A DNA stretch of 64,000 nucleotides from Edaphobacter bradus. GTDB taxonomy: Bacteria; Acidobacteriota; Terriglobia; Terriglobales; Acidobacteriaceae. Below the pieces are notes generated by a model. That model had not been told where the DNA came from. It did no database searches and was given only the letters and a program-made list of their open reading frames with translations. The stretch spans positions 124,001-188,000 of the forward strand of contig NZ_JAGSYF010000003.1 in NCBI RefSeq assembly GCF_025685645.1, read 5' to 3'. Position numbers and translations under genes: made by a program. Shown in pieces: positions 1-64,000 of this stretch (its first letter is position 1; each line of letters opens with the position of its first letter).

Positions 1-110
1 CGATGCCAGTGTCTGCTGTCGCACGTGCCCCCCGCCTACACCTGCAAACCTACCCGCTTAGGTGATCTCGCTCTCCGGCGACGGAGGGTTCCTGTAGGGC
101 GTGATAATTC

Positions 111-785
111 GTGCCTTCGCGCTCTGGCAACCTGACAAACCGAGAGTTCATGATCGTGGAGCAAGGGTCCTACTTACACTGTCATGGTGCCAAAGCGATC
201 TATGTCGGCCAAGATCCAACGATCAGGAGGATCCAGCACGCCATCTACATCGACGTGACGCCGGCGCTGAATGCGGCGAAAGGAATTCCTCTAGAATGGG
301 CGCCCCGGAATATCGAACACTTCCGCGGCCACCTGGCTAAATATCGCGAAAGCAATTTGGCTCGGGTACGTCGTCTTGAGTTCAATCCCACTGGGGTCTC
401 GCCGGAGACCACCGCCATCGCAAAAGCGCTCGGAAGCTGCCTTGTGGATTCGCCCGACCTTCAGGCGGCGCTCGTTTCAATTCTCGCGCCGCGCGACCGG
501 CAATGGGTCTCTGAAAGGCTGGATACAGCCGAAGCCTTAGTCGTCGAAGCGGTGCTCGCTCTGAGCAGGGGAGGCGCCGAGCAACTTTACGCACGGGAGA
601 TCGCGGTCGAGGTCAACCGTCTACTGGAAGTGCGCGGCGAGCGATCCAAACTTAGTCCTGAGAAAGTGGGACATCGGCTGAGGAGGTTGGGTCTGCCGAC
701 CCGCCGACTAAGCCAGGCCGGCAATGGCTTGCTTATGAACAAGGAGACGCTGACCCGGCTTCTGACGTCTCTGCAATGTACGTAG
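111..785 (+). CDS. Hypothetical protein with a C-terminal winged-helix-like segment
   Basis: Unrecognised 224-residue ORF. It opens right after an in-frame TAA (105-107) with GTG at 111; ATG at 150 (MIVEQGS) is an equally good start. The last 70 residues (AREIAVEVNRLL, then SPEKVGHRLRRLGL and a basic stretch) look like a helix-turn-helix or winged-helix tail of the kind found at the end of AAA/primase-type proteins on acidobacterial islands; this is inference. No signal peptide or membrane segment is visible. It lies next to iteron-like repeats (881-980) and is separated by them from the core gene nrdJ, so it probably belongs to a mobile or accessory segment extending left of the window. The abrupt N-terminus may mean it is the 3' remnant of a longer gene. 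Confidence 0.5.
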   Translation: MPSRSGNLTNREFMIVEQGSYLHCHGAKAIYVGQDPTIRRIQHAIYIDVTPALNAAKGIPLEWAPRNIEHFRGHLAKYRESNLARVRRLEFNPTGVSPETTAIAKALGSCLVDSPDLQAALVSILAPRDRQWVSERLDTAEALVVEAVLALSRGGAEQLYAREIAVEVNRLLEVRGERSKLSPEKVGHRLRRLGLPTRRLSQAGNGLLMNKETLTRLLTSLQCT

Positions 786-880
786 GGGAGGATCAGCTCG
801 CTGTCACCGAAAACCTCCATAGCCCGGAAGCAACGGAAAAAAAAGAAGTTGAGGAAGTTATGTAGGTTATGGAGGTTTAT

Positions 881-980
881 AGCACTCATCTTAGGATCAC
901 TTTCACGTAAGTCGTCTAAAATGAGTGCCTTTCACCTTATGGGGTCTTGACTTTCACGTTATGGGGTACAACTTTCATCT
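881..980. repeat. Iteron-like repeats, possible transposon end
   Basis: The motif CTTTCACSTTATGGGGT occurs at 929-945 and 951-967. Shorter copies are CTTTCACGTAAG at 900 and CTTTCATCT at 972, so CTTTCA starts are spaced 29, 22 and 21 bp. An inverted pair, GCACTCAT (882-889) and ATGAGTGC (921-928), brackets the first copy. Read on the minus strand the units are ACCCCATAASGTGAAAG. Arrays of about 20-bp sites in one orientation are typical of transposase-binding ends of IS21-like and Tn7-like elements. No transposase is in the window, so the identity is inferred. Confidence 0.5.
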
Positions 981-1026
981 ATTGCGTAAACCCACATTTT
1001 TTTCTTGTTGGCATGTCCACCTTGTT

Positions 1027-4000
1027 CTAGCTGCAGCCGCTGGTGCTTCCGCACTCCATGCAGCGGTAGCAGGAGCCGTTGCGGGTCATGATGGCTCCGC
1101 AGGTAGCGCAGGATGGGGCGTCTCCCATGTCGACCATGGACTTCATGGCGTTGGCGGCGTGGTAGATTCCGCGATCCTCCAGGGACAAGTTGTTGGTTGT
1201 TGGTTGCTGGTTGCTGGTTGTTGGGTCGGGGGCGATTCCCTGCTGGGGTGGCCGCGTGGTGTAGGTTTCCTCGAAGATCTGTGGCGCTTCGGACGAAATG
1301 CGGGGGTTCTTCGCTTCGCTCAGAATGACACCTTCAGCGGACGAGGCGGAGAGTGAGGGGATGATGCGGTTGCCGGGGCTGGTGACGGCTCCTTCGACGG
1401 GGACGGTCTGCTGTGGGGCGAGGCCGGCGAAGAGGTCGAGCTGGTGTCCGGAGAGGAAGCGGATCTGCATCCAGCGGAAGAGATAGTCCATGATCGACTT
1501 GGCGTAGCCGATCTGCTCGTTGCCGGTCCAGCCGGAGGGCTCGAAGCGGGTGTGGGCGAACTTCTCGCAGAGGACGCGGAGAGGGACGCCGTGCTGGAGG
1601 GCGAGCGAGACAGCGGTGGCGAAGGAGTCCATGAGTCCGGAGACGGTGGAGCCTTCCTTGGCCATGCGGATGAAGATCTCGCCGGGTGAGCCGTTGGGGT
1701 AGAGTCCGACGGTGATGTAGCCCTCGTGTCCGGAGAGGCCGAACTTGTGGGTGATCGAGGCGCGCTCGGCAGGCAGTCGGTGACGGACGGCGCGGGGCGG
1801 AGCCTGGGCGTCGGCAGCGTCGGAGTTCTGCAGGGAGGCCTCGGTGATGGCCTTGATCTGCTGTTCGAGGGCCGCGATGCGGACCTGTGCGGCGGCCTTG
1901 GCGGCGATGACGGCCTCTTCGATTTCTACAGAGCCGGCAGCTGCGGGGGCTACTGCTTTACCGGCTAGATTGCTATCTTTCTGCCCATCTTTTTGTGCCT
2001 TGCCGTCGGCGGCGGAGACGTTGAGGGGCTGCGAGCCCTTGGAGCCGTCGCGGTAGATGGCTACGGCCTTGAGGCCCTGGCGCCAGCTCTCGAGATAGGC
2101 CTCGGCGATGTCGTCGACGGTGGCGTCGTGGGGGAGGTTGACGGTCTTCGAGATGGCTCCGGAGAGGAAGGGCTGGGTGGCGGCCATCATCTTGATGTGG
2201 CCCATGTAGTGGATGGAGCGGGTTCCCTTGGCGGGCTTGAAGGAGCAGTCGAAGACGGCGAGGTGCTCGGGGAGGACGTGCGGTGCGCCTTCGATGGTTC
2301 CGGTGGCGTCGATGTAGGAGACGATGGCGTCGACCTCGGCGTTGGTGTAGCCGAGCTTGAAGAGCGCGGAGGGGACGGTGTTGTTGACGATCTTAATCAT
2401 TCCGCCGCCGACGAGCTTCTTGTACTTGACGAGGGCGAGGTCAGGCTCGATGCCGGTGGTGTCGCAGTCCATCATGAAGCCGATGGTTCCGGTGGGAGCG
2501 AGCACGGTGACCTGGGAGTTGCGGTAACCGTGACGCTCGCCGTGAGCGAGGGCTCCGTCCCAGACGTTCTTGGAGGCTTCGATCAGCTCGGTGAGCTGAG
2601 GGGCGACGAAGGGCTCGGCGGAGCTGCGGGAGGAGCCGATGTTGTTGACCTCGGCGCGGTGCATGCGGATGACGTCGAGGAAGGGCTCGCGGTTGACGTA
2701 GAAGCCGGGGCAGGCTCCGCCGGCGATCTGAGCCTGCTGAGTGAGGGGCGTGGCGGCTCCGAGGGCCGGGCAGGTCTCGGCGATGCGTGACGACTGCCAG
2801 TAGGCTTCGCCGCAGAGGATGGAGGTGAGGGTGGCAGCGAAGTCGCGGCCGGCGTCGGAGTCGTACGGCAGACCGAAGGCCATGAGCAGGGCGCCGAGGT
2901 TGGCGTAGCCGAGGCCGAGCGGGCGATAGTCGTGCGAGTTCTTCGCGATCATCTCGGTGGGGTAGCCTGCGGCGTCGACGATGATCTCCATGGCAGTGGT
3001 GACGATGCCGATGGCGTGACGGTAGGCGGCGATGTCGAACTGGCCGCCGGGAGTGAGGAACTTCAGGAGGTTGAAGCTGGCCAGGTTGCAGGCGGAGTCA
3101 TCGAGGAACATGTACTCCGAGCAGGGATTGCTGGCGTTGATGCGACCGGTGTTCTTGCTGGTGTGCCAGCGGTTGATGGTGGTGTCGTACTGCATGCCGG
3201 GGTCGCCGCACTGCCAGGTGGCTTCGGCGATGGCGTGCATGATGTCGCGGGCGCGGTACTCCTTGACCGGCTTGCGGTCCTTGACGGTGCGGGTGACGAA
3301 GGTGGAGTCGGCGTCGACGGCAGCCATGAACTCGTCGGTGACGCGGACGGAGTTGTTGGCGTTCTGGAAGAAGATGCTCGAGTAGGCCTCGGAGTCGGGG
3401 CTGGAGCCGTCGTAACCGGCCTGCATGAGGGTCCACGCCTTCTTCTCTTCATTGACCTTGCAGTCGATGAAGTCCATGATGTCGGGGTGGTCGACGTTGA
3501 GGATGACCATCTTGGCGGCGCGGCGGGTCTTGCCGCCGGACTTGATGACTCCGGCGAAGGCGTCGAAGCCGCGCATGAAGCTCAGCGGGCCGGAGGCGGT
3601 TCCGCCGCCGGAGAGGGTCTCCATTGAGCCGCGGATACTGGAGAGGTTGCTGCCTGCTCCGGAGCCCCACTTGAAGAGCATTCCCTCGGTCTTGGCGAGG
3701 GTGAGGATGGAGTCGAGCGAATCCTGAACCGAGTTGATGAAGCAGGCCGAGCACTGCGGCTTCTTGTAGCCGGTGACGGAGAACTCAATGGCGCAGGAGT
3801 GCGGGTTCCAGTGCCAGTTCTGGGCGTCGGAGTTGGGCTCGAGGCGGTCGCAGCCGACGTTGAACCAGACGGGCGAGTTGAAGGCGACCTTCTGGTTGAG
3901 GAGCAGGTGGGCGAGCTCGTTGTAGAAGGTCTCGGCGTCGGCGGCGGAGGCGAAGTAGCCGCCTTCGATGCCCCAGTCGCGGATGGACTCGGCGACGCGG

Positions 4001-4311
4001 GTGATAAGGGCGCGGACGCCGGTCTCGCGCTCGGAGGTTCCAAGCTGGCCGTGGAGGTACTTGGAGGCCACGATGTTGGTGGCAGTCATGGACCAGTCGG
4101 CAGGGACCTCGACAGCCTTCTGCTCGAAGATGATGCGGCCCTTGAAGTCCTGGATGACGGCGTCGCGGAGCTCCCAGACGATGTCGTCGAAGGGCGAGTC
4201 GCCGGACTGCGTGAAGTGCCGGTTGAAGGTGAGTCCCGGGGCTCTCGAGCCCGTGGCGGCCTGCGCTTGAGAGGTGGAGGTGGCGGCAGTCTGTTTCGAA
4301 ATAGTGGCCAT
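1027..4311 (-). CDS. nrdJ: Vitamin B12-dependent (class II) ribonucleotide reductase
   Basis: Reduces ribonucleotides to deoxyribonucleotides with adenosylcobalamin as radical source, supplying dNTPs in the cytoplasm. The 1094-residue protein shows the reductase barrel motifs SPVWFNVG, KWGSGAGSNLSSIRG and NASNPCSEY (catalytic-loop Cys about residue 397), then APTGTIGFMMDCDTTGIEPD. The C-terminal tail (about 1067-1094) holds CATCG and CYRCMECG, the usual redox-shuttle/zinc tail. The ATG at 4309-4311 is chosen because AAAGGAG lies about 10 nt upstream; an in-frame extension to 4524 would run through the promoter. Between core and tail the linker contains an interspersed repeat and a 7-bp tandem repeat (annotated separately). 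A NrdR-type box and promoter lie upstream. No cobalamin riboswitch was seen. Confidence 0.97.
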   Translation of the reverse strand: MATISKQTAATSTSQAQAATGSRAPGLTFNRHFTQSGDSPFDDIVWELRDAVIQDFKGRIIFEQKAVEVPADWSMTATNIVASKYLHGQLGTSERETGVRALITRVAESIRDWGIEGGYFASAADAETFYNELAHLLLNQKVAFNSPVWFNVGCDRLEPNSDAQNWHWNPHSCAIEFSVTGYKKPQCSACFINSVQDSLDSILTLAKTEGMLFKWGSGAGSNLSSIRGSMETLSGGGTASGPLSFMRGFDAFAGVIKSGGKTRRAAKMVILNVDHPDIMDFIDCKVNEEKKAWTLMQAGYDGSSPDSEAYSSIFFQNANNSVRVTDEFMAAVDADSTFVTRTVKDRKPVKEYRARDIMHAIAEATWQCGDPGMQYDTTINRWHTSKNTGRINASNPCSEYMFLDDSACNLASFNLLKFLTPGGQFDIAAYRHAIGIVTTAMEIIVDAAGYPTEMIAKNSHDYRPLGLGYANLGALLMAFGLPYDSDAGRDFAATLTSILCGEAYWQSSRIAETCPALGAATPLTQQAQIAGGACPGFYVNREPFLDVIRMHRAEVNNIGSSRSSAEPFVAPQLTELIEASKNVWDGALAHGERHGYRNSQVTVLAPTGTIGFMMDCDTTGIEPDLALVKYKKLVGGGMIKIVNNTVPSALFKLGYTNAEVDAIVSYIDATGTIEGAPHVLPEHLAVFDCSFKPAKGTRSIHYMGHIKMMAATQPFLSGAISKTVNLPHDATVDDIAEAYLESWRQGLKAVAIYRDGSKGSQPLNVSAADGKAQKDGQKDSNLAGKAVAPAAAGSVEIEEAVIAAKAAAQVRIAALEQQIKAITEASLQNSDAADAQAPPRAVRHRLPAERASITHKFGLSGHEGYITVGLYPNGSPGEIFIRMAKEGSTVSGLMDSFATAVSLALQHGVPLRVLCEKFAHTRFEPSGWTGNEQIGYAKSIMDYLFRWMQIRFLSGHQLDLFAGLAPQQTVPVEGAVTSPGNRIIPSLSASSAEGVILSEAKNPRISSEAPQIFEETYTTRPPQQGIAPDPTTSNQQPTTNNLSLEDRGIYHAANAMKSMVDMGDAPSCATCGAIMTRNGSCYRCMECGSTSGCS
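1189..1223 (-). repeat. Five heptanucleotide units inside nrdJ
   Basis: Five uninterrupted copies of GTTGYTG (CARCAAC on the coding strand) span 35 bp and encode a Q/N/T/P-rich linker at about nrdJ residues 1030-1041. Seven is not a multiple of three, so gain or loss of one unit would put the Cys-rich tail out of frame. Confidence 0.85.
1304..1332 (-). repeat. Interspersed repeat within nrdJ (VILSEAKNP type)
   Basis: The 29-bp stretch reading TTCTTCGCTTCGCTCAGAAT on the plus strand is the signature of a small repeat common between genes in Terriglobia genomes. Here it is translated as GVILSEAKNPR at about nrdJ residues 994-1003, in the linker before the Cys-rich tail. A related, hairpin-containing copy lies at 4831-4890. 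Confidence 0.65.
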
Positions 4312-4495
4312 GGGGAAGGTGCTCCTTTTAACTTGGATGATGTCTTCAAGGCCCCTGACCCACGGTGCGGTGGGCGAGAGGGCAAATCTGGTGGCTGCAA
4401 TACCGTGACTGATGAGAAGACTGCTATCAGCCGGGGGTTGAAACCGGGTTTGAATCCAATGTCTTGTAAGCCCCAACGGGCGGGCTGCAGTCGTG

Positions 4496-4524
4496 AAAGT
4501 ACCGCCGCTTATGGGGTGTGTCAA
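4496..4524 (-). promoter_or_regulatory. Candidate nrdJ promoter
   Basis: Minus-strand TTGACA (4519-4524) and TACTTT (4496-4501) are separated by 17 bp. Transcription would start near 4489, leaving a leader of about 180 nt before nrdJ. Confidence 0.55.
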
Positions 4525-4531
4525 GTATAAA

Positions 4532-4547
4532 GCACAAGATGTAGTGT
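4532..4547 (-). promoter_or_regulatory. NrdR-type box upstream of nrdJ
   Basis: On the minus strand ACACTACATCTTGTGC matches 13 of 16 positions of the NrdR consensus ACACWATATATWGTGT. It lies just upstream of the candidate -35. NrdR usually uses two boxes about three helical turns apart; I see only this one, so repression by NrdR is inferred. Confidence 0.55.
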
Positions 4548-4830
4548 TGGCTGTGGGAATACCTCTATTTCAGAGGATTTCGTTGCGGAGGGTCACCGGA
4601 AATCGGTGATTCTGCTGTGGATTTCGCAAAATCGAGGCGGCAGGTGCGGGAACCGGGGGGCAGAATCCGGAGCGATTTTCAGGGGCAAGTTCTAACACCT
4701 TTGTTGTACCTCTGCGAGGGTAGGCCGGATGGCTCGGCGATACAAGGCGCAAGGGTTGTGCAGAGAATGTGGATGGGGGTGGAAACGGTGGAAAAAAGGG
4801 TGGTCAGGTCTGTGGTGTCATGGGTAAACC

Positions 4831-4890
4831 GCAGGTCCTTCGACTGCGCCTCTTGCAACAAGGCCGCAAGAGGCTCCGCTCAGGATGACA
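4831..4890. repeat. Interspersed repeat with hairpin
   Basis: The outer parts (GGTCCTTCGACTGCGCC and CTCCGCTCAGGATGACA) are the intergenic counterpart of the element in nrdJ. A perfect 9-bp inverted repeat GCCTCTTGC / GCAAGAGGC (4848-4856 and 4866-4874) sits in the middle. Apart from this repeat and the nrdJ promoter I see nothing in 4312-4945. Confidence 0.6.
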
Positions 4891-4945
4891 CTTTCATTTA
4901 AGAATCAAACGCTTACGCAGTTCCACTATCCCAATACGCCCCTGG

Positions 4946-5422
4946 TCAGGCGGTGCGGCGGGCCTGGAGGCGCTGACGGAGCTCTGCGGTGGCCTGGCGG
5001 TGGCAGAGGAGGCAGAGGGTGCGGATGTTATCCAGGTCGCACTGGCCTCCGCCCTCGGCTACGGGGAGGATGTGGTCGGCGTCCCAGAGGCTGCGGCGGC
5101 TAGTGATGGTTTTCATGCCGTAGAGGCGGAGCCCGGCGGCGCGGGCGGGGCCTCGGGCACGCTTGAGGGCGGCGAAGACGGCGATGGTGTCGGTGCGGCA
5201 GAGAGTGCAGATTCCGCGGTCGCGGGTGAAGACCTGGTCGCGGAGGTAGCCGGGGTCGGTGCGGAGGCGCCACTGGTGGACGCAGTAGTCGCTGCAGAAG
5301 GTGCGGCGGCGTTTGGCGAGGATCTCAAGCTGGCACCAGCGACAGAGCGGCAGGCCGTTGGGTCCTTTGGGGAGGGATTTGCGAGTGGCGTGACCTCCCT
5401 GAAGGTTTCGCGGCATGAGCAT
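4946..5422 (-). CDS. HNH endonuclease family protein
   Basis: Putative metal-dependent nuclease of 158 residues. The C-terminal third carries an HNH signature: DADHILPVAEGGG, LDNIRTLC and CLLCH, with histidines and a zinc-binding Cys pair. The N-terminal half has a second Cys set (CRWCQ, CSDYC, CTLC), suggesting an additional zinc knuckle. An alternative start is the Met at codon 3. It stands alone, facing the next gene divergently across about 130 bp, so no partner or restriction system is indicated. Free-standing HNH proteins of this size are common and their targets usually unknown. Confidence 0.8.
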   Translation of the reverse strand: MLMPRNLQGGHATRKSLPKGPNGLPLCRWCQLEILAKRRRTFCSDYCVHQWRLRTDPGYLRDQVFTRDRGICTLCRTDTIAVFAALKRARGPARAAGLRLYGMKTITSRRSLWDADHILPVAEGGGQCDLDNIRTLCLLCHRQATAELRQRLQARRTA

Positions 5423-5556
5423 GGCACGAGGATAGAGCCTCCGACGCGATGGACGCGATGATGAATTGGGTTCATTCTGGCTGCGAACTCATGAGCCGCG
5501 GTTCAGGGCAGACGTCGGGATGGATAGCTATATTGGAGAGAGATTTCGGAGGAGAT

Positions 5557-6129
5557 ATGTCGCGGACACAATCGACGATGGTAGAGCTTGGAACCACAGC
5601 CCCGGCGTTTGAGCTACCGGATGTGGTGACGGGCAAGGCGGTAGGACGCGATGATGTTGCAGCCGGGCAGAAGGGGATGCTGGTGATGTTCCTTTGCGTT
5701 CACTGCCCGTATGTGAAGCACGTGGAGGCCGAACTGGCGCGGATTGGCGTGGATTACGAGGACAAAATCGGCATCGTGGCGATCTCGTCGAACGACGTCG
5801 CCGCGTATCCTGAGGACTCGCCTGCTGAGATGAAGAAGCAGGCCGAGCGGCTGGGGTTCCGCTTCCCTTACCTCTACGATGAGTCGCAGGAGATCGCGCA
5901 CGTCTATGACGCTGCGTGCACGCCGGATTTCTTTCTCTTCGATGGTGAGATGAAGCTGGTGTACCGCGGGCAACTGGATGACAGCAGGCCTCGCCGCAAG
6001 GACTTCGGTAATGACCTTCCTGTGACCGGCAAGGACCTCCGCGCGGCGATGGATGCGGTGATTGCGGGCAAACAGCCTGACCCCAACCAGAGGTTCGGTG
6101 TGGGTTGCAATATTAAGTGGAAAGAATAG
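5557..6129 (+). CDS. Thioredoxin-like (AhpC/TSA-type) redox protein
   Basis: A 190-residue thioredoxin-fold protein with an N-terminal GTTAPAFELPD segment typical of the peroxiredoxin/TlpA group, a redox motif CVHC (Cys47, Cys50) followed by PYVKH, the cis-proline loop CTPDFFLFD and the family ending GCNIKWK. It probably acts as a cytoplasmic thiol oxidoreductase. Start ATG 5557 is fixed by GGAGGAG at 5548-5554; the longer ORF from 5449 lacks a ribosome site. No signal peptide. It ends 24 bp before the carbonic anhydrase gene and may be co-transcribed with it. Confidence 0.88.
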   Translation: MSRTQSTMVELGTTAPAFELPDVVTGKAVGRDDVAAGQKGMLVMFLCVHCPYVKHVEAELARIGVDYEDKIGIVAISSNDVAAYPEDSPAEMKKQAERLGFRFPYLYDESQEIAHVYDAACTPDFFLFDGEMKLVYRGQLDDSRPRRKDFGNDLPVTGKDLRAAMDAVIAGKQPDPNQRFGVGCNIKWKE

Positions 6130-6153
6130 AAGATCGATACGATCGAGGACGCC

Positions 6154-6804
6154 ATGAAAGACGTGCTTTCAGAGCTGAAGGCGGGGATTCGCCAGTTTCG
6201 GACAGAGGTATATCCCGCACAGGCGGAGGTGTACCGCAAGGCCGAGAGCGAGCCACAGCGGCCGGCGGCGATGATTGTGACATGCGCGGACTCGCGCATC
6301 GATCCGGAGCTGATCACGCAGTCAGGGACGGGCGAGCTTTTCGTGACGCGCAATATCGGGAACCTTGTGCCTGCGTACGGCGAGATGATGGGCGGCGTGA
6401 GCGCCGTGGTGGAGTATGCGGTGAGCGCGCTGAAGGTGAAGCATATTGTCGTGTGCGGGCATAGCGACTGCGGCGCGATGAAGGCGCTGTTGAATCAGGA
6501 GAGCCTGGAGTCGATGGGGACGGTGAAGCGGTGGATGCGCAACGCTGAGGCGGCGCTGAGTGTGGCGGACTCTCTCTCGGAGCCGGACGAGAAACCGAGC
6601 ACGCGCCTGCGACGGCTGACGGAGGAGAATGTTCTGCTGCAGGTCCAGCATTTGCGGACGCATCCCTCGGTAGCAGGGGCGATTGCGCGCGAGGAGCTTT
6701 CGCTCTCGGGCTGGGTGTACGACATCGGCACGGGCGAGGTGCGGATCTCCGAGAACGGCGAGCGAGTGTTCCGCGCGGTCACGCTGGAAGGCAAGGCTGG
6801 ATGA
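6154..6804 (+). CDS. Beta-class carbonic anhydrase
   Basis: Interconverts CO2 and bicarbonate. The zinc ligands and catalytic dyad of the beta class are all visible: Cys44-x-Asp46-x-Arg48 (CADSR), His103 and Cys106 (CGHSDCGAMK). The 216-residue length is normal for a bacterial cytoplasmic enzyme. Its TGA overlaps the ATG of the bestrophin-like channel gene (ATGA at 6801-6804), implying translational coupling and a joint role in bicarbonate handling or pH homeostasis; that joint role is inferred. Confidence 0.95.
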   Translation: MKDVLSELKAGIRQFRTEVYPAQAEVYRKAESEPQRPAAMIVTCADSRIDPELITQSGTGELFVTRNIGNLVPAYGEMMGGVSAVVEYAVSALKVKHIVVCGHSDCGAMKALLNQESLESMGTVKRWMRNAEAALSVADSLSEPDEKPSTRLRRLTEENVLLQVQHLRTHPSVAGAIAREELSLSGWVYDIGTGEVRISENGERVFRAVTLEGKAG

Positions 6805-7718
6805 TCGTTCCCCGGTCGAGGCAATTGCTACTGCACACGGTGCAGTATGTCGGTCGCCCTCTGCTGGTTCTGCTGGCGTACGACATCTTTGTGGTGGTCG
6901 CGTACAAGATGGGGCTTCTGAGGTGGAAGGCCCTGGACGAGATTCCTGTATCGCTGTTCGGATCGGCCATCGGCGTCGTTCTGGCCTTCAGGAACGCCAC
7001 GTCGTATGCGCGCTGGTGGGAGGCGCGCACGCTGTGGGGAGCAATCGTCAATAACGCGCGGAGCTTTGGGCGGCAGGTGACGACGGTGATGCGGCCGCGA
7101 AGCGAGAGCGATGAGGCTGATCTGCGTATGACGCAGCGGCGGATGGTCTATCACCAGATTGCGTATGCTCATTCGCTTCGCCAGTATCTGCGGCGACTGG
7201 AGCCGTGGGCGGAGCTGGCTCCCCTGCTGAACGAGACGGAGATCGAGGAACTGCGCACGAAGCAGAATGTGCCGCTTGCGATTCTGCAGGAGATGGGCGT
7301 CATGCTGCGGGAGGCTATCGACAATGGATGGATCAACGACATCCAGTCACAACAGATCGAACGATCCCTTGACGATCTAGCGGATGCGCAGGGCGGAGCA
7401 GAGCGCCTCCAGAATACGCCGATGCCGAGGCAGTACGACTACTTTCCGCAGCTATTCGTGCAAATCTACTGTGTCCTGCTGCCGCTCGCGATGGTCTCGA
7501 GCCTGGGGTGGCTCACTCCGTTGGGATCAACGCTGGTGGGCTTCATCTTTCTGGCGCTGGACAAGATTGGACGCGATCTGGAAGATCCGTTCGACAACAC
7601 AGAGCACGATATTCCGCTGACCTCAATCACGAGGACGATCGAGATCAATCTGCGGCAGCAGTTGGGGGAGACGGAAGTTCCCAAACCGCTTGCGCCAGTC
7701 GATGGCGTGCTCTGGTAG
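6801..7718 (+). CDS. Bestrophin-like (UPF0187) anion channel
   Basis: A 305-residue membrane protein with the family hallmarks: two N-terminal hydrophobic helices (about 15-40 and 55-65), the segment LFGSAIGVVLAFRN followed by ARWWEARTLWGAIVNNAR, a later hydrophobic pair (about 215-255) and the LDKIGRDLEDPF motif. Bacterial bestrophin homologues are pentameric ion channels; some plant and algal members conduct bicarbonate. The 4-bp overlap with carbonic anhydrase suggests bicarbonate as the physiological ion here (inference). It converges on corA, with the two stop codons only a few bases apart. Confidence 0.9.
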   Translation: MIVPRSRQLLLHTVQYVGRPLLVLLAYDIFVVVAYKMGLLRWKALDEIPVSLFGSAIGVVLAFRNATSYARWWEARTLWGAIVNNARSFGRQVTTVMRPRSESDEADLRMTQRRMVYHQIAYAHSLRQYLRRLEPWAELAPLLNETEIEELRTKQNVPLAILQEMGVMLREAIDNGWINDIQSQQIERSLDDLADAQGGAERLQNTPMPRQYDYFPQLFVQIYCVLLPLAMVSSLGWLTPLGSTLVGFIFLALDKIGRDLEDPFDNTEHDIPLTSITRTIEINLRQQLGETEVPKPLAPVDGVLW

Positions 7719-7721
7719 GGC

Positions 7722-8606
7722 TTAGAACCATTTCATCCGGCGAAGGATGAGGAGCAACGCGACGGTGGTGAGAACGGTCGCCAAGCCGACATACAGGGCT
7801 CCGTGCGGGGATTCTTCAAAGGGCAGGCCTTTGAGATTCATGCCATAGACGCTGGAGATGGCGAGCGCCGGAAGCGCAATGGTGCCGAGGACGGTGAGGA
7901 CCTTCATGACCTCGTTGGTGCGGTTGGCCACAGATGATAGATAGATGTCGAGCGTGTTGTTGAGCAGGTCGCGTTGCGTTTCGACCGAGTCGAGCAGGCG
8001 GGCGATGTGGTCGTACGTGTCGCGGATGTAGAGCTGATGCTCGGCGTCGATAATGGTGTTGGGGTCGCGCTGCAGGTGCAGGCCGGCATCGCGCGTGTTG
8101 ACGAGGACGCGGCGCAGATCGATGAGCTCGCGCTTGAGGGCGAAGACTTGCTGGAGGATGTCGGGCGAGGGATTGTCGACGACTTTGTCCTGGAGATCGT
8201 CGATGCGATCGTCGAAGTAGTCGATGGCGGGAAAGTACAGATCGACGACGGTGTCGAGGATGAGGTAGAGGAGATGCGCCGGGTGCTCCTCGTCGCCGCA
8301 GCGGCGCGCTCGCTCGAGCGCTTTGTCTGTCGTCGGACACGCCGGGTTGGCGATGGTAATGAGGAAGTCTTTGCCGGCGAAGACATCGATAGTGAAGAAG
8401 GTGGGCATCGACTCGGATGGCGCGTCGGGGTCGGGCTTGAGGTAGACAGGCTTGAAGACGGCGAATGCGTACTGCGAACCGGAGTCGACCTTGACGCTCT
8501 CGTCGGCGCAGCGCGCATCCTCGATGTGGAGAGGATGGAGATTGTACTGGCGGGCTAGCTCGTCGAGCTTGGGGTCGTTGGCGTCTTCGAGTTGGTACCA
8601 GGGCAT
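7722..8606 (-). CDS. corA: CorA-family divalent cation transporter
   Basis: Inner-membrane magnesium/cobalt channel of 294 residues. A long cytoplasmic helical domain (residues 1-230) is followed by two C-terminal membrane helices; the defining YGMN motif lies at the end of the first, followed by LKGLPFEESPHGA, and the protein ends RRMKWF. The MPEL motif of the best-studied CorA proteins is replaced, as in many CorA-like proteins, so ion preference is uncertain. Converges with the bestrophin gene. Confidence 0.9.
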   Translation of the reverse strand: MPWYQLEDANDPKLDELARQYNLHPLHIEDARCADESVKVDSGSQYAFAVFKPVYLKPDPDAPSESMPTFFTIDVFAGKDFLITIANPACPTTDKALERARRCGDEEHPAHLLYLILDTVVDLYFPAIDYFDDRIDDLQDKVVDNPSPDILQQVFALKRELIDLRRVLVNTRDAGLHLQRDPNTIIDAEHQLYIRDTYDHIARLLDSVETQRDLLNNTLDIYLSSVANRTNEVMKVLTVLGTIALPALAISSVYGMNLKGLPFEESPHGALYVGLATVLTTVALLLILRRMKWF

Positions 8607-8632
8607 GCCGGTGAGGTCTCCAATAGAAGCCG

Positions 8633-9292
8633 CTATAACTTGCCGATGCCATCATTTTCTAGTGGGAGCTGTGTTGAGTCATCATCCTCTTCCGCCCAGC
8701 GGAGACCGCAGTTGCCACAGTGCCAGGATTCGGAGCCGCGCGGTGCAGGCAGCGACAAAAGATAGAGTGAAATCAGAGCGGCCTTTCGCCCATAACGTTG
8801 CCACGCGATGTCAGTAGAGTTGCACCGCGGGCAGCGAGGTTGTTCGTAGCCTGGCTGGTCTGGGAGAGGAATGGAGTTGGGGATTGGCTGAGCGAGGACC
8901 GCTTCCGCCGCTTCGACGTCCGTAGCGGCGACCTGCAGACGAATGCCTCCAATGAGATTGGACATCTGCCAATCGAGTCGGACGAGATTCTCGTCCTTGA
9001 GGAAGCAGAAGATACCAATGGATTCGACGACAGCGCGAGCGACAACGGCTTCAGAGAGATCACGATAGCGGCGGAGCGTCACGAGATCACGGTACTTAGG
9101 CAGGTCGTCGATTGGAAGAGGTGGCTCAGTGAATTCAAGGCCGCGGCTGGCAAACTCCGTCACAAGAGCAGAGCGCGCCTCATCAATCAGCGAGTGCCAG
9201 TCGGTGGCAAGCTCGCGCAGCTCAGGCTCGGACATCGACTTGTAGAGATCGGCGAATGTCGGTTCAGGGCTGTGATGAAAGAAATTCGCCAT
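8633..9292 (-). CDS. DUF2007-like protein with C-terminal zinc ribbon
   Basis: A 219-residue protein of unknown role. Residues 1-60 form an acidic helical region (MSEPELRELATDW). Residues about 75-135 match the DUF2007/putative signal-transducing domain pattern (YRDLSEAVVARAVVESIGI, then a WQMSNLIGGIRLQV strand and DVEAAEAVL). The C-terminal part has CPRC and CGNC pairs that would form a zinc ribbon, separated by a short hydrophobic segment. It lies 26 bp upstream of corA on the same strand. Cytoplasmic location is assumed. Confidence 0.75.
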   Translation of the reverse strand: MANFFHHSPEPTFADLYKSMSEPELRELATDWHSLIDEARSALVTEFASRGLEFTEPPLPIDDLPKYRDLVTLRRYRDLSEAVVARAVVESIGIFCFLKDENLVRLDWQMSNLIGGIRLQVAATDVEAAEAVLAQPIPNSIPLPDQPGYEQPRCPRCNSTDIAWQRYGRKAALISLYLLSLPAPRGSESWHCGNCGLRWAEEDDDSTQLPLENDGIGKL

Positions 9293-9331
9293 GCGACGCG
9301 ATGATAGCAGAGGCTACAACCAGGCCTGCGA

Positions 9332-10108
9332 TCAGCACTCGTGGACGACGTGGCCCTGCCCTTTTTCAATATGGGTGATCTCGCCGTCGCGCATGTGGAG
9401 GATGCGGTCTGCGATCTGCGCGGCTTCGGGGTTGTGCGTGATCATCAACACGGTCTGGTTGAGCTCGCGGCTGGATCGGCGCAGCATATCGAGGACGACA
9501 TCGGAGTTCTTAGTGTCGAGGTTGCCGGTGGGTTCGTCGGCGAGGACGATGGCGGGGCGGGTGATAAGCGCGCGGGCGATGGCGACGCGCTGCTGCTCGC
9601 CGCCGGAGAGCTCGTTGGGGCGGTGATGGAGGCGTCCGTCGATTCCCAGTAACTCCGTGAGGTGATCGAGGAGGTTCCTGTCGAGTGGCTGCTTCTGCGA
9701 GGCTCCGATGTTGGCGATGTCGTGGGCGATCTCGATGTTTCCGAGAGCCGATAGCGTTGGGAGCAGATTGAAGCGCTGGAAGACGAAGCCGATCTTGGCG
9801 CGGCGCATGCGAGTGCGCTCAATATCGGAGAGACGGGCAAAGTCGACGTCGTCGATGAGCAGCGAGCCGCTGGAGGCATGTGTCAGTCCGCCCAGGACGT
9901 AAAACAATGTTGATTTGCCGGAGCCGGACGGCCCGACGATGGCGACGAACTCGCCCGGATCGACAGCGAAGCTGACCTTACGAAGCGCAAGTACTTCGAG
10001 CTTGCCGGAACGGTAGGTCTTGCCAAGGTCCTTGGCGAGGATAATCGGCTGCCGGGAGACAGGGGTTGCGGCAGTTGCGGTGGGTTGGGCGGAGATATCG
10101 GTTGACAT
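9332..10108 (-). CDS. LolD/MacB-type ABC transporter ATPase
   Basis: A 258-residue ATP-binding subunit with Walker A GPSGSGKST (about residue 60), Q-loop FQRFNLLPTLSALGNI, signature LSGGEQQRVAIARAL, Walker B IVLADEPTGNLD and the H-loop THNPEA. The FNLLPTLSALGN and GNLDT patterns place it with LolD/MacB/FtsE-type exporters that work with FtsX-like permeases and move lipoproteins or peptides rather than import nutrients. No permease gene is adjacent; the nearest FtsX-type permease is at 26924-28015. Divergent from the next gene, with 35 bp between starts. Confidence 0.92.
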   Translation of the reverse strand: MSTDISAQPTATAATPVSRQPIILAKDLGKTYRSGKLEVLALRKVSFAVDPGEFVAIVGPSGSGKSTLFYVLGGLTHASSGSLLIDDVDFARLSDIERTRMRRAKIGFVFQRFNLLPTLSALGNIEIAHDIANIGASQKQPLDRNLLDHLTELLGIDGRLHHRPNELSGGEQQRVAIARALITRPAIVLADEPTGNLDTKNSDVVLDMLRRSSRELNQTVLMITHNPEAAQIADRILHMRDGEITHIEKGQGHVVHEC

Positions 10109-10143
10109 GCGTTACCTTGAAGTTTATCGCGAATGAGGCGGGA

Positions 10144-10752
10144 ATGACCTTTCGGGAGCTTTTGCTGTTGGGATTGGTGGGCTGGACGGCCGTTGGGCAT
10201 CTGGGAGTGGCGTTGTCGTTCGCTATGCAACAGAGGGAGAAGGCGCTCCGCCATCTGGGCTGGATCGGCGGGGTATGGGCGGTCTACCTGGCGGCGCTTC
10301 TGGTGACTTCGCTGCTGCAGCCGCAGAAGACAGTTGCTATCGGGCAGCGGCAGTGCTTTGACGAGATGTGTTTTACCGTGACGGGCGCGGACGAGATGCC
10401 TGGCTATCTGATTCGCGATAGTTCGCGCCTGGTGCGGGTTAAAGTGAGCGTGACTAACCGCGGGCACCATACGGAGAGCGAGTCGATCCTTGAGGCGTAT
10501 CTCATTGACCGGCAGGGACGAAGGTGGAACGAGGTTCCTGGACTGACTGGAGTGAGATTGACCACACGGGTTCCTGCTGGAGGATCCGTCGTGAGCGAGC
10601 CTGTCTTCAAGGTCGCCGGCAGCGCGAGCGGGCTGGGACTGGTGTTTACGCATGGGTGGAAGCAGCCTGGTGTGCTTGTCCTTGGAGGAAGCGACAGTCT
10701 GCTTCACAAGCGCACAGTGGTGTGGCTCGGCGACAGGAGCGCTCAGAACTGA
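10144..10752 (+). CDS. Hypothetical membrane-anchored protein with an Ig-like C-terminal domain
   Basis: Unrecognised 202-residue protein. Two hydrophobic helices (about 5-25 and 40-60) precede a beta-rich region with alternating pattern LVRVKVSVTNRGHH and VPAGGSVVSEPVFKV, reminiscent of DUF4352-like beta-sandwich domains exposed outside the membrane. Start ATG 10144 is preferred over the longer ORF from 10066, which would overlap the divergent ABC gene. One Cys pair (CFDEMCF) could form a disulfide outside the membrane. Confidence 0.6.
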   Translation: MTFRELLLLGLVGWTAVGHLGVALSFAMQQREKALRHLGWIGGVWAVYLAALLVTSLLQPQKTVAIGQRQCFDEMCFTVTGADEMPGYLIRDSSRLVRVKVSVTNRGHHTESESILEAYLIDRQGRRWNEVPGLTGVRLTTRVPAGGSVVSEPVFKVAGSASGLGLVFTHGWKQPGVLVLGGSDSLLHKRTVVWLGDRSAQN

Positions 10753-11216
10753 TTACTCCGGCCGGTGCACTACGAGCGACTGTCTTTTTTTTCTCCTTTC
10801 CCTGCAAAAGGATGCAGCCACACTGTGGTGGCTAAGTCTAAGACAAGAGAATTCAATGACTACTGTTGGCAAAGAAATTGCACCAATCGGCTAGTGATCC
10901 TCGGCCCCCCCAATCTGCGTGCACGGACCTCGTGCAAAACGTAGAGAAGACAGCAAAGAGGGCACAGTAGGGCTCCACCAGCACAGTTCGGATAGACGAA
11001 GGTGACTGCCGGAACAGGTGGTCTTTCACGAACCACTTATTAACGCTTTATTCTCGTCGATCCGTGGTTGAAGCCCCGACCCCACAATTCGTAACGGCGC
11101 TCTAAGGGCCCGCGACCGTGCTGCGGAAAAGTGCGCCTCCAACTCGTCCTGCGCGACTCCCTTGAGCCGCGTAAACGGCCGCGTTCTGTCAAAAGCCACT
11201 TCCATGGAGAAGAGCA
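10753..11216. other. Long intergenic region upstream of the Fap-like operon
   Basis: No convincing ORF. It holds a small hairpin AGCCAC-actgtg-GTGGCT near 10816-10833 and AT-richer patches near 11035-11055 that may carry the operon promoter, but I could not fix -35/-10 boxes. The length suggests a regulated leader. Confidence 0.4.
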
Positions 11217-12536
11217 GTGAACAAACTAATCTGCACACTGACCACAGCCTTTGTTCTCGTTTCTGGCGTGGCGTTCAGCCAGAGCAAGCAGACAACCTCC
11301 AACGACAAGCAGGGCAAGCATACCCTGCAGGACAACCAGATGGACAAAGTTACCGCTGCGGGCGAAGAGAGCTCTGCGATTGCAGCGAATAACTCGACCG
11401 TAACGGAAACCAACACCGGAGCGGTAAGCCTCTCCGGGAGCGCGCTGATGGGAGCAAGCGGCGTCAACATCGTCAATTCGACCGACAGCCTGGTTGCAAA
11501 TGGGGTGAACGTCTATAGCGGGAGCCTGACGACGCAGGCCAATAACACCAGCGCGGATGTAGACCAGGCCAACGCCATCAGTCAGACCGCTGTAAGAGAG
11601 GCTACCCTCACCGACTACTCGCGTGGAACGAACAGCCAGCTGGACGCCACCAAGTCGTCGAGTGAGACGGAGACCAGCAGTTCTTCCAAGACCCTCAACG
11701 CTACGTTCAGTCACATGGCTACCCACAGCGAAAACAATACGGACAATTTCACGACCAGCAGCAGCTCTACGAACACAGAAAGCTCGACCAAGAATGCAAG
11801 CGACGTGAAGTCAGCCTCCGAGACGGAAAGCGCAATGGCGAGCAAGGCAAGCACCGGCAACGACACTTGGTCTTCTAACTCGACAAGCGCCACTGCCTCC
11901 AGCGCCACCGGCGGCAGTTCCGGATCGTCCGGTAGTTCGTCGCACACCAACAGCGCTGCGGGCGGCGGAGCCACGTCGGCAACTGCGGGGACTCAGACCA
12001 ACGCTCTGACCACTACCGGCACCGCGTCGGCAAGCAACTCCACCAGCTCCAAATCCTACACGGATGCGGACTCGTATAATGCCTCTCATCAGTCGTCTGA
12101 AACCGACAACTCGGCGTCGAACGTGAGCAGCTCGAGCACGAATTCAGAGAATTCGACGAAGAACTCTTCGACTACCCACAACGCGACTGAAACAGAGAGC
12201 TCCACCAGCAACACGTCTGCGAGTCTTGTGGCTACAGACTCGAAGACGCGCTCGGAAACCTCCAACGACAGCAGCCATGTCATTCACAACATAGAGGGCG
12301 CGGTGAGCTTCGAATCAGCCAGCGCGCAGAACATCGCGGTGGATGGATCGCACGTGACCGCGACCAATAGCTACTCCGTGACGCTGGCGGGTACAGCGGA
12401 GCAGAATGCGAACGCGCTGAACATCGTGAACGCAGCCGGCGGATTGGTTGCTGACGGCGTCAACGTTGCTCGCACGACGAACATGACTGCGACCCCAACA
12501 CTCACGCAGGTCAACAGTATCAGCCAGCACCACTAG
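11217..12536 (+). CDS. Secreted Fap-like amyloid subunit (large)
   Basis: A 439-residue exported protein starting at GTG 11217 after GGAGAAGAG. Residues 1-21 form a Sec signal peptide (ending VAFSQ). Next comes LQDNQMDKVTAAG (about 36-48), also found in the following gene. Two copies of a unit of about 50 residues follow, one near 65-115 (GVNIVNSTDSLVANGVNV, ending QANAISQ) and one at the C-terminus (ALNIVNAAGGLVADGVNV, ending QVNSISQ). They are separated by about 250 residues almost entirely Ser, Thr, Asn, Ala, Glu, itself with two similar blocks (STNTESSTKNAS; STNSENSTKNSS). Amyloidogenic repeats joined by a low-complexity linker match the design of Pseudomonas FapB/FapC. Function inferred from this and from the C39 peptidase and barrel downstream. 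No cysteines. Confidence 0.65.
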   Translation: MNKLICTLTTAFVLVSGVAFSQSKQTTSNDKQGKHTLQDNQMDKVTAAGEESSAIAANNSTVTETNTGAVSLSGSALMGASGVNIVNSTDSLVANGVNVYSGSLTTQANNTSADVDQANAISQTAVREATLTDYSRGTNSQLDATKSSSETETSSSSKTLNATFSHMATHSENNTDNFTTSSSSTNTESSTKNASDVKSASETESAMASKASTGNDTWSSNSTSATASSATGGSSGSSGSSSHTNSAAGGGATSATAGTQTNALTTTGTASASNSTSSKSYTDADSYNASHQSSETDNSASNVSSSSTNSENSTKNSSTTHNATETESSTSNTSASLVATDSKTRSETSNDSSHVIHNIEGAVSFESASAQNIAVDGSHVTATNSYSVTLAGTAEQNANALNIVNAAGGLVADGVNVARTTNMTATPTLTQVNSISQHH

Positions 12537-12619
12537 CCAGAGTGGCGCCGCGGGAGGGCAGTCACGTTGGCAGTCCTCCTGCGGTCGCAGCTTCTTCCAA
12601 AGCAATCAAGGAGAGCTTT

Positions 12620-13021
12620 ATGAGAAGAACTCTGGTGATCGCAGCAATGGCTCTGCTCACCACAATGGGCATGGCCCAAACAAAGACAAAACCAAAGCCG
12701 CTGAGCGATGCTGCGCTTGATAGGGTCACGGCGGCGGGAGTCACTGCCGGGTTGTCGAATGGAGCGATTCAGTTCCAGGGGGAGGTTCCGACGAAGAACG
12801 GTCTGGTCACTGGCGCGGGCACGCTCGCGATTCTGAACGGACCGGTCAACGGAATCACCACGGGGACTCTCTCACTCAACGGCAACTCGCAGCAGAACCT
12901 GACGTCACTGGTCAATATCAACGCAGTGAACTCAACGATCAGCGTGCTGCTGAACCTGAATGTAAACATCAACTCGTCTGTGGGTACGTTGACCCAAACG
13001 AACCTGAGCAACAAACACTGA
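12620..13021 (+). CDS. Secreted Fap-like amyloid subunit (small)
   Basis: A 133-residue exported protein with a signal peptide ending GMAQ (about residue 20), then LSDAALDRVTAAG, matching the motif after the signal peptide of the larger subunit. The C-terminal half (SQQNLTSLVNINAVNST, NLNVNINSS, TLTQTN) aligns with the repeat of the large subunit: QN, then NI-NA, then NV, then TLTQ-N. It therefore carries one repeat instead of two and could be the minor or nucleating subunit, as FapB is to FapC (inference). SD AAGGAGAG at 12608-12615. The gap to the peptidase gene is only 4 bp. Confidence 0.62.
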   Translation: MRRTLVIAAMALLTTMGMAQTKTKPKPLSDAALDRVTAAGVTAGLSNGAIQFQGEVPTKNGLVTGAGTLAILNGPVNGITTGTLSLNGNSQQNLTSLVNINAVNSTISVLLNLNVNINSSVGTLTQTNLSNKH

Positions 13022-13025
13022 TGTT

Positions 13026-13697
13026 ATGAACAGGCTTAAGCTAACAACCTGTCTAATGGTTCTTGCTCTCCTGCCCCCACTCGTCCACGCACAACTGCCG
13101 GGTGACGAGGAGGTGCAGGGGAGCAAGAGCGTTCGCAGCCTGAAAGAAATTCGGGGCGAGGATGTTGTGCGGCAGAAGTGGGACATGAGCTGCGGCGCGG
13201 CCGCGCTCAGTACGCTGCTCACCTACGACTTCAAGGACAAGACTCCCGAGACGGCGATTGTGGTGTGGATTCTGCATCGGGTCAATCCGGTCCGGGTACG
13301 GGAGCGGGGAGGATTCTCGCTTCTTGATCTTAAGCACTTCGCTCAGGCGCGCGGATACCACGCGGAAGGCTTCAGCGGAATGACGATCCAGGATCTCGCC
13401 TCAGAGAAGACCTCGGTGATTACACCGATCCGGCTGAAGGGCTTCGATCACTTCGTCGTCGTTCGAGGAATTCAGGACGGCCGAGTGATTATCGCCGATC
13501 CTGGGTTTGGAAATCTCACGATGAGAGTCGACCGGTTCCAACAACTCTGGAAGAACGGCATCGTGTTCGTCGTGCATCCGCCGGACGATCGCATGATTCA
13601 GGAGAAGAAGCCAAACGAAGCATCGCGGTTGCTTCCCGACGAGACCGTCATCTCGCGGAGTATCGGAGTCTCGATTCCAAGCAACCCACTCTATTAG
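13026..13697 (+). CDS. Secreted C39-family cysteine peptidase (FapD-like)
   Basis: A 223-residue protein with a signal peptide (residues 1-23, ending VHAQ) and a papain-like C39 fold: Gln50 and Cys56 in RQKWDMSCGAAALSTLL, His142 in GFDHFVVVRG and Asp158 in IIADPGFGN, i.e. oxyanion Gln plus a complete Cys-His-Asp triad. C39 domains usually cleave after small residues in leader peptides of transported substrates; free-standing periplasmic versions occur as FapD in Pseudomonas amyloid operons. The two upstream secreted proteins share a VTAAG motif that could be its substrate site (inference). Starts 4 bp after the small-subunit stop, so translation is probably coupled. Confidence 0.82.
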   Translation: MNRLKLTTCLMVLALLPPLVHAQLPGDEEVQGSKSVRSLKEIRGEDVVRQKWDMSCGAAALSTLLTYDFKDKTPETAIVVWILHRVNPVRVRERGGFSLLDLKHFAQARGYHAEGFSGMTIQDLASEKTSVITPIRLKGFDHFVVVRGIQDGRVIIADPGFGNLTMRVDRFQQLWKNGIVFVVHPPDDRMIQEKKPNEASRLLPDETVISRSIGVSIPSNPLY

Positions 13698-13715
13698 GAG
13701 GAAAGGCGGGCCGGG

Positions 13716-14987
13716 ATGCTGTCGCGAACTGTATTCAAGAGCCTTCTGGCGTTGCAGTTGACGGTTGTTGCCACGGCACAGACCACGACGATAGCAGCGA
13801 ATAACGCTGCGCCGCCTGGGCAGCCGCAGACAAGAGATATCGTCGACCTCAAGCTGCAGGATGCGTTGCGCGAGCGGGATGCCATCATCCGTAACCTTCT
13901 CGAGCGGGTTCAGGAGCTTGAGTGGAGGGTCAATGGAGGATTTACGACCAGGCCCGGGGAGCTGACCGCGGGCGGAGCTGCGGCTGAGAAGCTAAGTCAT
14001 GCGGTCTCGTCTACGGCCTACTCGACGGTGACAAACGCCGGTTACGACATTGAAGAACGACAGGCGAGCGAGGCGCTTGATCGCGCCCTGCTCGTCCGCG
14101 GCGGACTTTTGCTGCCGCAGGGAACGCTCGAGATCGACAACACGACGTCCTACTACACCGCCTCATCGGATCATCTGACCGTCAACGGATTCGCCCTTCT
14201 ACCCATTTTGGTCGTGGGCGATATCACGTCACAGCGCGTCCGCAAGGACATCCTTCTGCCTACCTTCACAGCACGCCTTGGCCTGCCGGCCAGACTCCAG
14301 GCCGAGGTGAACATTCCCTATGGCTACGAGATGAACCGTACCGTCGACGCGACTAACAAGCAGACCTCACAAAGCACCTTCGGCCTTGGCGATATTCAGT
14401 TCGCGGCCTCGCGCCAGCTCACCTTCGAGCACGGGCGCGTCCCCGATCTGTTGGCGAATCTCCGGTTCAAGACAACAACGGGCGTGGAGTCGTTCGACAT
14501 TCAGAGCGCCCAGACCTCACTCGGCTCGGGCTTCTACGCGTTGCAGGGCAACCTTACCGCGGCGAAGTCGAGCGACCCGGTCGTCTTCTTCGGGAACCTT
14601 TCTTATACGGAGAACCTGCCGGGGACTCACACGATTCCTAACCCTGACGCCACAAGTTCCTCCCCAACGATCCTTGGGCACTTCCGCCCGGGCGACGCAA
14701 TCGGATTCCAGCTGGGCTCTATCCTGTCGCTGAACCCGGAGACCTCGATGACGGTTGGCTGGGACCAGCGATTCACGCGATCCACAGTTCTGAATGGCAC
14801 CTCTATCCCGGCTTCGTATCTGGTGGAAGGGTCGCTGCGTCTGGGAATGACCTATCTTTATGCGCCGGGAAAGTTGGTGGACCTGAGCTTTGGCGTGGGG
14901 CTCACGCCAGATACACCGAATCTTCAGTTTTCCGTCGGGCTTCCGTTCCGGCTGTCTCTCTGGAAGCCGCCGGCCCGGACGTACTGA
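13716..14987 (+). CDS. Outer-membrane beta-barrel secretion pore (FapF-like)
   Basis: A 423-residue protein with an N-terminal signal peptide (ending VATAQ), a helical heptad region at about 45-75 (LKLQDALRERDAIIRNLLERV, continuing to ELEWRV) that should form a coiled coil, a polar linker, and then from about residue 125 alternating amphipathic beta strands to the C-terminus. The barrel part resembles PF13557-type (phenol-degradation meta-pathway) outer-membrane proteins. An N-terminal coiled coil plus barrel is the architecture of FapF, the trimeric amyloid exporter of Pseudomonas. AGGAGGAAAG sits upstream of ATG 13716. Role as exporter of the two repeat proteins is inferred from the operon. 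Confidence 0.7.
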   Translation: MLSRTVFKSLLALQLTVVATAQTTTIAANNAAPPGQPQTRDIVDLKLQDALRERDAIIRNLLERVQELEWRVNGGFTTRPGELTAGGAAAEKLSHAVSSTAYSTVTNAGYDIEERQASEALDRALLVRGGLLLPQGTLEIDNTTSYYTASSDHLTVNGFALLPILVVGDITSQRVRKDILLPTFTARLGLPARLQAEVNIPYGYEMNRTVDATNKQTSQSTFGLGDIQFAASRQLTFEHGRVPDLLANLRFKTTTGVESFDIQSAQTSLGSGFYALQGNLTAAKSSDPVVFFGNLSYTENLPGTHTIPNPDATSSSPTILGHFRPGDAIGFQLGSILSLNPETSMTVGWDQRFTRSTVLNGTSIPASYLVEGSLRLGMTYLYAPGKLVDLSFGVGLTPDTPNLQFSVGLPFRLSLWKPPARTY

Positions 14988-15083
14988 CGTTGATGACAAG
15001 TGATGCCGCTGGAAACAAGGCGGCACAAACGCAAAAGACCATAGGCGATGGAGCTCCGCTGAGCATCTCCATCGCCTGATTTT

Positions 15084-15449
15084 TCAGGCGAGCGTGCAGC
15101 CCGTCATCAGCAGTGACTGCAGGGTCATGTGGTCGAGAAAGCTGACCTCCAGGCGGATGGAGATCACCTGGCCAAGTTCGGCTGCGGATGCGAGATTCCT
15201 GCGGCAACTCCAGAGATCGGTGAGGGCAAGGTGCCCTGAGCGCGTCAGCTCGAGGCCCGAGGAGACGATCGCGGCGTAGACGTCGACGATGGAGCGCAGT
15301 TGGATCTCAATGCGGAACTCGATGGCCGTGGGGGACAAGGTTCTTCGGCCGAGCATCCATGCGCCACACTCGGCAAAGGCTGTGTTGAGGCGCGGCAACA
15401 GAGCGTCGCGGTCTGCGTAACTGAAGCTCTGAATGTCGAGCGATTGCAT
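15084..15449 (-). CDS. Hypothetical protein
   Basis: Unrecognised 121-residue cytoplasmic protein without signal peptide or membrane helix. The sequence alternates helices and strands (FRIEIQLRSIVDVYAAIV; QVISIRLEVSFLDHM), suggesting a small alpha/beta fold. It lies alone between the Fap-like operon and acpS, convergent with the former and divergent from the latter. Codon use and composition look native. Confidence 0.6.
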   Translation of the reverse strand: MQSLDIQSFSYADRDALLPRLNTAFAECGAWMLGRRTLSPTAIEFRIEIQLRSIVDVYAAIVSSGLELTRSGHLALTDLWSCRRNLASAAELGQVISIRLEVSFLDHMTLQSLLMTGCTLA

Positions 15450-15573
15450 GGATTCCGTCCGGATGCCTCGTTAGCTCTCTGTTGTTTAGTCTGTTCATCG
15501 GTGGGAGAGGCTTGTCGCATGACAGCCGGCGCGGTACGGTGGTCATGTGACGGAGGAGAGTAACCGTCGGTGA

Positions 15574-15972
15574 ATGGAGATGCGTGCAGCGATGGTGCTT
15601 GGTTTGGGGTCAGACCTGATTGAGATCAACCGGATTGCGGAGAGCATGGAGCGGTTCGGCGACCGGTTTTTGCATCGCGTCTTCACCGAAGAGGAGATCG
15701 CATACTGCCAGCGCAAGAAGAAACACGCCGCTGAGAGCTTCGCCGCGCGCTTTGCCGCCAAGGAGGCCGGAGCCAAGGCTCTGGGGACTGGAATCAGCAG
15801 GGGCATCGGCTGGCGCGAGATCGAAGTGAGGCGCGAGTCCGGCGAGCGGCCGACCCTGCACCTGAGCGGGCGCGCCGCCGCGCGCGCCGCGGCCATGGGA
15901 GTCCGTCATATTCAGCTCACGCTCACGCACGGCCGTGATGTCGCCATGGCGGTGGTCCTGGTGGAGGATTAG
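15574..15972 (+). CDS. acpS: Holo-[acyl-carrier-protein] synthase
   Basis: Transfers 4'-phosphopantetheine from CoA to acyl carrier protein, activating it for fatty-acid synthesis. Family motifs: GLGSDLIEINRI near the N-terminus (Mg-binding Asp), FTEEEIAYC, and ARFAAKEAGAKALG (catalytic Glu/Lys), ending LTLTHGRDVAMAVV. At 132 residues it is a normal AcpS trimer subunit. Start codons at 15574, 15580 and 15592 are all possible; GGAGGAG at 15552-15558 does not discriminate well. Confidence 0.93.
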   Translation: MEMRAAMVLGLGSDLIEINRIAESMERFGDRFLHRVFTEEEIAYCQRKKKHAAESFAARFAAKEAGAKALGTGISRGIGWREIEVRRESGERPTLHLSGRAAARAAAMGVRHIQLTLTHGRDVAMAVVLVED

Positions 15973-16217
15973 TTCGCCTTACCGTCTGACGTCAGGCTGG
16001 GGGCAGAAATCTGAACCCTGTGGCGATTTTTCTGCATCTATCGAAGACGAAAGCACTTTTCGGATGTGGTCTGCGGCGGCATCGTCCAAGAGATCGAAGC
16101 AGGGTGATGTATTCTCTGAATGACCGGACCCCCCTGCGTGCTGTGTCACAGGGACACCCGGCAGACGATAACGCCGTGCCGATCAAGTCCCACGGGAAAT
16201 GACTTCGAAGGAGAGCT

Positions 16218-17303
16218 ATGCCCAGCCAGCAGGAGGTCAGGTGGTCGCAGTTGAAGGTGGGTCTGATCGTACTGGCAGCGACCATCTTTCTGGTGACGCT
16301 GCTGTTTCTGATCACGAGCGCCTCCGGCATCGGCATCCTCTCCCACAAGCTGACGATCACAACCTACTTTGAGAACTCGGCCGGCCTGAAGGAAGGCGCG
16401 CCCGTGAACCTGCACGGCGTCACCATCGGCACGGTGAAGAGCGTCACCGTGGTGAGCGCCCCGGATCGCAAGCTGACACCCGTCAAGGTGGTCATGAAGA
16501 TCAATGAGAAGAATGTTGCGGAGCTGAAGAAGGACTCCAAAGCTTCTTTGACTACCATCGGCGTGCTCGGCGATACCGTGGTGGACATTAGCAGCCGATT
16601 CGCCGTTGGGCCTCAGTTGCAGGATGGCGACGAGTTGGCGACGCTTGAGACCCCGAGCCTGACCGACGTCGTCAAGGCGAGCCAGGGAACGATTGAGAAC
16701 CTCAACGTCATCCTCGCCAAGATGAACGTCATTGTGGACAACCTCCAGTCGGGGAAGGGCTCGATTGGCCAGCTGATCAATAGCCCCGACCTCTACAACA
16801 AGGCGAACAGCACGGTTGACGAGTTGCACAAGCTTACCGTGAACCTCAACAGCGGCAAGGGCTCCGTGGGCAAGCTGGTAAACGACGACGAACTCTATAA
16901 TCGCCTCAATGGCACGGCGGCAAAGCTTGAGAGCATCACAAATGCGCTCGAGAGCGGCAAGGGCACAGCCGGCAAACTGCTCAAGGACGAGACGCTCTAT
17001 AACAATCTCAACTCTTCACTGGCCCACGCGAACTCGATTCTTGCCGAGGCAGACGCGGGCAAGGGCGGGCTGGGCTTGCTGTTGAAGGACCCGAAGACGA
17101 GGGAGCAGTTGAGTAACACGATCACTCAGATGGATACGCTGGTCTCGGGCCTCAATCAAGGCCGCGGAACGCTCGGCAAACTAACGACGGACGATACAGC
17201 CTATACGAACGTGAACCGTCTGCTCACAGAGAGCACGAACCTGGTCACGGCCATCCGCCGGGATCCGAAGAAGTACCTGACGATCCACATGAAGATCTTC
17301 TAG
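16218..17303 (+). CDS. MlaD/MCE-family lipid-transport protein
   Basis: A 361-residue inner-membrane-anchored periplasmic protein. One N-terminal membrane helix (about 14-36) is followed by an MCE domain (about 45-125: ITTYFENSAGLKEGAPVNLHG and VTIGTVKSV; TIGVLGDTVVDIS). The rest is a helical region with five imperfect copies of SGKGSxGxL, four of them followed by a DxxLYN- or TREQL-like segment about 45 residues apart, at about 180-335. MCE proteins form hexameric rings moving phospholipids across the periplasm, normally with MlaE/MlaF; neither partner is adjacent. SD GGAGAG precedes ATG. Confidence 0.9.
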   Translation: MPSQQEVRWSQLKVGLIVLAATIFLVTLLFLITSASGIGILSHKLTITTYFENSAGLKEGAPVNLHGVTIGTVKSVTVVSAPDRKLTPVKVVMKINEKNVAELKKDSKASLTTIGVLGDTVVDISSRFAVGPQLQDGDELATLETPSLTDVVKASQGTIENLNVILAKMNVIVDNLQSGKGSIGQLINSPDLYNKANSTVDELHKLTVNLNSGKGSVGKLVNDDELYNRLNGTAAKLESITNALESGKGTAGKLLKDETLYNNLNSSLAHANSILAEADAGKGGLGLLLKDPKTREQLSNTITQMDTLVSGLNQGRGTLGKLTTDDTAYTNVNRLLTESTNLVTAIRRDPKKYLTIHMKIF

Positions 17304-17418
17304 GCCGGGGCCTTCCGGGCGTCTATCTGCAGAACCTTCTGGCATTTCCTTGAATTGCGGTGTATTGTGCGGTCACAAAGTTTTTGCAGTTTCTGTCACT
17401 CTACTTTAAGGAAACACA

Positions 17419-19476
17419 ATGGGCTTCAAGTACGCCGCTTCCCTGCTGGCGCTATCCAGCGCTATGTGTCTGGGGCAGTCCCATACCTCCACCGAGATGG
17501 CGCCAGGACCTGCTTCCGAACCGGCGAAACCGATCAGCTTTGATCTCTCTGCCATCGACACGAAGGCCGACCCGTGCACGGATTTTTACCAGTACGCCTG
17601 CGGCAACTGGAAGAAGAACAACCCGATTCCTGCGGACCAGGTGCGATGGGGACGGTTCAATCAACTGGCGGAGCGCAATTCCTGGCTGCTCTACCAGGAC
17701 CTGAAGGCTGCGGCAGACGCCCCGAAGACCCCGCTCCAGAAGAAGTACGGCGACTACTTCGCCGCATGTATGAATGTTGGGTTGGCCAACCGCTTGGGAG
17801 CCAGGCCGATCGAGCCCATGCTCAAGGCAATCGACTCGTGGGATGACAAGAAGAAGCTGGCCAGCCTGATGAAGATAACCGAGGACAAGCTCGGCTTTTT
17901 CTTCAGCTTCTCCTCGACGCAGGACCAGAAGGACTCAAGCCAACAGATCGGAGAGGTCGATCAGGCGGGGCTCGGGCTGCCCGACCGCGACTATTACCTG
18001 AACCAAGATGAGCGTTCGAAGACGCTGCGTGCCCAATATGTCGAACACATCACGAAGATGTTCGCGCTGCTGGGTGACACTCCCGAACGGGCCGCGAAAG
18101 AAGCCGCAGATGTTTTGAAGATTGAGACGGCACTGGCACAGGGTTCCATGTCACGCGTGGACCGGCGCTCCCCAGCGAATGTGTACCACATCATGACCAT
18201 CGACCAACTCCAGGCCCTGACCCCCGAGTTCGACTGGAAGCTCTACCTGGCCGCCAAGAGAGAGGGCGACCTGAAGTCCCTGAATGTTGCGACTCCGGAG
18301 TTCTTCAAAACGTTCAACCAACAGCTTGATTCGGCAGATATGACCGCGCTCAAGAGCTACCTGCGCTGGCAGACGGTGCACCGCTATGCGACTTCGCTCA
18401 GCGACCCGTTTGTCGAAGAGAACTTCCGCTTCTTCGGCGCGATTCTTACGGGGCAGAAGGAGCAGACGCCGCGCTGGAGACGCTGCACAGCGCAGACCGA
18501 CCGCGCGCTCGGCGAAGCTGTAGGACAGGACTGGGTAGCCAGAAACTTCCCGCCGGCCGCGAAGGAGAATATGGAGAAGCTCGTTGCCGCGCTGGAGAAG
18601 GCGCTCAACGAAGACATCAGGCAACTGGACTGGATGAGCGACACAACGAAGGCCGCAGCGGTGGACAAGCTGGCTGCGTTCCGGCAGAAGATCGGCTATC
18701 CGGAGAAGTGGCGCGACTATTCGATGCTGAAGATCGAGCGTGAAGACCCTGTGGGCAACGTGGACCGCGTCGCGGCCTTCAATGATCGGCGCAACCTTTC
18801 GAAGATTGGCCAACCGGTCGATGAGAGGGAGTGGGGCATGACGCCTCCGACGGTGAATGCCTACTACAGCCAGGGCAAGAACGACATCAATTTTCCTGCC
18901 GGCATCCTTCAGCCTCCCTTCTATGACTTCAAGATTGACCCTGCGGTGAACTTTGGCGGGATTGGGGTGGTAATCGGCCACGAGATGACCCACGGCTTCG
19001 ACGATCAGGGAAGCCTGTACGATGCCAAGGGCAACGTGCGCAGCTGGTGGACTCCTGAAGACAAGAAGAAGTTCGATGAGCGCACGGACTGCGAGGTGAA
19101 GGAGTACAGCGGCTTCGAGGTTGCTCCGGGGCAGAACCTTAACGGCAGGCTGACGCTTGGCGAGAACACCGCTGACAATGGCGGCCTGCATGTCGCCTAT
19201 GCTGCGTTGATGTCGGCCCTTGCCGAGCAGGGCTTTGATTCTTCGGCAAAGATCGACGGATACACACCGGCGCAGCGGTTTTTCCTCGCATTCGGCCAGG
19301 TGTGGTGTGAAAACCAGACGGAGGAGTCTGCACGGCTGCGGGCCAAGACCGATCCGCACTCGAGCGGCCAGTGGCGCACCAACGGAAGCGTGCAGAACTT
19401 TGCTGAGTTCGGTAAGGCTTTTGGCTGCAAAGTTGACCAGCCGATGACGCCTGTGAATGCCTGCCACGTCTGGTAG
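17419..19476 (+). CDS. M13-family zinc metallopeptidase (neprilysin/PepO-like)
   Basis: Exported oligopeptidase of 685 residues. It has an N-terminal signal peptide (about 1-17), the M13 N-terminal domain opening DPCTDFYQYACGNWKKNNPI, and the catalytic domain with zinc motif HEMTH (His521, Glu522, His525) and GENTADNGG (Glu582 third ligand), ending PVNACHVW with the usual C-terminal Cys. All catalytic residues are present. AAGGAAAC precedes ATG 17419. A strong terminator follows, so it is probably monocistronic. Confidence 0.96.
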   Translation: MGFKYAASLLALSSAMCLGQSHTSTEMAPGPASEPAKPISFDLSAIDTKADPCTDFYQYACGNWKKNNPIPADQVRWGRFNQLAERNSWLLYQDLKAAADAPKTPLQKKYGDYFAACMNVGLANRLGARPIEPMLKAIDSWDDKKKLASLMKITEDKLGFFFSFSSTQDQKDSSQQIGEVDQAGLGLPDRDYYLNQDERSKTLRAQYVEHITKMFALLGDTPERAAKEAADVLKIETALAQGSMSRVDRRSPANVYHIMTIDQLQALTPEFDWKLYLAAKREGDLKSLNVATPEFFKTFNQQLDSADMTALKSYLRWQTVHRYATSLSDPFVEENFRFFGAILTGQKEQTPRWRRCTAQTDRALGEAVGQDWVARNFPPAAKENMEKLVAALEKALNEDIRQLDWMSDTTKAAAVDKLAAFRQKIGYPEKWRDYSMLKIEREDPVGNVDRVAAFNDRRNLSKIGQPVDEREWGMTPPTVNAYYSQGKNDINFPAGILQPPFYDFKIDPAVNFGGIGVVIGHEMTHGFDDQGSLYDAKGNVRSWWTPEDKKKFDERTDCEVKEYSGFEVAPGQNLNGRLTLGENTADNGGLHVAYAALMSALAEQGFDSSAKIDGYTPAQRFFLAFGQVWCENQTEESARLRAKTDPHSSGQWRTNGSVQNFAEFGKAFGCKVDQPMTPVNACHVW

Positions 19477-19498
19477 AGTGTCGCGGTTAGATTCCAGA

Positions 19499-19532
19499 GC
19501 CCGGGGGTTCCCTTCCCCGGGCTTTTGCTTTT
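19499..19532 (+). terminator. Rho-independent terminator after the M13 peptidase gene
   Basis: Perfect 8-bp stem GCCCGGGG (19499-19506) / CCCCGGGC (19515-19522), followed by TTTTGCTTTT. Confidence 0.85.
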
Positions 19533-19674
19533 CCGGGGCCAGCCATCATTTCCATCCCGCGAAAGTGGCACAAAGTCGCATCACCTTCTACAATTGCGCA
19601 AGGAATCTATCCCTAAAGAATTGCTCGCTGTAGAGGCGTTCCTGGTGGTTCGCCGGCGAGGATTAAGGAAGCGC

Positions 19675-20916
19675 ATGAAGTTGAGCAGGTTCGGCCGGGT
19701 TTGGATGGCCTTGGTAGTGTCCGTTGCGATGGGTCTGGGAATGACGGCGTGCGGTGGCGGCACGATCGGCTATCTATGGGTCCTGGGAACGCAGTACAAC
19801 CAGATCGTCGGATACAAGATCGACGATTTCACCGGAAACCTGACGCAGGTGCTGCACTCGCCCTTCTCCACAAACGGGACGACCCCTGTCTCGATCGTGG
19901 TGAAAGCTGGCGGCCGCTACGTGTACGTCGTCAATAAGGGAACTACGGGTTCCAACGCCACGCCGGGCAATATCTCGGTATTTAGCGTGGGCTCGGGCGG
20001 TACTCTCACCTTCCAGACGCAGTATTCAAGCCGCGGCTCAACCCCGGTCTGGGCAACCATCGACTCAAGCGGCAGCTTTCTTTATGTACTGGACACGCTC
20101 TATCCCGACACGCCGGCCTATCCGAATCCGAATGGCTACGGAGACATTACGGTCTTTGCGATCGATGCCAACACCGGTCGCCTGCAGCTTGTCCCGAACC
20201 AGCAGATCAAGGACAGCAACCAGACCCAGCTGACCTTCTTCCCTGTCGGACCTAAGCCCATTATGTCGAAGGTCACTGGCAGCGGCTGCCTGTTCACCAT
20301 CAACAGCGGGGACCAGACGATCTTCCCGTATTCGATCGGTTCGAATGGACAGCTCACCGTTACCGCCAACTCAACCGTCCAGACCGGGGCCGGCAACCTG
20401 ACCTCGATCAACTCCAACGGCAGCTATGTCTACCTGACTGACGCAGCGGCAACTACGGACAGTCCTGGAGGGCGCGTCCTGCCTTACACCGCAGGCTCCA
20501 ACTGCTCGCTGAATACGCTGACCGGCGGCGCAATCAACAATCTGGGGCTCACCTCCAACCCGACCTACTCGATGGTGGATAGCCAGGGCAAGTACCTCTA
20601 TGTGTTGAACCGGTCGTCAACCAACAGCCAGAATCCGGCCACCAGCTCGATCTCGGCCTTCACGATCGACTCGGCGACCGGCAAGCTGCAGACGCTTAAC
20701 AGCACGAACAATCCTTTTTCCGTTGGGTCTGGACCGGTTTGCGTGGTGGAGGATCCGACGAATCAATACATCTATACCTCGAACAACATCAGCGGCACAG
20801 TGACCGGCAAACTGATCAACAAGCACACCGGAGAACTGGCAGACCTGCAGCGCGGATCGAACTTCCCGGCAACAGGACTGGCCACGTGCCTGGCCGTGAG
20901 CGGCAACGTCAACTAA
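19675..20916 (+). CDS. Beta-propeller lipoprotein (lactonase-like), copy 1
   Basis: A 413-residue exported lipoprotein. Basic MKLSRFGR start, hydrophobic stretch and lipobox MTAC (Cys about residue 26). The rest consists of repeating blades with the pattern YVYVVNKG / FLYVLD / VFAIDANTGRLQ / GPVCVVEDPTNQYIY typical of seven-bladed propellers of the 6-phosphogluconolactonase/YncE group. These domains often bind surface ligands; no enzymatic residues are evident. ATG 19675 is preceded by AAGGAA; the ORF from 19525 would run through the upstream terminator. First of three tandem paralogues. Confidence 0.82.
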   Translation: MKLSRFGRVWMALVVSVAMGLGMTACGGGTIGYLWVLGTQYNQIVGYKIDDFTGNLTQVLHSPFSTNGTTPVSIVVKAGGRYVYVVNKGTTGSNATPGNISVFSVGSGGTLTFQTQYSSRGSTPVWATIDSSGSFLYVLDTLYPDTPAYPNPNGYGDITVFAIDANTGRLQLVPNQQIKDSNQTQLTFFPVGPKPIMSKVTGSGCLFTINSGDQTIFPYSIGSNGQLTVTANSTVQTGAGNLTSINSNGSYVYLTDAAATTDSPGGRVLPYTAGSNCSLNTLTGGAINNLGLTSNPTYSMVDSQGKYLYVLNRSSTNSQNPATSSISAFTIDSATGKLQTLNSTNNPFSVGSGPVCVVEDPTNQYIYTSNNISGTVTGKLINKHTGELADLQRGSNFPATGLATCLAVSGNVN

Positions 20917-21014
20917 CGAACTGCCATTCGCCTGGGTACGGAGCCGGTTGAGTGCGGCTCCGTACCGGCACAGCAGGGCAGCGAAAATGATTGGCATCGG
21001 AGCAAGAAAAGAGC

Positions 21015-22217
21015 ATGACGTTTAATTCAATGGGCCGTGGAGCAATAGCCTCGATGCTGTCTCTGGCGATGGGGCTAGGCCTGACGGCATGCAGCGGCAC
21101 CTACACGGTTGGCTATGTGTACGCCACAGCGGCGAAGAATACTGCAGGTCTGGTCGACGGCTTCAAGATCGACTATCAGTCAGGCGACCTGACACCGCTT
21201 GCGGACTCGCCGGTCTCTTCAGGAGGCAAGAATCCGGTTACTCTCGTTGCCGCGCCGAATCAAAAGGCTCTCTACGTCGTGCATCGGGATGACTCGAACG
21301 TGGTGTTCTTCGCGATCGGAACCGATGGCAAGATCTACCCGCAGAATACCTACAATGTGACGGGCAGCTTCCCCACCGCGGCGGCTGTTGACCCCGCCGG
21401 TAAGTTTCTCTACGTCACGTTCACTTATCAGAACGGCCCCAACGGCCAGTTGTATACGCCTGCGAATCCCGGTCCTGGAGGCGTGGCGATTTTCCCCATC
21501 AACACGGATAACTCGCTGGGAACGCCCTCGACTTTCAACCTTGGGCGCAGTCCGGTCGGAATCACTGTCACCAAGAACAACTTTGTGTACGTGATCGCGC
21601 AGGACTCCGCGACGGCAGCGAATCTGTTTGGCTTTTCGGCCAACTCCTCGAACGGTCAGCTGACTCCGCTGCCGGGCGTGACGATCAATCCCGGCAATGT
21701 CGTCTCCACTGGATACCCCTCCGGCGTCACTCCGAGCGCGATCATCACGGACTCTTCGGGAAGCCATCTATACCTCTCGGACCAGGGCGGGAACCAGGTA
21801 ATTGGATACTCGATCGCCTCAAACGGAGTCCCTAGCCAGATTGGCTCGGCTCAGACCGATGCATCACCTGCCGGGCTGACGATCGATGTTACCGGCTCGT
21901 ATCTTTATGTTGTCAGCTTCACCGGCGGCTCGATCAACGGCTTCACCTTCGGATCGAACGGACAACCTGTCCCTTCGAAAGTGGCTGGCAGCGTACAGGC
22001 CGGAACTGGTCCGACTTGCGTCAGCACGATTGGAGTTCCCAACAATGCCTCGCCGACGCACGCCATCTATCTGTATACCTCGAATCAGTTGAGCAACACC
22101 GTCACTGGCACGCAGTTGAACCCAAAGGACGGCAGCCTGATTCAGATTCAGAACACGCCTTATAGCGCGAGCACGCTGCCAACGTGCCTGGTTACAGTGC
22201 GGTCTTTTCCGCACTAA
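21015..22217 (+). CDS. Beta-propeller lipoprotein (lactonase-like), copy 2
   Basis: A 400-residue paralogue of its neighbours. Lipobox LTAC after a hydrophobic segment (LSLAMGLGLTAC), then YTVGYVYATAAKNTAGLVDGF and repeating propeller blades (FKIDYQSGDLTPL; FLYVTFTYQNG; HLYLSDQGGNQVIGY). It is closer to copy 3 (both have YxYATA and DYQSGxL) than to copy 1. ATG 21015 is chosen; a TTG at 20991 would add eight residues. Predicted to be anchored in the periplasm or outer membrane through its N-terminal lipid. Confidence 0.8.
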   Translation: MTFNSMGRGAIASMLSLAMGLGLTACSGTYTVGYVYATAAKNTAGLVDGFKIDYQSGDLTPLADSPVSSGGKNPVTLVAAPNQKALYVVHRDDSNVVFFAIGTDGKIYPQNTYNVTGSFPTAAAVDPAGKFLYVTFTYQNGPNGQLYTPANPGPGGVAIFPINTDNSLGTPSTFNLGRSPVGITVTKNNFVYVIAQDSATAANLFGFSANSSNGQLTPLPGVTINPGNVVSTGYPSGVTPSAIITDSSGSHLYLSDQGGNQVIGYSIASNGVPSQIGSAQTDASPAGLTIDVTGSYLYVVSFTGGSINGFTFGSNGQPVPSKVAGSVQAGTGPTCVSTIGVPNNASPTHAIYLYTSNQLSNTVTGTQLNPKDGSLIQIQNTPYSASTLPTCLVTVRSFPH

Positions 22218-22287
22218 GCCGGATTGAGTCAGCCAGTTTGGATACACTTTTAGCGGGCGGAAGAATCGCCCGAGGATAAGGAAACAC

Positions 22288-23556
22288 ATGAGTTGGAGAA
22301 CGACAATCCGCAGGGCCGTCAGCCAGACCTCGACGCCACGCAGATCGGCCGCTCGCAGGGCGGTTGCCTCTGCGATCCTATTGCCTTTGGCCTTCAGCCT
22401 GACTTCGTGCACGCGCGACTACACGGTGGCATACCTGTATGCCACGGCTACGAGCGCTTCCGGAGCGGGCGTAGTCAACGAGTACCTCGTCGACTACCAG
22501 TCGGGCGCACTTGTAGCGGCCTCAGGGTCGCCAGTGAAGGCGGGAAATAACCCGGTTAAGTTGGTGACCTCACCCAACGGCCTGTTTGTGTACGTCGTCA
22601 ATCAGGGCGACTCCACCGTGCAGGAGTTCGCGGTCAATGCGGCCAACGGAACACTCTCGTCGAAGAACACCTACAAGACCGGGAGCGCGCCGACCTCCGC
22701 AGCCATCGATGTCGCCGGCAAGTTCCTTTACGTGACCTACACCTACCAGAGCGGATACTCGGCGACTAACCCCGGCCCCGGTGGTATCAACATCTTTCCG
22801 ATCAACTCCGACAACAGCCTCGGCACGGCAACCTCGGTCAACATTGGGAACAACCCGGTCGGCATCGTCACGAGCAACTTCAGCAACTACGTTTACGTAG
22901 TGGACCAGGAGCCAGCATCCGGAACCAGCGCTCAGCACGGCGTGATCCTCGGCTTCTCGCAGAACACGAGCACAGGCGCGCTGACGCCGGCCACAGGCAC
23001 GACGATCACGACCGACAGCACAGGCAAGACGGTGGCCACAGGCTATGGAGCAGGTACCGTGCCGAGCGCCATCGCCATCGACCCAACGGCCCGCTTCGTC
23101 TACGTTACAGACCGCTCGACCAATCAGCTCTATGGGAGTGGAGTGCAGGCCGGCGGTCGGCTCACCCCGATGACCAACTCGCCCTTTGCCACGGGTCTGC
23201 TGCCGGTCTCCATTACGATTGACCCTCGCGGCCTATATCTGTACGTGGCCAACTTCAACTCGAACACCGTGGGAGCCTATGTCATCGACCAGGCCACCGG
23301 TGCGGCGGTCGGCTCGGTCGGTTCGGGGTCCACACAGGTGGGTACAGGCCCTTCCTGTGTGGCGATTGATCCTGCGCTGGGGGTTTACCTGTACACGGCC
23401 AACAATCTCGACAACACGATTACTGGCCAGAAGCTTGATTCGCATAACGGCGGTCTGAAGGCGATTGAAAACACTCCCTTCCCCGCCTCCGGACTTCCCA
23501 CCTGCGTGGCCTCAGTCGCTAATGGCTCGCACGCAACCCAGATCGTCGTTCCGTAA
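22288..23556 (+). CDS. Beta-propeller lipoprotein (lactonase-like), copy 3
   Basis: A 422-residue third paralogue with a longer, very basic N-terminus (MSWRTTIRRAVSQ, then RRSAARR) before the hydrophobic segment and lipobox LTSC (Cys about 41). Propeller blades follow (YTVAYLYATATS; VDYQSGALVAASGSP; FVYVVNQGDSTVQEFAVN; LYLYVANFNSNTVGAY). AAGGAAAC precedes ATG 22288. The three genes stand in the same orientation with gaps of about 70-100 bp and probably arose by tandem duplication. Confidence 0.8.
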   Translation: MSWRTTIRRAVSQTSTPRRSAARRAVASAILLPLAFSLTSCTRDYTVAYLYATATSASGAGVVNEYLVDYQSGALVAASGSPVKAGNNPVKLVTSPNGLFVYVVNQGDSTVQEFAVNAANGTLSSKNTYKTGSAPTSAAIDVAGKFLYVTYTYQSGYSATNPGPGGINIFPINSDNSLGTATSVNIGNNPVGIVTSNFSNYVYVVDQEPASGTSAQHGVILGFSQNTSTGALTPATGTTITTDSTGKTVATGYGAGTVPSAIAIDPTARFVYVTDRSTNQLYGSGVQAGGRLTPMTNSPFATGLLPVSITIDPRGLYLYVANFNSNTVGAYVIDQATGAAVGSVGSGSTQVGTGPSCVAIDPALGVYLYTANNLDNTITGQKLDSHNGGLKAIENTPFPASGLPTCVASVANGSHATQIVVP

Positions 23557-24894
23557 CTCGGATCGGCACGTCAGGTTGAATTACTTCAAAGGCCTCGCTT
23601 CGGCGGGGCCTTTCTGCGTGAGGATGGCTGGGCAGCCTTGCAGATGGCGAGGTGAGGATCTGCCGAAACGCAGCGGCCAGGAGCCAGATTAGCCAGCAAG
23701 CAGCAGGGTCTGCCAGCGCGAGGAAGAGGAGACAGGCCGCGCGCCCTTCAAGCAGCGCATGATGAAACTCCATCGACGAGAACTGGGAGAGCACACTGGC
23801 CCAGTAGCTGGGGCCAACGATGGCGATCAATCCAAATAGAACAAAGGCGATCTGCCTGATCCGTGATCATTGGAATCAGAAGACAGACGGGAAAGAAGCC
23901 CAGCAGGAAGTAAGGGGGCCAGGATTTCTTGGGGAACAGAACCAGAACGAGAGTCAAGGCCGCCATGCCGAAGACGAGAGGGCGCAGATAAAGGCGGCCC
24001 TGGGCGCGAGTCGTCGCGCGAGCCACGAGGATGAAGATCAGCAGGAGAAAGGCCGCGACAATGCCGCCCAGCAGCAATGAAGGCAATGTGATGACGAGCA
24101 TCGCTTCGACGAGGTAAGGCAGATTGTTGGCCGATTTGAACCCGCCCTCAACCCGAAGAACACTCAGGATGGGAAGATGCTTTGCGACAAAAGCTCCATA
24201 GATGAGGACAACAGGTAGGGCAAGCCCCGCGGCCCAACGCCAGCGGCGCGGGACAGAGAAGAAGAACAATGGCGCGTAGAGCAGAGGGAGGAACTTGATG
24301 ACGGAGGCTCCCAGACCAACGCATCCCCCCGACGGCAGAGGCCGGCCTCGAAGAAACAGCAGGGTAGAGAGAAGAAAGAGCATAGCGATGACGACGTTAT
24401 CCTGACCGTCGATGGCGACAAACTGAAGGCTGATGGCGCTGGAGAGATAGAGCAAGGCGCTGCTGCGGAGTTGCTGGTCGGATACCACTCTGCGGCCGAG
24501 TTCGAGCCACAGCGGGAACATCACGCACTCGCATACGACCGAAAACAGGATGATGACCAGAGGCGAGGGCCAGAGACGCGCGAGGGCCGCATCCAGATAA
24601 GCGTGCAGCGGAGCGTAGCTGCTGCTGAAGTCGCGGTATGGGAGCAGCCCGTGGAGCACCTGCATGGCTTCAGGCCAGTAGAAGCCGGGATGTCCCCGCG
24701 AGGCTGGAGGCGGAGGACGAAAAGACTCCGAGGTAGGCGGCAAAGCGGCTGACGACAAAGGCTGCAGAGATGAGGCGGTCGAATTGTTAGGAAGGAAGAG
24801 CCCTGAGCCGTTTGCTCGAGACGGCGAAGAGGCCAGCGGTTCCCGCCACGACGCCGAGCACAGCCCGGACAATGAGAGTTTGATTGCCAGTCAA
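23519..24894 (-). pseudogene. Broken GT87-like integral membrane glycosyltransferase
   Basis: The main open frame (24872-23748) encodes a polytopic membrane protein with the pattern FYWPEAMQVLHGLLPYRDF and SYAPLHAYLDA found in GT87/DUF2029-type mannosyltransferases. Its ends are in the wrong frame. The natural N-terminus continues in another frame (from TTG 24894: LTGNQTLIVRAVLGVVAG, then an in-frame TAA at 24787-24789, then FDRLISAAFVVSRFAAYLGV), joining near 24720. The natural C-terminus (IRQIAFVLFGLIAIVGPSYW and more hydrophobic sequence to 23519) is reached by a second shift near 23860. One nonsense and two frameshifts suggest a decayed gene; sequencing error is the alternative. Confidence 0.6.
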
Positions 24895-24956
24895 GCGATA
24901 GGCCCCCTGAATCCGCTAAGACGTTCTACCGGTATTGTGACACGCGTCGGGTCAGG

Positions 24957-26678
24957 CTAGTGCTCAAGCTGGGCGGCGCTTGGCTGCTGGCCAAAGCTGG
25001 TCACAAGCAGGTGGGGGACAGGACGCGAGCGATGACGACGAGGGCTCGCCGGTGTCGGAGGATCGAGGCGATAGAGAATGAGAAGATTGCGCTCAGGATC
25101 GTCCATGGCAGGAAAGGCGGCGACGCGCTGGAGATGGTAGAGAGGAGACAAGGCGTCCATCTTGTCGTCATCGACCTCGTTCCATGTGACGTACCAGCCG
25201 GGACGGTAAGCGCGGACGCGCGCAGCCAGTTCCATGGTGCCGAAGTCGTCGCAGATGCTCGGCAGGCCGGTCATGAGGGAGAGATCAGAGCCACTGATCG
25301 ATAGCACGAGCGGGCTGTGCGTGGGGTCGGAGGCGATGATCCGGTGGATGCGGTCGGCGGCGTCGGCAAAGGTGTACTCCGGGTTGCGGACGAAGTGGAG
25401 CGTCTGGCGCGCGTCGGTTGCCACAACCAGAGCAAGCGCAGCCATGGCGGAGACCGCTGCCAGATGATGGAGCGGCGCAACGATGCCGCGGCGATTCCAG
25501 ATACTCTCAAGCGCTACCACCAGGAACAGCGTGAGCGGAACCGCGATGACGAGGTAGTACCGTGGCTGCAGGTTGTTGTGATAGGCGAGGAATGCGGCGT
25601 AGCCGATCGACCAGAGCAGGAGAGCAGGAACCAGAGGGACTCGGAAGAGACGGGGCGTGAGAAAGACCGCGATCAGAGTAGCCGCCAGAGCCAGCGGGTA
25701 AAGGAGTCGACCGATCCACATGCCATCGGTAAACGTATCTCTGAGGACAGTGAGGGCGTTCTCGGTCGTGATTCCCGTGTAGGCGTTAGCGCTGAAGAGA
25801 TAGCGATAGTCGCTAAGAAAGTGGGGGCGGACAATGAATCCGAAGTAGCCCAGCCAGATTCCAGCCGAGAGCACTGCGATGGGCAGCCCAATGTGGAGGA
25901 GAGAGCGAAGGCTATATCCCGCGCGGGCGAAGAGGAGCCACACAATAGCAGGAAGAAGGAAGACAGCCGTGGTCTTGGTAAGAACCATGAGCGGCACAAG
26001 AAGCCCAAGGGCAAGGGTGGGCCAGACCACGCCGGGCTGGCGGTAGAGGCCGCGCAGTGACTCGACTCTTCCCCGCTCGACGGGACGGATATAGCTTGCC
26101 GACAGCATCGCCAGGAGCGTGAGCAGGATGAGCATCGGCTCAAGGATGGCCAGGCGCATGAAGGCATAACAGAAGGGACTGACGGCAAGCAAAAGGACAC
26201 CGATTGCCGGGGCCAGTGACGCACTCTTCTGTTCGCCCGGCTGTACGGAGGAGCTCAGCCAGCGGCGGAGCAGGAGAAACGACGCCACCAGAATAAGGCC
26301 GAAGACTCCGACCGTGAGCGCCCGCGCCGCGACGACGCTGACTCCTGTGAAGCGGAAGACGAAGGACTCAACCAGAGGCCAGACGGGGAGTGCAGCCGCT
26401 GGGTTGAAGTCGCCCGGAACGTACCAGTGACCACGCTGGAAGTGGCGGATTGCGGCATCCCCGTACCATCCCTCGTCGGTGTACTTGGCCCAATCCATCC
26501 AGGGGGAGTGGTTGGGGAAGTCGGCGCGGAGGTGGAGGGCGTGCAGGGCGAAGAAGACGGCGGAGAGCGCAAGCAGGAACAACTCAAACGTGCGGCCAGC
26601 AAGGCGAGAGAAGGCGGAGTCTGGCGCAGAGAGTGAACCGGTACCGTTCCTGGTCTCAGATGTCATCACTGTCGTCAA
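24957..26678 (-). CDS. GT39-family (ArnT/PMT-like) membrane glycosyltransferase
   Basis: A 573-residue polytopic inner-membrane protein. After the first membrane helix comes a periplasmic loop with DEGWYGDAAIRHFQ, containing the acidic pair typical of GT-C enzymes that use polyprenyl-phosphate sugars. About ten further hydrophobic helices follow, then a soluble C-terminal domain of about 130 residues (ISGSDLSLMTGLPSICDDF). Probably transfers a sugar to lipid or polysaccharide on the periplasmic face. Donor and acceptor cannot be told from sequence. It lies among other polysaccharide genes on the same strand. Confidence 0.85.
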   Translation of the reverse strand: MTTVMTSETRNGTGSLSAPDSAFSRLAGRTFELFLLALSAVFFALHALHLRADFPNHSPWMDWAKYTDEGWYGDAAIRHFQRGHWYVPGDFNPAAALPVWPLVESFVFRFTGVSVVAARALTVGVFGLILVASFLLLRRWLSSSVQPGEQKSASLAPAIGVLLLAVSPFCYAFMRLAILEPMLILLTLLAMLSASYIRPVERGRVESLRGLYRQPGVVWPTLALGLLVPLMVLTKTTAVFLLPAIVWLLFARAGYSLRSLLHIGLPIAVLSAGIWLGYFGFIVRPHFLSDYRYLFSANAYTGITTENALTVLRDTFTDGMWIGRLLYPLALAATLIAVFLTPRLFRVPLVPALLLWSIGYAAFLAYHNNLQPRYYLVIAVPLTLFLVVALESIWNRRGIVAPLHHLAAVSAMAALALVVATDARQTLHFVRNPEYTFADAADRIHRIIASDPTHSPLVLSISGSDLSLMTGLPSICDDFGTMELAARVRAYRPGWYVTWNEVDDDKMDALSPLYHLQRVAAFPAMDDPERNLLILYRLDPPTPASPRRHRSRPVPHLLVTSFGQQPSAAQLEH

Positions 26679-26923
26679 CGAGTAGACCCTTCAATACAAC
26701 TAGTGCCACGAGGCGAACCCTCCGGACGCCTGCCCGTTATACGGCTGTGTCGGGATTCAGGTTCCGGTGTGCGGTTGTCAGCAAGGCAGATCGTCAGATT
26801 TGCAAGTTGCAAGGCTGCAGGCCACTCGTCGCGGAGGGCCGTAACTTCCTCATTGCAATAGTGCTTCCCCAAGATTAGGGGGAATCCGAGTGGCGTGCAA
26901 GCCCTTTTCCCTCCAGGAGAGGG

Positions 26924-28015
26924 CTACTCGTACGCCAGGGCGTCAATGGGGTCCTTGCTGGCGGCCTTATAGGCCGGGTAGAGGGCCCCTAACAGCGCAC
27001 CCACGAAGGCGATTGCCACCGCCTTCCACACCCATGGAAGGTTGATAACGAAATCGAGAGTCGGGATACGCGCCTGCAGCACCGCACTGAGGAGGTAACT
27101 GGAAGCAACGCCGAGAGCAATGCCTGCAGCGGCCAGCGTGCCGGTCTCGCGGAGAACGATGGAAACGATATAGAGCCGCGAAGCGCCCAGCGACTTGAGG
27201 ATGCCGATCTCGCGCGTGCGCTCCATCACGGCGGTATACATGGACTGGAAGATGACGAGGAAGCCGATCACGAGCGCTATTCCCACGACGACCCGGATCG
27301 CGGTACTCATGTAAGGCAGCCGCGCCGGCGAGATGGCAGACAGATACTCCTCAGCCGTCGCGACCTGGTACTGATTCATGCCGGGGGTTGCGAGGATCGC
27401 CCTGCGAATCTCCTCCTGGTTCCTCGGAGGCTCCTCCGTCCTGAGATAGAACATCGAGGCCTTGTCAGGGGTCCCGGTCAACTCTCCCATCGTCTTGAGA
27501 GGAATGAACTTGCGTCCTCCCTTGCCGTGCTCGACGATACCACAGATCCGGAAGGAATGGTCAAGGATGTTGATGCTGTCACCCACCTTTTTGCCCGTTG
27601 CCGTGAAGTCGTCAACTATAACGTCGTAGGGTCCCTGGAACGACGTTCCCGAGAGGTAAGTGAATGGCAGAAGATCGTTGAAGCTCTTGTAGTCGATGCC
27701 GTAGATGCTGTCGAGAGAGCTGCTGAGCTGGATGTATACCGGAGCCGCTATCGCAACGTGCGGGATTTTCGCCAGGATGTCGCCCACCTTGACAGAGATA
27801 CCAGCGGAGCTCATTCCGAGGAAGTTATTGGTCGTGCTGGGCCGCACGATCATGTCCATGCCAATACCGTTCTGACGCGCCTTAAATCCGTCGATCTTGC
27901 CCAGGAGGATCGCTGTGATCGAGAGGATCATGATGACCTCAATCGCTACGGCCAGGGCACTGATGAGCGAACGCAGAGGGCGGTGGACAAGATTGCCAAT
28001 AACAAGTCTGTTCAT
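26924..28015 (-). CDS. FtsX/MacB-type ABC permease
   Basis: A 363-residue inner-membrane permease. N-terminal helix (LRSLISALAVAIEVIMILSI), a large periplasmic MacB-like domain (about 45-235), then three C-terminal helices with the FtsX signature FQSMYTAVMERTREIGILKSLGAS, ending PAYKAASKDPIDALAYE. Such permeases need a LolD/MacB-type ATPase; none is adjacent, though one is encoded at 9332-10108. Start at 28015 (MNRLVIGNLVHRPLRSL) is preferred because the longer ORF to 28204 overlaps the upstream gene and has no membrane-protein character. Located 55 bp downstream of the Wzy-like gene, so possibly co-transcribed. Confidence 0.88.
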   Translation of the reverse strand: MNRLVIGNLVHRPLRSLISALAVAIEVIMILSITAILLGKIDGFKARQNGIGMDMIVRPSTTNNFLGMSSAGISVKVGDILAKIPHVAIAAPVYIQLSSSLDSIYGIDYKSFNDLLPFTYLSGTSFQGPYDVIVDDFTATGKKVGDSINILDHSFRICGIVEHGKGGRKFIPLKTMGELTGTPDKASMFYLRTEEPPRNQEEIRRAILATPGMNQYQVATAEEYLSAISPARLPYMSTAIRVVVGIALVIGFLVIFQSMYTAVMERTREIGILKSLGASRLYIVSIVLRETGTLAAAGIALGVASSYLLSAVLQARIPTLDFVINLPWVWKAVAIAFVGALLGALYPAYKAASKDPIDALAYE

Positions 28016-28070
28016 GCTTATGAATAGTCTATGGGAGAGCTCTCCCATCCGTAAAACGGCCCGGCAGCCC

Positions 28071-29606
28071 TCATCCCTGCAGGCTTGATTCTCCACCGGC
28101 CCATGCCGCTTGAGAGCGTCGAACAGCGCCTCGCAAGAGTCGAGAGCGCCGCAGCCTCGTCTTCTCCGGTCCTTTGACCAGCGTGCCAAAGATTGGCATG
28201 ACATAGGCTGCAGATAATGCAGCGAAAAGAAGGCCCATGGTAACGAAGCCGTAAGAGTAGATCACGCCGCCAAGCATTCCTTCCGGAGCAGTGTGGGCGA
28301 AGAGTGCCATGATGAGCAATCCCCACGGTGAAGTGCGAGTATCACCGCAAAGAGAGTCAAAAAGCGTAAACAGGCCGATCCACAGGATGGGAGCTATGAG
28401 AAACACTCCGACCCAACGAGCAATATGATAGGCGTCACCGGAAGGACTGAAAGCGATCCCCGTCGTGTAGTCATTCTCCGGGAGCCCGCCAATCTCACGG
28501 GCGTAGATGTTCCCGAACATAATTGCGGGTTTGTTAGGCCAAAAGACGTGGGGAACGAGGTTTTCAAAACCTGCGATGATTGGATAGAGGCCGAAGGGCC
28601 CTTTGCGTTCCGTTCCATCGATAAGGCTATCGTCCGGGGCGATCATGTGGAGGCGATCGAAGAAGCCCTGTGGCGTATTGAAGTAGTAGCTTTGAACGCT
28701 GTTCTCAGTATAGTCTCCAGCCGAAGACTCCTTGTACTTTTCGCGCACGTCGCCAAGGTTCGACAGCAGCTCCAGAGATGTATCAACATTCTGGCTGAAT
28801 GTCCATCCGTCAAATCTTAAATTCCTGCCATATTGGGAATATGGAACCAGATACATCACCATTAAAGCGACGACAGCAACTCCGCCGATCAACTGGTAGA
28901 GAGAGACCTTGTAACGCTGCGATCCCGCGGCGATAGCCCAGCAAAGGACGGGGGTAAATATGCCCTCCTTGGAAAAGCCAAGGATTCCTTGGATAAAGAT
29001 TGCCCCAGCGGAGAGCAACACCGGAAGATTGACACTGCGAGTTCCCCCGCTCCTGCGTATCGCATAGATCACGCCAAGGATAATCGCCATGGGGAAAAAG
29101 CGATTGATCTGCACCAGAGCACTTAGGACCGAACCGTTTACCGTGCGCGTGCCGATAAGGACAACCGAAATAAGAAAGCCGGCAACCATGCAGCCCACCG
29201 TGGCGTTCTGCATATTGTTGTCGTTGACCAGATTTTGCAGCAATCCATGACGGGATGACAGTCTTCGACTAATGAAAACCGCTCCGTACATCGCAGTGAT
29301 GCCGCCGAGAAAAACCTCGATCGTCAATTGAGGCGCAAGGAGGTTCGAATCTGCCGGCTCGCCCAAATAAGCCTTCCAGCATAAGCCCACAATGACGCAC
29401 AGTGTGGCGTAGAAGAAGACATAGGAACCAGAGGGGCGCGAAAAGCCACCCGCCAGGTTGAACGCCAGCGTGGCGATGCAAATAAAGAGGAAACAGCAGA
29501 GGGCGAAGAGTAGAGACGTCCCCTGTCTAAGCTGGACGGCGAAGAGAAATGCGGCAAAACCGGTAGCTCCCCACAGGGGGATATGGACTGGAAAAGGTAT
29601 GCGCAC
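28071..29606 (-). CDS. Wzy-like oligosaccharide repeat-unit polymerase
   Basis: A 511-residue protein with about 10-12 hydrophobic helices and a large periplasmic loop (about 265-385: YGRNLRFDGWTFSQNVD, NTPQGFFDRLHMI and GFENLVPHVFWPNKP) in the position typical of O-antigen/exopolysaccharide polymerases. Sequence conservation in such proteins is low and the call is based on topology, loop position and the polysaccharide neighbourhood. The last 30 residues are basic and cytoplasmic. Confidence 0.7.
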   Translation of the reverse strand: MRIPFPVHIPLWGATGFAAFLFAVQLRQGTSLLFALCCFLFICIATLAFNLAGGFSRPSGSYVFFYATLCVIVGLCWKAYLGEPADSNLLAPQLTIEVFLGGITAMYGAVFISRRLSSRHGLLQNLVNDNNMQNATVGCMVAGFLISVVLIGTRTVNGSVLSALVQINRFFPMAIILGVIYAIRRSGGTRSVNLPVLLSAGAIFIQGILGFSKEGIFTPVLCWAIAAGSQRYKVSLYQLIGGVAVVALMVMYLVPYSQYGRNLRFDGWTFSQNVDTSLELLSNLGDVREKYKESSAGDYTENSVQSYYFNTPQGFFDRLHMIAPDDSLIDGTERKGPFGLYPIIAGFENLVPHVFWPNKPAIMFGNIYAREIGGLPENDYTTGIAFSPSGDAYHIARWVGVFLIAPILWIGLFTLFDSLCGDTRTSPWGLLIMALFAHTAPEGMLGGVIYSYGFVTMGLLFAALSAAYVMPIFGTLVKGPEKTRLRRSRLLRGAVRRSQAAWAGGESSLQG

Positions 29607-29935
29607 GCTCTGATTAGTTTACTTCCCTTCCCCTTTTCCCGGGAGGAGCTGGCTCAAGTCATCGCCGACGCTTTCTGTTGAGCTAGGGGTATGACGGGTT
29701 GGCTACCAGCTACGGGAGATAAACCAGAATTTTACGTATGCCTGGAACGAGCAAACCATGCACCCTGTTCGCGAATCATTCCAGCGGTAGGGCGGTAGTT
29801 CTCCATGACAACGGTCACAATAGCACCTAGCGTATCTCTGACCCAGAGGACAGGTACTTTCTGGAAATCTTTTACGCTTCTCATCAAACGTACGATAGAG
29901 TGGCTCATTCGAATGATGCCTAACGGTAGGAGCAG
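29607..29935. other. Intergenic region without recognised features
   Basis: About 330 bp, AT-richer than its surroundings, between the methyltransferase stop and the Wzy-like start. A plus-strand ORF beginning at 29805 runs antisense into the methyltransferase and looks spurious. I see no clear promoter or terminator. Confidence 0.4.
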
Positions 29936-31000
29936 TTATTCTGAGGCCTTACGTGCCAGCACGAGAACCTCTTGTGTGTACTTATTCTTCAAGCGGTTTG
30001 TGCCGAACCATATCCGCCTCTCGGCCGCCAGCAGAACTTTGGAGATGACGTTTGGCGCCCTTTTTGGAAAAGCCACCTTCGCAAACGAACGAGGCAAACC
30101 AAAAAAAATGGTATGGAGTATTTTGCCTATGGCCAACCCTGCGTTGAATCGCGCCTCCCCATACGCTGCCTCGCGCGAAAGGTGCTGCTCTCGCTGATAG
30201 AATACGGGCGGCTCAAAGCCTACCTCTTGCAGTGTCGCGCTCATGTCGGCAGGATTAGTCTTCCAAGGATGACCAGCGTCAAGGTATACATAGTCCAAGG
30301 GGTGCACCCTCTTCGTGATGGCAACATCCCTTACCCGTTTCAGAAACGGAGTACCGGCCATTCCATCCATCGGAAGAGTAGAGATCAACACTCCGCGATC
30401 CCGCAGGAGTCCCGAAAGCGTCGCTAGGATCTCGTCTGGTGTGTACAGGTGCTCGATGGTGTGGTTGGACGAGATCAGGTCAAATTCCTGCCCGAACCTT
30501 GCCAAAAGCTCATGCAGGTCACCCTGGAAAAACCGTACTCCAATCGCCCTGCTGAGCGCAGGGGGTATCATGTCCTCGTAATCGAGAGCCGTGATATTTG
30601 CCTCCGGTAGCACGGCACGGAGGAACATCAGCTCCGGCCCATCGGCGCACCCGATCACAAGGACGTCTTTTGTGTCGAGTGGTACCAGACTCGTCTCCCA
30701 CGCATAGTCATCCACCAGACCGGCGCGAGCGGATGTAGATATGCCCGCCTCATTCATGAGGCGGTCCAAGCGGTCCATCTGCTTGGGTGTCAGCAGAGTC
30801 TCGTGCGGCTTAAGCATTATTGTTTCTACAGGATGAGTGCGGTTCCTGATGGTCAGCTGGTTTTGGAATATGTCGCCGCACCGAGCATTCATAGTGCGAT
30901 CAGGTCCAACTGCAAAGGGGTGGCGCTGCAGATAGGCTCGTACGGTGGGATCTTCAACTGTCAATTGAAAGGCATCGAGGTTCTGATCAACAATCTGCAC
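29936..31000 (-). CDS. SAM-dependent class I methyltransferase
   Basis: A 354-residue protein with a Rossmann methyltransferase core: motif I VLVIGCADGPELMFLRAV, acidic loop ITALDYED, FDLISSNHTIEHLYTPDEIL (motif IV region) and the following strand VLISTLPMDG. Downstream a C-terminal region with basic helices (KRAPNVISKVLLAAERR). Probably methylates a sugar or lipid intermediate in the polysaccharide region. The GTG at 31000 has GGAG at suitable spacing and is used here; ATG at 30817 (MLKPHETLLTPKQ) would give 293 residues and still contain the whole core. Confidence 0.8.
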   Translation of the reverse strand: MQIVDQNLDAFQLTVEDPTVRAYLQRHPFAVGPDRTMNARCGDIFQNQLTIRNRTHPVETIMLKPHETLLTPKQMDRLDRLMNEAGISTSARAGLVDDYAWETSLVPLDTKDVLVIGCADGPELMFLRAVLPEANITALDYEDMIPPALSRAIGVRFFQGDLHELLARFGQEFDLISSNHTIEHLYTPDEILATLSGLLRDRGVLISTLPMDGMAGTPFLKRVRDVAITKRVHPLDYVYLDAGHPWKTNPADMSATLQEVGFEPPVFYQREQHLSREAAYGEARFNAGLAIGKILHTIFFGLPRSFAKVAFPKRAPNVISKVLLAAERRIWFGTNRLKNKYTQEVLVLARKASE

Positions 31001-31345
31001 GCAAACTCCAGTACAAGTTGGTCGTTATGTATCTCATGGCGCGTACTGTACGCGATACAGTGAATCCCTTGCGAATGATCAGGTAACGTCCATTGTTACG
31101 TCCCTGTCTAACATTTCAAGGCGAGTCTTTGGCACAACCTGTCTGCATCGTACGATGGGAAATATTCCCCTGAATCATTCCATAAGCACCGCCTGGGTGC
31201 AAGATCATGCTGCCAGCTAACTAGTTTGGTTCCAATCGAGTATCTTAGATGAGGAGCTTTGACTGGATAGAGATCCGGGCATATCCTGCCGGAAACCGCA
31301 AATCTTTGCACTGCGGTTATCTGCGACGGACGTTCAACGGAGCGA
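31001..31345. other. Divergent intergenic region
   Basis: Contains a near-perfect 15-bp palindrome CGCGTACTGTACGCG at 31040-31054 just upstream of the methyltransferase start, possibly an operator. Nothing else recognised. Confidence 0.35.
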
Positions 31346-31765
31346 ATGGAGAGATTCGGCGACGAGTTGCGATTAGAGCGGGAACGGCGGCGGATTACGA
31401 TTGACACAATCTGCGCCGTGACGAAGGTCTCCCTGCGTCACCTCCAGGCGCTTGAGGCTGGCAATTACGCTGACCTACCTGGGGGCGTTTTTCGCAAAGG
31501 GATCGTTCGCAGCTATCTGAATGTACTTGGCCTTGAAGAGGCTCAATGGCTGGAGCGATTTGAGGCCAGCCTGCGTGAGAGCGGCGCGGCCGGCATGCGG
31601 GACGACGACTGGGTGGAGTTCGCCGAGAACGTCCGGCGCAATCGCGGCGTGCAGCAACCAGGAACAGCGCCGCGATGGATTGGCGTGGCCGTGATGCTCG
31701 TCATGCTGGCGGCACTGGGATGGAGCGTGTGGAAGTTCGTCCTGCATGGACGGCTGGTACTCTGA
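31346..31765 (+). CDS. RodZ-like HTH protein with membrane anchor
   Basis: A 139-residue protein with an N-terminal xre-type HTH (residues 1-70: GDELRLERERRRITIDTICA, LRHLQALEAGNYADLPGGVF) of the HTH_25/RodZ subgroup, a polar linker and one C-terminal membrane helix (about 112-134). RodZ proteins link MreB to the envelope; this one lacks the long periplasmic domain, so it could be a short RodZ paralogue or a membrane-tethered regulator. No mre genes are nearby. Confidence 0.8.
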   Translation: MERFGDELRLERERRRITIDTICAVTKVSLRHLQALEAGNYADLPGGVFRKGIVRSYLNVLGLEEAQWLERFEASLRESGAAGMRDDDWVEFAENVRRNRGVQQPGTAPRWIGVAVMLVMLAALGWSVWKFVLHGRLVL

Positions 31766-31779
31766 ACCCTAGGTTTCGG

Positions 31780-32949
31780 TCACGCTGTAGCCTCTACGAT
31801 GAGATCTCCGGACTGATCCTGGGTCGTCTCCTCGAATCCCCTGCGACTCACCAAGTAGAGAATTCCTGAAAGCAGCAAAAAGACCGCCAATCCCCGCCAT
31901 GCCTTCGTGGCCGGTGAAATGGCGACGACGGGAAGGGCCTTGATTCCATACAAGACTAAGCAAATGGCCGAAAGGATGAGAACCTTCGCCCTGGTCATCG
32001 CCCCGGTCAGGCAGGCCGCCAGTGGAATCGTGAGAAAGATGTAGTCGTAGGTGAGATGAGGGAAGAACATCAGGCTTGCAACCGCCAGTGCGGCTGCTTC
32101 CCTCTGTCGGGAAACGCCATTTTGGCGCGAGAAAAAGAAGGCATATCCGGCGCTCGCGAGAAATGCCACTGCATAGGTCAGTTCCCCTACGAAAGCCACA
32201 GGCAGGACGTGATCAAGCGCCCCATGAACCAGAACCATCAGGTCGCCCAGGCCCGGCGTGACGCCGACTCGACTCACAGCGAAGGGCTCTATCGCCAGCG
32301 TCAGCAGGTTTCCGTGGACCAGAGACCACATCCCCAGCAACCCAAGCAAAGGTGGCGCCAAGGAAACAGCGAGCACGCGGTATTCCCTCCGCAGAGCAAG
32401 GTAGAGGAACAAAACCGGGGAAAAACTGTACTTGAGATAACTGAAACCAAGGGCAAGCCCGCGCCCCAGAGGGCCCTTGAGGTCGAAGACGAGGCAGAAC
32501 AGAAACAGTTCCAGAAGACTCTCTGTACCGGCTCCCACGACAATGCGAAACGGCGTACTGACGATAAGAAGCAAGGCGAGCAACAGAGTCCTGGCCTTGT
32601 CCAGACCGTAGATCCGTCGCAAAAGGAAGAGAACCCCGAGCATAAAGACCCCGTTCAGCACGAGCCAGACCACTCGGGCCGAAGCGAAGCTCATTGCCCC
32701 CAGTGGGAGGAAAAGGAGATACAGCTCGTGTAGATAGTTGGGCACCTGACTCAGCAGAATGAGGTGTCCCGGGTTATGAAGCAGGATCTGGCGGTAGGGA
32801 TCAATGTGATGGAGCGCCAGCGAGGCCCCGGACCATTGGAAATCCTGGCTGTGACCAAGCTTTAGCGCATTACGCAGTGCAGCATAGAGCGAAACGGCTG
32901 CCGGCAATACGAGGGATAGATTCCACCAGAGGATGGTCCTCTTTTTCAT
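31780..32949 (-). CDS. GT87-like (DUF2029) membrane glycosyltransferase
   Basis: A 389-residue polytopic membrane protein with about ten helices. The first periplasmic loop contains SQDFQWSGASLALHHIDPY, with the Asp and the GxxL...DPY pattern of polyprenol-phosphate-mannose-dependent alpha-mannosyltransferases. Intact, unlike the related broken gene at 23519-24894. Converges with the RodZ-like gene (14 bp between stops). Substrate unknown; role in surface glycan assembly inferred from family and neighbours. Confidence 0.75.
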   Translation of the reverse strand: MKKRTILWWNLSLVLPAAVSLYAALRNALKLGHSQDFQWSGASLALHHIDPYRQILLHNPGHLILLSQVPNYLHELYLLFLPLGAMSFASARVVWLVLNGVFMLGVLFLLRRIYGLDKARTLLLALLLIVSTPFRIVVGAGTESLLELFLFCLVFDLKGPLGRGLALGFSYLKYSFSPVLFLYLALRREYRVLAVSLAPPLLGLLGMWSLVHGNLLTLAIEPFAVSRVGVTPGLGDLMVLVHGALDHVLPVAFVGELTYAVAFLASAGYAFFFSRQNGVSRQREAAALAVASLMFFPHLTYDYIFLTIPLAACLTGAMTRAKVLILSAICLVLYGIKALPVVAISPATKAWRGLAVFLLLSGILYLVSRRGFEETTQDQSGDLIVEATA

Positions 32950-33123
32950 GTTCCCAAAAGCTTACCAAGCGGGCTGGTGGGAGCTTGCGGGCAAGGCCCC
33001 GCTGTCGACACCCAGCTAGTGTATTTTGGAAATCTGTCTAGACCGGCGTACAACTTTTCATTGACATTGCCCCTGCGGCGTAATTAACTCTCTTTTCATC
33101 TGACACTTTTGCGTCAATCGTGT

Positions 33124-33158
33124 CTTGAGTGAATTCCGCCAAGGAATTCGCTCTCAAG
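33124..33158 (+). promoter_or_regulatory. Hairpin in the leader of the TonB receptor gene
   Basis: CTTGAG-TGAATTCC (33124 onward) can pair with GGAATTCG-CTCTCAAG (ending 33158), a long stem with one small bulge and a loop of about 5 nt, some 70 bp before the ATG. There is no T-run, so it is not an ordinary terminator. It may be an operator or an mRNA-stability element. A TTGACA at about 33063 upstream could be the -35 of this gene. Confidence 0.4.
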
Positions 33159-33226
33159 TCGCTGCGTAAGCTAGCAACTATAACCAGGGCGATTTATTTT
33201 GGATTTTTTTGGGAGGAGCTGTTTGA

Positions 33227-36200
33227 ATGACAACGCTTAAGCGTTTTGTTTGTAGTGTCTTAGTTGCAGTCGCTACCTTGGCTTTGGGAGCGACAGGAGC
33301 ATGGGCCCAGGATATCTCGGGCAGCATCAGCGGAACCGTTACGGATACGACAGGCGCGATCGTAAAGGGTGCTATCGTAGCGGTCGCGAATACCGATCGC
33401 GGGCAAGTCCTGCGAACTCTGACCACCAACGGATCGGGGTTTTATACGGCGACCTCGCTGCCGGTGGGGAACTACACCGTCAAGATTACGGCTGAAGGGT
33501 TCAAGACCGAGACTGTGACGGGGCTCGTACTCCACGTCAACGACGCATTGACCGTCAATCGCTCTCTCGTCGCCGGAAGCGCCACGGAAGAGGTGACTGT
33601 CACGGCCGACCAGGTGCAATTGAACCTGGAAAACGGAATGAGCCAGGGCCTGATCAATGGCGTGCAGATCCGTGAGCTTGCGCTGAACAATCGCAACTAC
33701 GAGCAGTTGCTGCTTCTGCAGCCGGGTGTCTCCTACGGCGGCGCAAGCGACCAGTTGTACATCGGCACGTCGCTGCCCTCGGGCACGTCGGCGCAGGTGG
33801 CTTTCTCGATCAACGGCTCCCGGCCAACCTCGAACAACTGGACGATCGATGGCGCAGACAATGTAGACCGCGGCGCAAACCTGACTCTGCTGTCGTATCC
33901 GTCGGTCGACGCGATCTCTGAGTTCAAGACGTTGCGCGGCACGTATACCTCAGAGTTTGGCCGCAATGCCTCAGGCCAGATCGATGTCATCACGCGCTCG
34001 GGAACAAACGCGTTTCATGGTTCGGCATATGAGTTCTTCCGGAACAATATCTTCAATGCCAATTCTTATTTCAACAAAGTAGCGACACTCGTCAACCGGC
34101 CGCTGCTACGTTACAACGACTTCGGCTACACGATTGGCGGCCCTGTGGTGATCCCGCACGTGTACAACGGGAAGGACAAGACTTTCTTCTTCTTCTCGCA
34201 GGAGATCCGTCGTGTCATCAACTACGCCACGGCCCAGGCTTTCCTTCCAACCACTGCCGAGCTGGCCGGCGACTTCACGCAGGGCTTCGCCGCCAAGACG
34301 AACGCACAGGGTCCTGTGGCTGTCTGCACCTCGTACACGCAGTCTGGCGCAAGCTACACCTGCAACAGCTACGGCACGAAGGTGACGACCTTCTCACCAA
34401 CCGCCCAGGCATACATCAAGGACATCTACGGCAAGATGCCGCAGCCCAACGTCGCAGCGAACCTCGCGGCTGGCCTCGATCCGCATAGCTACATCTACAA
34501 TCAGCGGAATATCTTCAACAACAATCAAGAGCTTGTCCGCATTGACCAGTACTTCGGGAAGCTGAGTGTCTTTTACCGCTACTTACACGATAGCCTGCCC
34601 TCACAGGAAGCCGGCGGTCTGTTCAATGGAAGCCCGCTACCGGGCGTTCCAACAACGAGCACGCGGTCTCCGGGTACGCAGCAACTCGGTCACGCGACCT
34701 ACACGTTTACGCCCACGCTGGTGGCTGACGTGGGTTATGCCTACAGCTACGGCGGGGTGCTGAGCAACCCCATTGGGTTGGGCGCACAGGTGAACTCACC
34801 GGACATCCATCCGACGCTTCCCTTCGCGACCTCTGGCGTCCCGTCATCGACCGCTTTGAATATCATTCCCTCGGTTTCGATCGCAGGCCTGACTGGGGTC
34901 ACGAACACGGGCGTGTACAACGATACGGACCACAACCACAATGTGTATGGATCGGTGACAAAGACACTGGGCCGCCACACGTTCAAGACCGGCTTCACCT
35001 ACAACCACTATGAGAAGCATGAAAATGCCCTCGGTAATGGCAATCCGTTTCCGCAGGGTAACTTCGGCTTCACAAACGCGGGTGTCGCGACGCCTACAGC
35101 GGCGCAGGCCGCGGCTGCAGGTGGCGCCGTTCCGAACACTGCTGACGCTGCATTCGCAAACTTCCTGACCGGTAACGTGAACAACAGCTTCACTCAGGCG
35201 TCGGCTGCGCTTACAGTGAACATCGTTCAGAACTCGGTCGAAGCGTATGCTCAGGACGACTGGAAGGTTAATCCGCGTCTGACGTTGAACCTCGGTGTGC
35301 GCTACAGCTACTTTGCACAACCGACGGACAGCAACAATCTGTTGAGCAACTTCGACCCGTCGAGCTTCAATCCGGCAAACGCGATGACCGTCTCCTCGAC
35401 CGGCGTGTTGTGTCTGCCGAACGTGACGGCGTGCGCGAACTCGAACGGTTTGAACCTCGGTCATGCGAACCCCAATGGCGACCGGATCAACGGCATCATC
35501 CTCGGGACGCCAGGTAACTTTGGCCATGCGTCGCCGTACGGGGCAAAGGTAGCTACGGCACAGAAGGGCAACTTCGCGCCGCGCTTCGGCTTCGCGTATG
35601 ACGTCTTCGGCGATGGCAAGACGGCGTTGCGCGGTGGCTTCGGCATGGCCTACGACCAGTCGCAGGTCCACCCGTACGAGAACAACGCTTTCAGCAACCT
35701 GCCGTTCGTGAACGTTCCAACCATTCCGGTGACAACGTTCGATAATCCTGCAGGAGGGACAGCAGCAGTCAGCACGGCTCTGCCGAGCGTTCAGGGCTTC
35801 TCGGTACACTACCAGACGCCGTACACGATGCAATACTCGCTTGACGTTCAGCATGCGGTCTCATCGACTGTCATGCTGGATGTGGGCTACTTTGGTTCCG
35901 TTAGCCGCCACCTCGAGGGCGTTGTCGATCTGAACACACTGCGGCCGGGTACGTTCCTTGCGAAGGGCCTCTCGCAGTACGCGGTATGCTCGGGCGGTTT
36001 CACCTCGACATCTTGCGAACAGCAGTTGAACCAGATCCGTCCGTACCCCGGCTACCTCAACGTTAACATCACTTCCACGATCTTCACCGCAAACTATAAC
36101 GGCCTGCAGGTGAAGACAACGAAGAAGTTCAGCGGCCAGAGCTACATCGACGCGAACTACACCTGGAGCCGAGCGCTGACCAACTCGATCAACGACTACG

Positions 36201-36898
36201 TCGCAGCACCGCAGAACGTATACAACATCAACGGTGACTACGGCCGCGCGGTGTATGACCGCACGAACATCATCACCTTCGATGGTGTCTATGAGTTGCC
36301 CTGGTACAGGGACCAGAAGGGTGTCGTCGGCCACCTTGTCGGCGGCTGGCAACTCACCGGCCTGTATACGATCAACAGCGGCCTGCCACTAACGGTCACG
36401 TTGAGCTCCTCCGGCGGAACAATCTGCTACACCTGCACCGCGAGCGCCAGCCAGACCAGCGTGCTTGGGTTGCCGAACGGCGGCGTGATCAACGACTCAG
36501 CGGGACTGGGCATCATGAACGGCCCCGATCCCGCGTCGCTCCGGCCAAACCAGGTGTTGAATCCGAACAACGGCTACGGCCAGAGGATTCACACGCGCCT
36601 GAACTGGTTCTATCGTCCGGCTTTCGTCTCTCCGACGGCGGCGGCAGTCCAGGTCGGAAACGAGAAACGCGGCGCCATCAACGGGCCAGGTTTCAACCGT
36701 CTCGACGTTGGTATCTTCAGAAACTTCAAGATTAGTGAAGGTATGAAGTTCCAGCTGCGTGGCGAAGCTTTCAACGCCGCGAACCACACGAACTTCCAGG
36801 CCGTCGGAACGAGCGGCGCATCGACCACTACCTTCGGCCAGGTGACGAGCGCGCGTGACAACCGCATCATGCAAGTTGCTGGAAAATTCACCTTCTAG
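33227..36898 (+). CDS. TonB-dependent receptor with carboxypeptidase-regulatory-like N-terminus
   Basis: Outer-membrane receptor of 1223 residues, of the large Oar-like type that is highly multiplied in Acidobacteriota. Signal peptide (residues 1-27, ending AWAQ); CarboxypepD_reg-like beta-sandwich (about 30-115: SISGTVTDTTGAIVKGAIVAV and SLPVGNYTVKITAEGF); plug domain (about 120-250: LALNNRNYEQLLLLQPGVSY; FSINGSRPTSNNWTIDG); then a 22-strand barrel ending AGKFTF with C-terminal Phe as in porins. Such receptors are thought to import plant-polymer oligosaccharides or other large substrates with TonB energy; the ligand is unknown. Strong SD GGGAGGAG before ATG; terminator after. Confidence 0.95.
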   Translation: MTTLKRFVCSVLVAVATLALGATGAWAQDISGSISGTVTDTTGAIVKGAIVAVANTDRGQVLRTLTTNGSGFYTATSLPVGNYTVKITAEGFKTETVTGLVLHVNDALTVNRSLVAGSATEEVTVTADQVQLNLENGMSQGLINGVQIRELALNNRNYEQLLLLQPGVSYGGASDQLYIGTSLPSGTSAQVAFSINGSRPTSNNWTIDGADNVDRGANLTLLSYPSVDAISEFKTLRGTYTSEFGRNASGQIDVITRSGTNAFHGSAYEFFRNNIFNANSYFNKVATLVNRPLLRYNDFGYTIGGPVVIPHVYNGKDKTFFFFSQEIRRVINYATAQAFLPTTAELAGDFTQGFAAKTNAQGPVAVCTSYTQSGASYTCNSYGTKVTTFSPTAQAYIKDIYGKMPQPNVAANLAAGLDPHSYIYNQRNIFNNNQELVRIDQYFGKLSVFYRYLHDSLPSQEAGGLFNGSPLPGVPTTSTRSPGTQQLGHATYTFTPTLVADVGYAYSYGGVLSNPIGLGAQVNSPDIHPTLPFATSGVPSSTALNIIPSVSIAGLTGVTNTGVYNDTDHNHNVYGSVTKTLGRHTFKTGFTYNHYEKHENALGNGNPFPQGNFGFTNAGVATPTAAQAAAAGGAVPNTADAAFANFLTGNVNNSFTQASAALTVNIVQNSVEAYAQDDWKVNPRLTLNLGVRYSYFAQPTDSNNLLSNFDPSSFNPANAMTVSSTGVLCLPNVTACANSNGLNLGHANPNGDRINGIILGTPGNFGHASPYGAKVATAQKGNFAPRFGFAYDVFGDGKTALRGGFGMAYDQSQVHPYENNAFSNLPFVNVPTIPVTTFDNPAGGTAAVSTALPSVQGFSVHYQTPYTMQYSLDVQHAVSSTVMLDVGYFGSVSRHLEGVVDLNTLRPGTFLAKGLSQYAVCSGGFTSTSCEQQLNQIRPYPGYLNVNITSTIFTANYNGLQVKTTKKFSGQSYIDANYTWSRALTNSINDYVAAPQNVYNINGDYGRAVYDRTNIITFDGVYELPWYRDQKGVVGHLVGGWQLTGLYTINSGLPLTVTLSSSGGTICYTCTASASQTSVLGLPNGGVINDSAGLGIMNGPDPASLRPNQVLNPNNGYGQRIHTRLNWFYRPAFVSPTAAAVQVGNEKRGAINGPGFNRLDVGIFRNFKISEGMKFQLRGEAFNAANHTNFQAVGTSGASTTTFGQVTSARDNRIMQVAGKFTF

Positions 36899-36917
36899 CA
36901 ATCCAACTGTTTACTTC

Positions 36918-36950
36918 GCGGGATCTGCCCACCGGCAGGTCCCGCTTTTT
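36918..36950 (+). terminator. Rho-independent terminator after the TonB receptor gene
   Basis: 12-bp stem GCGGGATCTGCC (36918-36929) / GGCAGGTCCCGC (36934-36945) with one G-U pair, loop of 4 nt, then TTTTT. Confidence 0.9.
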
Positions 36951-37110
36951 GCTGCAGTAAGCTGCCGTTCAATGCGGAATATAGCCGTTGGGTGATCCCG
37001 GCGGATGATAGCCGTCTCCTCCCCGTTTTGGACCACCTGAAAGGGTAGAATAAAAGGGTTGTGACCTGCGTGGGCGATGTGTCTTGCGTAGAGATATGGA
37101 GGAGTTTGTT

Positions 37111-38277
37111 TTGGCAAAACGCGACCGTTTTCTGTTTACCAGTGAGTCTGTAACTGAGGGGCACCCTGACAAGATTGCCGATCAGATCTCCGATGCGATT
37201 CTGGATGCCTGCCTCGAGCAGGATCCTTACAGCCGTGTGGCGTGCGAGACACTGACCTGCACCGGCCTGGTAGTGATCGCAGGCGAGATTACGACGAAGG
37301 CCTATGTGGACTTCCAGAGCCTGGTACGCGGCGTGGTCGCCTCGATCGGCTACGACAACGCCCTCTACGGGTTCGACTCGAACACCTGCTCGGTGATCTC
37401 GACGATCAACAAGCAGTCGGGCGACATCGCGATGGGCGTCGATACCGGCGGAGCCGGCGACCAGGGCATGATGTTCGGCTACGCCACCAACGAGACTCCA
37501 GAGCTGATGCCGACGCCGATCTCGCTGGCCCACAAGCTGGCCCAGCGGTTGAGCGAGGTTCGCAAGAACGGCCAGATGGCCTACCTGCGTCCCGACGGCA
37601 AGAGCCAGGTCACCGTGGAGTACGACTCGGACAACAAGCCGGTTCGCGTGGACGCGGTCGTCATCTCAACTCAGCACTCGGAGACAGTCGGCAACGAGGA
37701 GCTTCGCGCTGACATCCTGAAGAACGTGATTCAGGCTGTCATCCCCGCCGAACTGCTCGACGAGAACACGAAGTACCACATCAACCCGACTGGCCGCTTC
37801 GTCATCGGCGGGCCGATGGGCGACACCGGACTGACCGGCCGCAAGATCATCGTGGACACCTACGGCGGCATGGGCCGTCACGGCGGCGGAGCCTTCAGCG
37901 GCAAGGACTCGACCAAGGTTGACCGCTCGGCGGCTTACATGGCCCGCTACGTGGCAAAGAACATCGTAGCGGCCGGGCTTGCGGATCGCTGCGAGGTGCA
38001 GCTTGCCTACGCGATCGGCGTAGCTGAGCCGGTGAGCGTGCTGGTCGAGACGTTCGGAACCGGCAAGGTCGATGAGGCCAGGCTCGAGGAGCTGGTGCGG
38101 AAGAACTTCTCGCTGACTCCGAAAGGCATCATCGAGAGCCTCAAGCTGCGCCGCCCGATCTTCAAGGCGACCGCGGCTTATGGCCACTTCGGCCGCAAGG
38201 GCGAGAACTTCACCTGGGAGGCCACCGACAAGGCGGCCGCTCTGAAGGAGCAGGCTGCAGCGGTGGCCGCGAAGTAA
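37111..38277 (+). CDS. metK: S-adenosylmethionine synthetase
   Basis: Makes S-adenosylmethionine from methionine and ATP. The 388-residue protein has [21 protein letters not shown] at the N-terminus, [11 protein letters not shown], the [13 protein letters not shown] loop, the phosphate-binding [15 protein letters not shown] and the C-terminal [11 protein letters not shown]. Start: TTG 37111 lies 6 nt after a perfect GGAGGAG (37098-37104), so translation as MAKRDRF is most likely; ATG 37096 overlaps that site and an even earlier start at 37084 lacks one. No SAM riboswitch was recognised upstream. Confidence 0.96.
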
Positions 38278-38296
38278 CGCAGGCGCTTGGACCTCA

Positions 38297-38328
38297 GAGG
38301 CGGGCCTTCGGGCTCGCCTCTTTGTTTT
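38297..38328 (+). terminator. Rho-independent terminator after metK
   Basis: Stem GAGGCGGGCC (38297-38306) / GGCTCGCCTC (38311-38320) with a TTCG tetraloop, followed by TTTGTTTT. Confidence 0.88.
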
Positions 38329-38405
38329 GAGGCAGTCGCAGGTGGCGACGAATTTGATGAACAAAGCGGAGTGTGACAGAACCTCAGTTTTGGAAGGATA
38401 CTGTC

Positions 38406-39512
38406 ATGGCGACGATGGCGAACCAACCTATCTCAAGCTCGACACGGTGGCAGCAGGTGCTTAGCCGGGATGCTAGCGCAGACGGAGAGTTCTTCTATGC
38501 GGTGAAGTCGACGCATATCGTCTGCAAGCCAAGCTGCCCGAGCCGGCGGCCTAGCCGGGAGAACGTGCAGTTCTTCCCTTCCCTTGAAGCGGCAAGGGCG
38601 GCGGGCTATCGGCCGTGCAAGCGTTGCGAGCCGGACCGCTCCGCGCGGAAGACCGATCCGCAGGCGCGAGCTGTCGCGGCGGTTGCCAAATACCTGCGAG
38701 AACACGCAGACGAACGCGTGAAGCTCGCCGATGTGGCACGGGCAACGGGCGTAAACCGGTTGGCGATCCTGCGCGGGTTCCGGCGAGTCTTTGGTGTCAG
38801 TCCAGCCGAGTACGCAAAAGCGCAGCGGCTGGAGCGCTTCAGGAAGAACGTACGGGAGAAGACGATGCGAGTGACGGATGCGATCTATGATGCAGGGTTC
38901 GGTTCAAGCAGCCGGCTGTATGAGAACAGCGGAGCTTCGCTGGGAATGACGCCGCGCGCGATACAGCGCGGCGGTGCAGGCGAGGATATTCGCTACTGCA
39001 CCGCGGCGAGTCCGCTGGGACGGATGCTGGTGGCGGCGACCAGGCTGGGCGTGTGCTCCATCCTCTTCGGAGACGCGGATGACGAGATCATCGACGAGTT
39101 GCAGGAGCGGTTTCCGAAGGCTGAACTGATCGAGGACCGGGGCGACAAAGGATGGCTCGCCGAGGCGGTGAAGTTTATCGCGAGCCAGATGAGCGAGCAT
39201 CCTCTTGCCGCGAGCTTCCCGCTCGACGTACGCGCCACAGCCTTCCAGCAGCGGGTCTGGAAGGCGCTGCAGGCGATTCCGAGGGGAGAGACGCGGAGCT
39301 ATTCCGAGTTGGCGAAGGAGCTTGGGTCTCCAAGCTCGACGCGCGCAGTTGCAGGTGCGTGCGCGGCGAATCCGGTGGCAGTGATTGTGCCCTGCCATCG
39401 CGTCGTGGGCAAGAACGGTTCTCTGACCGGATATCGCTGGGGCCTGGAGCGGAAGCGGAGGCTGCTTGACGCAGAGCAGCGCGACAGCCCATCTCGACGC
39501 CAGTTACAGTAG
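38406..39512 (+). CDS. ada: Ada-type bifunctional DNA repair methyltransferase/regulator
   Basis: Repairs alkylated DNA and activates the adaptive response. Three domains in 368 residues: N-terminal zinc domain with Cys40, Cys44, Cys71 and Cys74 (CKPSC; CKRC), which accepts methyl groups from phosphotriesters; an AraC-type HTH (about 85-190); and a C-terminal O6-methylguanine methyltransferase with PCHRVVGKNGSLTGYRWG (acceptor Cys330). All acceptor residues are present, as in E. coli Ada. SD GGAAGGA at 38392-38398 fixes ATG 38406. The MFS gene starts 4 bp after its stop, implying co-transcription. Confidence 0.95.
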   Translation: MATMANQPISSSTRWQQVLSRDASADGEFFYAVKSTHIVCKPSCPSRRPSRENVQFFPSLEAARAAGYRPCKRCEPDRSARKTDPQARAVAAVAKYLREHADERVKLADVARATGVNRLAILRGFRRVFGVSPAEYAKAQRLERFRKNVREKTMRVTDAIYDAGFGSSSRLYENSGASLGMTPRAIQRGGAGEDIRYCTAASPLGRMLVAATRLGVCSILFGDADDEIIDELQERFPKAELIEDRGDKGWLAEAVKFIASQMSEHPLAASFPLDVRATAFQQRVWKALQAIPRGETRSYSELAKELGSPSSTRAVAGACAANPVAVIVPCHRVVGKNGSLTGYRWGLERKRRLLDAEQRDSPSRRQLQ

Positions 39513-39516
39513 AGCG

Positions 39517-40833
39517 ATGACAGGAACAGCAGCGAGTGGTGTTGCCATCACCGGACAGGCGGTTGACGGACGGGCTCTTTATCGCAGAATTACCTGGCGG
39601 CTGATTCCCTTCCTGTTTCTGCTGTACATCGTTGCCTATGTGGATCGCGTCAATGTGGGGTTTGCCGCGATGGACATGAAGCGGCAGCTCAACTTCAGCG
39701 ATACGGTGTATGGAACCGGCGCGGGAATCTTCTTCCTCGGCTACTCGCTGTTCGATCTGCCGAGCAATCTGCTGATGCGTCGCGTGGGAACGCGCGTGTG
39801 GATTGCGCGCATCATGATTACCTGGGGACTTGTTGCTGCGCTGATGGTGTTCGTCAGCTCGCCACGCTCGTTCTATACGATGCGGTTTCTGCTGGGCGTT
39901 GCGGAAGCGGGTTTCGTTCCGGGGATGCTGCTGTATCTCACCTACTGGTTTCCTTCGCACGAGCGTGCCCGCGCGGTGGCGAAGTTCATGACGGCGACCT
40001 CGCTTGCGGGCGTTGTTGGCGGTCCGCTGTCGAGTGCTCTGTTGAAGCTCGATGGAGTTGCCGGACTCGAGGGTTGGCAGTGGCTGTTTGTGGCGGAAGG
40101 GATTCCCACTGTCCTGCTCGGCGTCCTGGTGCTGTTCGTGCTGAAGGATGGTCCGGAGAACGCGTCATGGCTGCGTCCTGAGGAGCGGCAGTGGCTTGCG
40201 AGCGAGTTGGAGCGCGATCGCTCGATGTATGGCGCGACCGAGCACCATACGCTGGGAGATGCGTTCAGGATGCCTGCGGTCTGGATGCTCGCTGCGGTGT
40301 ATGTCGCGATCCAGATTGGCGTGTACATCGTGAACCTTTGGATGCCCCTGATTCTGAGCAACATTGGAGGAGGAGCCCACGATGTCGGCTTGATCGCCAG
40401 GTTCTCCACGGTGCCGTATCTGCTTGCTGCGTTGTTTACGGTGATTGTGGGCTGGAGCTCGGACCGTCTGAACGAGCGGCGTGGGCATCTCGCCGGCTGC
40501 ATGGCATTGGCGGCAGCTGGATTTGCATGGGCTGCCGTGGCGCACAGTATTCCTGTTGCCTTGTGCGCCATGTCGCTTGCGGCGATAGGACTGTGGAGCA
40601 CGATGGGACCTTTCTGGGCTCTGATGACGCGCACGGTTGCGGGAACTGCGGCTGCAGGCGGCGTCGCGATGATCACGACGCTGGGCGGACTCGGCGGCTT
40701 TATTGGACCCTACGTCACGGGCAGGCTGAAGGACGCGACGCATAGCTTCTCCGGCGGCCTCTATGCGATGGGCGCGCTTGCTCTGGGCGCTGCGCTGCTG
40801 AGCTTAGCCGTAAGACAACGCAAGTTGGTGTAG
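39517..40833 (+). CDS. MFS transporter, anion:cation symporter (phthalate-permease) type
   Basis: A 438-residue, 12-helix inner-membrane transporter. N-terminal RITWRLIPFLFLLYIVAYVD then RVNVGFAAMDMKRQL is the hallmark of the ACS family (hexuronate, tartrate, phthalate and similar organic anions), followed by GYSLFDLPSNLLMRRVGTR and a central loop with DGPENASWLRPEERQWL. Probably imports an organic acid; substrate not predictable. Start ATG 39517 lies just after the ada stop, so it may be read with ada despite no obvious functional link. Confidence 0.88.
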   Translation: MTGTAASGVAITGQAVDGRALYRRITWRLIPFLFLLYIVAYVDRVNVGFAAMDMKRQLNFSDTVYGTGAGIFFLGYSLFDLPSNLLMRRVGTRVWIARIMITWGLVAALMVFVSSPRSFYTMRFLLGVAEAGFVPGMLLYLTYWFPSHERARAVAKFMTATSLAGVVGGPLSSALLKLDGVAGLEGWQWLFVAEGIPTVLLGVLVLFVLKDGPENASWLRPEERQWLASELERDRSMYGATEHHTLGDAFRMPAVWMLAAVYVAIQIGVYIVNLWMPLILSNIGGGAHDVGLIARFSTVPYLLAALFTVIVGWSSDRLNERRGHLAGCMALAAAGFAWAAVAHSIPVALCAMSLAAIGLWSTMGPFWALMTRTVAGTAAAGGVAMITTLGGLGGFIGPYVTGRLKDATHSFSGGLYAMGALALGAALLSLAVRQRKLV

Positions 40834-40949
40834 AGCAATTCTTCCAAGCCCTCCCAGTCGTCCGAGTGGTGTGGGCGAAATGGTATCCTTGATGCTGATC
40901 CGACAGTTGATCGCAACTATTTTTTAAGACAAAGATTGAGGTGCCGGTA

Positions 40950-42386
40950 ATGGCAACAGCAACGATTGATAAGGCAGCAGTAGCGGCGGAGTACAAGGTC
41001 GCGGACATCTCGCTTGCCGAGTTTGGGCGCAAGGAGATCGAGATCGCCGAGCAGGAGATGCCGGGCCTGATGTCGATCCGTAACAAGTACGCTCCGTCGA
41101 AACCGCTGGCCGGCGTTCGCGTGACCGGATCGCTGCATATGACCATCCAGACAGCCGTGCTGATCGAGACGATGGTCGCTCTCGGCGCCGACGTTCGCTG
41201 GGCGAGCTGCAACATCTTCTCGACGCAGGACCATGCTGCAGCGGCGATTGCGGCGGCGGGCGTTCCAGTCTTCGCGTGGAAGGGCGAGACTCTCGAGGAG
41301 TACTGGTGGTGCACCGACCAGGCTCTGCGGCACAAGGGCGGCCTCGGTCCGCAGATCGTAATCGACGACGGCGGCGACGTGACGCTGCTCATCCACAAGG
41401 GCGTCGAGCTTGAGAAGGGCGACGGCTGGGTGAATACGCCTTCGTCCAACCAGGAGGAGCAGGTCATCAAGAACCTGCTCAAGAAGATCCATGCCGAGGG
41501 CGCAACCTACTTTACCAAGCTGGCCAAGGAATGGAAGGGCGTCGCCGAAGAGACGACGACCGGCGTCCACCGCCTCTACAAGATGATGGAGCAGGGCAAG
41601 CTGCTGGTTCCAGCGATCAACGTGAACGACTCGGTGACCAAGAGCAAGTTCGACAATCTGTACGGTTGCCGCGAGTCGCTCGTCGATGGCATCAAGCGCG
41701 CGACGGACGTGATGGTTGCAGGCAAGACGGCCGTGATCTGCGGCTACGGCGACGTCGGCAAGGGCTCGGCGGCTTCGCTGCGCGGGCTCGGAGCGCGGGT
41801 CATCGTGACCGAGATCGATCCGATCAACGCGCTGCAGGCGGCGATGGAAGGCTACGAGGTCACCACGCTCGAAGAGACACTGGGACGCGGCGACATCTAC
41901 GTGACCTGCACGGGCAACGTGGACATCATCACCTTAGAGCACATGAAGCAGATGAAGGACCAGGCGATCGTCTGCAACATCGGCCACTTCGACAACGAGA
42001 TCCAGATGGACGCGTTGAACGAAGCCAAGGGCGTGAAGAAGACGAACATCAAGCCGCAGGTAGACAAGTACACCTTCCCGACCGGAAACAGCATCTTTGT
42101 GCTGGCCGAGGGCCGTCTGGTGAACCTGGGCTGCGCGACCGGCCATCCTTCGTTTGTGATGTCGAACAGCTTCAGCAATCAAACTCTCGCCGCGCTCGAC
42201 CTCTGGAAGAACAAGGACACCTACAAGCCCGGCGTCTACATCCTTCCGAAGAAGCTGGACGAGGAGGTTGCACGGCTGCACCTGGAGAAGATCGGCGTGA
42301 AGCTGACAACTCTCTCGAAGAAGCAGGCCGACTACCTCGGAGTTTCGGTCGACGGGCCATACAAGGCGGAGCAGTACCGGTACTAA
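40950..42386 (+). CDS. ahcY: S-adenosylhomocysteine hydrolase
   Basis: Splits SAH to adenosine and homocysteine, removing the product inhibitor of methyltransferases and completing the methyl cycle with metK. The 478-residue protein shows [21 protein letters not shown], the NAD-binding [18 protein letters not shown], the conserved [20 protein letters not shown] and the C-terminal [18 protein letters not shown], then KAEQYRY needed for cofactor contact. It has the longer bacterial form with the insertion EEGATYF-type loop ([18 protein letters not shown]). ATG 40950 fits TGAGGTG upstream better than GTG 40941. Confidence 0.97.
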
Positions 42387-42408
42387 GACTTCGATCGATA
42401 GAATGAGA

Positions 42409-42447
42409 ATGGCCGCTGGGAAACTCTCCCCAGCGGCCATTTTGATT
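42409..42447 (+). terminator. Rho-independent terminator after ahcY
   Basis: 12-bp perfect stem ATGGCCGCTGGG (42409-42420) / CCCAGCGGCCAT (42429-42440), then TTTTGATTTT. The A/T-rich base may also stop the convergent gene. Confidence 0.88.
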
Positions 42448-42464
42448 TTGCCGAGGCCGGCAGA

Positions 42465-42803
42465 CTACTTGTTGCCATGGAGGTCGTGCTTCTTGTTGTA
42501 GATGCGCTTAGACTCGACGTTCTGCTGTTGACGGAGGGTCTTGCGGTCCTGGGCGGTGAGGTGGCCGTTGTTCTGGGCGCGCATGCCACGCTCTTCTTTA
42601 TTGATGCCGGCCTCCTGGTGCTCCAGGCGGGCGGCCTCAGACGGGCTGAGGGTTCCGTTCTTGACGCCCTGGGCGATGCGGTCCTGCTGGTTCTCTTTGC
42701 GCTGATTGATGGTGGGCTTCGATGTGGTTGCGGGCGCCTGCGCGTAGATGGCAGCGGAGGAGAGCGAGAGAGTCGCAATAAGGGCAAGCTTGGTGAAGTT
42801 CAT
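42465..42803 (-). CDS. Small secreted protein of unknown function
   Basis: A 112-residue exported protein: signal peptide 1-22 (LIATLSLSSAAIYAQ), then a highly charged helical region with two related segments, LSPSEAARLEHQEAGINKEE and LTAQDRKTLRQQQNVESKRI. Both have an L[ST]xxxxxxLxxQ pattern, suggesting a helical-repeat or EF-hand-like fold seen in small acidobacterial periplasmic proteins. AGGAG precedes ATG 42803. No partner genes. Confidence 0.7.
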   Translation of the reverse strand: MNFTKLALIATLSLSSAAIYAQAPATTSKPTINQRKENQQDRIAQGVKNGTLSPSEAARLEHQEAGINKEERGMRAQNNGHLTAQDRKTLRQQQNVESKRIYNKKHDLHGNK

Positions 42804-43013
42804 GATTGAAGGCTCCTGTCTTTCTTTTTCCGGCTGCTTGATGTTGCCGCTGCCGTTCGGTCGGAATAGACACAGGGCTACATGGCGTGTTGCGGAATTT
42901 GCGAAAACTATATTTTTCGCGAATGACGCGACTTTTCGAGGGTTTCGGGGTAATGAGGGCCCTTGCCCTCGAGCGGCTAACACGAAAGTTGCAGAGGACT
43001 GAGAGAGGAAGAA

Positions 43014-43793
43014 CTAGTTGGTCGCGGTGGGCGAGAGGAAATCAGTTGCCGAGAGAACCTGCAGGCCGGGGGTGGTGACCAGTTGCTGATCGATGAGGAT
43101 GATCGTAGTCGCCGAGCCCTGTGTGTAGGTGACCTGCGCACCAGTGTAGGTCGCAATCGTAGTGCTGGTGGGAACCGTGCCGTTGGGGACCATGACGAGG
43201 GTATAGGTTCCGGCGGGGATGTTGAGGTAGCCCGTGTTCGTGTTGAAGACGAGTCCAGTTGTGACAGGGGTGACGTCAGTGAGCTTCGATCCGGCGGGAA
43301 CGAGGTAGACGTCGACGGCGCTGATTCGCGTGGCCTGGTCGATGAAGCGAAGCGCGATCTGGCCGGAGGGGGCAGGCTGGCTCTGGTCCTTCAGAGTGAG
43401 CTGCTGCAGACTCGCGGAGACGTTCCCGATGAGAACCGTGTACTGGCTGGAGGCCGTAAAGGTTGCCTTGGAGGACGAGAGCACCTGTTTGGTTCCGGCG
43501 GCGTTTGCCGTGGTGATGTAGGGCCCGGGGTCGATGGGGACGTAGGAGGTGATGGTTCCGAAGCCGAGGTTGTAGGCGACGGCGGCGTTGTTCTGGTAGA
43601 TATCGAGGCCTGGAGCGTCAGGCGACGCGTCGATGATGCGGACCTGGGATGCCTTGGTACTGCTGACGATGCCCTGGCAGCCAGAGAGCGTAGCGGCGAG
43701 AGCAGCCAATGCTATGCAACTCGTGGCCCGGCGGACCACAAGTTTGTGCAGAAGAACCCTATAGCCCGGATTGAGCGTCTTAAGAAAAGGCAT
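43014..43793 (-). CDS. DUF4397-domain lipoprotein
   Basis: A 259-residue exported lipoprotein: hydrophobic segment ending in lipobox LSGC (Cys about 40), then two beta-sandwich repeats of the DUF4397 type (QVRIIDASPDAPGLDIYQNN; IALRFIDQATRISAVDVYLV). DUF4397 domains are surface or periplasmic and of unknown role. The ATG at 43793 lies only 4 bp from the start of the divergent LssY-like gene, so a start within the gene (for example the GTG of LVVRRATSC) is possible and would leave room for a promoter. Confidence 0.78.
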   Translation of the reverse strand: MPFLKTLNPGYRVLLHKLVVRRATSCIALAALAATLSGCQGIVSSTKASQVRIIDASPDAPGLDIYQNNAAVAYNLGFGTITSYVPIDPGPYITTANAAGTKQVLSSSKATFTASSQYTVLIGNVSASLQQLTLKDQSQPAPSGQIALRFIDQATRISAVDVYLVPAGSKLTDVTPVTTGLVFNTNTGYLNIPAGTYTLVMVPNGTVPTSTTIATYTGAQVTYTQGSATTIILIDQQLVTTPGLQVLSATDFLSPTATN

Positions 43794-43797
43794 AAAT

Positions 43798-45069
43798 ATG
43801 AACCACTCTAAACGATTTCCAGTAGTTAGGCGACGACCCATTTGGGTGAGAAAAGCGGCTGTACTGTTGTTGATACCCGGGGTGCTGGCGGGGCTCCGGG
43901 CGCAGACGGCTCCAGCAGCCGATACAGCCGCAGCGGCTGCGGTTTCTACGGTCCCGGCAGGGGCGGGCGTCCAGGCAATTGTGAGCATGCGGGACCATCC
44001 GGCGACTGGAGCGACGGCTAAGATTCCAACTCATAAGCAGAGCTATGAATTCACTCTGAATAACACCGACTGGCTGGACACGGGAGTGGTGCTGAGCGCG
44101 GGGGAACAGGCGACCTTTACGGTGACGGGGAGCTTTCTACTAGCTGATGGCCGGACCGCGGGGCCGGACGGCCTGGACCGCGGGTGGAAGGACCTGCTGC
44201 GCAGCTTTCCGCTCAATGATGCAAAGGTGGGCTCGGTGATCGGACGGGTGAGCGACGTTGGAGCGACGGTTCCCTTCGCGATTGGAGCCGGCGGCGAGAT
44301 AACAATGCCGACCAGCGGCAAGCTTTTTCTGCGTGTGAATACGACGAGCGACCTGAACCCAACGGGCAGCTTTACCGTGAAGATGAAGTTTGCCAAGGCG
44401 GCCAGGACTCAGGCAACGGCGGCGTCAGCCACGCCTGCAGAGGTTGTGACCAAGCTGGTCTCTCCGGAGACGTTTGCGGAGATTCCGCGGCGGGTGAATG
44501 ACCGGCCGAGCGGCGAGGGCAATCCGGGCGACATGGTGAACTTCGCGCTGATTGGAACCCCGGAGCAGGTGGAGGCCGCGTATAGGGCGGCCGGGTGGGC
44601 GTCCGTGGACAAGGATGTGCAGAGCGCAATTCTGAACGGGCTGATGAAGACGCTGAGCCACGAGTCGTACACGGAGATGCCGATGAGCACCCTGTATCTC
44701 TTTGGGCGCCCGCAGGACTACTCCTTCGCCAGGGCCGACCCGATCAAGGTGGCAGCGGAGCGGCACCATCTGCGCGTGTGGAAGACAGACCAGACGATCG
44801 ACGGAAGGCCGCTGTGGGTGGGTTCAGCGACGCACGACATCGGGTTTGAGAAGGACCAGAGAAACGGCCGCGTCACGCACAAGATTGACCCGGAGATAGA
44901 CACCGAGCGCGATTACCTGCTGCAGAGCTTCGATGCGGCCGGAGCGTTTTCGAGTGCGGCTTATGTGACTCCCACGAACCCCATGACCGAGGCGAAGACG
45001 GCCACAGGAGGAAGCTTTCATTCGGACGGGCGAATTGTGGTGATGGATCTGTCGGCGAATCTAAAGTGA
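43798..45069 (+). CDS. Exported protein with LssY C-terminal-like domain
   Basis: A 423-residue exported protein. Signal segment about 17-38 (VLLLIPGVLAGLRAQ), a beta-rich N-terminal domain (about 65-205) resembling a carbohydrate-binding-type sandwich (DWLDTGVVLSAGEQATFTVTG), then an LssY-C-type domain (about 235-423: DMVNFALIGTPEQVEAAYRA, GRPLWVGSATHDIGFE and THKIDPEIDTERDYL). LssY-C domains occur at the end of some PAP2-type membrane proteins and alone; function unknown. AAAAGG sits 7 nt before ATG 43798. Confidence 0.78.
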   Translation: MNHSKRFPVVRRRPIWVRKAAVLLLIPGVLAGLRAQTAPAADTAAAAAVSTVPAGAGVQAIVSMRDHPATGATAKIPTHKQSYEFTLNNTDWLDTGVVLSAGEQATFTVTGSFLLADGRTAGPDGLDRGWKDLLRSFPLNDAKVGSVIGRVSDVGATVPFAIGAGGEITMPTSGKLFLRVNTTSDLNPTGSFTVKMKFAKAARTQATAASATPAEVVTKLVSPETFAEIPRRVNDRPSGEGNPGDMVNFALIGTPEQVEAAYRAAGWASVDKDVQSAILNGLMKTLSHESYTEMPMSTLYLFGRPQDYSFARADPIKVAAERHHLRVWKTDQTIDGRPLWVGSATHDIGFEKDQRNGRVTHKIDPEIDTERDYLLQSFDAAGAFSSAAYVTPTNPMTEAKTATGGSFHSDGRIVVMDLSANLK

Positions 45070-45129
45070 GGCTAGACGGCTCCAAGCGTGACGTGACGCG
45101 CTCAACCGGAGTGCGAAGCAAGGCGCTCT

Positions 45130-47736
45130 TCAACTCACGGCGCAGATAAGCAGGGTCATGTCGTCGTGTTGCGGAGCTGCGGCGGTGAAGTGGTCGGCCT
45201 CATTGAAGATGCAATCGAGAAGTTGCTTTGCTGTGGTCTTGCAGTCGGGGCGCGCGAGCAGGGCCTGTGCGGCGGCGATCATGCGGGGTTCGCCCCACTC
45301 TTCTTCGGCGGCGTTCATGGCCTCGGAGATGCCGTCAGTGAAGGCCACCAGCATGTCTCCAGGGTGCAACAGGATGCTTGCGCGGCAGTAAGAGACCTCA
45401 GGCAGAAGTCCGATGACGGTTCCAGTGGAGTGGAGCGCGATGGCCTCAGAGCCGCGAAGGATGACCGGAGGATTGTGCCCGGCGTTGACGTAGGTAAGCA
45501 GACGCGTGGCAGGATCGAGCTCGGCATAGAAGAAGGTGGCATAGCGGTTGGACGTCGAAGACTCGTAGACGAGCCGGTTGACATGGCGCATGAGCGTGCC
45601 GAGGTCGCCGGGCTGGAGCTGCGCGGCGCTGCGCAGGCTGGCGCGGAGGCTCGCCATAAGCAGCGCGGCGGAGATGCCCTTGCCGGAGATGTCGCCGAGG
45701 GCGAGGGCGAGGCGCTCGTCGCCCTCACCGGCGGGGAGGATGAAGAAGTCGTAGTAGTCGCCGCCGACGGCTTGGGCCTGACGGCAGTGGCCGGCGAGAT
45801 CGATGCCGGGGATGGAGGGGACGACCTGCGGGAAGAGATGCTGCTGGACATCGCGGGCGATCTCGATCTCGCGCGAGATGCGCTCGCGGTGGGCGACCTC
45901 GGCGGTGAGGTTCTGGAAGAGCTCGGCGTTTTCCAGCGCGAGACCGGTCTGCGTGGCGACAGATTGAAGGAGCTGGCGGTCGGTGCGGGAGTAGGGCTCC
46001 TCGGAGCGCTTGGGGCCGAGGGCCATGACGCCCTCGAGACGGTTGCGGCCGGGGAGCGGGACGAGGAGTTCGGCCGAGAGATCGCTGAGAGCGGCGCGCT
46101 CGGCGTCAGTGGCGTCGACGAGCCAGCTTGAGGGGTCGTCGCGGTAGACAGGCTCAGGCTCGGGGCTGCGAGCATGCGCGAGCCTAGAGATGACAGCGAA
46201 CGTTGCAGATAACGCGAGCGAGCCAGGCGCGAGAGGGGCTCCGGTTGCGAGCTGGAGATGATAGGCGTCGCCTGAGCGAAGGAAGACAGCGATGCGATCG
46301 ACGTGCAGAGTGTCGCCGATGCGCTGGGTGATGGTGGTGAGGAGCGGCGTGACCTCAGTGAAGTTGCGGACCTCGTCGGACAGCTCGGAGAGCACCTGCT
46401 CGGCCGAGTAGGCTTCGCGGAAGAAGCGCTGGTCGATTTTTTGTTGAAGGCGTTTGGCCAGGGGGTAGCGGAATCCGAGGAAGATGGCGATGATGCCGAT
46501 GATGCCGATGAGATCGACAGCGCGATGTTGATGTGGATAACGAATGAGATGGACGATCGAGGCGATCATCCAGATGGCGAGCAGCGCGAGGATGACGACG
46601 ATGGTGCCTCGGGCGAAGGCGTACTTTGTGCCTTGGCGAATGAGGATGCGGACGTCCATCGCGCGCTGGACGACGACGACATAGGCGAGGGTGAGGGGAA
46701 AGAGAAGAAGGATGACGAAGACTGAGATATCGAGCCACTGCGGGATGCCCTGCCCGAGATCGACGTTTCGATAGGCAGCATAGAAGACGAGGAAGAGTAA
46801 GGGCGTGAGCCCGATGCTGGCTCCCCAAAGCATGACGACGATGCGGCGGCGAGCGTCGCCTGCCAATGCGGCTCGCTTGACGCCGAGCGTGGCGAAGAAC
46901 CAGCTGATGGCCAGAGCCGCGAGCACGTTTTCCGTGAAGTTGATGGCGTACGTGGGTCGTACCAGCCAACTGCCGGCGGTGAACTTCCAGGCATCGCTGT
47001 AGTAGTAGATGAGATCCAGCGGCATGAAAGCCAGGATGGAGATGGTGAGAACCCATTTGACCCACGGAAATCTGACGTCAAGGCCGGAGTGCTGCGGGAA
47101 GTAGACGCCCAGAAACATCAGGCAGAGCGGCATGGCGGTCTGGGCGACGGTGTTCCAGAAGATGGCAAATGCAAAGAGAATGCCGCCGGAAAACTTGCCG
47201 TAACCGATGAACAGGGAGTCGAAGTAGCCGAGGATTCCCAGGATGAGCCAGGCGTGCGGATTGTGCGGGCGTGCGAGCACAACCCAGACGCCGATGAGGA
47301 GAAAGAGCAGCGGAAGCGCGAGAAAGATGCTTCGCGTAATCCAGAGATAGAAGGGAGCGGGGGTAGCACGCTCTGGCGCGAGCGCGATGGAACCACTCTG
47401 CACGCCAGTGTCGCCTGGATGGGTCCAGGTGATGGCGAGGGGAGCGCCAACATGGCTGCTGCGAACCTGGGCGATGAGTACGACGCGGCCGGTGAACCGC
47501 TCGCCACTAACAGTAAGGACAGTGTCGCCCTGCCGGAGTCCCGCCGCCTGGGCCTCGGGCTCCATGGACGATACTACGGGCGTGAGATCGGTAGTGATGA
47601 AAGGCGTGCGAGGGCTGGTCTGGCCGCGGACCAGGTTACGCAGATTGTTCGACAGCCCGACATAGAAGTGCGACAGCGCAAGAACGGCCACAAGCGCGAG
47701 GAGCCCGTACTGGAGACGTGCGGATCGCTGCAACAT
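45130..47736 (-). CDS. Membrane PP2C (SpoIIE-type) phosphatase with PDZ and GAF domains
   Basis: An 868-residue signalling protein. N-terminal membrane helix; PDZ domain outside the membrane (about 45-115: VVSSMEPEAQAAGLRQGDTV); eight or so membrane helices (about 130-430); a GAF-like domain (about 470-630); a linker REIEIARDVQQHLFPQ; and a C-terminal PP2C phosphatase (about 650-868) with metal-binding Asp residues in GGDYYDFF, ALGDISGKGISAALLMA, FTDGISEAMN and QHDDMTLL. Likely senses an envelope signal and dephosphorylates an anti-sigma-factor antagonist (partner-switching; inference). No antagonist or anti-sigma gene is adjacent. Confidence 0.9.
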   Translation of the reverse strand: MLQRSARLQYGLLALVAVLALSHFYVGLSNNLRNLVRGQTSPRTPFITTDLTPVVSSMEPEAQAAGLRQGDTVLTVSGERFTGRVVLIAQVRSSHVGAPLAITWTHPGDTGVQSGSIALAPERATPAPFYLWITRSIFLALPLLFLLIGVWVVLARPHNPHAWLILGILGYFDSLFIGYGKFSGGILFAFAIFWNTVAQTAMPLCLMFLGVYFPQHSGLDVRFPWVKWVLTISILAFMPLDLIYYYSDAWKFTAGSWLVRPTYAINFTENVLAALAISWFFATLGVKRAALAGDARRRIVVMLWGASIGLTPLLFLVFYAAYRNVDLGQGIPQWLDISVFVILLLFPLTLAYVVVVQRAMDVRILIRQGTKYAFARGTIVVILALLAIWMIASIVHLIRYPHQHRAVDLIGIIGIIAIFLGFRYPLAKRLQQKIDQRFFREAYSAEQVLSELSDEVRNFTEVTPLLTTITQRIGDTLHVDRIAVFLRSGDAYHLQLATGAPLAPGSLALSATFAVISRLAHARSPEPEPVYRDDPSSWLVDATDAERAALSDLSAELLVPLPGRNRLEGVMALGPKRSEEPYSRTDRQLLQSVATQTGLALENAELFQNLTAEVAHRERISREIEIARDVQQHLFPQVVPSIPGIDLAGHCRQAQAVGGDYYDFFILPAGEGDERLALALGDISGKGISAALLMASLRASLRSAAQLQPGDLGTLMRHVNRLVYESSTSNRYATFFYAELDPATRLLTYVNAGHNPPVILRGSEAIALHSTGTVIGLLPEVSYCRASILLHPGDMLVAFTDGISEAMNAAEEEWGEPRMIAAAQALLARPDCKTTAKQLLDCIFNEADHFTAAAPQHDDMTLLICAVS

Positions 47737-47792
47737 AAATGGGCTGGCAGCATGGTAGCAGCCAGCCGGGGTCTCTTTCGGGTATCGTCAGG

Positions 47793-48116
47793 CTACTTCT
47801 TGGGCTTGCTGGCGATGATCTGGTCTTTGATCTTGTCGTAGACGCCCTGAGGAAGAATGCCGCGGCTGACGAGCTGGTTCTTCGCGGTGTAGGGGCGGCC
47901 GTCGATGATTCGCTTCGCATAGACGTCTCCGATGCCCTTGAACGCCTTGAGCTGGTCGGGGGTGGCAGTGTTGATGTCCAGTTTGTCGGCATCCTGAGCA
48001 GCGGCTTTGGCAGTCGACTTGGCGGCACCCTGCGCAAGAATGGAGGCGGGCGAAGCAACCAGAACCGGAGTCGCGAGGAAGAGTGTTGCGGCGAGAAGCT
48101 TGTTACGAAGATTCAT
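47793..48116 (-). CDS. Exported helix-hairpin-helix (ComEA-like) protein
   Basis: A 107-residue exported protein: signal peptide about 1-29, Ala/Lys-rich spacer, then a ComEA-type HhH domain (LDINTATPDQLKAFKGIGDV, YAKRIIDGRPY, LVSRGILP). ComEA binds incoming DNA during transformation; small acidobacterial relatives may simply be periplasmic DNA-binding proteins. AAGGAGATGATCC precedes the ATG. Separated from the phosphatase gene by 56 bp on the same strand. Confidence 0.85.
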   Translation of the reverse strand: MNLRNKLLAATLFLATPVLVASPASILAQGAAKSTAKAAAQDADKLDINTATPDQLKAFKGIGDVYAKRIIDGRPYTAKNQLVSRGILPQGVYDKIKDQIIASKPKK

Positions 48117-48214
48117 CGTGGATCATCTCCTTCGAGAGATACTGAACAACGCTTCAACCGGAAGAGTACGGGAGCGGTAGACCCTCGTCAATGAACAAGT
48201 TGACGGGCATCAGG

Positions 48215-48244
48215 TTGACTTTGCGACGGCATGGCAGCTACTCT
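48215..48244 (+). promoter_or_regulatory. Candidate his operon promoter
   Basis: TTGACT (48215-48220), 18-bp spacer, TACTCT (48239-48244). Predicted start near 48250-48252, only a few bases before the leader-peptide ATG, so the leader peptide could be translated from an almost leaderless mRNA. Confidence 0.4.
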
Positions 48245-48255
48245 TGAAACTAGCG

Positions 48256-48342
48256 ATGCGTTTGCTGAACCTCCATCACGGACATCATCACCATCATCAT
48301 GCGGAGAGCGTGTTGGCGGCTGTGTCCGGTATGGCGAAGTAA
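48256..48342 (+). CDS. hisL: his operon leader peptide (attenuator)
   Basis: A 28-codon ORF, too short for ordinary gene calling, reading MRLLNLHHGHHHHHHAESVL, then AAVSGMAK. Codons 7-15 contain eight His, six of them consecutive. It ends 27 bp before a terminator hairpin and 105 bp before hisI. By analogy with enteric his leaders, ribosomes stalling at these codons when His-tRNA is scarce would prevent terminator formation. Complementary segments that could form alternative structures exist: ATGCGTTT (48256-48263) with AAACGCAT (48345-48352), and GCGT/GCGG (48308-48319) with CCGC/ACGC (48373-48382) in the 5' arm of the terminator. No clear SD. Confidence 0.88.
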   Translation: MRLLNLHHGHHHHHHAESVLAAVSGMAK

Positions 48343-48369
48343 CGAAACGCATACCAAGGGATTCTGAAA

Positions 48370-48405
48370 GGCCCGCTGACGCGCACATCGCGAGCGGGCC
48401 TTTTT
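48370..48405 (+). terminator. his attenuator terminator
   Basis: Stem GGCCCGCT (48370-48377) / AGCGGGCC (48393-48400), loop about 15 nt, then TTTTT. Lies between the His-rich leader and hisI. Confidence 0.88.
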
Positions 48406-48447
48406 GCTGCGCGGTTTCGCTTCAACGGAAGAGAGTGAGGAAGAAAA

Positions 48448-48786
48448 ATGGATGCAGTGAAGATCGATTTTGCGAAGATGGATGGGCTGGTCCCGGGAAT
48501 CGTGCAGGACGCGAAGACCGGCGAGATGCTGATGCTCGGCTTTCTGAATGAGACCAGCTACCAGAAGACTCTGGAGACAGGGTTCGTCACTTTCTGGAGC
48601 AGGACGCGCGGCAAGCTGTGGATGAAGGGCGAGACGAGCGGCAACCGCCTGCGCGTCATCGAGGCTTCGACCGACTGCGACAACGATACGCTCCTCTTCA
48701 AAGTCGAGGTCGAGGGCGATGGGCTGGTGTGCCACGAGGGCACTGTGAGCTGCTTCACCAAACCGATTGTGAAGGGAACAAAATAA
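48448..48786 (+). CDS. hisI: Phosphoribosyl-AMP cyclohydrolase
   Basis: Third step of histidine synthesis: opens the purine ring of phosphoribosyl-AMP. At 112 residues it is the single-domain form without the HisE pyrophosphatase. Motifs: [20 protein letters not shown], the [17 protein letters not shown] substrate region, [11 protein letters not shown] (Mg-binding Asp cluster) and zinc Cys residues in DCDND and [18 protein letters not shown] before ATG. Stop overlaps hisG start (TAATG). Confidence 0.95.
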
Positions 48787-49691
48787 TGAGCGAGGTGAAG
48801 TTGAGCGAGACGAGCGAAACCGGGAAGCTGAAGCTGGGGATTCCTAAGGGTAGCCTGCAGGATGCGACGATTGCGCTGTTTGAGCGCGCTGGGTGGCGGA
48901 TCTTCGCCAGTGGACGCAGCTACTTCCCTACGGTCGATGACGCGGAGATCGAGTGCATGCTGGTGCGGGCGCAGGAGATGGCTCGCTATGTGGAGCACGG
49001 TGCGCTGGACGCGGGACTCACCGGTAACGACTGGGTCCTCGAAAACGAGAACAATGTGGAGTATGTCACCAGCCTCACCTACTCGAAGCAGAGCCGGCAG
49101 AAGGTGAGGTGGGTGCTCGCAGTGCCCGAGGATTCGCCGTTCCAGAAGCCGGAGGACCTGGCAGGCAAGATTATTGCAACGGAGCTCGTCGAATTTACGA
49201 AGCGATACTTTGCTGCGAAAAATATTCCAGTGAAGGTGGAGTTCAGCTGGGGAGCGACCGAGGTGAAGCCGCCGACGCTGGCCGACGCGATCGTTGAGGT
49301 GACCGAGACCGGAAGCTCGCTGCGCGCGAACCGGCTGCGGATTATCGAGACGCTGATGGAGAGCGAGACGCAGTTGATCGCGAACAAGGCCGCTTATCAG
49401 GACGACTGGAAGCGGCGGAAGATCGAGAACATCTCACTGATGCTAAATGCGGCAATCGCGGCGCAGGGCCGCGTGGGGCTGATGCTGAACGCGCGCAAGA
49501 CAGATCTGCGCGAGATTCTGGCCGTGCTGCCGGCGCTGAACTCACCCACGGTGTCGCAGCTGAGCGATGCGGAGTGGGTCGCGCTGAACACGATCCTGGA
49601 AGAGGCCGAGGTCCGCGAGGTGATTCCGATGCTGAAGGCGGCAGGCGCTACGGGGATTGTGGAGTATCCGCTGAGCAAGGTTGTGCTGTGA
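48786..49691 (+). CDS. hisG: ATP phosphoribosyltransferase (long form)
   Basis: First and feedback-controlled step of histidine synthesis: joins ATP and PRPP. At 301 residues it is the long form with a C-terminal regulatory domain (about 225-301), so no HisZ partner is needed. Motifs: [34 protein letters not shown], and the PRPP loop [17 protein letters not shown] 48786 overlaps the hisI stop by one base; the ORF continuing upstream is out-of-frame shadow of hisI. Confidence 0.96.
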
Positions 49692-49693
49692 AG

Positions 49694-49742
49694 CAGCCTC
49701 TAGCTTTTAGCTAAAGGCTAGAAGTTAAAAGCTAGAAGCTGG
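49694..49742. repeat. Inverted repeat between hisG and hisD
   Basis: CTAGCTTTTAGCT near 49698 is complementary, with one G-T pair, to AGTTAAAAGCTAG about 20 bp downstream, and CTAGAAG recurs as a short direct repeat. Similar CTAGAAGCT-type simple repeats are scattered in related genomes. It occupies most of the only sizeable gap (67 bp) in the his cluster and could modulate expression of distal genes. Confidence 0.6.
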
Positions 49743-49758
49743 TTCTGGAGTTTGGTTA

Positions 49759-51021
49759 ATGAAGCTGGTGAAGACATTTGGCCGGACCGCGAAGACCGCA
49801 GCAGCGCTGATTGAGACGCTGGAGCGGCGCGGCGCGGTGAGCACAGCGAAGGTAGAGCCCGTGGTGCGGCGGATTCTTGCTGATGTTCGCAAGGGCGGCG
49901 ACGCTGCGCTGCGCCGCTATGCCACCAAATTCGACGGGCTGGCTAAGCGCTACGGTCTACTGGTCTCACGGAACGAGATGCAGGCAGCGTGGGAGGCTAC
50001 TGCGCCTGAACTGCAGGCCGCGATGATGGTGGCGCGAGGGAACATTCTCGCGTTCGCCGAGGCGCAGCGGCCGAAGGAGTGGATGATCTCGCCCGCGGAT
50101 GGAGTGAAGACCGGGCAGATCGTGCGGCCGCTGGCGAGCGTAGGTTGCTATGTTCCGGGAGGGCGGTATCCATTGCCTTCGACGCTGCTGATGACGGTGA
50201 CTCCGGCGCAGGTGGCCGGGGTGGAGCGAGTGGTGGTATGTTCGCCGAAGCCCGCGCGAGAGACGATGGCGGCAGCCTGGCTCGCTGGCGTGACGGAGTT
50301 CTATCGTGTGGGTGGAGCACAGGCGGTTGCCGCGATGGCCTATGGCACGAAGACGGTTGCGCGTGTGGACAAGATCGTAGGGCCGGGGAATCTGTTTGTA
50401 ACTGCGGCGAAGACGCTTGTCGCGAGCGAGTGTGGGATTGATATGCCTGCAGGACCGACTGAGATCGTCGTTACGAGCGAGACGGGAGATGCGGCTGGAA
50501 TCGCAGCGGACCTGGTCGCGCAGGCGGAGCACGATCCTGAGGCGCTGGCGATTCTGATCACGAGCAACGAAGCTCTGGCCAAGGCTGTTGCGGTAGAGGT
50601 GAAGCAGCAGGCCAAAGCGAATTCGATTGCAAAGCAGTCACTAGCAGCACAGGGATGTATCTTTGTGACGAAGACCGTGGCAGAGGCTCGTGAGTTGACG
50701 AACCGGTTGGCTCCGGAGCACTTGACCGTAGATACTGCGGCGGACCTGAAGTGGGTTCGCAACGCGGGCAGCGTGTTTGTGGGAGACTATGCTCCGCAGT
50801 CAATGGGCGACTATGTCTCCGGGCCGAACCACGTGCTGCCGACCGGACGCGTGGGCCGTGTGCGCGGCGGACTGAGTGTGATGGACTTCGTGAAGGTGAT
50901 TACGGTGCAGGAGTACTCGCGCAACGGACTCAGGAAGATTGGGCCGCACGCGATTGCATTGGCTGAGGCTGAGGGATTAGTTGCGCACGCGGAGAGTGTG
51001 CGAGTGAGGATGACGCGATGA
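49759..51021 (+). CDS. hisD: Histidinol dehydrogenase
   Basis: Last two steps of the pathway: oxidises histidinol to histidine with two NAD. The 420-residue protein has the family signature VGPGNLFVTAAKTLVASECG with following IDMPAGPTEIVV, PLASVGCYVPGGRYPLPSTL, and the zinc/catalytic residues in AEHDPEA, RLAPEHLTVDT and SGPNHVLPTG. Complete. The final ATGA overlaps hisC by 4 bp. Confidence 0.96.
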   Translation: MKLVKTFGRTAKTAAALIETLERRGAVSTAKVEPVVRRILADVRKGGDAALRRYATKFDGLAKRYGLLVSRNEMQAAWEATAPELQAAMMVARGNILAFAEAQRPKEWMISPADGVKTGQIVRPLASVGCYVPGGRYPLPSTLLMTVTPAQVAGVERVVVCSPKPARETMAAAWLAGVTEFYRVGGAQAVAAMAYGTKTVARVDKIVGPGNLFVTAAKTLVASECGIDMPAGPTEIVVTSETGDAAGIAADLVAQAEHDPEALAILITSNEALAKAVAVEVKQQAKANSIAKQSLAAQGCIFVTKTVAEARELTNRLAPEHLTVDTAADLKWVRNAGSVFVGDYAPQSMGDYVSGPNHVLPTGRVGRVRGGLSVMDFVKVITVQEYSRNGLRKIGPHAIALAEAEGLVAHAESVRVRMTR

Positions 51022-52157
51022 GTGTTGTTTCAGAGGTAAAGACAGTGAGGCCTCGCCAGCTGGTGCTGGAGATGCCGGAGTACCACCCACCGCTGGCCGG
51101 GCGCGAGGCCCTGAGGCTGGACTTCAACGAGAACACCGCAGCTCCCTCTCCGCGTGTGATGGAGCGGCTGCGGCAGATCACGGCCGAAGGGCTGACGAAG
51201 TATCCGGAGCGCGAGCCGGTAGAGCGAATCGTCGCAGCGCACTTTGCGCTGCGGTCCGATCAGGTGCTGCTGACCAACGGCGTGGATGAGGCGATCCACC
51301 TGATGTGCTGTGCGTTTCTGGACGAGGGCGACGAGGCGCTGATCTGCACGCCGACCTTCTTTATGTACGACGTCAACATCACCATGATGACGCGCGGGCT
51401 CGTAAAGGTGCAGGCCGATGAGACGCTGTCGTTTCCGTTTGAGCGATTTCTCGCGGCGATCACGGAGCGGACCAAGCTGATTATCGTCGCGTCACCGAAT
51501 AATCCGACGGGCGCAGTGGTGAGCCGCGAGCGGCTTCTAGCAATTGCCAATGCGGCTCCGCACGCTGTGCTGATGGTCGATGAGGCCTACCATCACTTTG
51601 GCGGCGAGTCGGTGATGGGCGACCTAGCAGCAACTCCGAATGTGATCGTTGCGCGGACGTTTTCCAAGGCGTACGGGCTAGCGAATCTGCGTATCGGCAT
51701 GCTGGCCGGCAGCGCGGAGCTGCTGAAATATCTGCGGAAGGTGAGCTCGCCGTACAACGTGAACGGCGTGGCGCTCGATTGTCTTTCTGCGGCGATTTCA
51801 GACGAGACCTATCTTGCGTGGTACGTCGAGCAGGTGCGCGTAGGCCGCGAGCGGATGATGGCCGGGCTGGATGAGCTTGGCGTCGGATACTTTCCGAGTG
51901 CAGCGAACTTTGTGCTGATGAAGATTGGACCGAAGCATAAAGAGCTAGTGGCTGCGATGCGCCGGCATGGCGTGCTGTTGCGCGATCGCTCGACCGATCC
52001 GGGATGCGACGGCTATGTGCGGATCACGATCGGCGTGGAAGACCACGTGACGCGCGGGTTGGAGGCGCTGAAGGCTTCGCTGGACGAGATTGGATGGAAG
52101 CGAGTCAGCGGGTCGGCGGGTCAGCCAGTCAGCGAGGGCGTGAGGGAGTTCGAGTAA
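51018..52157 (+). CDS. hisC: Histidinol-phosphate aminotransferase
   Basis: PLP-dependent transamination of imidazole-acetol phosphate to histidinol phosphate. The 379-residue class I/II fold protein shows [51 protein letters not shown] and the PLP lysine in [17 protein letters not shown], then Arg-containing [12 protein letters not shown] at the end. The C-terminal 20 residues are Ser/Gly/Glu-rich and probably unstructured. Overlaps hisD by 4 bp and hisB by 1 bp. Confidence 0.95.
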
Positions 52158-52756
52158 TGGCCAAGAGTGTGAGAAGCGCGACAATCAAGCGAAACACGAC
52201 AGAGACGCAGATTGCGCTGAAGCTGGTCGTCGATGGGCAGGGTGTCTATAAGGTCTCGACGGGGATTCGGTTCTTCGATCACATGCTGGAGCTGTTTACG
52301 CGGCATGGTGGATTCGATCTGACGCTGGCGTGTAAGGGAGACCTCGACGTCGACCAGCATCACACCGTGGAGGACGTCGGCATCGCGCTGGGCGAGGCCT
52401 TCAACAAGGCGCTGGGCGACAAGAAGGGCATCATGCGCGCCGGATACTTTGTGATGGCGATGGACGAGACGCTCGCCGTGTCGGCGGTCGACCTAAGCGG
52501 GCGTGTCGCGTATGTCGTCGATGACAAGGTGAAGGTGCGGCTCGTGGGAGACTTCCAGAGCGAGCTCCTCGCGGACTTCTTCGATGGTTTCGCTCGAGGT
52601 GCGAAGGCGAATGTGCATGTGAAGACGATGTACGGGCGGTCGAACCATCACAAGATCGAGGCGATCTTTAAGGCGTTTGCGCGTGCGCTGCGCGGGGCTT
52701 GCTCGCGGGATGAGCGCATGAAGGAGATTCTGCCGAGCACGAAGGGACTGCTGTGA
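52157..52756 (+). CDS. hisB: Imidazoleglycerol-phosphate dehydratase
   Basis: Dehydrates imidazole-glycerol phosphate to imidazole-acetol phosphate. The 199-residue monofunctional form lacks the histidinol-phosphatase domain fused in enterics. Motifs: [38 protein letters not shown] and [19 protein letters not shown] supply the manganese-binding His/Glu residues. ATG 52157 shares its A with the hisC stop TAA. Confidence 0.96.
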
Positions 52757-53361
52757 TTGCCGTCATCGACTACAAAGCGGGCAACCTGACCAGCGTCGTG
52801 AAGGCGCTGCGGTATCTGGGTGCGGAGACGCAGGTTACGCAAGACCCGGCGGTGGTACGCGCAGCATCGAAGATCGTGCTGCCGGGAGTAGGACACTTTC
52901 AGGCGACACAACTGTTAAGCGATCTCGGCCTGACCGAAGCAGTGCGTGAGAGTGTTGCAGGGGGCGCGTGGTTCCTGGGGATCTGTGTTGGGTTGCAGTG
53001 GTTGTTTGAGGGATCGACGGAGGCTCCGGCGACAGCTGGGCTGGGACACTTCGCGGGAATGTGCGAGCGCTTCCCTGCTCAGTACAACGGCGCGGAGCTG
53101 AAGTCCCCGCATGTGGGATGGAACTCGCTGGAGAATGTGCGGAGGGATTCGAAGCTGCTGCGCGGTATTGATGATGGCGGGTTTGTTTATTACACGCATT
53201 CGTGGCGGGCTCCTGTGAGCGAGGCTACGGCTGCGACCACGAGCTACGGTGGGGCGTTTACTGCAGTGGTTGAGCGGGACAATGTGATGGGTGTGCAGTT
53301 TCATCCGGAGAAGTCGGCGACGGTGGGGATGCGCGTGCTGAAGAACTTTGTGGAGTTGTGA
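52753..53361 (+). CDS. hisH: Imidazole glycerol phosphate synthase, glutaminase subunit
   Basis: Releases ammonia from glutamine for HisF, with which it forms a heterodimer. A 202-residue class I amidotransferase with oxyanion/PGVG segment [10 protein letters not shown], nucleophile Cys78 in [15 protein letters not shown] and the His184/Glu186 pair in VQFHPEKSA. Starts at GTG overlapping the hisB stop (GTGA). Its HisF partner follows one gene later. Confidence 0.95.
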
Positions 53362-53883
53362 TTGAGCTTTCAAGTCCATCGATATCGTCTTACGTATCCG
53401 GAGTGGATCTCTGGCCTACGGTTTGCCAGAAGACGAAATCTTCTCTGGACGATCCGCTTTTTTCTTAGCTGGCTCGTTCCTATGTTTCTTGCCTACATGA
53501 TTGTTGCCGTTACGTGGAACTTCACTCGCGGCAAGGCGAAAGGTTCGGATGCATTGTTTGGAGCAGGAGTATGCGTGGTTTCGCTCATCTTGCTTGTTGG
53601 TTATAGGGTCTTTCGACTTCGAAGGACTTACGCGACGGCGGCGTTTGTAAAGAACCCGGAAGGAATCGCCGTGGCTTTTGACAAAGAATACTTTGTGTCT
53701 GGCCTGCCAGGTCGGAGCGAGACACGCTTTCTTTGGCCTGCAATTTATGACTTCGCCGAGAATGAGCGAATTGCGCTTGTGTATTTGTCCAGGCGTAGTT
53801 TTATCGTGATTCCAAAACATGCGATGCCTGAAGAATCCTGGCGCGAATTTCGTTCCTTTATTCCGCAACGAAGGCAGGAGTAA
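53362..53883 (+). CDS. YcxB-like membrane protein inserted in the his operon
   Basis: A 173-residue protein starting at TTG 53362 directly after the hisH stop. Two hydrophobic helices (about 30-52 and 65-82) are followed by a soluble beta-rich domain of the YcxB-like type ([38 protein letters not shown]). Role unknown. It has no link to histidine synthesis and is AT-richer than the his genes, so a recent insertion is likely; it separates hisH from hisF without breaking the transcription unit (hisF begins 5 bp after its stop). Confidence 0.75.
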
Positions 53884-53887
53884 TAAA

Positions 53888-54667
53888 ATGCTGACCAAAA
53901 GAATCATCGCCTGCCTTGACGTACGCGACGGACGTGTCGTCAAGGGCGTGCAATTTGTGGACATCGTCGATGCCGGCGATCCGGCGGAGTTGGCGCACCG
54001 CCATGCGGCTGCGGGAGCCGACGAAATCGTGCTGCTGGACATTACAGCCACGCACGAAGGACGCGGGACGCTGCTCGATACGGTGAAGCGCGCGGCGGCG
54101 GAGTTATTTGTTCCCTTCACTGTTGGTGGCGGGATTCGCAGCACTGAGGACGCAGCGGCAGTGTTTGATGCGGGTGCGGACAAGGTGAGCATTAACTCGT
54201 CTGCGATTGCGAGGCCGGAGCTGATCGCCGAGATCGGCGGAAGCTTTGGCGCACAGGCCGTGATTATTGCCATCGATGCGCGGCGCGCGGCTGGCTCGGC
54301 CGATCCGGTGGGTGATGCAGAGGTCTACGTGAGCGGCGGGCGCAAGCCTACCGGGCGCAAGGTCATCGAGTGGGCCCGCGAGGCTGAGCAGCGCGGTGCG
54401 GGCGAGATTCTGCTGACAAGCATGGACACCGATGGCATGCGCTCGGGCTTCGATTGCGAGCTTACCGCGCGGGTGAGCGAAGCGGTGCAGATTCCGGTGA
54501 TCGCCTCCGGAGGCGCCGGCACGGCGGGCCATTTTGTGGAGGTGTTCGGTAGAGGCAAAGCCGATGCGGCGCTCGCGGCGAGCATCTTTCACTTTGGAGT
54601 GACGGATTCCCGGGAGCTAAAGGCTGAGCTGAAGCGGGCCGGAGTGAGCGTGCGGCTGCCCTGCTAG
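53888..54667 (+). CDS. hisF: Imidazole glycerol phosphate synthase, cyclase subunit
   Basis: TIM-barrel subunit that uses ammonia from HisH to close the imidazole ring and release AICAR. The 259-residue protein has [20 protein letters not shown] (catalytic Asp11), [33 protein letters not shown] (second catalytic Asp) and [13 protein letters not shown], i.e. both phosphate-binding sites. AGGAG precedes ATG 53888. The 3' end overlaps the antisense CHAD gene by about 50 bp. Confidence 0.96.
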
Positions 54668-55516
54668 AGCAACGACTGCATTCAATTCATAAGCTAGCGG
54701 ATCCCCTTCCTCCGACGCTTCGCCGTGCTCCGTGACTGCTGCGCTCCGCTTGGAGGGCTTGCTGAGAAATCTCTTTCGCATCGCGTTGGATAGCGAAAGA
54801 GCGTGGTGGAACTTCACGGCGACGACGGACCGAATCTCTTTCAGGATGGGGGCACCTTTCGATGCGGGAAGCACGTCGGTAGCAATCTCAAGCAGAGTGG
54901 TGCAGTCATGCCATTCACCGATGGCATCTTTGATCTCGCCCAGAGCGGAGATCCAGGTTTCCGGAGGATGCTCTTCGAGTTGAAGCGTATATCGCAACTG
55001 CTTCACCTTGAGGCGAAATTCGTGCATGTTGCCGCTCGCCAGCCGCGGCCAGTGCCGCAGCTCATCCAGGAGCTTCAGCGCAACGGACGTCGCATGTGTC
55101 TGCGACGCCTTCTGAACCATGGACGAATACCTCTGCAGGTCTCTGCCGGCCTTCTTTCCGTGCTCTCGCACCAGATCACGAAGCCTGCGCGCGGATCTTC
55201 GCCGCCGAACGGCAAGATGATCGCGGAGTTGAACGAAGCAGTCCTCCTGGCTGTGCGAGGTCAGGGTGGCGATGAAAGCCATTAGCACGTCCATGTCGCG
55301 GACCTTTCCGGCACGTCGACGGATGGAGGCGATCGTCTTGAGACGGTCTTCCGATGACTTCTGGCCGAGGGCGAGAATGTGCGTCAGCGCTTCGAACTGA
55401 CGCACCTGCGTGCGAAGGTCGTGCACGTCTTCCGGCGCGCTCCATCGTGACTTGCGCTTCAGTGACTTCCTGAGTTTGTCTACGACCTCACCCGCTTTTT
55501 TGGTGTCCAGCGCCAT
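54617..55516 (-). CDS. CHAD-domain protein
   Basis: A 299-residue helical protein with conserved basic/histidine helices of the CHAD family: [54 protein letters not shown] and [22 protein letters not shown] domains bind inorganic polyphosphate and are often linked to CYTH/triphosphatase proteins; none is here, but a PPK2 gene lies 4.6 kb away. Start ATG 55516 is preferred over the longer ORF (55738), which would overlap hisA. The tail (about 20 residues) is antisense to the end of hisF. Confidence 0.85.
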
Positions 55517-55626
55517 GAGAGTCAGACGTCGAGAGGCTGAAGGCGGTTGGATGTAAGACTGCGCGGTCAGCCCGCCGCCGTTTCCTTGCACATAAGCATA
55601 AGACAGAATCCTGAGACAATCTTTGT

Positions 55627-56328
55627 ATGTTGATTCCTTCAATTGATCTGATGGGTGGCCGGATTGTGCAACTGGTGCAGGGCGAGAAGCTGAAGCTGGC
55701 CTTTGACGATTTTGAGTACTGGATCGAGCGGTTCTCAAAATATCCGGTCGTGCAGTTGATCGATCTCGACGCGGCCATGCGGCAGGGCGAGAACCGTGCG
55801 CTGATTGAGATGTTCTGCAAGCGGCTTCCCTGCCAGGTTGGTGGCGGTCTGCGGACCGCTGCCGATGGTCGGGCTCTGCTGGATGCCGGTGCGAGGCGGG
55901 TGATCTATGGGTCGAGCCTGTTTGGCGCGGCGCAGGAGGGCGAGGCGCGGCGGCACAAGCTCATTAGCCTGGAGTTTGCCGAGGAGTTGAAGAAGACGCT
56001 AGGCGAGGAGGCGCTTGTCTTCAGCGTGGATACGAAGGGCGGTCAGGTTGCAGTGAAGGGGTGGAAGGACTCGGTCGCGCTGACTCCTGAGGAGGCAGTG
56101 ACGTGGCTCGAGGACTACTGCGCAGCGTTCCTCTACACGCACGTCGATACTGAGGGCACGATGACTGGATTTCCGATTGATGTTGCCGCGATTCTGCGGG
56201 CGACGACGGCGAAGCAGTTGATCGTCGCGGGCGGCATCAAGGAGCGGGCCGAGGTGGACGCTCTGGATGCGATGGGCGTGGATGCCGTTGCCGGAATGGC
56301 AGTCTATTCGGGCGCGATGGAGGCCTAG
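55627..56328 (+). CDS. hisA: Phosphoribosylformimino-AICAR ribotide isomerase
   Basis: Isomerises ProFAR to PRFAR, the substrate of HisF. The 233-residue TIM barrel has LIPSIDLMGGRIVQLVQGE (catalytic Asp8), VVQLIDLDAA, CQVGGGLRT, ARRVIYGSSLF, THVDTEGTMTG (second Asp) and IVAGGIKE. It resembles the more divergent HisA forms in length and in loop sequences. It is separated from the rest of the operon by the antisense CHAD gene, so it needs its own promoter in the 110-bp divergent gap. Confidence 0.92.
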   Translation: MLIPSIDLMGGRIVQLVQGEKLKLAFDDFEYWIERFSKYPVVQLIDLDAAMRQGENRALIEMFCKRLPCQVGGGLRTAADGRALLDAGARRVIYGSSLFGAAQEGEARRHKLISLEFAEELKKTLGEEALVFSVDTKGGQVAVKGWKDSVALTPEEAVTWLEDYCAAFLYTHVDTEGTMTGFPIDVAAILRATTAKQLIVAGGIKERAEVDALDAMGVDAVAGMAVYSGAMEA

Positions 56329-56369
56329 ATCCTCGACGAGCGACTGGCTGTCGATGACCTGAATTCGGC

Positions 56370-57404
56370 TCAGTTGCCCGCGTTGTCGGCGATGGCGTAG
56401 TAGCCTTTGCGGGCCTGAACTTTGGTGTCCTTTCCGCAGGAGATGTTGAGGGTGCGGAAGGACCCGTCGAACTTGGTGTTTGTCGGCGTGTAGCTGGCGA
56501 GGTACTGGGTGCGGAGCTCGTCCTGAATCTGGTCGAAGGCCTCCTGCAGCTTCTTGCCATTGTTGCCAACGTTGATGACGCGGCCTCCGGTCTCGCGGGC
56601 GAGACGTTCCATATCGCCTGCGCCGCTGTAGACCAATCCGTAGTTGCCGTAGAAGCCACGGTCGGCGATGAGGATAACGTAGACGATGGCGTTGGCCTTC
56701 TGGGCAGCCTCGGTGGCAGTCTTCAGGGTCTCCTGCGAGCCTTGGTCGCCGCCATCGGTGAGCAGGACGAGGATCTTGCGCCCGGCCTCCTGGCGGAGCT
56801 TGTCGTTGGCGGCGAGGTAAACCGCGTCATAGAGCAGCGTGCCTCGCGGATTGCTGTTGCCTGTGACTGAGCCGGTTCCGGCGCCGGTGTTGATGCTGGC
56901 CTTGTCCATCGCGCGCTGGATCTCGCGCGGGCTGTTGGTGTAGTCGGCGAGGAGGTCGACGTTGATGTCGAAGGAGATCAGGAAGGCCTCATCCTTGGGA
57001 GTGAGGACGTCCTTGAGGAATTCGGCTCCGGCCTGCTGCTCGAGCGGGAGTACGTTCTGCTGGCTGCCGCTGGTGTCGAGCAGTATGCCGATGGTAAGGG
57101 GAAGTTTCTTTTCCTGGGTGAAGTTCTTGATGGTCTGCCGGTTCTTGTCTTCGAGGATGGCGCAGTCGTCCTTGTGCAGGTTGGTGATATAGCCGTTCTT
57201 GTCACGGACGGAGAAGTAGACGTTGACAAGGTTGACGGTGACCTTGAGAGTCTCGGTTTCGAGGCCCTCGACGGGCTTGGGCGGCGGAGCGTCGCTGGCC
57301 GGAGGCGGACCACCAGGCGAGGGGGCCTCCTGCGCGTGGAGCGAGGCCAGAGCGGGAGCGATGGCAAGACATAGAGTTGCGAGAGCGAGTTCGAAACTGC
57401 GCAT
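56370..57404 (-). CDS. Exported VWA-domain protein (acidobacterial VWFA-related type) 1
   Basis: A 344-residue exported protein: signal peptide 1-25 (ending LHAQ), Pro-rich segment to about 45, a beta-sandwich (about 50-95: TLKVTVNLVNVYFSVRDKNG), then a von Willebrand A domain (about 100-320) with MIDAS-like DTSGSQQNVLP (DxSxS) and ILVLLTDGGDQGS. Ends KVQARKGYYAI as in many acidobacterial relatives. Function unknown; probably adhesive or scaffold. Divergent from the second VWA gene. Confidence 0.88.
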   Translation of the reverse strand: MRSFELALATLCLAIAPALASLHAQEAPSPGGPPPASDAPPPKPVEGLETETLKVTVNLVNVYFSVRDKNGYITNLHKDDCAILEDKNRQTIKNFTQEKKLPLTIGILLDTSGSQQNVLPLEQQAGAEFLKDVLTPKDEAFLISFDINVDLLADYTNSPREIQRAMDKASINTGAGTGSVTGNSNPRGTLLYDAVYLAANDKLRQEAGRKILVLLTDGGDQGSQETLKTATEAAQKANAIVYVILIADRGFYGNYGLVYSGAGDMERLARETGGRVINVGNNGKKLQEAFDQIQDELRTQYLASYTPTNTKFDGSFRTLNISCGKDTKVQARKGYYAIADNAGN

Positions 57405-57598
57405 GCTGTATTAGACGATGAAGGACGGAACTGTGTCAGCGGAAAAGTGCCGGTGCAGGGCGAGCACAACGTTGAGGTTGCGGTCTGCGTCCAAAGGTAG
57501 CGGAGACCGGAATGGCGGCGCAGGGTGTGCGCTGGTAATCTGATAGCTGGCAGATTTCGGCAAATGGCCGCCGGGACGGAAGTGTATGGGGGTAGTGC

Positions 57599-58909
57599 TT
57601 GGTAAGGGATAGCGTATTGGCGGGAGCCCTGGCGATGATGATGCTGGGGCCGCAGACACAGCAGACGGCGCAGCAGCAGGCCATTCCTGATGGTCCGAGG
57701 CCGCAGGTGACCCTGCCTACGGCGGGTGCGGTCAGTCCCGGCATGGGCACGACGCCAGACTCAAACGGCGATACCACCACGACAACCCCTGATGACAATA
57801 AGGTTCCGAACAGCCTGCCGACGTCTCCGCCAGCGCAGGAGAGGCTCGATGACGGACCTCTGCCCGAGATTCCGGCGCCGGGCGAGGGGCCGAAGAACTT
57901 TACGCTGATCGTCCGTTCGAACTTCGTCGAAGTCCCCTTCACGGTGAAGGACAACAAGGGCAAGCTGGTTCCGGGGATCAAGCCGCGCGAGGTCCGGGTG
58001 TATGAGAACAACCTGCGGCAGCAGCTCGCCATTTTTACGGTTGACCCGTGGCCGCTGTCGGTGGCGCTGGTGATCGACCAGAGCCTGACCTACGACAACA
58101 TGACGAAGGTGAACAACTCGCTCGCGGCGCTGCAGGGAGCGTTCGCGCCCTACGACGAGATGGCGGTCTTCACCTACAACAACGGGCCGCAGATGAGGAC
58201 GGACTTTACCGGGGCGCAGAGCGACCGCTTGAAGTTTACTCTCGAAACGTCGAAGGCCTCGGGCCGTGAGCCGCTGATGCCTCTGGGCGGACCGATGGCA
58301 GCCACGAACAACATCAACAACCAGAACTTCGACCCGAACACGGCGCCGGTGCGGAACAATCGGGGCATCGAGCTGAATCCGCCGAAGGAAGTGCACACGC
58401 TGAACGACGCGATCCTGGAGGCAGCGAGGTCTCTTACCAAGACGGGCAAGGGACGGCGGCGCGTGATCTATGTGATCAGCGACGGCAAGGAGTACGGAAG
58501 CACGGCGAAGTTCAAGGACGTTGTGAAGTACCTGCAGCAGAACAAGATTGCGGTGTATGGCACGCTGGTGGGCGACTCTTCCCTGCCCGTTATCGGATTT
58601 CTGGACCACATTCACCTGCCTCTGACGATGCGCGACAACGTTCTTCCGGCATACGCCTACGCCACGGGCGGCAGCTTCGACGCCGAGTTCCGGCAGAGAG
58701 GCATCGAGCAGAGCTTCGCGAAGATCTCCGAAGAGGTACGCACGCAGTACACGGTCGGCTACTACTCGCATGAGGACTTTATCGACGGCAAATACCGGCA
58801 GATCGAGGTGAAGGTGCTGCGGCCGAATCTGACGGTGCTGGCGAAGAAGGGCTACTATCCGACTGCGGGCGACTCCCGTCCGACGAACGTAGTCAGGCCG
58901 TCGAACTAG
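57599..58909 (+). CDS. Exported VWA-domain protein (acidobacterial VWFA-related type) 2
   Basis: A 436-residue relative of the divergent neighbour with the same order: hydrophobic N-terminus, long Pro/Thr-rich segment (about 20-100), beta-sandwich FTLIVRSNFVEVPFTVKDNKG, VWA domain with ALVIDQSLTYDN in the MIDAS position and RRVIYVISDGKEYGS, and ending LAKKGYYPTAG. The MIDAS has DQSLT in place of DxSxS, so metal binding may be weakened. An insertion of about 45 residues rich in Asn/Pro (about 225-265) is absent from the neighbour. Start TTG 57599 is uncertain. Confidence 0.82.
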   Translation: MVRDSVLAGALAMMMLGPQTQQTAQQQAIPDGPRPQVTLPTAGAVSPGMGTTPDSNGDTTTTTPDDNKVPNSLPTSPPAQERLDDGPLPEIPAPGEGPKNFTLIVRSNFVEVPFTVKDNKGKLVPGIKPREVRVYENNLRQQLAIFTVDPWPLSVALVIDQSLTYDNMTKVNNSLAALQGAFAPYDEMAVFTYNNGPQMRTDFTGAQSDRLKFTLETSKASGREPLMPLGGPMAATNNINNQNFDPNTAPVRNNRGIELNPPKEVHTLNDAILEAARSLTKTGKGRRRVIYVISDGKEYGSTAKFKDVVKYLQQNKIAVYGTLVGDSSLPVIGFLDHIHLPLTMRDNVLPAYAYATGGSFDAEFRQRGIEQSFAKISEEVRTQYTVGYYSHEDFIDGKYRQIEVKVLRPNLTVLAKKGYYPTAGDSRPTNVVRPSN

Positions 58910-58923
58910 GCCGGCCCTCGACG

Positions 58924-59799
58924 ATGTTTGCGAGCAATGCGCTGATGGCGCTGGCTGCGGCTGTGCTGTGGGGCGGCGGCGACTTTTCCGGCGGAATGGG
59001 AGCTAAACAGGCGGGCGGCGCGATGGGCGGCGCGCTGCGTGTGGTGCTGTTGAGCCATGCGACAAGCCTGAGCGTGCTGGTGGCGATCGCGTGGCTGCGC
59101 GGCGATGCGTTTCCTCATGGCGCTCCTCTGGCGTGGGGCCTGACGGCGGGCGTAACGGCCGGCCTGTCGCTGACCGGGTTCTATGTTGCGCTCTCGCGCG
59201 GGGCGATGGGGGCCTCGGCGGCGGTGAGCGGACTGCTGGCGGCGGCGATTCCGGCGGCGGTTTCGATGGCGCGGGAGGGTTCTCCGGGAACGCTGCGGAT
59301 CTTCGGTTTTCTGGTCGCCGGAGTCGCGATCTGGCTCATCGCGGCGGGCGAGAATCCTGAGGCTGTGCCGGCGTCTCCGGGAACAGTCTGGCTTGCGGTG
59401 CTGTCGGGTGCTGGCTTCGGGGTTTACTTTGTTGCGTTGAAGTTTGCCGGCACTGCCGCAGTAATCTGGCCGATGGCGACGGCGAGGATGGGGAGCCTGA
59501 CCGTGTGCTCCCTGCTGCTGGCCGGGCTCATGCTCGGACGGAGTCCGCTGCGGAACGGCCGACTGACATCGACTGCAGTGCTGTGGGTGCTAGGGACGGC
59601 TGCGCTCGATACGTCAGGGAACATGCTGTTTATCGCCGCAACACGCGCCGGAAGGCTGGACGTGGCTGCAGTGCTGGCCTCCCTGTACCCGGCCTCAACG
59701 ATTCTGCTGGCGGCGTGGACGTTGCATGAGCGGCCTACGCGGCGGCAGAGTCTTGGGATGGCAGTGGCGGCAGCGGCGGTCGTGATGGTCACGCTCTGA
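58924..59799 (+). CDS. EamA-type DMT family transporter
   Basis: A 291-residue inner-membrane protein with ten hydrophobic helices in two five-helix halves, the EamA duplicated fold (ALAAAVLWGGGDFSGG at the start of the first; TVWLAVLSGAGFGVYFVALK of the second; LAAWTLHERPTRRQSLGMAV at the end). Such proteins export metabolites such as amino acids. Substrate unknown. It begins 14 bp after the VWA gene, so the two may be co-transcribed. Confidence 0.85.
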   Translation: MFASNALMALAAAVLWGGGDFSGGMGAKQAGGAMGGALRVVLLSHATSLSVLVAIAWLRGDAFPHGAPLAWGLTAGVTAGLSLTGFYVALSRGAMGASAAVSGLLAAAIPAAVSMAREGSPGTLRIFGFLVAGVAIWLIAAGENPEAVPASPGTVWLAVLSGAGFGVYFVALKFAGTAAVIWPMATARMGSLTVCSLLLAGLMLGRSPLRNGRLTSTAVLWVLGTAALDTSGNMLFIAATRAGRLDVAAVLASLYPASTILLAAWTLHERPTRRQSLGMAVAAAAVVMVTL

Positions 59800-59828
59800 G
59801 GGTAACCCCCTCCCTCCTCTTTTTTCGT

Positions 59829-59909
59829 AAAATATTCATTTCATTTGGCTTAGCTGCTGACCTCTGCCGCAAAATATTCCATCTAAAGGACTTAATGGTC
59901 AAGATATTC
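59829..59909. repeat. Three AARATATTC-centred repeats, candidate small RNA region
   Basis: AAAATATTC occurs at 59829-59837 and 59871-59879, and AAGATATTC at 59901-59909. Copies two and three are each followed by a similar 15-20 nt (TCTAAAGGACTTAATG; AAAATAAATGAGTTGCG). The AT-rich block contrasts with the GC-rich genome and is followed by a GC hairpin at 59939. Nothing else recognised in the 359-bp gap 59800-60158. Confidence 0.45.
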
Positions 59910-59938
59910 AAAATAAATGAGTTGCGGATAAACGCGAA

Positions 59939-59961
59939 GGCCCCGGAGGATTTCCGGGGCC
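59939..59961 (+). terminator. Terminator-like hairpin
   Basis: Perfect 8-bp stem GGCCCCGG (59939-59946) / CCGGGGCC (59954-59961), 7-nt loop, followed by a broken T-run (TGTTCTTCTTT). It could end the DMT transcript or a small RNA containing the upstream repeats. Confidence 0.6.
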
Positions 59962-60158
59962 TGTTCTTCTTTGGACTACTTCGAGTTTAGCAAAATGAGT
60001 GAAACTGCTCTGCCACTGGTATGTGGTTTGTTTTGTTATGGTTAGTGCGTATGGGGACTTGACAGCCTATTTTTGCTGAATTCTAAAGGGTATGTATTAC
60101 AAACTATTGGCTACAAATGAGTTACCTGAGAAATCGACAAGCGTTCTGCAGACCCAGG

Positions 60159-60965
60159 TCAGAGATGGACTTTGGTGGGGTCCATGGAGGGTTTGGGGTA
60201 GGTGAGTTTGAGGGACTTCATGGCATCGACGATGATCTGCGAGACAGCGATGTTGCGGTACCACTTGTGGTCCGACGGGATGACGAACCAGGGGGCGTGC
60301 TTTTTGCTGGTGGCGGCGATGGCGTCGTTGTAGGCCTGCTCGTAACGGGGCCAAAAGCGGCGCTCGATGAAGTCGGACTCGGAGAGCTTCCAGTGCTTGT
60401 CGGAGTCGGCGATGCGGGACTTGAGGCGGGCGGTCTGCTCGGCGCGGGAGATGTGGAGGAAGAACTTGAGGATGACGATGTCGTTGTCGTAGAGCGCTTG
60501 CTCGAAGCGGTTGATGTCGTCGAGGCGTTTGTCGATGGTCTTTTGCGGGAGAAGCTTGTGGACGCGGGAGACAAGGACGTCCTCGTAGTGGGAGCGGTTG
60601 AAGATCTGGATCATGCCACGCGGCGGCAGCTGGGAGTGGACGCGCCAGAGGAAGTCATGGCGCGACTCGATAGGCGTGGGAGCCTTGAAGGCAGAGACGT
60701 CGCAGCCCTGGGGATTGACTCCGGAGAAGATGTGGCTGATGGTACCGTCCTTGCCTGCGGTATCCATACCCTGGAGGACGATAAGGATGGCCTTCCGCTG
60801 GCCTGCGTAGAGGACTTCCTGGAGGTCTGCAAGCTGTTTGCGATGGCTGTCGAGGACGGGAGCCGCGGCCTCCGGGGACTGGAAGGCGCCGGTGGAGGAC
60901 GTGGCAATGCGCGAGAGTCTGACCTGAGTTCCGGGCTTGATGAGGTGCGGAGACTTCAGCTTCAT
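60159..60965 (-). CDS. ppk2: Polyphosphate kinase 2 family enzyme
   Basis: Transfers phosphate between polyphosphate and nucleotides. A 268-residue single-domain PPK2 with Walker A GMDTAGKDG (residues 66-74), Walker B/lid motif IFNRSHYEDVLVSRV, a helix ISRAEQTARLKSRIADSDKHWKL and the C-terminal WFVIPSDHKWYRNIAVSQII. The length matches the short class I/III group; direction (NDP or NMP phosphorylation) is not certain. Lies 73 bp downstream of the tatA-like gene on the same strand. Confidence 0.93.
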   Translation of the reverse strand: MKLKSPHLIKPGTQVRLSRIATSSTGAFQSPEAAAPVLDSHRKQLADLQEVLYAGQRKAILIVLQGMDTAGKDGTISHIFSGVNPQGCDVSAFKAPTPIESRHDFLWRVHSQLPPRGMIQIFNRSHYEDVLVSRVHKLLPQKTIDKRLDDINRFEQALYDNDIVILKFFLHISRAEQTARLKSRIADSDKHWKLSESDFIERRFWPRYEQAYNDAIAATSKKHAPWFVIPSDHKWYRNIAVSQIIVDAMKSLKLTYPKPSMDPTKVHL

Positions 60966-61037
60966 GTGCGGCCTCGTGAACGACGCAGAACAGCCCCTCG
61001 CACGACGGATCGATGGGGAGGGGCCGTTGGGTACTGC

Positions 61038-61250
61038 TTACTTGTTGACGGTGGTCTCGCCGGGCTTGGTGGCGGTGGAGTTGTCAGTCGGCTTGTTGAC
61101 GTCGTCGGTGACACCCTTCATGCCCTCTTTGAATCCACGGAGCCCCTCGCCGAGCCCCTTGCCAAGCTCTGGCAGCTTCTTGCCACCGAAGAGGACAAGA
61201 ACAACGATTGCGAGGACGATGAGATGTGTCGGTGTAAAGAGTTCGCCCAT
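61038..61250 (-). CDS. tatA: TatA/TatE-type twin-arginine translocase subunit
   Basis: A 70-residue protein with an N-terminal membrane helix ([13 protein letters not shown]), the [17 protein letters not shown] hinge and amphipathic helix, and a polar tail; the diagnostic FG is present. TatA oligomers form the passage for folded proteins. The rest of the Tat system (TatC) is not in the window. GGGAG precedes ATG 61250. Confidence 0.93.
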
Positions 61251-61392
61251 ACCAATTTCTCCCTTGCAGCCGGAAACTCTGAAAGCACCGTGCGGCATTG
61301 CTCCCTATTGTCGCACAAGGAGAACGCTGCTGGTACGGCGGCAGAGGGACGCAGAAACGTTATATCTTGGAAGTGCACAAAGATTGCAGGAG

Positions 61393-62103
61393 ATGATGTT
61401 GGAGACGAAGACGAAGGGGATTCGACTGCCCAAAGGGCTTTCGGCAGGAAGGTTGAGCAACTGGGCGTTGGCTGGAGCGCTAGCGATGCTGGCGACGGCA
61501 GGAACCGTACAGGCGGCGGCGCAGACCAGCAAGATCGGACCGGCGGCTCCAGTGACCTACGACAATAAGTGGGAGATCTTCGGCGGCCTGAACTTTCAGA
61601 ACTTCCAGGCCGGGCAGTCCCTGCCGAAGCGCATGAACCTTGGCGGCGGTGAGGTGCTGGGAACGTACTGGATTACGCCGAAGCTTGGCCTGGGCGCCGA
61701 GTGGAGAGGCGACTGGGGAACGACGCCGATCATGCCGAACCCGTACTTCAACGGCCGGGCGCTGGTGTCTCTTAATGGTGGGCTGCTGGGCGCGCAGTAT
61801 CGCGGGCCGAAGAACCAGTATGCCGCGCTGAACTATCATGCCTACTTCGGCGCGTCGCATGGCGACTTCACCCATAGCACGGGACATTTTCCGCCGCAGT
61901 TTCTTCCGACGACGGGACTGTATACGAACCGCACAAAGCCGATTGCGGCGCTGGGTGGAAGCGTGGACTTCAACTTCAAGAAGAACTTCGCGTTCCGGCT
62001 GTCTCCGGACCTGATCCTGGAGCACTTCGGAAGCGAGACAAGGGAGTTTATCGGCATCTCGGGCGGCGTGGTGTGGAGGATCGGCAAGCGGCAAAGTAGG
62101 TGA
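61393..62103 (+). CDS. Outer-membrane beta-barrel protein
   Basis: A 236-residue exported protein: signal sequence about 1-44 (long basic start, LAGALAMLATAGTVQAAAQ), then about eight amphipathic strands (WEIFGGLNFQNFQ; GGEVLGTYWITPKLGLGAEW; FAFRLSPDLILEHFG) ending GISGGVVWRIGKRQSR, an OmpA/OmpW-like 8-strand barrel pattern. Function unknown. Two adjacent ATGs (61393 and 61396) are possible starts after CAGGAG. Confidence 0.75.
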   Translation: MMLETKTKGIRLPKGLSAGRLSNWALAGALAMLATAGTVQAAAQTSKIGPAAPVTYDNKWEIFGGLNFQNFQAGQSLPKRMNLGGGEVLGTYWITPKLGLGAEWRGDWGTTPIMPNPYFNGRALVSLNGGLLGAQYRGPKNQYAALNYHAYFGASHGDFTHSTGHFPPQFLPTTGLYTNRTKPIAALGGSVDFNFKKNFAFRLSPDLILEHFGSETREFIGISGGVVWRIGKRQSR

Positions 62104-62108
62104 TAGGT

Positions 62109-62212
62109 GACCGCGGATTCGCGCGGAGAAGCACGGATTTCAAAAGCGATTTTGAATTGCTCTTTTGAAATTTCGATCCGTGTTTGTCCGTTTGAATCCG
62201 CGGTCGTTTTTT
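62109..62212. repeat. Large imperfect inverted repeat between OMP gene and glgC
   Basis: GACCGCGGATTC (62109-62120) pairs with GAATCCGCGGTC (62194-62205). Inside, CACGGAT and TTTCAAAAG pair with CTTTTGAAA and ATCCGTG, so nearly the whole 97 bp can fold into one long hairpin, followed by GTTTTTT. It looks like a mobile palindromic repeat of the type found between acidobacterial genes and could terminate both convergent genes. Confidence 0.75.
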
Positions 62213-62223
62213 AACCGCAGTTG

Positions 62224-63477
62224 TCAGCCCGGCTGGAGGAACTCAGGCGAGACGGGGTTCTCGAAGACGGAGTAGTCGCGGGTGACGACGGTGATTCCGC
62301 TGGAGGTGACGAAGTAGTTCTTCTTGTCCTCTTGCGGGTCGTAGCCGATTACGGTTCCGTCGGGGATGTGGACGTCGCGGTCGATGATGGCGTGCCGCAC
62401 GCGGCAGTGGCGGCCGATGTTGACGTGGGAGAAGATGATGCTGGAGTCGACGTCTGCGTAGGAGTTGACGCGGACGTCCTGCGAGAGGACGGAGTCGCGG
62501 ACGACCGCGCCCGACACGATGGAGCCGGCCGAGACGATGGAGTTGATGCCCATGCCGGTGCGTCCGGGCTCGCCGAAGACGAACTTGGCGGGCGGGTACT
62601 GGTAGGGCCTGGTGCGCATGGGCCAGGACTTGTCGTAAAGGTTGAAGATTGGGGTGACGCTGGCGACGTCCATGTTGGCCTCGTAGTAGGCCTCGAGTGT
62701 GCCGACGTCGCGCCAGTAGAGAGCCTTCTGCTTGTTCTCGTCGACGAAGTTGAAGGCGTGCATCCGGTAGCGGCCGAGAAGCTTGGGCAGGATGTCGTGG
62801 CCGAAGTCGTGCTTGGAGTGTGGGTCCTCGGCGTCGCGGATGAGCTCGGGCAGAAGGACGTCGGTGTTGAAGAGATAGATTCCCATGGAGACATCGACCA
62901 TGTCGGGCGTGAAGGGCGAGCGGAGGCTGGTCTCCTTGGGCTTCTCGATGAAGCCGGTGACCTCGCCGTTGCGCGCGACCTCGACGACTCCGAAGGCCGA
63001 GACCTCAGAGGGTGAGATGGGAAGCGTGGCGAGGGTGACGTCTGCTCCGGAGTCGATGTGCTGCTGAAGCATGAGGTCGTAGTTCATCTTGTAGATGTGG
63101 TCGCCGGAGAGGATGATGACGTATTTGGGCTCTTCGGAGCCGATGGAGTAGATGTTCTGGTAGACGGCGTCGGCTGTGCCCTGGTACCAAGACTTGGAGA
63201 CGCGCTGCATGGGCGAGAGGATCTCGATGAACTCGCCGAGCTCGTTGGCGACGATCGGGCCCCAGCCCTCGCGAATGTGGCGGTTCAGCGAGAGCGCCTT
63301 GTACTGCGTGAGGATGTAGACGCGGCGCAGGTCGGAGTTGATGCAGTTGGAGAGGGTGATATCGATGATGCGGTATTGCCCGGCGAATGGAACGGCGGGC
63401 TTGGCGCGGTCGCGCGTGAGTGGAAAAAGCCTTTCGCCAGCACCTCCAGCGAGCAGAACTCCCAACGTATCTCTCAT
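62224..63477 (-). CDS. glgC: Glucose-1-phosphate adenylyltransferase
   Basis: Makes ADP-glucose for glycogen (and trehalose) synthesis. The 417-residue protein starts MRDTLGVLLAGGAGERLFPL with the nucleotide-binding loop, followed by KPAVPFAGQYRIIDITLSNC, GTADAVYQNI, IILSGDHIYKMNY, the substrate-binding GFIEKPKE and the C-terminal left-handed beta-helix (about 300-417: SIVSAGSIVSGAVVRDSVLS; HCRVRHAIIDRDVHIPDGTVIG). The length and motifs are those of a full allosteric GlgC subunit. No other glycogen gene is in the window. Confidence 0.95.
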   Translation of the reverse strand: MRDTLGVLLAGGAGERLFPLTRDRAKPAVPFAGQYRIIDITLSNCINSDLRRVYILTQYKALSLNRHIREGWGPIVANELGEFIEILSPMQRVSKSWYQGTADAVYQNIYSIGSEEPKYVIILSGDHIYKMNYDLMLQQHIDSGADVTLATLPISPSEVSAFGVVEVARNGEVTGFIEKPKETSLRSPFTPDMVDVSMGIYLFNTDVLLPELIRDAEDPHSKHDFGHDILPKLLGRYRMHAFNFVDENKQKALYWRDVGTLEAYYEANMDVASVTPIFNLYDKSWPMRTRPYQYPPAKFVFGEPGRTGMGINSIVSAGSIVSGAVVRDSVLSQDVRVNSYADVDSSIIFSHVNIGRHCRVRHAIIDRDVHIPDGTVIGYDPQEDKKNYFVTSSGITVVTRDYSVFENPVSPEFLQPG

Positions 63478-63693
63478 GATCCGATTACCTCGCGAATTCA
63501 GAAGCCCCTTCGTTCCCTAAGATGCACAAAAACAGAGGCGCATCGGACGGGAAACGCGAGTCTATCACGTGGTCATGGACTTTGTGGCGTACACACATCG
63601 TTTGTATGTGTGCACGCGCACAGAAACGGCGCTGGCGAGCCATAAGAGATGGCTCGATGGGAAAGCGAGGGGCGGCTCGCTACGGGCGGCTCG

Positions 63694-63996
63694 CTACGCT
63701 CCAGGGGCGGAATCGCCTGAGTCGGTCTCGGTCGATTCGGTGAGACTGATCCGAAGGGACTTCAGAAAGGTCAGGTCGCTCTGGGTGAATGGGCCGTCGC
63801 CCGCCTGCTCCTCGGCTTCCGCGGTCTCCTCAGGCTCAACCTCGTTGAGGCCGATGGTGGCCTCGAGCATGAGGAGGACGTCGAAGCCCTGCTCGCGGAT
63901 GTTCTTGACGACACCTGCGATGTCTTCAGACTCGGAGACGGACTCGTGGATAGCCTCGCCTAGCTTCTGGATCAGGTTTTTGACCTTTTGATTCAA
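63694..63996 (-). CDS. Hypothetical protein (possibly cut by window end)
   Basis: Unrecognised acidic protein of at least 100 residues. The only start in the window is TTG at 63996, and the reading frame stays open to the last base, so the true start may lie beyond. Residues 1-40 form helices (KVKNLIQKLGEAIHESVSES; VVKNIREQGFDVLLMLE), followed by a Glu/Ala-rich linker and DLTFLKSLRISL. No membrane segment. Cytoplasmic, function unknown. Confidence 0.55.
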   Translation of the reverse strand: MNQKVKNLIQKLGEAIHESVSESEDIAGVVKNIREQGFDVLLMLEATIGLNEVEPEETAEAEEQAGDGPFTQSDLTFLKSLRISLTESTETDSGDSAPGA

Positions 63997-64000
63997 TGCC

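Follow-up and report, generated by a model that had tools for sequence, protein, structure and literature searches.

Related secretion systems

The fapABCDEF operon of Pseudomonas, one of the known systems closest to the locus analysed here, is a compact operon with secreted repeat proteins, a C39 peptidase (FapD) and a barrel exporter (FapF). The catalytic cysteine of FapD is required for secretion in Pseudomonas, where a Cys-to-Ala FapD blocks it (PMC5557850). In the passages cited here, the same 2017 paper calls the target of FapD unclear, with a defined recognition sequence lacking; it reports complete N-terminal processing for FapE only among the Fap proteins, and takes peptides found all along FapA to show that FapA is not processed.

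Several other systems share parts of this machinery. The double-glycine leader/C39 ABC exporters (PCAT, bacteriocins) have a peptidase of the same family and leaders with hydrophobic residues at -12, -7 and -4, the C39 rule as given in the cited parts of PMC10885120 and PMC7494827. They differ from the present locus, where the peptidase is separate and secreted, a Sec signal peptide precedes the leader, and the adjacent gene encodes an outer-membrane barrel. The Fil putative pilus system (FilB/FilC) likewise combines a C39 peptidase with a COG4313-like barrel. Finally, the RGG/GR-type FapD-FapF loci (in Marinobacter, Brevundimonas, Azohydromonas and others) have FapD and FapF as neighbours, along with small Sec-plus-leader proteins.

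The locus

The window, which is the whole 64,000-nucleotide stretch of DNA analysed, comes from an Edaphobacter-like acidobacterium. An earlier note on this DNA had proposed an acidobacterial host, and the nearest named relatives of the locus are indeed from Edaphobacter and Granulicella. Several named strains of these soil acidobacteria are among the matches. The four co-oriented genes described in the earlier note are all present at 11217-14987 on the + strand (Table 1), where the open reading frames form a tight operon, S1-S2-FapD-FapF, with intergenic gaps of 83, 4 and 18 bp. This arrangement is not due to chance, because S2 occurs in 9 of the 297 genomes of the phylum that were searched, and these same 9 hold strong fapD and fapF matches of the same type. 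The linkage survey in Acidobacteriota that the note had suggested thus found D, F and S2 together in every positive genome and never apart. No sigma-70 promoter was found on the + strand of 10700-15300, and a search for regulatory RNA in 10600-15200 returned just three sub-threshold matches to miRNA families.

Table 1. Features of the S1-S2-FapD-FapF locus, in window coordinates
Feature	Position	Strand	Basis
S1, large exported repeat protein, 439 aa	11217..12536	+	ORF; aligned with 18 homologues
S1 parts in order: Sec signal peptide, leader, repeat 1, Ser/Thr/Ala/Asn-rich linker, repeat 2			
S1 leader LQDNQMDKVTAA, residues 37-48, with C39 cleavage predicted after A48	11325..11360	+	motif conservation
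S1 repeat 1, residues 66-123	11412..11585	+	profile match to repeat 2
S1 repeat 2, residues 383-437	12363..12527	+	alignment and profile match to S2 repeat
S2, small exported protein, 133 aa	12620..13021	+	24-sequence alignment
S2 leader LSDAALDRVTAA, residues 28-39, with C39 cleavage predicted after A39	12701..12736	+	motif conservation
S2 repeat, about residues 81-133	12860..13018	+	profile match to S1 repeat 2
Secreted cysteine peptidase of the C39 family, FapD-like, 223 aa	13026..13697	+	NCBIfam, Pfam matches
FapF-like outer-membrane exporter, 423 aa	13716..14987	+	NCBIfam FapF, FapF crystal chains
FapF predicted coiled coil, residues 47-72	13854..13931	+	heptad read by eye
FapF transmembrane barrel region, residues 138-411	14127..14948	+	aligned stretch to FapF crystal construct

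The export machinery

Judged by its profile matches, the peptidase is homologous to FapD: it matches the NCBIfam model C39_FapD (NF058616) at 5.6e-29 and 101 bits, below the curated cut-off of 330, and Pfam C39 at 8.1e-17. The Gln/Cys/His/Asp set that had been called intact corresponds to Q50, C56, H142 and D158, which are invariant in 10 aligned sequences, the window's included. The barrel protein is, on the same kind of evidence, homologous to FapF, matching NCBIfam FapF (NF058560) over residues 32-411 at 5.6e-27 (94.6 bits, with a curated cut-off of 700) and the FapF chains 5o65/5o67/5o68 in phmmer (best 9.6e-22). The earlier description of a barrel with an N-terminal coiled coil holds for the barrel, which aligns with the FapF crystal construct. 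The coiled coil was read by eye, with hydrophobic residues at 7 of the 8 a/d positions (L47 L51 R54 I58 L61 V65 L68 V72), and a stricter scripted test over 28 or 35 residues found no segment.

Among single models, NCBIfam FilB fits the peptidase best (7.3e-36, below its curated cut-off), and the barrel also matches Pfam Phenol_MetA_deg, as might be expected if the locus were an Acinetobacter-type Fil putative pilus system, or an uptake porin beside an unrelated C39 neighbour. Either origin is very improbable, since the barrel scores 94.6 bits as FapF and 65.6 bits as FilC, D, F and S2 always co-occur in the phylum sample, and the FapD phylogeny splits off four Fil-type loci (100/100; the label is our own, from fetched loci) from the clade that contains the window (99/96). 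Membership in the Fil system was rejected on this tree.

The putative cargo proteins

The repeat that the earlier note had seen in both secreted proteins is confirmed by profiles, with two copies in S1 and one divergent copy in S2, and on this comparison S1 and S2 belong to one repeat family. S1 repeats 1 and 2 match each other at 99% (E 8e-18), and the S2 repeat matches S1 repeat 2 at 82% (E 1e-5) and S1 repeat 1 at 25% only. The match between full-length S1 and S2 profiles falls from 96.6% to 24.5% once the leaders are removed, and their kinship therefore rests on repeat 2. Invariant positions are N84, G96, N98, Q117, N119 and Q123 in repeat 1 of S1 (18 homologues), and N99, N112, Q126 and N128 in the repeat of S2 (24 sequences, of which 18, counting the window, are acidobacterial and 6 belong to other groups). 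The S1 start codon is a GTG with GGAG 7 nt upstream, and S2 is likely to start at the ATG at 12620 rather than at the GTG with which the raw ORF begins farther upstream. The S1 linker (residues 131-352, 222 residues) contains 67 Ser, 43 Thr, 25 Ala and 21 Asn, and S1 has no Cys beyond residue 30.

The claim that the locus has the gene content of Pseudomonas fap operons was only partly right: the profile searches proposed at that time matched FapD and FapF, below the cut-offs, and gave nothing for FapC or the subunits generally. Neither S1 nor S2 matches an NCBIfam Fap subunit model at E<=1. The published minimal Fap repeat X15GX4NX3GX6NX7 is absent from S1 and S2, as against 2-3 copies in each of 9 true FapB/FapC, with one match each in 3 of 19 S1-type rows; and in hhalign the S1/S2 repeats reach at most 3% against FapB/FapC profiles, built from hand-picked sequences of fetched loci (FapC 6, FapB 4). 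In the host's own whole genome the FapC model found no match (control genomes were silent too, though the model did detect FapC when proteins were scanned). The FapE model also found none there, in line with the reported lack of FapE; control genomes were again silent, though this model gave matches in 21 of 25 genomes of a Pseudomonas-type genus. Canonical Fap membership was rejected on the repeat counts and profile tests. By these comparisons the cargo proteins are not recognisable as FapB/FapC, and this result, together with the FapD and FapF relatives, argues for FapD/FapF-type export with a different cargo. We consider it probable that the locus is a two-step secretion operon of this type with its own cargo.

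An ordinary Fap amyloid operon, with FapB and FapC diverged past recognition, would likewise pair D with F and encode two secreted proteins with repeats, a long and variable linker, and Asn/Gln in those repeats. Inspection of the translation by eye shows that the stretch NVYSGSLTTQAN of S1 repeat 1 is spaced N-X3-G-X6-N, like the Fap repeat, and full-length S1, signal peptide included, matches FapC at 14% (E 0.002). Such divergence is nevertheless unlikely, given the counts and profile values above, the lack of a FapE match, and a FapD clade that lies apart from Fap (99/96 and 100/100). Moreover, the repeat differs and there are three copies in Pseudomonas, as opposed to two in S1 and one in S2, and both cargo proteins of the window carry a leader, whereas none is seen on FapB/FapC.

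The nature of the product is a separate matter. A secreted adhesin-like or sheath protein that is not amyloid, exported by the machinery as proposed, is a tentative alternative that overlaps the two-step secretion reading. S1 consists mostly of Ser/Thr-rich linker with two repeats only, and the AlphaFold models show strands at low confidence (mean pLDDT 41.5 for S1 and 51 for S2). Models of this quality lend support neither to the stacked beta repeats predicted in the earlier note nor to amyloid. Internal repeats with invariant Asn/Gln positions, and an exporter that is kin to an amyloid exporter, weigh on the other side.

A leader-like motif behind the signal peptide

The most informative part of the locus is a 12-residue motif, new here, that directly follows the Sec signal peptide in both S1 and S2. 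It resembles a double-glycine leader, with hydrophobic residues at -12, -7 and -4 and A[AGS] at the predicted cut; in S2, A38 is invariant in the 24-sequence alignment. The earlier sequence-only reading had overlooked it. The motif is present in 27/27 collected S1-type proteins (1.7 expected after shuffling) and 25/25 collected S2 proteins (2.5 expected), sets that had been assembled using a leader pattern. The count was therefore redone on relatives found by their mature parts alone, with profiles built from the collected sets and some regions fetched twice (at least L060/L082, L062/L079 and L064/L086): all 32 S2 relatives have the leader, as do 37 of 39 S1 relatives found by repeat 1. The script counted 36 of these 39, missing a decayed copy (L069), a truncated one (L089) and L087, where the search stretch ended too early and the leader is present.

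All 52 collected S1/S2 proteins have the hydrophobic residues of the C39 rule. The residues at the cut are AG in 29, AA in 20 and AS in 3, so that GG, GA and GS do not occur there, and none of the 52 complies with the strict published GG formula; that A[AGS] replaces the canonical GG counts against cleavage. The motif might alternatively be an uncleaved signal for FapF export or docking, or a site at which FapD acts as a chaperone. Some C39-like domains only hold their substrate, and Rouse et al. suggest that the N-terminus of FapE may direct the protein to FapF and be removed (both in the cited parts of PMC5557850). An uncleaved motif is unlikely, however, because its spacing obeys the C39 recognition rule throughout the collected set, the catalytic residues of FapD are invariant, and the Cys-to-Ala change blocks secretion in Pseudomonas. 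Trimming of the S1 and S2 leaders by FapD before export through FapF is the most likely reading of the motif.

Similar motifs occur at other fapD loci. A regular expression found the motif within 3.5 kb of fapD in 63/74 loci, counting some matches that look like chance (including the L101 row, the first rows of L102, L127 and L170, L107, and the third row of L111). In the 11 loci without a match, the S2 leader is present in L085, L089 and L090, where the signal-peptide heuristic missed it; L103 and L126 have a leader-like stretch by eye, and L104 a weaker one, MTSDELAQVRGE. L128 has no match within 3.5 kb, and the four Fil-type loci (L179-L182) have none either, with one possible leader by eye in L180. 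The counts use a signal-peptide heuristic of our own and an ORF filter based on codon-position GC. In non-acidobacterial loci, the general motif is found on 71/116 ORFs with a signal peptide that lie no more than 600 bp from fapD, where shuffling gives an expectation of 6.9, and on 5/35 beyond 3.5 kb (2.8 expected). A leader matrix built from acidobacteria only, at >=8 bits, matches 19/179 signal-peptide ORFs within 3.5 kb in other loci, of which at least 4 look like chance, and 0/35 farther away (0.7 expected after shuffling).

At RGG/GR-type loci, which differ from the window in having RGG or GR at the cut and fapF mostly on the opposite strand, position -4 is often non-hydrophobic; their Asn/Asp-rich cargo has no leader that could be seen, and their mature proteins have no profile match to S2. 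In one Pseudomonas-type genus the motif is found in 23/23 FapE proteins, where it is narrowly the best-conserved 12 columns, and FapA carries a similar motif. Since FapA is reported without processing, its motif counts against the leader-cleavage proposal. No leader was seen on FapB or FapC, and the leader is therefore not needed for their export through FapF. Between families hand-picked from fetched loci (E-like 15, FapE 7 and A-like 19 sequences), S2 and A-like profiles match at 74% with signal peptide and leader and at 0.4% without, and E-like and FapE profiles at 93% and 1%; the mature parts of A-like and E-like proteins retain a residual similarity (72%). Homology of S2 to FapE or A-like proteins was rejected, with mature-part profiles at 0.2% and 0.4%.

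Distribution and phylogeny

The S1-S2-D-F set is also present in six proteobacterial or myxococcal loci, and the window-type clade occurs in Acidobacteriaceae, some Gammaproteobacteria and two deltaproteobacterial (Myxococcota) MAGs. In the FapD tree, built without L089, whose score equals that of L090, and without the short L131, this clade is distinct from both Fap and Fil and spans Acidobacteriota, Pseudomonadota and Myxococcota, in agreement with the earlier suggestion of a divergent or independent branch. FapF is matched in 54 of 59 named loci, one of them weakly (L128). The statement that such operons are described mainly from proteobacteria is outdated: published work already includes fapD-fapF pairs from five additional phyla, as well as Fap operons outside the proteobacteria. 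A recent survey that, in its cited parts, calls Fap evolutionarily fixed detects Fap via its repeats (PMC12822426), and would therefore miss the window-type clade.

Proposed route and implications

In the two-step route proposed here, S1 and S2 would reach the periplasm via Sec and lose their signal peptides. In the periplasm, the C39 peptidase FapD would then bind and cut the second N-terminal signal, a leader of double-glycine type whose cut site reads A[AGS], and the trimmed, unfolded proteins would exit through the FapF trimer. Outside the cell, the Asn/Gln-containing repeats of S1 and S2 may assemble into a surface polymer, possibly amyloid, on which the long Ser/Thr linker of S1 would be exposed, and S2 may start or cap assembly.

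With somewhat less confidence, we favour the broader view that FapD-FapF loci constitute a single general route of secretion, defined by a bipartite Sec and C39-leader signal, with interchangeable cargo and with Fap as one of its branches. The clade of Acidobacteriota, Pseudomonadota and Myxococcota would then export a fibre family unrelated to FapC, and the same leader on FapE would mark it as the FapD substrate in Pseudomonas. If the leader is read correctly, FapD gains a defined recognition sequence, and the leader would offer a simple way of finding, in bacteria at large, what FapF-type exporters carry. This reading would also point to a fibre candidate in the soil acidobacteria Edaphobacter and Granulicella.

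Operon and machinery genes

As the earlier note held, the four genes form a co-oriented set. The profile check it proposed gave matches to both machinery models: in NCBIfam the peptidase matches FapD (5.6e-29) and FilB (7.3e-36), and the barrel protein matches FapF (5.6e-27) and FilC (4.8e-18), all far under the curated cut-offs. FapF crystal chains 5o65, 5o67 and 5o68 align to barrel residues 138-411 (best 9.6e-22). The C39 residues said to be intact are indeed so, with Q50, C56, H142 and D158 invariant in 10 aligned sequences, two of them from another acidobacterial family.

Features of the operon and of related loci
Feature	Location	Strand	Length	Remarks
Four-gene operon	window 11217-14987	+		
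S1	window	+	439 aa	GTG start, GGAG 7 nt upstream
S2	window, likely start ATG 12620	+	133 aa	
FapD-like gene	window	+	223 aa	4 bp after S2
FapF-like gene	window	+	423 aa	18 bp after FapD-like gene
Small membrane protein	window 10066-10752			upstream of operon
Second secreted C39-like peptidase	L070 7311-7965 (G000:C2)			window's genome
S1-S2-D-F set	L091			Proteobacteria MAG
S1-S2-D-F set	L092			Marinobacter iranensis
S1-S2-D-F set	L094			Ectothiorhodospira
S1-S2-D-F set	L095			Pseudomonadales MAG
S1-S2-D-F set	L093, L119			two Deltaproteobacteria MAGs, labelled Myxococcota in tree
FapD-like gene with small secreted proteins	L096 462-2461			Crenothrix
FapD-like gene with small secreted proteins	L131 1539-1850			Methylobacter
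Sigma-54-type activator-like genes	L066 3436-4761; L169 8705-9997; L173 1446-2435; L174 4617-6077			by eye
Decayed fapF fragment	L068 6806-7306			genome G036
Decayed fapF fragments, piece of S1	L069 6087-7866			genome G061

The small membrane protein has a weak, sub-threshold DUF4352 match, and 11 of 18 named loci have a relative next to the operon. By eye, from sequence, sigma-54-type activator-like genes were recognised close to several fapD-fapF loci that belong to other clades; none was seen among the listed ORFs of window 8000-19000. The second C39-like peptidase has a small secreted protein on one side and a TPR-like protein on the other; it looks like a PA2778-type set and is apparently unrelated to the operon.

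Cargo proteins

S1 and S2 had been described as sharing a repeat, and they do: in profile comparisons S1 repeat 2 matches the S2 repeat at 82% (E 1e-5) and S1 repeat 1 at 99% (E 8e-18), with S1 repeat 1 against the S2 repeat at 25%. Their further equation with FapB/FapC was not borne out. The NCBIfam Fap subunit models give no match to S1 or S2 at E<=1, and the minimal Fap repeat, counted by the pattern in the consulted part of PMC3792158, has 0 copies in both, one copy in 3 of 19 S1-type rows, and 2-3 copies in every one of 9 true FapB/FapC. The S1/S2 repeats reach at most 3% against FapB/FapC, and FapC against full-length S1, signal peptide included, reaches 14%. The cargo as recognisable FapB/FapC was therefore rejected. 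With repeats that match each other but not FapB/FapC, the two proteins seem to belong to a single family that has a repeat of its own.

S1 ranges from 207 to 703 aa across 19 aligned rows, and Ser, Thr, Ala and Asn are abundant in its residues 131-352. AlphaFold models place four strands at each S1 repeat (mean pLDDT 41.5); in the S2 model (mean pLDDT 51) a short helix spans residues 30-38 of the leader. Confidence is too low in both for use as evidence.

A predicted leader on S1 and S2

Shortly after the Sec signal peptide, S1 carries LQDNQMDKVTAA and S2 carries LSDAALDRVTAA. In the portions consulted, PMC10885120 gives hydrophobic residues at -12, -7 and -4 as the recognition rule of a C39 peptidase, and PMC7494827 has a 12-residue formula with the same positions in use for class II bacteriocins. 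Combined with A[AGS] at -2/-1, the rule describes 27 of 27 collected S1-type proteins (1.7 expected after shuffling) and 25 of 25 S2-type proteins (2.5 expected). The -2/-1 residues are AG in 29, AA in 20 and AS in 3; the strict GG formula fits none of these 27 + 25 proteins. Both sets were gathered with a leader pattern, and a non-circular recount, on relatives found only through the mature S2 part or S1 repeat 1, agrees: the leader is on 32/32 S2 ORFs and 36/39 S1 ORFs. The other three S1 ORFs are decayed (L069), cut by a contig end (L089), or have the leader outside the examined stretch (L087).

The leader motif at other fapD loci

Among signal-peptide ORFs of non-acidobacterial loci, the general motif is carried by 71 of 116 that lie no more than 600 bp from fapD (6.9 expected after shuffling), 11/63 at 600-3500 bp (3.9 expected) and 5/35 beyond 3500 bp (2.8 expected); in acidobacterial loci the figures are 26/28 within 600 bp (2.1 expected) and 3/33 beyond (1.3 expected). 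Many leaders in other loci are of RGG, GR or GK types, such as LSDPELSEYRGG from Marinobacter. When a matrix built only from acidobacterial leaders is applied to the other loci, 19 of the 179 ORFs lying up to 3.5 kb from fapD reach 8 bits (0.7 after shuffling), as do 0 of 35 farther away; at least 4 of the 19 look like chance matches.

With signal peptide and leader retained, profiles match at 74% (S2 vs A-like cargo), 96% (A-like vs E-like), 93% (E-like vs FapE) and 80% (A-like vs FapE). Since these profiles keep the signal peptide, part of this set of matches is due to it alone. Without both segments three of the four vanish (0.4, 1 and 3.6%), and A-like vs E-like still gives 72%; the C-terminal similarity of these two is real.

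The leader motif is also on FapE in all six fetched Fap loci (L168-L173) and in 23/23 FapE places (21 of 25 genomes, one genus). In that genus no other 12-column stretch is as well conserved, though the margin is narrow (mean 0.913 against 0.899 for the next distinct one). FapA carries the motif in two loci (LSDSDFAGVTSG, LSDGDFASVASG); none was seen on FapB or FapC of the fetched loci. In its consulted passages, PMC5557850 finds that FapC secretion requires the FapD catalytic Cys, describes the canonical C39 sequence as absent from Fap proteins, and calls the FapD target unclear, proposing FapE or FapF. It reports FapA-D as unprocessed, which counts against leader cleavage for FapA, and only FapE as lacking N-terminal peptides, over the first ~70 residues; the FapE leader ends near residue 40. 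According to a 2025 review (PMC12822426), FapD is believed to have two targets for processing, the N-terminus of FapE and the periplasmic region of FapF. Because both sources name FapE, it is an earlier proposal as FapD target, and only the defined leader is added here. No published account of the leader turned up in searches of the open-licence PMC library.

The FapD family and its distribution

With the FapD alignment as query, a scan of genomes yielded 59 loci, 54 of them with a FapF-like gene. Some of the non-acidobacterial S1-S2-D-F loci (table) have an extra S1-type gene. In a 73-row FapD tree, midpoint-rooted for drawing only, one clade (99/96) unites the 24 window-type proteins with a long-branched row from Crenothrix; 6 Fap rows and 4 Fil-type rows form separate clades (each 100/100). 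Marinobacter iranensis has both its window-type operon and an RGG-type fapD-fapF locus (L109), and a search of its genome found three FapF-like places. The secreted proteins on the short Crenothrix and Methylobacter contigs bear the leaders LSSNQMDAVTAG, LTTAQLDGVSAG and LSNTQMDTVTAG; neither contig has a FapF match.

The nearest named relatives of the window FapD, from Edaphobacter and Granulicella, agree with the acidobacterial host first supposed. The suggested synteny survey found the S2 profile in 9 of 297 Acidobacteriota genomes, the same 9 that have strong window-type fapD and fapF matches: 8 of 15 sampled from the window's genus and one from another genus of the family. In two further genomes of the genus (G036, G061), outside these 9, broken fapF pieces lie between the flanking genes of the intact operon, which suggests that these genomes once had the operon at this site and lost it there. 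The window's flanking genes are present at 11 of 18 named acidobacterial loci and absent from the retrieved stretch at 7. The place of the operon in the genome is therefore not fixed.

Proposed mechanism

In the best-supported reading of these sequences, S1 and S2 would enter the periplasm by Sec, FapD would remove their leader there, FapF would carry them out, and they would assemble at the surface via their repeats. The leader may hold them back from premature assembly or premature FapF entry. The earlier view that Fap-type genes are described mainly from proteobacteria must be amended: Rouse et al. (PMC6173800) report that fapD and fapF also lie together in five further phyla, so D-F pairs beyond Proteobacteria had already been described. 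What the present analysis adds is the cargo family together with its clade, and the leader.
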